This document shows, one piece after another, positions 1 to 10,356 of a DNA stretch of 10,356 nt (position 1 is the stretch's first letter; the number at the start of each line of letters is the position of its first letter). The stretch is from the NCBI GenBank assembly GCA_003541895.1, contig DPLR01000573.1, positions 1 through 10,356 on the forward strand. The letters run 5' to 3'. Source of the stretch: Cytophagales bacterium (GTDB lineage: Bacteria > Bacteroidota > Bacteroidia > Cytophagales > Cyclobacteriaceae). The notes below the pieces were generated by a model. The model saw nothing but the letters and a program-made list of their open reading frames with translations. It was not told the DNA's origin and did no database searches. Position numbers and translations under genes: made by a program.

Positions 1-1325
1 TGGATTGTGGCGTTCCGTTCTGCCATCAGGGATGTCCACTTGGTAACGTGATCCCCGAATTCAACGATGCGGTGTATCAGCAAAACTGGAAACTGGCGTA
101 CGATATCCTCACGCTCACCAACAACTTCCCTGAATTCACAGGAAGAATTTGTCCTGCACCTTGCGAAGCTTCTTGCGTTCTTGGCATTAATAAACCAGCC
201 GTTGCCATTGAGTACATTGAGAAGTCGATCATTGAGCGCGCATTTGAAGAAGGCTATGTGCAACCCCGCACGCCTACGCAACGCACCGGAAAAAAAGTGG
301 CCGTGATTGGCTCGGGCCCCTCGGGTCTTGCGGCCGCTGCGCAACTTAACTACGCGGGCCATTGGGTTACTGTTTTTGAACGTGCCGATGAAATTGGTGG
401 CTTGCTGCGTTACGGCATCCCCGATTTCAAATTGGACAAGCGTGTGATTGAAAGAAGACTTGAGGTGATGAAACAAGAAGGTGTCAACTTTCAAGTGAAC
501 ACCAACGTAGGCGTAAATTTATCAGCGGAAGAATTAGTCGATTCGTTTGATTCAATTTTGTTGTGCTGTGGATCAACTATACCGAGAGATCTCTCCATCC
601 CCGGAAGGGAACTGAAAGGCGTTCACTTCGCCATGGATTTTTTAACACAGCAGAACAGAAGAGTGAGCGGCAAGAAAGTACAAGTTGAAGAAATCTGGGC
701 AACGAATAAAAATGTGGTGGTGATTGGCGGTGGTGATACTGGTTCTGACTGCGTTGGCACATCCAACCGCCACGGAGCAGCCTCGGTTACACAAATAGAA
801 ATTTTATCAAAGCCACCGAAAGACAGAAATGAAACCATGCCGTGGCCAAGCTGGCCTATGATCTTGCGCACCTCCACTTCGCACGAAGAAGGTTGCGAGA
901 GACAGTGGTCGATCGTTACAAAAGAATTTATTGGTGATGGCAATGGAAATTTAAAAGCCTTAAAGATTTCTGAAATAGAATGGAAGAAAGAGGCGGGCAA
1001 AGCACCAACCTTCGTTGAGGTTGCCGGCAGCGAAAGAGAAATACCGTGCGAGCTCGCGCTTCTTGCCTTAGGCTTTTTGCACCCGCAACATCAAGGTCTG
1101 ATCGATTCACTCAAAGTAGAACGCGATGAACGCGGCAACGTGAAGTGCAACCGCTACCAAACATCACAAGAAAAAATATTTGCTGCCGGTGATGCACGCA
1201 GAGGTCAGTCGCTAGTGGTATGGGCCATCAGCGAAGGCCGCGAAGCCGCCCGTGCCGTTGACGAATATCTGACAGGCGAGTCGCTGCTCGAAGAGAAAGC
1301 TAAAGGAATGCTTGCGTTGGGATAG
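1..1325 (+). CDS. gltD: Glutamate synthase [NADPH] small (beta) subunit, 5'-truncated by window edge
   Basis: This subunit takes electrons from NAD(P)H through FAD and passes them to the large subunit GltB, which makes glutamate from glutamine and 2-oxoglutarate in the cytoplasm. The frame is already open at base 3 and encodes the N-terminal iron-sulfur motif DCGVPFCHQGCPLGN, so the GTG at 48 is internal and the gene starts outside the window. About 440 residues are visible, against roughly 470-490 for the family. A second cysteine cluster (CPAPCEASC) follows at about bases 153-180. The FAD-binding Rossmann motif VIGSGPSGLAAA is near 304-340, the NADPH-binding motif VVIGGGDTGSD near 718-750, and the closing flavin motif FAAGDARRGQSLVVWAI near 1180-1230. 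The reading frame is intact to TAG at 1323-1325. gltB is expected upstream but cannot be seen. Related small-subunit-like oxidoreductases share these motifs, but the N-terminal sequence is classic GltD. Confidence 0.95.
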   Translation, partial: DCGVPFCHQGCPLGNVIPEFNDAVYQQNWKLAYDILTLTNNFPEFTGRICPAPCEASCVLGINKPAVAIEYIEKSIIERAFEEGYVQPRTPTQRTGKKVAVIGSGPSGLAAAAQLNYAGHWVTVFERADEIGGLLRYGIPDFKLDKRVIERRLEVMKQEGVNFQVNTNVGVNLSAEELVDSFDSILLCCGSTIPRDLSIPGRELKGVHFAMDFLTQQNRRVSGKKVQVEEIWATNKNVVVIGGGDTGSDCVGTSNRHGAASVTQIEILSKPPKDRNETMPWPSWPMILRTSTSHEEGCERQWSIVTKEFIGDGNGNLKALKISEIEWKKEAGKAPTFVEVAGSEREIPCELALLALGFLHPQHQGLIDSLKVERDERGNVKCNRYQTSQEKIFAAGDARRGQSLVVWAISEGREAARAVDEYLTGESLLEEKAKGMLALG

Positions 1326-1408
1326 GATTTCGAAGGCTTGATTCAAAAGAGCAGGCCTTACAGGTCATTACATAGAAACAACGTAAAATACCAACGACAA
1401 CGAGGGAT

Positions 1409-2071
1409 CTACTCTACTTTAATTATTTTAATAACCTGATTAGGGTTTTGCCTTGAAACCCTTAAATAAAATACTCCCTGCGCCAAATCAGATAAATAAA
1501 TTTCGCTATTGATAATAGTGCATTGCTTTATTGAAATACCATCGCTATTGAGCAGGTCAACATTCAAATTATCTGGACAGTCAAACCTGATCAAATTCTT
1601 AAATGGATTAGGATAAATATTTAGGGGTGCAAGATCGCCATTAACTATTCCAGTAGTAATATTTAAATTTAACGGACTCTTATATACGCCTTTTCGGGTG
1701 CCTGCAAAAATATTAGAGCCACTCACTGTAAGTGCATAAACATTTTGTTGTGACAATCCATCATTCACTTCGACCCAGCTATTTCCGCTATCGGAGGATT
1801 GGAAAACCCCGACATCAGTACCAGCAAAAACTTTTCCATCGTTAACAAGGAGACAGTAAACTTGTTGGCTTGCCATTAGGCCCTGTACCGATTTCCAACT
1901 ACTTCCGCTGTTGTTTGAAATAAAGACTCCGCCTCCATTGGTCCCTACTAAAATTGTATTACTAATAACAGCAATAGAAAGAATCCATTGATTTGTTAAT
2001 CCCGTGTTCATGGGATTCCAAGAATTACCATTGTTGGTTGAAATAAAAATTCCTCCACTAGTTCCTGCCAA
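1409..2071 (-). pseudogene. 3' fragment of frameshifted T9SS beta-propeller protein (last blades + sorting domain)
   Basis: This frame continues the protein encoded upstream at 3444-2095 after a 2-bp frameshift. It should not be read as a separate gene: its first possible start, at 2071, is a TTG that is simply the Leu codon inside the recurring blade motif ILAGTSGG, and there is no signal peptide. It carries three more Asp-box blades (STNNGNSW, SNNSGSSW, SSDSGNSW) and a last partial blade ending near residue 131. The remaining ~80 residues are a type IX secretion sorting domain. Its signs are YPNPF near 1601-1615, then DLLNSDG, LSDLAQGVFYLRV, and a lysine-rich end (VIKIIKVE). In the family this tail directs export across the outer membrane by the Por system and is usually cleaved, leaving the protein on the surface or released. 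The gene converges on gltD, with 83 bp between the stop codons. Confidence 0.8.
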
Positions 2072-3340
2072 AATATTATTGCCAATAACCGCACAATAGC
2101 TCTAGTGTCAGAATAAGTCAAACCATTACTTGCAAGTGTCCATAAGTCGCCATTATTTATAGAAAGTGAAACTCCACCTTGATCGTACCCAGCTAAAATA
2201 CTGTTTCCGTTGATAGCTAAACATTGAACATTTTGATTAGGCAAACCAGTATTCACTGTGGTCCAACTGCTATCATTAGCAGATTTGAAGACTCCACCCT
2301 TAGTTCCAGCAAAAAGATTATTGCCACTCATGACTAGAGCTTGAACATATAGATTTGTTAACCCTGTATTCAATGCAGTCCACGAATCACCGGTATCAGC
2401 TGAAATAAAAAAACCTCCACCAGAAGTTCCGGCAAAAACATTGCTGCCGCTAGTGGTAAGCGCAAGAACGGATTGGTATGATAATCCCTTATTCTTTGCA
2501 ACCCAATTGTTACCATTATCACTAGAAATAAATACGCCATCGGTAGTACCCGCAAAAACATTGTTTCCATTCACAGCAATGGAAAGAATATCGAGCGAAA
2601 TCAGCCCTGTGTTCATTGCATTCCATGTGCTGCCGTTGTCTGCAGAGATGAAGATCCCATTGCCTTCAGTTCCAGCGAATATATAGCTCCCACTTACAGC
2701 AAGCGATTGAACTGTTTGAGCAGGCACCGCAGTATCTGTCCAGTTCAATCCATTATCAACGGATAGTTGAACTCCTCCGAATGTGCCAGCAAAAATGGTG
2801 CTGCCACTTACCCCAAGTGCAGGAATAGACCACGAAGACAAACCAGAGTTCACAGCACTCCAACTACTGCCGTTATTCGATGAGAGGAATACTCCTCCTT
2901 CATCAGTCCCAACAAAGATGTTGTTGCCATTCACTAAAAGGGAGCGAACATACAGATTTGTTAACCCGTTATTTACGGCATTCCAACTGCTGCCGTTATT
3001 AGTAGATAGAAAAACACCTCCGTCAAAAGTTCCAGCAAAAATATTGCTGCCGTTATTTGCGAGGCAGGTAACTGAAGCACCCAATCCATTGTTCACAGCT
3101 GTCCAACTTTCACCACTGTTAGTTGAAATAAAAACACCACCGCCAGTTCCAGCAAAAATATTGCCATCCTTTACGAGTAAGGATTCGATCGTTACACTAT
3201 TGATAATTCCATTACTTGAAAGTGACCAACTCTCGCCATTGTTTGAAGAAATAAAGATTTCGCCACCTGAGGTTCCAGCAAAAATATTGTTGTCACTTAC
3301 AGCTAGTGCAGTAATTTCGGTTCCATATGGTCCAGAAGTT
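1690..3340 (-). repeat. Degenerate tandem repeats of ~120-123 bp (propeller blades)
   Basis: The blade repeats can be seen in the DNA. On the plus strand, variants of CCAGCAAAAATATTGCTGCC recur about every 117-124 bp, near 1700, 1822, 2066, 2190, 2308, 2432, 2550, 2672, 2788, 2912, 3032, 3150 and 3272 (the ~1945 unit reads CCTACTAAAATTG instead). Neighbouring units also share the segment around CCAACTGCTGCCGTTATT. Copies near 2863-3060 are the most alike, so blade gain or loss by recombination is plausible. Confidence 0.75.
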
Positions 3341-3444
3341 CGAACCCATTGAGCATTAGACGTGTTATTCGCAAGAACAAAAAATGAAGTGGCAATCATT
3401 AGCGTCATTAACGAACATCTACTATCATGAAGTAAATTTTTCAT
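2008..3444 (-). pseudogene. 5' part of frameshifted secreted BNR/Asp-box beta-propeller protein
   Basis: This is the N-terminal part of a large exported repeat protein. Residues 1-31 form a signal peptide (hydrophobic stretch LMTLMIATSFFVLA, likely cut after SNA, before QW). Ten Asp-box repeats of about 40 residues follow, each of the form IFAGT-x-GGVFIS-x-NNG-x-SW-x-AVN-x-GL. Such repeats build beta-propellers of the sialidase/Ycf48-like superfamily, which usually bind or scaffold and are not necessarily enzymes. One box (KSANDSSW) has lost a residue, and blade 5 diverges (DTAVPAQ). In-frame homology stops near 2095, and the last ~30 residues (from about VRLLAIIFW) are out-of-frame read-through. 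With the lesion at 2092-2095 repaired, one 677-aa protein runs 3444-1409 with 13 Asp-box tryptophans plus the N-terminal QW, suggesting 14 blades or two seven-bladed propellers. The ligand is unknown. Confidence 0.8.
2092..2095 (-). other. Frameshift site: duplicated TG (CA on + strand)
   Basis: On the minus strand the gene reads ATTGTGCGGTTATTGGC. Removing one TG gives ATTGCGGTTATTGGC, which translates as IAVIGNNILAGTSGG. That matches the blade consensus exactly (compare SIAVISNTILVGT in the next blade and SIAVNGNNVFAGT earlier). The lesion is therefore most simply a +2 dinucleotide duplication, CACA at 2092-2095 on the plus strand. It could be a real mutation, a slippage variant or a sequencing error. 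Confidence 0.8.
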
Positions 3445-3566
3445 AAATATTTTAGTTAGAGTAATAGGAACTGAAAGTTAAAAAGCATTTGAAGGGCCCT
3501 CTTCTAATAAATATTTTTAGTTTGCCTCCTATTATGATGGTAGGTTCTTAACTTCACAATTCAGCA
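3445..3566. other. Intergenic region upstream of the propeller gene
   Basis: These 122 bp must hold the promoter of the minus-strand propeller gene unless it is read through from the regulator operon. I found no convincing TTTG/TAnnTTTG pair: TAACTTTC on the minus strand (3473-3480) resembles the -7 element but has no matching -33 box. GAAGGGCCCTCTTC at 3490-3503 is an imperfect GC-rich inverted repeat with too little loop to call a terminator. Confidence 0.3.
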
Positions 3567-4202
3567 TTATAATTTTATATATCCCCTTCGGATAGCCTCG
3601 AGTGCCATACCGGTGCGCGTTTGTACGCTCAGTTTCCTGAACACTGACTCACGATACCCATCCACTGTGCGTTCGCTCACGCTCATGGCTTTTGCAATCT
3701 GCTCGTAGGTTTTCTCGCTACAGGCATGTAACAGAAATTGCTTTTCTTTCTCGCTCAACTGAACGGTTTCGTTGAGAGCACTTGATTTCTTCCGTAAGTT
3801 GATCAGGTTGGGGTCAGAATTATAATACCCAATCGTATAAATTTGGTTGAGTGCGAGCTCAAAATCATCGGGGTGCGTATCCTTAAAAAGATAGGCGCAA
3901 CACCCGGCCGAAAACATTTCAATAATCGATTGATCATTATCGTTCATAGAAAGTGCTGCCAGCTTTACGTCAGGGAAATTTTCTTTCATCCAATTGGCCG
4001 TCTGCACTCCGTTCATCAAAGGCATGTTCACATCGATCAATAAAATGTCAGGTTTTTTTTGAAGCTTCTTGATTTTCTCTTGGAGATCAAGACCATTAAT
4101 GGCATCGAGAACTACTTCAAAATTTTGAAAACTAGCCAACATCATCCCTAGTGATTTGCTGAATAATTGATGATCGTCTACTGTACCAATCCGAATCTTC
4201 AT
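3567..4202 (-). CDS. NarL/FixJ-family response regulator (receiver + LuxR HTH)
   Basis: This is a DNA-binding response regulator of 211 aa, probably phosphorylated by the kinase encoded immediately upstream. The receiver domain (about residues 1-120) has the acidic pair D9/D10, the phosphoacceptor D57 in LLIDVNMPLMNG, S85 at the switch Thr/Ser position and K107 in YLFKDT, so all catalytic positions are present. The C-terminal LuxR-type helix-turn-helix (about 148-210) reads LSEKEKQFLLHA, YEQIAKAMSVSERTVDGYR and VFRKLSVQTRTGM, a standard recognition helix. The ATG at 4202-4200 lies two bases after the kinase stop codon, so the two genes are cotranscribed and probably translationally coupled. 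Its targets are unknown. The next gene downstream on the same strand is the propeller protein, 122 bp away, which may or may not be one. Confidence 0.93.
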   Translation of the reverse strand: MKIRIGTVDDHQLFSKSLGMMLASFQNFEVVLDAINGLDLQEKIKKLQKKPDILLIDVNMPLMNGVQTANWMKENFPDVKLAALSMNDNDQSIIEMFSAGCCAYLFKDTHPDDFELALNQIYTIGYYNSDPNLINLRKKSSALNETVQLSEKEKQFLLHACSEKTYEQIAKAMSVSERTVDGYRESVFRKLSVQTRTGMALEAIRRGYIKL

Positions 4203-4204
4203 GT

Positions 4205-4978
4205 CTATTTGGTTATCGGGATTTGAATGCCAACTTGAGTCCCTGAATCACCAGAATCCCAACGCACGGTTCCTCCCAGTAATTGTGTTCTATTCTTAAT
4301 ATTCATGATGCCCACACCCAGCTTTGATGAGTCTGCCACGGTAAAACCAGTGCCGTCATCTTTGATGATCACATTCAAGTTGTTGGCATCTTGTTCCATT
4401 ACTATACAGATGCGTGTAGCTTTGCTGTGTTTCAATGCATTCTGAAATGCTTCTTGCACAATTCGAAACAACACCAATTGCCGATCTGAAGAGAGCTCAA
4501 CCTGCGAAGGGTGTTGGAAGGTCATTTCAAATTCTTTAGAGACATTAATCCGATTTACTTCGGCTTTCAGATTCTCAATTAAGTTGAATTTCTCTAACCA
4601 ATCTTTGTTCAGCGATTTGCTCATCGAACGCAATTCAGTGATGGCTTTTGAAACTGTCTGTTCAGCCAGTAATAATTCTTGCGTAGGTGCTGCAAGACCG
4701 CGCATCGAAACACCAATTAAAAGTTTAGAACTACTCAACAATTGCCCCACGTTGTCGTGCAACTCGGTGCTTAACTGATTCAATGTCTCTTCTTGCGCTT
4801 CAAGTCTTGTGGCAAGCAGTTCTCTTTGAAACTGGCTGTTGAGCTGTTGTTTTTCTAATGCAAACTGAAACTGCTTACGCTGGTAGATGAGTACCAAGAT
4901 GATCAGGCCCACAGCCACTAATAAAAAGAAAGCTGAGGCAATCATAATGATGGCAATTTCTTGTGATAGGCTATCCAT
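4205..4978 (-). CDS. Sensor histidine kinase, HisKA_3 / NarL-type partner, single membrane helix
   Basis: This 257-aa kinase has one N-terminal membrane helix (about residues 8-31), a positively charged stop (YQRKQ), a coiled-coil-like linker rich in Q and E (about 34-68), a HisKA_3 dimerisation domain with phosphoacceptor H74 in STELHDNVGQLLSSSKLL, and a HATPase_c domain. The N box is FRIVQEAFQNALKHSKAT (N180), the G1 box is KDDGTGF (207-212), and the later glycine motif is GVGIMNIKNRTQLLGG. There is no extracellular or PAS-like sensor domain. The upstream seven-helix gene overlaps this one, so that protein is the likely sensing partner (inference). The start at 4978 overlaps it by 37 bp. 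An alternative ATG at 4945 forms an ATGA junction with its stop codon, but would begin inside the membrane helix, so 4978 is preferred. Confidence 0.92.
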   Translation of the reverse strand: MDSLSQEIAIIMIASAFFLLVAVGLIILVLIYQRKQFQFALEKQQLNSQFQRELLATRLEAQEETLNQLSTELHDNVGQLLSSSKLLIGVSMRGLAAPTQELLLAEQTVSKAITELRSMSKSLNKDWLEKFNLIENLKAEVNRINVSKEFEMTFQHPSQVELSSDRQLVLFRIVQEAFQNALKHSKATRICIVMEQDANNLNVIIKDDGTGFTVADSSKLGVGIMNIKNRTQLLGGTVRWDSGDSGTQVGIQIPITK

Positions 4979-5628
4979 AGTACACTTCCTACTGTCAAAA
5001 GCGAACTTAAAAATAGCAGAACATTATGAACTCCCCATAACCACACAAGCATTAACTGATGGCTGTCGGTTAGTTGGTGCGAAGGTGAGATTTTGCGAGT
5101 GAGGTAATCGAATGTTAGAAAAATCAAAAAAGACCCCAAAAAATAAATGAGTTGACCCGCTACAAACCAAAAATCAAAACTCATCGACAATGGTTCATCG
5201 GTAACATTATTGAGCAATTGAACCACGTACAAAAAAATCATCACCACCATTCCGGTTGACAAAATTACATACGCCATACTATCAAAAATGGAAGTAGTAT
5301 CAGCCAAGATGAAATTGCTCAGTACATGATATACAATTTGAACCAACGCCAACAAAACAACTATACGTTTTTGGGATGAGGTAGACATTAATTGAAAAAA
5401 ATAAAAAGAAAGGCCTATCGAAGTAACTATACATAGTCGATTGTAGATTTCAAGACCTGAAGTTTCTTGCACCAATGCCTTCAAAGCAAAAATAAATGCC
5501 ACAAAAAAATAGGCCATCAGAATCTTATACTTCAATTCACCCGAAAACCTCCGGCTATAAATAGCAGTGCCAGTCGTAAACAGCGCGTACGATACAGGAG
5601 TCAACAAAAAGGATATAAAGTAATTCAC
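4942..5628 (-). CDS. Seven-helix membrane protein, putative sensor partner of the adjacent histidine kinase
   Basis: This integral inner-membrane protein has about seven hydrophobic helices: NYFISFLLTPVSYALFTTG, ILMAYFFVAFIFALKAL, LCIVTSIGLSFYFFQL, VVLLALVQIVYHVLSNFI, MAYVILSTGMVVMIFLYVV, FWFVAGQLIYFLGSFLIFL and MLVWLWGVHNVLLFLSSLL. No catalytic motif was found. Its stop codon lies inside the kinase gene (37-bp overlap), which argues for coupled expression and a shared job. I favour a start near the GTG at 5628-5626 or the TTG at 5646, just before helix 1, as in the related protein at 9673. The frame stays open to an ATG at 5760, but that version would translate straight through a perfect 41-bp palindrome, which looks intergenic. 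The start is therefore uncertain. I do not recognise a named family; a signal-sensing role is inferred from context. Confidence 0.75.
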   Translation of the reverse strand: MNYFISFLLTPVSYALFTTGTAIYSRRFSGELKYKILMAYFFVAFIFALKALVQETSGLEIYNRLCIVTSIGLSFYFFQLMSTSSQKRIVVLLALVQIVYHVLSNFILADTTSIFDSMAYVILSTGMVVMIFLYVVQLLNNVTDEPLSMSFDFWFVAGQLIYFLGSFLIFLTFDYLTRKISPSHQLTDSHQLMLVWLWGVHNVLLFLSSLLTVGSVLWIAYHKKLPSL

Positions 5629-5672
5629 TTTGCTTACAGAGCCCAAAGAAGGGTAAAATTTTGCTTCCGCGC

Positions 5673-5713
5673 TACGGGAAAATTCCCGTATCGGATACGG
5701 GAATTTTCCCGTA
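5673..5713. repeat. Perfect 41-bp palindrome in the divergent intergenic region
   Basis: Two 20-bp arms (5673-5692 and 5694-5713) are exact reverse complements around a single G at 5693. Each arm is itself nearly palindromic: TACGGGAAAATTCCCGTA on the left, TACGGGAATTTTCCCGTA on the right. The element is thus built from nested inverted repeats of TACGGGAA. It may be a REP-like dispersed palindrome, a double operator for the divergent genes, or a cruciform/hairpin element. No T-run follows on the plus strand (GTATTGAC), so it is not a classical terminator. Confidence 0.85.
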
Positions 5714-5821
5714 TTGACAAGACCAATAATCCTTAACAAATTTGGGCAACTGAATTTCACACGGATTAAAGGCAGTTGGATGCTCCAGGTTTTACTCAGT
5801 TTCTAACTTCAACAGGTGGCG

Positions 5822-6163
5822 ATGAAAGTATTGGTGGTACATGGAGAGAAGGGAACCTTAACATGCTTAGCGGATCAGTTAAGCACGTGGTACGTAGAAA
5901 AATGTACCACAGGGTTAGAAGGACTTTTGGCAGCAAAAGTGACTACCTATGATATGATCATCTGCACACAAAATTTACAGATCATTACAGGCGTAGAGAT
6001 GGTCCGGTCTATTCGCAACCTTAGTCTCAATCGCAATAAACCGGTTATTTTTTTAGCGGATGGGCATGAAACCGAAGGCCTTGTTCGCGTTTATCAAATG
6101 CTTAATGCCAGCCTGTTAACGTTAGATGAAGTATCAGCCATGAATAATCTCAAGATCGAATAA
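5822..6163 (+). CDS. Degenerate receiver-domain protein (pseudo-receiver)
   Basis: This stand-alone 113-aa protein has the length and pattern of a response-regulator receiver domain, with MKVLVVHGEKGTL as strand 1, YDMIICTQNL as strand 3, GVEMVRSIRNL as helix 3 and KPVIFLADG as strand 4. The catalytic positions are all replaced. The acidic pair is H7/G8, the phosphoacceptor Asp is T49, the usual Pro of the MP-x-MDG loop is Q53, the switch Thr/Ser is A79, and the conserved Lys is T100 or L101. It should not be phosphorylated in the normal way and may act through protein contacts. The frame also allows a GTG at 5816, but ATG 5822 starts directly at the first strand. It is 16 bp from the TerB-like gene and probably shares its operon. 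The assignment rests on fold pattern alone, since sequence identity is low. Confidence 0.7.
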   Translation: MKVLVVHGEKGTLTCLADQLSTWYVEKCTTGLEGLLAAKVTTYDMIICTQNLQIITGVEMVRSIRNLSLNRNKPVIFLADGHETEGLVRVYQMLNASLLTLDEVSAMNNLKIE

Positions 6164-6179
6164 CCTAACCACCAAAATC

Positions 6180-6596
6180 ATGAGCGCAAAATATAATTTG
6201 AATTATCAGTTGGGCTTGCTTCACTTTGCCCACTTGCTTGTAACGGTAGATGGGTTTATTGATGAACGTGAGAAAAAAGCCATACGCGATTTGCAGCGCG
6301 AAGAAAATATTTCAGACGAAATCATTCACCAATTTGACAAGACTGTAGCCACCAAATCAGAACGCGATATCTTCCTAAAGGGTGTAGATCTTTTAAGTTC
6401 ATGCTCAGAACAAGAAAAATTATGCGCTCTGGTACACCTTTACCGTATGGCCGAAGCCGATGATGAGTTGCATGTAAAAGAAGTCCGTTTACTGCTCTAC
6501 TCGTTAAAGTCTACCAAAGTAGAATTTGATGATGTGATCCTCACGGCACGAATGGTTGCTGCCGGGAAAAAATGCGTAAGCACTTCAAAAGTATGA
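6180..6596 (+). CDS. TerB-like (tellurite-resistance TerB fold) helical protein
   Basis: This is a soluble all-helical protein of 138 aa. It shows the two acidic repeats typical of TerB-like domains: a first half with HFAHLLVTVDGFIDEREKKAI (about residues 15-35, acidic loop VDGFIDE) and a second with HLYRMAEADDELHVKEVRLL (86-105, loop EADDELH). In TerB proteins such loops are thought to bind divalent metal. Stand-alone TerB-like proteins are common and mostly have nothing proven to do with tellurite, so no resistance is claimed. No other ter gene is present here. It sits 16 bp after the pseudo-receiver gene, and its stop codon overlaps the start of a 36-aa membrane protein (ATGA), so the three probably form one transcript. 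Confidence 0.75.
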   Translation: MSAKYNLNYQLGLLHFAHLLVTVDGFIDEREKKAIRDLQREENISDEIIHQFDKTVATKSERDIFLKGVDLLSSCSEQEKLCALVHLYRMAEADDELHVKEVRLLLYSLKSTKVEFDDVILTARMVAAGKKCVSTSKV

Positions 6597-6703
6597 TGAA
6601 GCGAAAGCCCATACGCTACCAAACTTTTCTACTGATCAATATTCTCGGCATATTGCTGGCCTTAATAATTTTGGCAACACTAATGGTGAAAGCTTTTTAT
6701 TAG
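6593..6703 (+). CDS. 36-aa single-pass small membrane protein
   Basis: A short open frame starts with ATGATG overlapping the TGA of the TerB-like gene (ATGA junction at 6593-6596) and ends at TAG 6701-6703. It encodes a basic N-terminus (MMKRKPIRYQ) and then one long hydrophobic helix (FLLINILGILLALIILATLM) ending VKAFY. This is a textbook small membrane protein with the N-terminus predicted in the cytoplasm. The overlap with the upstream gene and the clean helix argue that it is real, although such a short frame can arise by chance. Its function is unknown. It could tether or modulate the TerB-like protein or the LytS-type kinase encoded 102 bp downstream. Confidence 0.55.
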   Translation: MMKRKPIRYQTFLLINILGILLALIILATLMVKAFY

Positions 6704-6805
6704 GTTTGGTGCAAATCAGTGCCCGCCAAAAACTCGATTTCAAAAAAATACAGCCCACACAAACAAAATTCAGCTTAAAGTACCTAAATTTTGCAACTAA
6801 GCTTT

Positions 6806-7693
6806 ATGTTGGCAACCTCAACTACCAGCCTGTTGCAAAATTTATCAGTGTCTCTTTTTAGCAAGATATTGCTCATTGAGCAAGCCAATCTTCAGTCCGT
6901 TGTCGAAACACAAAACGAACAAATACAGCGCACACTTCTGTATGCACTCATTCCCGTGGTCGTTGGGTTTTCTTTTATTGTATTTGTGATTTACCGCGCC
7001 AAGCGAGAGTCTTTGTTTCGGCAGAAAGAGGCCGAGTTCAAATTATCGCTGGCCGAAAGTGAACTTAAAATGCTACGGTCTCAAATCAATCCGCATTTTA
7101 TTTTCAATTGCATGAACTCCATTCACCATTACATGCACAGCCATGACACTGCTGGCGCAGCCGACTATTTAATAAAATTTTCTCAGCTGATCAGGCACGT
7201 ACTTGAAACTTCCTCACAGCGAATGGTTTCCTTAGCCGATGAGGTAGAGTCATTAAAAAACTATATGCAATTAGAACAACTCCGGATGAATAATGCTTTT
7301 GAATTCAATGTTGAAATCCATAAGGAAATCGATCCAGAGCAAATTCATATTCCACCCATGTTGCTTCAGCCCTTCATCGAAAATTCCATCTGGCATGGCG
7401 TTAATCACGATGGCAAAACCGGAAAAATAAATGTGATGTTGGGTATAAAAGACGATCGGCATGTGCAGTGCATTATTGAAGACAACGGCACAAAGCCCGT
7501 AGAAAAAATGAGTCATGATCTGTCGCACGTTGTTAAAAAAACTTCGCTCGGAATTCAACTCATTCATCAACGGATGGAAACCATCAATCAACTTTATCAA
7601 TCAGAAGCCGGATTTATGCTGGAAGATAGGTTGAACGAACAAAAACAAATTTTGGGAAAACGCACAACCGTAACTTTACCCTTTGAAGATTAG
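6806..7693 (+). CDS. LytS-type sensor histidine kinase (His_kinase family), single membrane helix
   Basis: This 295-aa kinase belongs to the LytS/YehU group that pairs with LytTR regulators. A membrane helix lies at about residues 44-63 (LLYALIPVVVGFSFIVFVIY), followed by a charged coiled-coil linker (65-90). The His_kinase domain has phosphoacceptor H97 in RSQINPHFIFNCMNSIHHY, then NYMQLEQLRMNNAFEF and IPPMLLQPFIENSIWHG with N193. The ATP-binding domain has EDNG at 225-228, but the second glycine of the usual DNGxG is a Lys (EDNGTKP); LGIQLIHQRMETINQLY follows. No separate sensor domain is present: the first ~43 residues are the only extra sequence. ATG 6806 is chosen over a TTG at 6791. The stop codon is 6 bp before the LytTR regulator gene, so they form an operon. 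Confidence 0.92.
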   Translation: MLATSTTSLLQNLSVSLFSKILLIEQANLQSVVETQNEQIQRTLLYALIPVVVGFSFIVFVIYRAKRESLFRQKEAEFKLSLAESELKMLRSQINPHFIFNCMNSIHHYMHSHDTAGAADYLIKFSQLIRHVLETSSQRMVSLADEVESLKNYMQLEQLRMNNAFEFNVEIHKEIDPEQIHIPPMLLQPFIENSIWHGVNHDGKTGKINVMLGIKDDRHVQCIIEDNGTKPVEKMSHDLSHVVKKTSLGIQLIHQRMETINQLYQSEAGFMLEDRLNEQKQILGKRTTVTLPFED

Positions 7694-7699
7694 CTACCT

Positions 7700-8443
7700 A
7701 TGAATTATAAAGTTGCCATCGTAGAAGACGAAAAGCATCAGCAAGATCGATTAACGAGTTTGCTTGAAAAGTACCCGGAGTTTAAAATCATGGGTATAGC
7801 TCCCACCATTGACGAAGCAAAAAAATTATTGACCAGCCAAACCCCTGACCTGGTCTTCATGGATGTAATGCTTCCGCCACATACCTCTTTCGACCTGCTT
7901 AAAACTTTTACGCACATCCCCTTCGAAATTATTTTCACTACTTCATTTGAAGAATATGCCGTGAAAGCCTTCCGCCTTGCGGCCATCGATTATTTACTAA
8001 AACCACTGGTGGCCGAAGAACTAGCTTCTGCCCTTTCTAAATTCAAACAAAAAAATTCGTTAGATAACCGCACCAAGCATTTTCAGAATTTTATTAGCAA
8101 TGTACAAAACGCACAAGTTCCGCGCATCGCTTTACCAACCAACACAGGTTATATCTATATAAGTCCCTCAGAAATTGTTCGCTGCGAATCCGATGATAGC
8201 TATTCAACATTTTATACTACCGATAAGCGTCAATTGATTATTTCACGATCTTTAAAAGAATGTGAGCAAATATTATCCGATTATCATTTCTATCGGATTC
8301 ACAATTCACATCTAATCAACCTCAAGTACATCTCTGAATATACAAAAGATGATGGTGGTACCGTAAAAATGACGGATGGCTCTCAAATTGAAATATCGCG
8401 AAGACGAAGAGATGAATTTCTACGACACTTAAAGCATTTTTAA
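7700..8443 (+). CDS. LytTR-family response regulator (receiver + LytTR DNA-binding domain)
   Basis: This 247-aa transcription regulator is the partner of the LytS-type kinase just upstream. The receiver domain (1-~118) keeps the acidic cluster E9/D10/E11, phosphoacceptor D55 in LVFMDVMLPP, T80 and K101 in DYLLKPL, so it should be phosphorylatable. The LytTR domain (about 140-247) is recognised by YIYISPSEIVRCESDDSYST, RSLKECEQIL, FYRIHNSHLINLKYI and the basic end ISRRRRDEFLRHL. LytTR domains bind paired short direct repeats about two helical turns apart. Three bases after this gene's stop codon begins an array with a 21-bp period, which makes it a natural candidate binding site. The targets are unknown. 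Confidence 0.94.
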   Translation: MNYKVAIVEDEKHQQDRLTSLLEKYPEFKIMGIAPTIDEAKKLLTSQTPDLVFMDVMLPPHTSFDLLKTFTHIPFEIIFTTSFEEYAVKAFRLAAIDYLLKPLVAEELASALSKFKQKNSLDNRTKHFQNFISNVQNAQVPRIALPTNTGYIYISPSEIVRCESDDSYSTFYTTDKRQLIISRSLKECEQILSDYHFYRIHNSHLINLKYISEYTKDDGGTVKMTDGSQIEISRRRRDEFLRHLKHF

Positions 8444-8446
8444 ATT

Positions 8447-8527
8447 ACCGAATTCCAACCCAAACCCACCGAATTCCAACCCAAACCCACCGAATACGAA
8501 TTCGTCCTTTTCCGAATACAATACCCG
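8447..8527. promoter_or_regulatory. 21-bp-period direct-repeat array, candidate LytTR operator
   Basis: Four units with the core CCGAAT begin at 8447, 8468, 8489 and 8511, a spacing of 21, 21 and 22 bp, so all lie on one face of the helix. Units 1 and 2 are identical over 21 bp (ACCGAATTCC then AACCCAAACCC). Unit 3 keeps ACCGAATAC and contains the palindrome ACGAATTCGT at 8496-8505. Unit 4 is TCCGAATAC. The array lies between the LytTR regulator stop codon and the start at 8557. The binding role is inferred from period and position. Confidence 0.6.
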
Positions 8528-8556
8528 TTTATTTTTGGATTGTAAATCATTCGCAC

Positions 8557-8820
8557 ATGGCAAAAATGACGGCTTCAACCCATATCATTAAGGGTTCTCT
8601 TTGGCTATACTTGGACAATCAGCAAATCATGAGCAACACCGATGCAGTGGAAGTAGAACTAGAAGAAGGAAAAGACTACATCATCCACTGGTTTGTGAAA
8701 GGTGGCGCAGGTACTCAATACTCATTAACAATATCATCGCCCAAAGAAGCTCAATTTCACTTAAACAAAATGCTTCAGGCTTCAGGCAAGGATGTTGGTT
8801 CATTGCAATTTGGAGCCTAA
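8557..8820 (+). CDS. Small protein of unknown function, probably beta-rich
   Basis: I do not recognise this 87-aa protein. It has no signal peptide and no membrane helix. The sequence alternates in a way that suggests beta-strands (GSLWLYLDNQQI, AVEVELEEGKDYIIHWFVKGG, TQYSLTISS) followed by one helix (KEAQFHLNKMLQASG), so a small beta-sandwich with a C-terminal helix is plausible. The ATG at 8557 follows the 21-bp repeat array by about 30 bp with no Shine-Dalgarno sequence, which is usual in this phylum. A second ATG lies three codons later (8566). The next gene starts 35 bp downstream on the same strand and ends at a terminator, so the two are likely cotranscribed, possibly under the LytTR regulator. 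Confidence 0.75.
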   Translation: MAKMTASTHIIKGSLWLYLDNQQIMSNTDAVEVELEEGKDYIIHWFVKGGAGTQYSLTISSPKEAQFHLNKMLQASGKDVGSLQFGA

Positions 8821-8855
8821 CTGTTTGTGTACTCACTAACCAATTATTAATAACT

Positions 8856-9611
8856 ATGTCTGATTTAATCTCGTACCAAAAAATCCCCGGTGCACCCGCT
8901 CAAGGAGGGCGCGGAGCACCACCTGCACTCGATCTGATTTACAATTACCTCAACGAGCCCGGCTTACGAGGTATGTCAGACCTAACGTTGGGCGGCACTT
9001 TTCCTACGGAAATTTTTCGACTCAGCAAGATTGCTTTCGGCAAACAATTCTGGTATTGCTATGATCGAAAGAATGAAAAAGTATTTCTCGCGTTAGAAGA
9101 TGCCTACTACGGGTGGTCGAGAAAAATGACGGTGAAACAAATTCCGTCCCTTCCCGACAACGATGTCCTTCACCGGTCGGGTATAACTTTTGCGTTTGAT
9201 GACAAGCACTATGATCGCACCAACAAAACCGATGTTGATCGGTTTATGCGGTCGCATGTTGATCCTCCGCGAGCATCACGCACAATCAACTCGCGTGACG
9301 TTGTGCGTTTGGGCAAGGAGTTCGTAAAAACATTTGGAGGGAAACAACGAAGAAAAGAATACTGCTATTACCCACTGGGGTATTTTGAGAATTTCCAACT
9401 CGAAACCAAGCGATGCATACTCGATGAATTTCTCGCGCAAGGCAAATTCAAATACATCCGCTATTTTTTCGGGTTAGACAAAACGCCCGGACACAAAGCC
9501 AACCGTATGCGAATCATCCTGTTTCCGGTGGATAACAAAAGTAAAGTCCACCCCATTATATTCGGAGGGGGAGGCAGTGGTTCACAGGCCTCGTTTCCTC
9601 CACCGCCATGA
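8856..9611 (+). CDS. Protein of unknown function with Pro/Gly-rich ends
   Basis: I do not recognise this 251-aa protein. It begins MSDLISYQKIPGAPAQGGRG with a Pro/Gly-rich N-terminus and has an aromatic, charged middle (KQFWYCYDRKNEKVFLALED, DAYYGWSRK, KEYCYYPLGYFENFQLETK). It ends in a low-complexity tail, FGGGGSGSQASFPPPP. There is no signal peptide, membrane helix or T9SS domain. The frame is open upstream to 8601, but that part overlaps the previous gene, and ATG 8856 comes 35 bp after its stop. The C-terminal tail looks flexible and could be a linker, export or interaction segment. The gene ends five bases before an intrinsic terminator, closing a likely two-gene operon with 8557-8820. 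Confidence 0.8.
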   Translation: MSDLISYQKIPGAPAQGGRGAPPALDLIYNYLNEPGLRGMSDLTLGGTFPTEIFRLSKIAFGKQFWYCYDRKNEKVFLALEDAYYGWSRKMTVKQIPSLPDNDVLHRSGITFAFDDKHYDRTNKTDVDRFMRSHVDPPRASRTINSRDVVRLGKEFVKTFGGKQRRKEYCYYPLGYFENFQLETKRCILDEFLAQGKFKYIRYFFGLDKTPGHKANRMRIILFPVDNKSKVHPIIFGGGGSGSQASFPPPP

Positions 9612-9615
9612 TGGT

Positions 9616-9644
9616 AAAAAAAGCAGCGAAAGCTGCTTTTTTTT
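9616..9644 (+). terminator. Rho-independent terminator
   Basis: The stem AGCAGC (9622-9627) pairs with GCTGCT (9632-9637) around a GAAA tetraloop. It is preceded by a run of A (9616-9622) and followed by eight T (9637-9644), so the stem can extend through A-T pairs. It starts 5 bp after the stop codon at 9609-9611. The A-run on the other side would let it work in both directions, but no minus-strand gene reads into it. Confidence 0.93.
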
Positions 9645-9655
9645 GATAGATAAGC

Positions 9656-9671
9656 CTGCCTATATTGGCAG
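9656..9671. repeat. Short inverted repeat just before the membrane-protein start
   Basis: CTGCC (9656-9660) and GGCAG (9667-9671) flank TATATT. The right arm ends one base before the ATG at 9673. It could be an operator or a small hairpin affecting translation, but a 5-bp stem is weak evidence. Confidence 0.3.
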
Positions 9672-9672
9672 T

Positions 9673-10308
9673 ATGAGTTTCAACTCTCAGTACTTAGCTT
9701 CCATTGTATCGGCCCTTTCGGTGCTGCCGGTCTTAATTGTCGGGGTTGTCTATTTTAACTCCCTGCCAACGCTGCTAAAAAGAGCATTATTTCTTTTTTG
9801 GTTGGGTTTATTCACTGATCTATTTGGTTGGTATTGTTACTTAACCAACAATGCCAGTGCTAACATCATCGCTTTCAATTGTTACATGATCCTTGAGTAT
9901 TCCTTTTATGCCTGGTTCGTTGGTCAAGTCTTGTACGATCATAAGAGGAGTATACTTTTAAGACGAGCTTGGATTGTGCTTATACCACTTTGGTTTCTCA
10001 CTATCCGCATGGATGAGAACCACCGATTTTTTAGTTTAACAATTCAAATTTTGCTGTCATTACTTTTGAGTTTCTGCATACTGCGGCACGTTGAAAATGA
10101 ACGCGAGCCCTACGGTAAGGCAGTCTTTTGGATTTTGCTTGGTTCTTTCTTCTATTATTTCTGCACATTCTTTTTTATGGGATTCCTCAACGTGAAGTTC
10201 ATCTTAAAAATTTGGCACATAAAAAACATTGTAGGCATTACCAGCAACGCCATTTTTTTCTATGGATTTTGGATAGAGACACGAAAGCAAGCCCGTAAAA
10301 TGACCTAA
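9673..10308 (+). CDS. Seven-helix membrane protein, related to the protein at 4942-5628
   Basis: This 211-aa integral membrane protein has about seven hydrophobic helices: IVSALSVLPVLIVGVVYF, RALFLFWLGLFTDLFGWY, IAFNCYMILEYSFYAWFV, AWIVLIPLWFLTI, FFSLTIQILLSLLLSFCIL, VFWILLGSFFYYFCTFFFMG and WHIKNIVGITSNAIFFYGFW. The last two match the pattern of the protein at 4942-5628: FW-x4-G-x3-Y-x4-F, then W-x2-[HK]N, with a similar SFY stretch in helix 3, so I read them as one family. The frame is open upstream to a GTG at 9577, but that start would lie inside the preceding gene and read through the terminator; ATG 9673 begins directly before helix 1. It is alone in its transcription unit within the window. 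By analogy a histidine kinase gene may follow outside. Confidence 0.78.
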   Translation: MSFNSQYLASIVSALSVLPVLIVGVVYFNSLPTLLKRALFLFWLGLFTDLFGWYCYLTNNASANIIAFNCYMILEYSFYAWFVGQVLYDHKRSILLRRAWIVLIPLWFLTIRMDENHRFFSLTIQILLSLLLSFCILRHVENEREPYGKAVFWILLGSFFYYFCTFFFMGFLNVKFILKIWHIKNIVGITSNAIFFYGFWIETRKQARKMT

Positions 10309-10315
10309 CCATTTG

Positions 10316-10356
10316 ACCGAATTCCGGTCAAAACCTACCGAATTCCAACCCAAACC
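10316..10356. promoter_or_regulatory. Second 21-bp-period repeat array, cut by window edge
   Basis: Units start at 10316 and 10337, again 21 bp apart. The second unit (10337-10356) is identical over its 20 visible bases to the first unit of the array at 8447-8466. The first unit differs and forms an inverted repeat, TTGACCG-AATTC-CGGTCAA (10313-10331). Like the first array it begins a few bases after a stop codon (10306-10308). More units may follow past the window. Confidence 0.55.

What the first reader, a model, noticed from the sequence alone, without database searches (positions are those of the whole stretch)
8447..8527. Helically phased 21-bp repeat array directly after a LytTR regulator gene
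Seen: four CCGAAT cores at 21/21/22-bp spacing, two of them identical over 21 bp, three bases after the stop of a LytTR response regulator and about 30 bp before an unknown gene pair. Known: LytTR regulators such as AgrA and ComE bind two ~9-bp direct repeats whose starts are 21 bp apart. Inference: this is a multi-site LytTR operator controlling 8557-9611, giving a binding motif (ACCGAATTC-like) for a Bacteroidota LytTR regulator.
Basis: partly seen in the sequence, partly recalled or inferred. Interest (0 to 1): 0.72.

Follow-up and report, generated by a model that had tools for sequence, protein, structure and literature searches.

The report
Operator array for a LytTR regulator
A row of evenly spaced DNA repeats beside a bacterial regulator gene is very probably the landing site with which that regulator switches on its neighbouring genes, and the same row is kept, in the same place, in many related bacteria.

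Summary
In detail: CCGAAT cores start at 8448, 8469, 8490 and 8512 (spacing 21/21/22), right after a LytTR regulator gene. The locus HK–LytTR–p8557–p8856–p9673 recurs in relatives, mainly Cyclobacteriaceae, and the stretch after LytTR carries two or three ACC[AG]NNTNCT sites 21 bp apart: 29 of 35 named loci at spacing 21, at most 3 of 35 at any other spacing 12–35; 0 of 45 other LytTR loci at 21 by the same threshold. A second array of this kind follows p9673 in 16 of 33 loci and on this contig. The Bacteroidota −7 box TAnnTTTG lies at offset 42 (2 × 21 bp) from the last site in 23 of 64 arrays; shuffled 95th percentile of the maximum, 5. In the window it is TATTTTTG at 8530–8537. Most likely the LytTR regulator binds head to tail on one DNA face and recruits RNA polymerase to the p8557 unit and to a variable downstream gene. 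LytTR operators, triplets included, are known (PMC11347149, PMC6193735), so this is a new member of a known kind. Binding is not shown. The three target proteins have no Pfam match, and the second array may be expanded.

The parts
8447..8456 (+). operator site 1 (ACCGAATTCC)
8468..8477 (+). operator site 2 (ACCGAATTCC), 21 bp on; the full 21-bp unit 8447-8467 is repeated identically at 8468-8488
8489..8498 (+). operator site 3 (ACCGAATACG), last site in the conserved 21-bp register
8511..8520 (+). fourth core (TCCGAATACA), 22 bp on, off register, inside the predicted promoter spacer; role uncertain
8530..8537 (+). predicted Bacteroidota -7 element TATTTTTG (TAnnTTTG), offset 41 from the base before site 3
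6791..7693 (+). LytS-type histidine kinase (PF06580)
   Evidence: matched beside the regulator in the 14 other loci
7700..8443 (+). LytTR response regulator (PF00072 + PF04397)
8557..8820 (+). target 1, p8557: 87-aa protein without Pfam match, predicted all-beta (mean pLDDT 96.7)
8856..9611 (+). target 2, p8856: 251-aa protein without Pfam match
9673..10308 (+). target 3, p9673: 211-aa hydrophobic protein without Pfam match
10316..10356 (+). second array, two in-phase sites; continues beyond the window through 246 N to contig position 10639, with a -7-like TAGGTTCG at offset 42 of the last site, ahead of a gene that starts at contig 10721

Best explanation
The array is an activator operator for the LytTR response regulator encoded just upstream. 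Each ACC[AG]NNTNCT site takes one LytTR domain; sites repeat every 21 bp, two helical turns, so regulators line up head to tail on one DNA face. The last site lies 41-42 bp upstream of the -7 box, again two turns, which would place the bound regulator next to sigma at a promoter whose -33 element is weak. When the adjacent LytS-type kinase phosphorylates the regulator (invariant receiver Asp55), it switches on p8557-p8856-p9673 and, through a second array, the gene or genes after p9673. Shown here: the repeats, their conservation, spacing and register to the -7 box, and their restriction to this locus type among the LytTR loci compared. Inferred: binding, activation, phosphorylation control, and the signal.
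For: Self-similarity at lag 21: z 10.6 for 16 loci, 9.0 without the window, 3.8 for the 5 most distant. A three-site model scores 426 bits at spacing 21; next best of spacings 15-28 is 198. First array in 29 of 35 operon loci, second in 16 of 33; first array in 18 of 23 protein clusters at 70% identity, window counted. Lag-21 z 13.9 in 35 operon loci, 0.6 in 45 other LytTR loci; 0 of 45 others have a 15-bit pair at spacing 21 within 130 nt of the stop. Profile search hits outside the training loci: four directly after a LytTR gene, one before a LytS-type kinase, one after p9673. -7 box with at most one mismatch at offset exactly 42 in 23 of 64 automatically collected arrays plus 4 at 41; shuffled maximum over offsets 3.4 on average, 95th percentile 5. 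Same site frame as published LytTR sites, e.g. BrsR ACCACTTAT-12-ACCGCTTAT (PMC6193735).
Against: No binding or expression data. 6 of 35 loci lack a 15-bit pair at spacing 21 after LytTR (L138, L142, L144, L146, L153, L166); L142 has sites 31 bp apart, and in L144 short repeats of another kind follow LytTR. The window's sites 1-3 lack the T at core position 9 and score 7.1-9.1 bits each, below the best relatives at 11-12. The fourth site is off register. Loci are related, so z values are not independent trials. 41 of 64 arrays do not have the -7 box within one mismatch at offset 42; of the two extra arrays of G046 that were read, one has no -7-like sequence at offsets 41-43 and one a weak one. 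Over whole loci of the 45 other LytTR genes, spacing 21 also has the largest pair count, 10 against 1-8, which may hint at a few sites there, and L198 has an ACCGAA pair 21 bp apart below threshold.
Confidence: 0.88

Rival explanations
1. The same architecture, but the regulator acts as a repressor: bound at the array and at the fourth site in the promoter spacer it blocks RNA polymerase, as CoxC does at an operator overlapping the -35 box.
For: CoxC binds three repeats overlapping -35 and represses (PMC11347149, passages). The window's fourth core at 8512 lies between the expected -33 position and the -7 box.
Against: In relatives the last site is 41-42 bp upstream of the -7 box and leaves the core promoter free; passages of PMC11347149 say most LytTR-type regulators bind upstream of -35 and activate.
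Confidence: 0.08
2. The repeats are the operator of a different DNA-binding protein, and the LytTR gene is only a neighbour.
For: Adjacency is not binding; no footprint exists. The loci were gathered by their LytTR gene, so its presence in them is by construction.
Against: Arrays also follow LytTR genes that have other genes downstream (G075, G340, G327); an array profile that knows nothing of proteins led to LytTR genes; spacing and site frame are those of published LytTR sites.
Confidence: 0.06
3. A plain tandem duplication (satellite or slippage) without regulatory role.
For: Two units are identical over 21 bp including the linker, and the same 20-mer recurs in the second array, so recent duplication did happen in this genome.
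Against: In relatives the linkers differ while eight C positions within the three cores are invariant in 14 aligned arrays; spacing and position are kept in 18 of 23 protein clusters, window counted.
Confidence: 0.03
4. An RNA element in the leader of p8557.
For: The array is upstream of a coding sequence.
Against: No Rfam match in the window, folding z-score -1.0, no terminator-like site in 8300-8700, and the predicted -7 box puts the transcription start downstream of the array.
Confidence: 0.02

Closest known systems
LytTR operators of S. mutans and other LRS (HdrR, BrsR; PMC6193735, passages seen)
   Same: 9-bp direct repeats with 12-bp spacer (21 bp start to start) just upstream of the core promoter; sites such as ACCACTTAT/ACCGCTTAT share ACC[AG]NNT
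   Different: There two sites, a soluble LytTR regulator and an inhibitory membrane protein; here up to three sites, a LytS-type kinase and receiver-LytTR regulator, and a C at core position 8 (CCRNNTNCT)
RcoM1 and CoxC operators (PMC11347149, passages seen)
   Same: Three direct repeats at two-turn intervals recognised by LytTR domains
   Different: Site TTCNNGCA / TTNNNGCN; CO-related regulators without a separate kinase gene in the passages; the CoxC operator overlaps -35 and represses
LRS-like operons of Bacteroides thetaiotaomicron and B. ovatus (PMC6193735 Table 3, passages seen; presumed from sequence there)
   Same: Bacteroidota; repeats such as TCCGGTATTCA-11-ACCGGAAATCA upstream of TGTA-19-TATCTTTG promoters
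   Different: Two 11-bp repeats at 22 bp; LytTR regulator with transmembrane segments and an NfeD/DUF2154 membrane protein; unrelated gene set
LytS/LytTR two-component systems BtsS/BtsR and YpdA/YpdB of E. coli (PMC4847170, PMC5552118, passages seen)
   Same: LytS-type kinase plus LytTR regulator; the YehT (BtsR) oligonucleotide in PMC4847170 holds ACCGCTTA and ACCACTCA 21 bp apart (counted by eye)
   Different: Known targets are transport proteins; the YpdB operator is described as two sites; no p8557/p8856/p9673 mentioned

Membership tests
LytTR operator (direct-repeat type) | Direct repeats of about 9 bp, 10-13 bp apart | tested here: met
   9-bp core CCRNNTNCT, 21 bp start to start; 21 preferred over the other spacings 12-35
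LytTR operator (direct-repeat type) | A LytTR-domain regulator encoded with the operator | tested here: met
   PF04397, E 4.8e-18, protein 7700-8443
LytTR operator (direct-repeat type) | Sites just upstream of the core promoter | tested here: met
   -7 box at offset 41-42 of the last site; by sequence only
LytTR operator (direct-repeat type) | Bound by the LytTR protein | not testable with these tools
   Needs gel shift or footprint
LytS/LytTR two-component system | PF06580 kinase beside a receiver-LytTR regulator | tested here: met
   pair kept in relatives
LytS/LytTR two-component system | Conserved phospho-acceptor Asp and Lys in the receiver | tested here: met
   D55 and K101 invariant in 16 aligned regulators
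Bacteroides-type LRS-like operon | Membrane-embedded LytTR regulator with NfeD/DUF2154 partner | tested here: not met
   Receiver-LytTR regulator; no NfeD or DUF2154 match in the 10 window proteins scanned
RcoM/CoxC-type operator | Triplet of TTCNNGCA-like repeats | tested here: inconclusive
   Triplet and spacing alike, site sequence different

The most novel reading that the evidence does not exclude
The array is a portable, expandable promoter unit: this two-component locus captures changing cargo genes by placing the same phased operator before them, and in this genome the 21-bp unit has been copied between two promoters and amplified in the second (both flanks of the N stretch lie within the repeat; if the stretch were filled with units and its length were right, about 16 copies), so copy number could tune output. 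Three conserved target proteins without Pfam match would be the core of an undescribed envelope or cargo-handling system.
Probability: 0.25. Interest if true: 0.65.

Novelty: new member of a known kind. Interest (0 to 1): 0.48.

Why it matters
It gives a testable DNA code for a LytS/LytTR two-component system in Cytophagales, with site, spacing and distance to the -7 box defined from dozens of loci. That allows regulon prediction by sequence in related genomes and points to a conserved gene set of unknown function together with its regulator and further targets.

Tried and rejected
Rejected: RNA element; plain satellite; a genome-wide repeat family; a property of LytTR genes in general. CCGAAT pairs in other genomes: L044 lies within a gene, L048/L050 are 11-bp repeats within a gene region of G044, L046 has no LytTR or operon match nearby, L047 is an intergenic three-site array of G046 without LytTR nearby, and L049 is the G075 array after a LytTR gene. 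The pair search AGAANNYGGT-N0..30 in 62 genus genomes gave no overall excess over its reversed control; 7 of its listed matches are at spacing 21, 5 of these in G046 (one at its operon), 1 beside the operon of G018 and 1 in G002 that was not followed up. Of the 30 loci stored from the profile search, 11 hold a LytTR, LytS-type kinase or operon-gene match within the 3-kb locus (5 of them from training loci) and 19 hold none and are taken as chance. G253 and G307 seem to carry the same proteins as named loci L134 and L161, so these two add little to the named set. Fold searches of p8557 and p8856 against the PDB found nothing with E at or below 0.001. A protein search with p8557 found 4 proteins, one of them the window's own. 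Rows set aside: L090 and L094 were left out of the profile because their best register overlapped the stop codon. In the first -7 test 3 of 35 loci with best pairs under 13 bits were left out, the 22 second arrays were hand-picked, and the window's second array was entered one base late; corrected, that set gives 20 of 56 at offset 42 and 4 at 41. I therefore rely on the automatic set. The shuffles keep base composition only. The -7 consensus uses only the 45 of 56 arrays selected for 4 of 6 matches, so its -7 columns are biased. The site model includes the window and G075.

Full report
Observation. The array is as described: cores at 8448, 8469, 8490 and 8512, two identical 21-bp units, 3 bases after the LytTR stop. 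Pairs of CCGAAT at this spacing are far above chance in the window. In the assembly, 74% complete, 5 of 7 such pairs lie on this contig, and the 5 exact matches to ACCGAATTCCNNNCNAAAC are all on it. The contig goes on past the window: a second array starts at 10316, is interrupted by 246 N, resumes at 10608 and ends near 10639, about 80 bp before a gene that starts at 10721. I cannot tell whether the N are an assembly gap or a withheld stretch. Both edges lie within the same repeat.

Setting. Upstream are a LytS-type kinase (PF06580) and a receiver-LytTR regulator (PF00072, PF04397); downstream are three proteins without Pfam match. 15 of 146 genomes, the window's included, have a p8557 match. 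In the 14 others the order HK-LytTR-p8557-p8856-p9673 is kept, except that p8856 was not matched in G060 in that scan; it was in the later one (L127). A scan of named genomes kept the best 80 LytTR loci; 35 have p8856 or p9673 homologues downstream and are called operon loci, 45 do not. A kinase of the same family was matched in 35 of 35 operon loci; the LytTR gene is there by construction. Operon loci include Algoriphagus, Aquiflexum, Cognataquiflexum and Mariniradius of the Cyclobacteriaceae, and Chryseolinea, Flexithrix and Roseivirga (Cytophagales from memory).

Conservation of the array. Within the LytTR-to-p8557 gap, bases match at lag 21 more than at any other lag 5-40: z 10.6 for 16 loci, 9.0 without the window, 3.8 for the five most distant. 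An unsupervised three-site model gives 426 bits at spacing 21 against at most 198 at the others of 15-28 and yields CCRNNTNCT. In 14 aligned arrays the invariant columns are eight cytosines in the cores. In 23 operon loci from genomes not used for the model, the mean best pair score is 15.4 bits at spacing 21 and at most 4.7 at the others of 12-35; 21 wins in 17 of 23. In the 45 other loci the mean at 21 is -1.3, and 21 wins in 5 of 45, the next in 4. The lag-21 z is 13.9 for the 35 operon loci and 0.6 for the 45 others; in the 35 loci, lags 7 and 14 are also raised (8.1 and 6.5), to which short repeats such as those in L144 and L157 probably contribute. Loci with a pair of at least 15 bits after LytTR: 29 of 35 at spacing 21, at most 3 of 35 at any other; 19 of 23 for genomes not used for the model. 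Of the 45 others, 0 at spacing 21 and 1 at 33. By protein clusters at 70% identity, 18 of 23, the window counted.

Further arrays. Over whole loci, pairs at spacing 21 number 75 in operon loci, against 0-13 at other spacings; the 13 are at 31 bp, one more helical turn. In the 45 other loci spacing 21 has 10, the largest of counts 1-10, so a weak signal there is not excluded. 69 of the 75 are not inside a predicted gene. Within 300 nt after the last p9673, 16 of 33 loci have a pair at spacing 21, at most 2 at any other. The genes that follow arrays differ: among 10 scanned, a DUF900 hydrolase, a metallo-beta-lactamase with helix-hairpin-helix, a phage tail collar domain, a subtilase plus trypsin, a hybrid kinase, and five without Pfam match. 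The profile search found arrays directly after LytTR genes in G203, G253, G340 and G327, before a LytS-type kinase in G296 and after p9673 in G307. G075, G340 and G327 have other genes downstream. G046 has further three-site arrays away from its operon; one has no -7-like sequence at the expected place.

Promoter. Arrays were aligned on the last site, offset 0 being the base before CC. Among 64 automatically collected arrays, TAnnTTTG with at most one mismatch occurs at offset exactly 42 in 23 and at 41 in 4; the highest count over offsets in shuffles averages 3.4, 95th percentile 5. First arrays alone: 10 of 30 at 42 and 3 at 41; the rest: 13 of 34 at 42. By cluster in the earlier, partly hand-picked set: first arrays 11 of 22 at 42, 3 of 22 at 41, none at 40 or 43. 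In the window it is TATTTTTG at 8530-8537, offset 41 from site 3. A weak signal, T at 0.80, 23 bp before the -7 box may be part of the -33 element (selected set). TAnnTTTG as the Bacteroidota -7 element is from general knowledge; the Bacteroides promoters in PMC6193735 (passages) read TATCTTTG. The fourth core of the window falls in the spacer before the -7 box.

Mechanism. The regulator family, site frame, two-turn spacing and promoter-proximal position all match known LytTR activators. I infer head-to-tail binding of two or three regulators and contact with RNA polymerase. The signal is unknown; the kinase domain begins at residue 91 of 300 and p9673 is hydrophobic, so sensing through a membrane partner is possible but unsupported.

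Known and new. CoxC and RcoM1 bind triplets at two-turn intervals (PMC11347149, passages). LRS regulators use ACC-type sites 21 bp apart, and Bacteroides LRS-like operons have 22-bp repeats before -7 boxes (PMC6193735, passages). YpdB and YehT sites appear in PMC4847170 (passages); PMC5552118 (passages) compares these systems in gamma-proteobacteria. Searches for LytTR with Bacteroidetes, Bacteroidota, Flavobacterium, Cytophag-, direct repeats and binding motif in the open-licence library listed no paper whose title or shown abstract start names a LytTR site or this locus in Cytophagales; most listed papers were not opened, and most papers of subscription journals are not in that library. So the kind is known; the member, its motif and its gene set appear undescribed as far as these searches reach.

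Limits. All evidence is comparative sequence. Loci are related, and the site model was trained on loci that include the window. About two-thirds of the arrays do not show the -7 box at offset 42 within one mismatch (41 of 64).

Noticed in passing
window 5673-5713: Two adjacent palindromes, TACGGGAAAATTCCCGTA and TACGGGAATTTTCCCGTA, near the start of the minus-strand gene group 3567-5760 (LuxR-type regulator, HisKA_3 kinase, unknown protein); possibly the operator of that system.
   Followed up: no
L008 358-603 (contig 10357-10602): 246 N flanked on both sides by the same 21-bp repeat; the second array may be much longer than what can be read.
   Followed up: partly
L048 1501-1550 (G044): Five CCGAAT units at 11-bp spacing inside a gene region made of two overlapping minus-strand frames that look restriction-enzyme-like (from memory, no search); 11 is not a multiple of three, so phase variation is possible.
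   Followed up: no
L144 and L157 after the LytTR stop: Long stretches of short repeats (TCAATGA-like) between LytTR and the next operon gene in two Algoriphagus loci; the array is absent there in L144 and lies 843 bp downstream in L157.
   Followed up: partly
L128, L130, L136, L137, L151: Extra tandem copies of the p9673 family after the first one.
   Followed up: no
window 1409-3444 (-): Protein of repeated NNGxSW-type units split over two overlapping frames (2008-3444 and 1409-2071), with a secretion-sorting-like end (from memory, no search); possible frameshift in gene or assembly.
   Followed up: no
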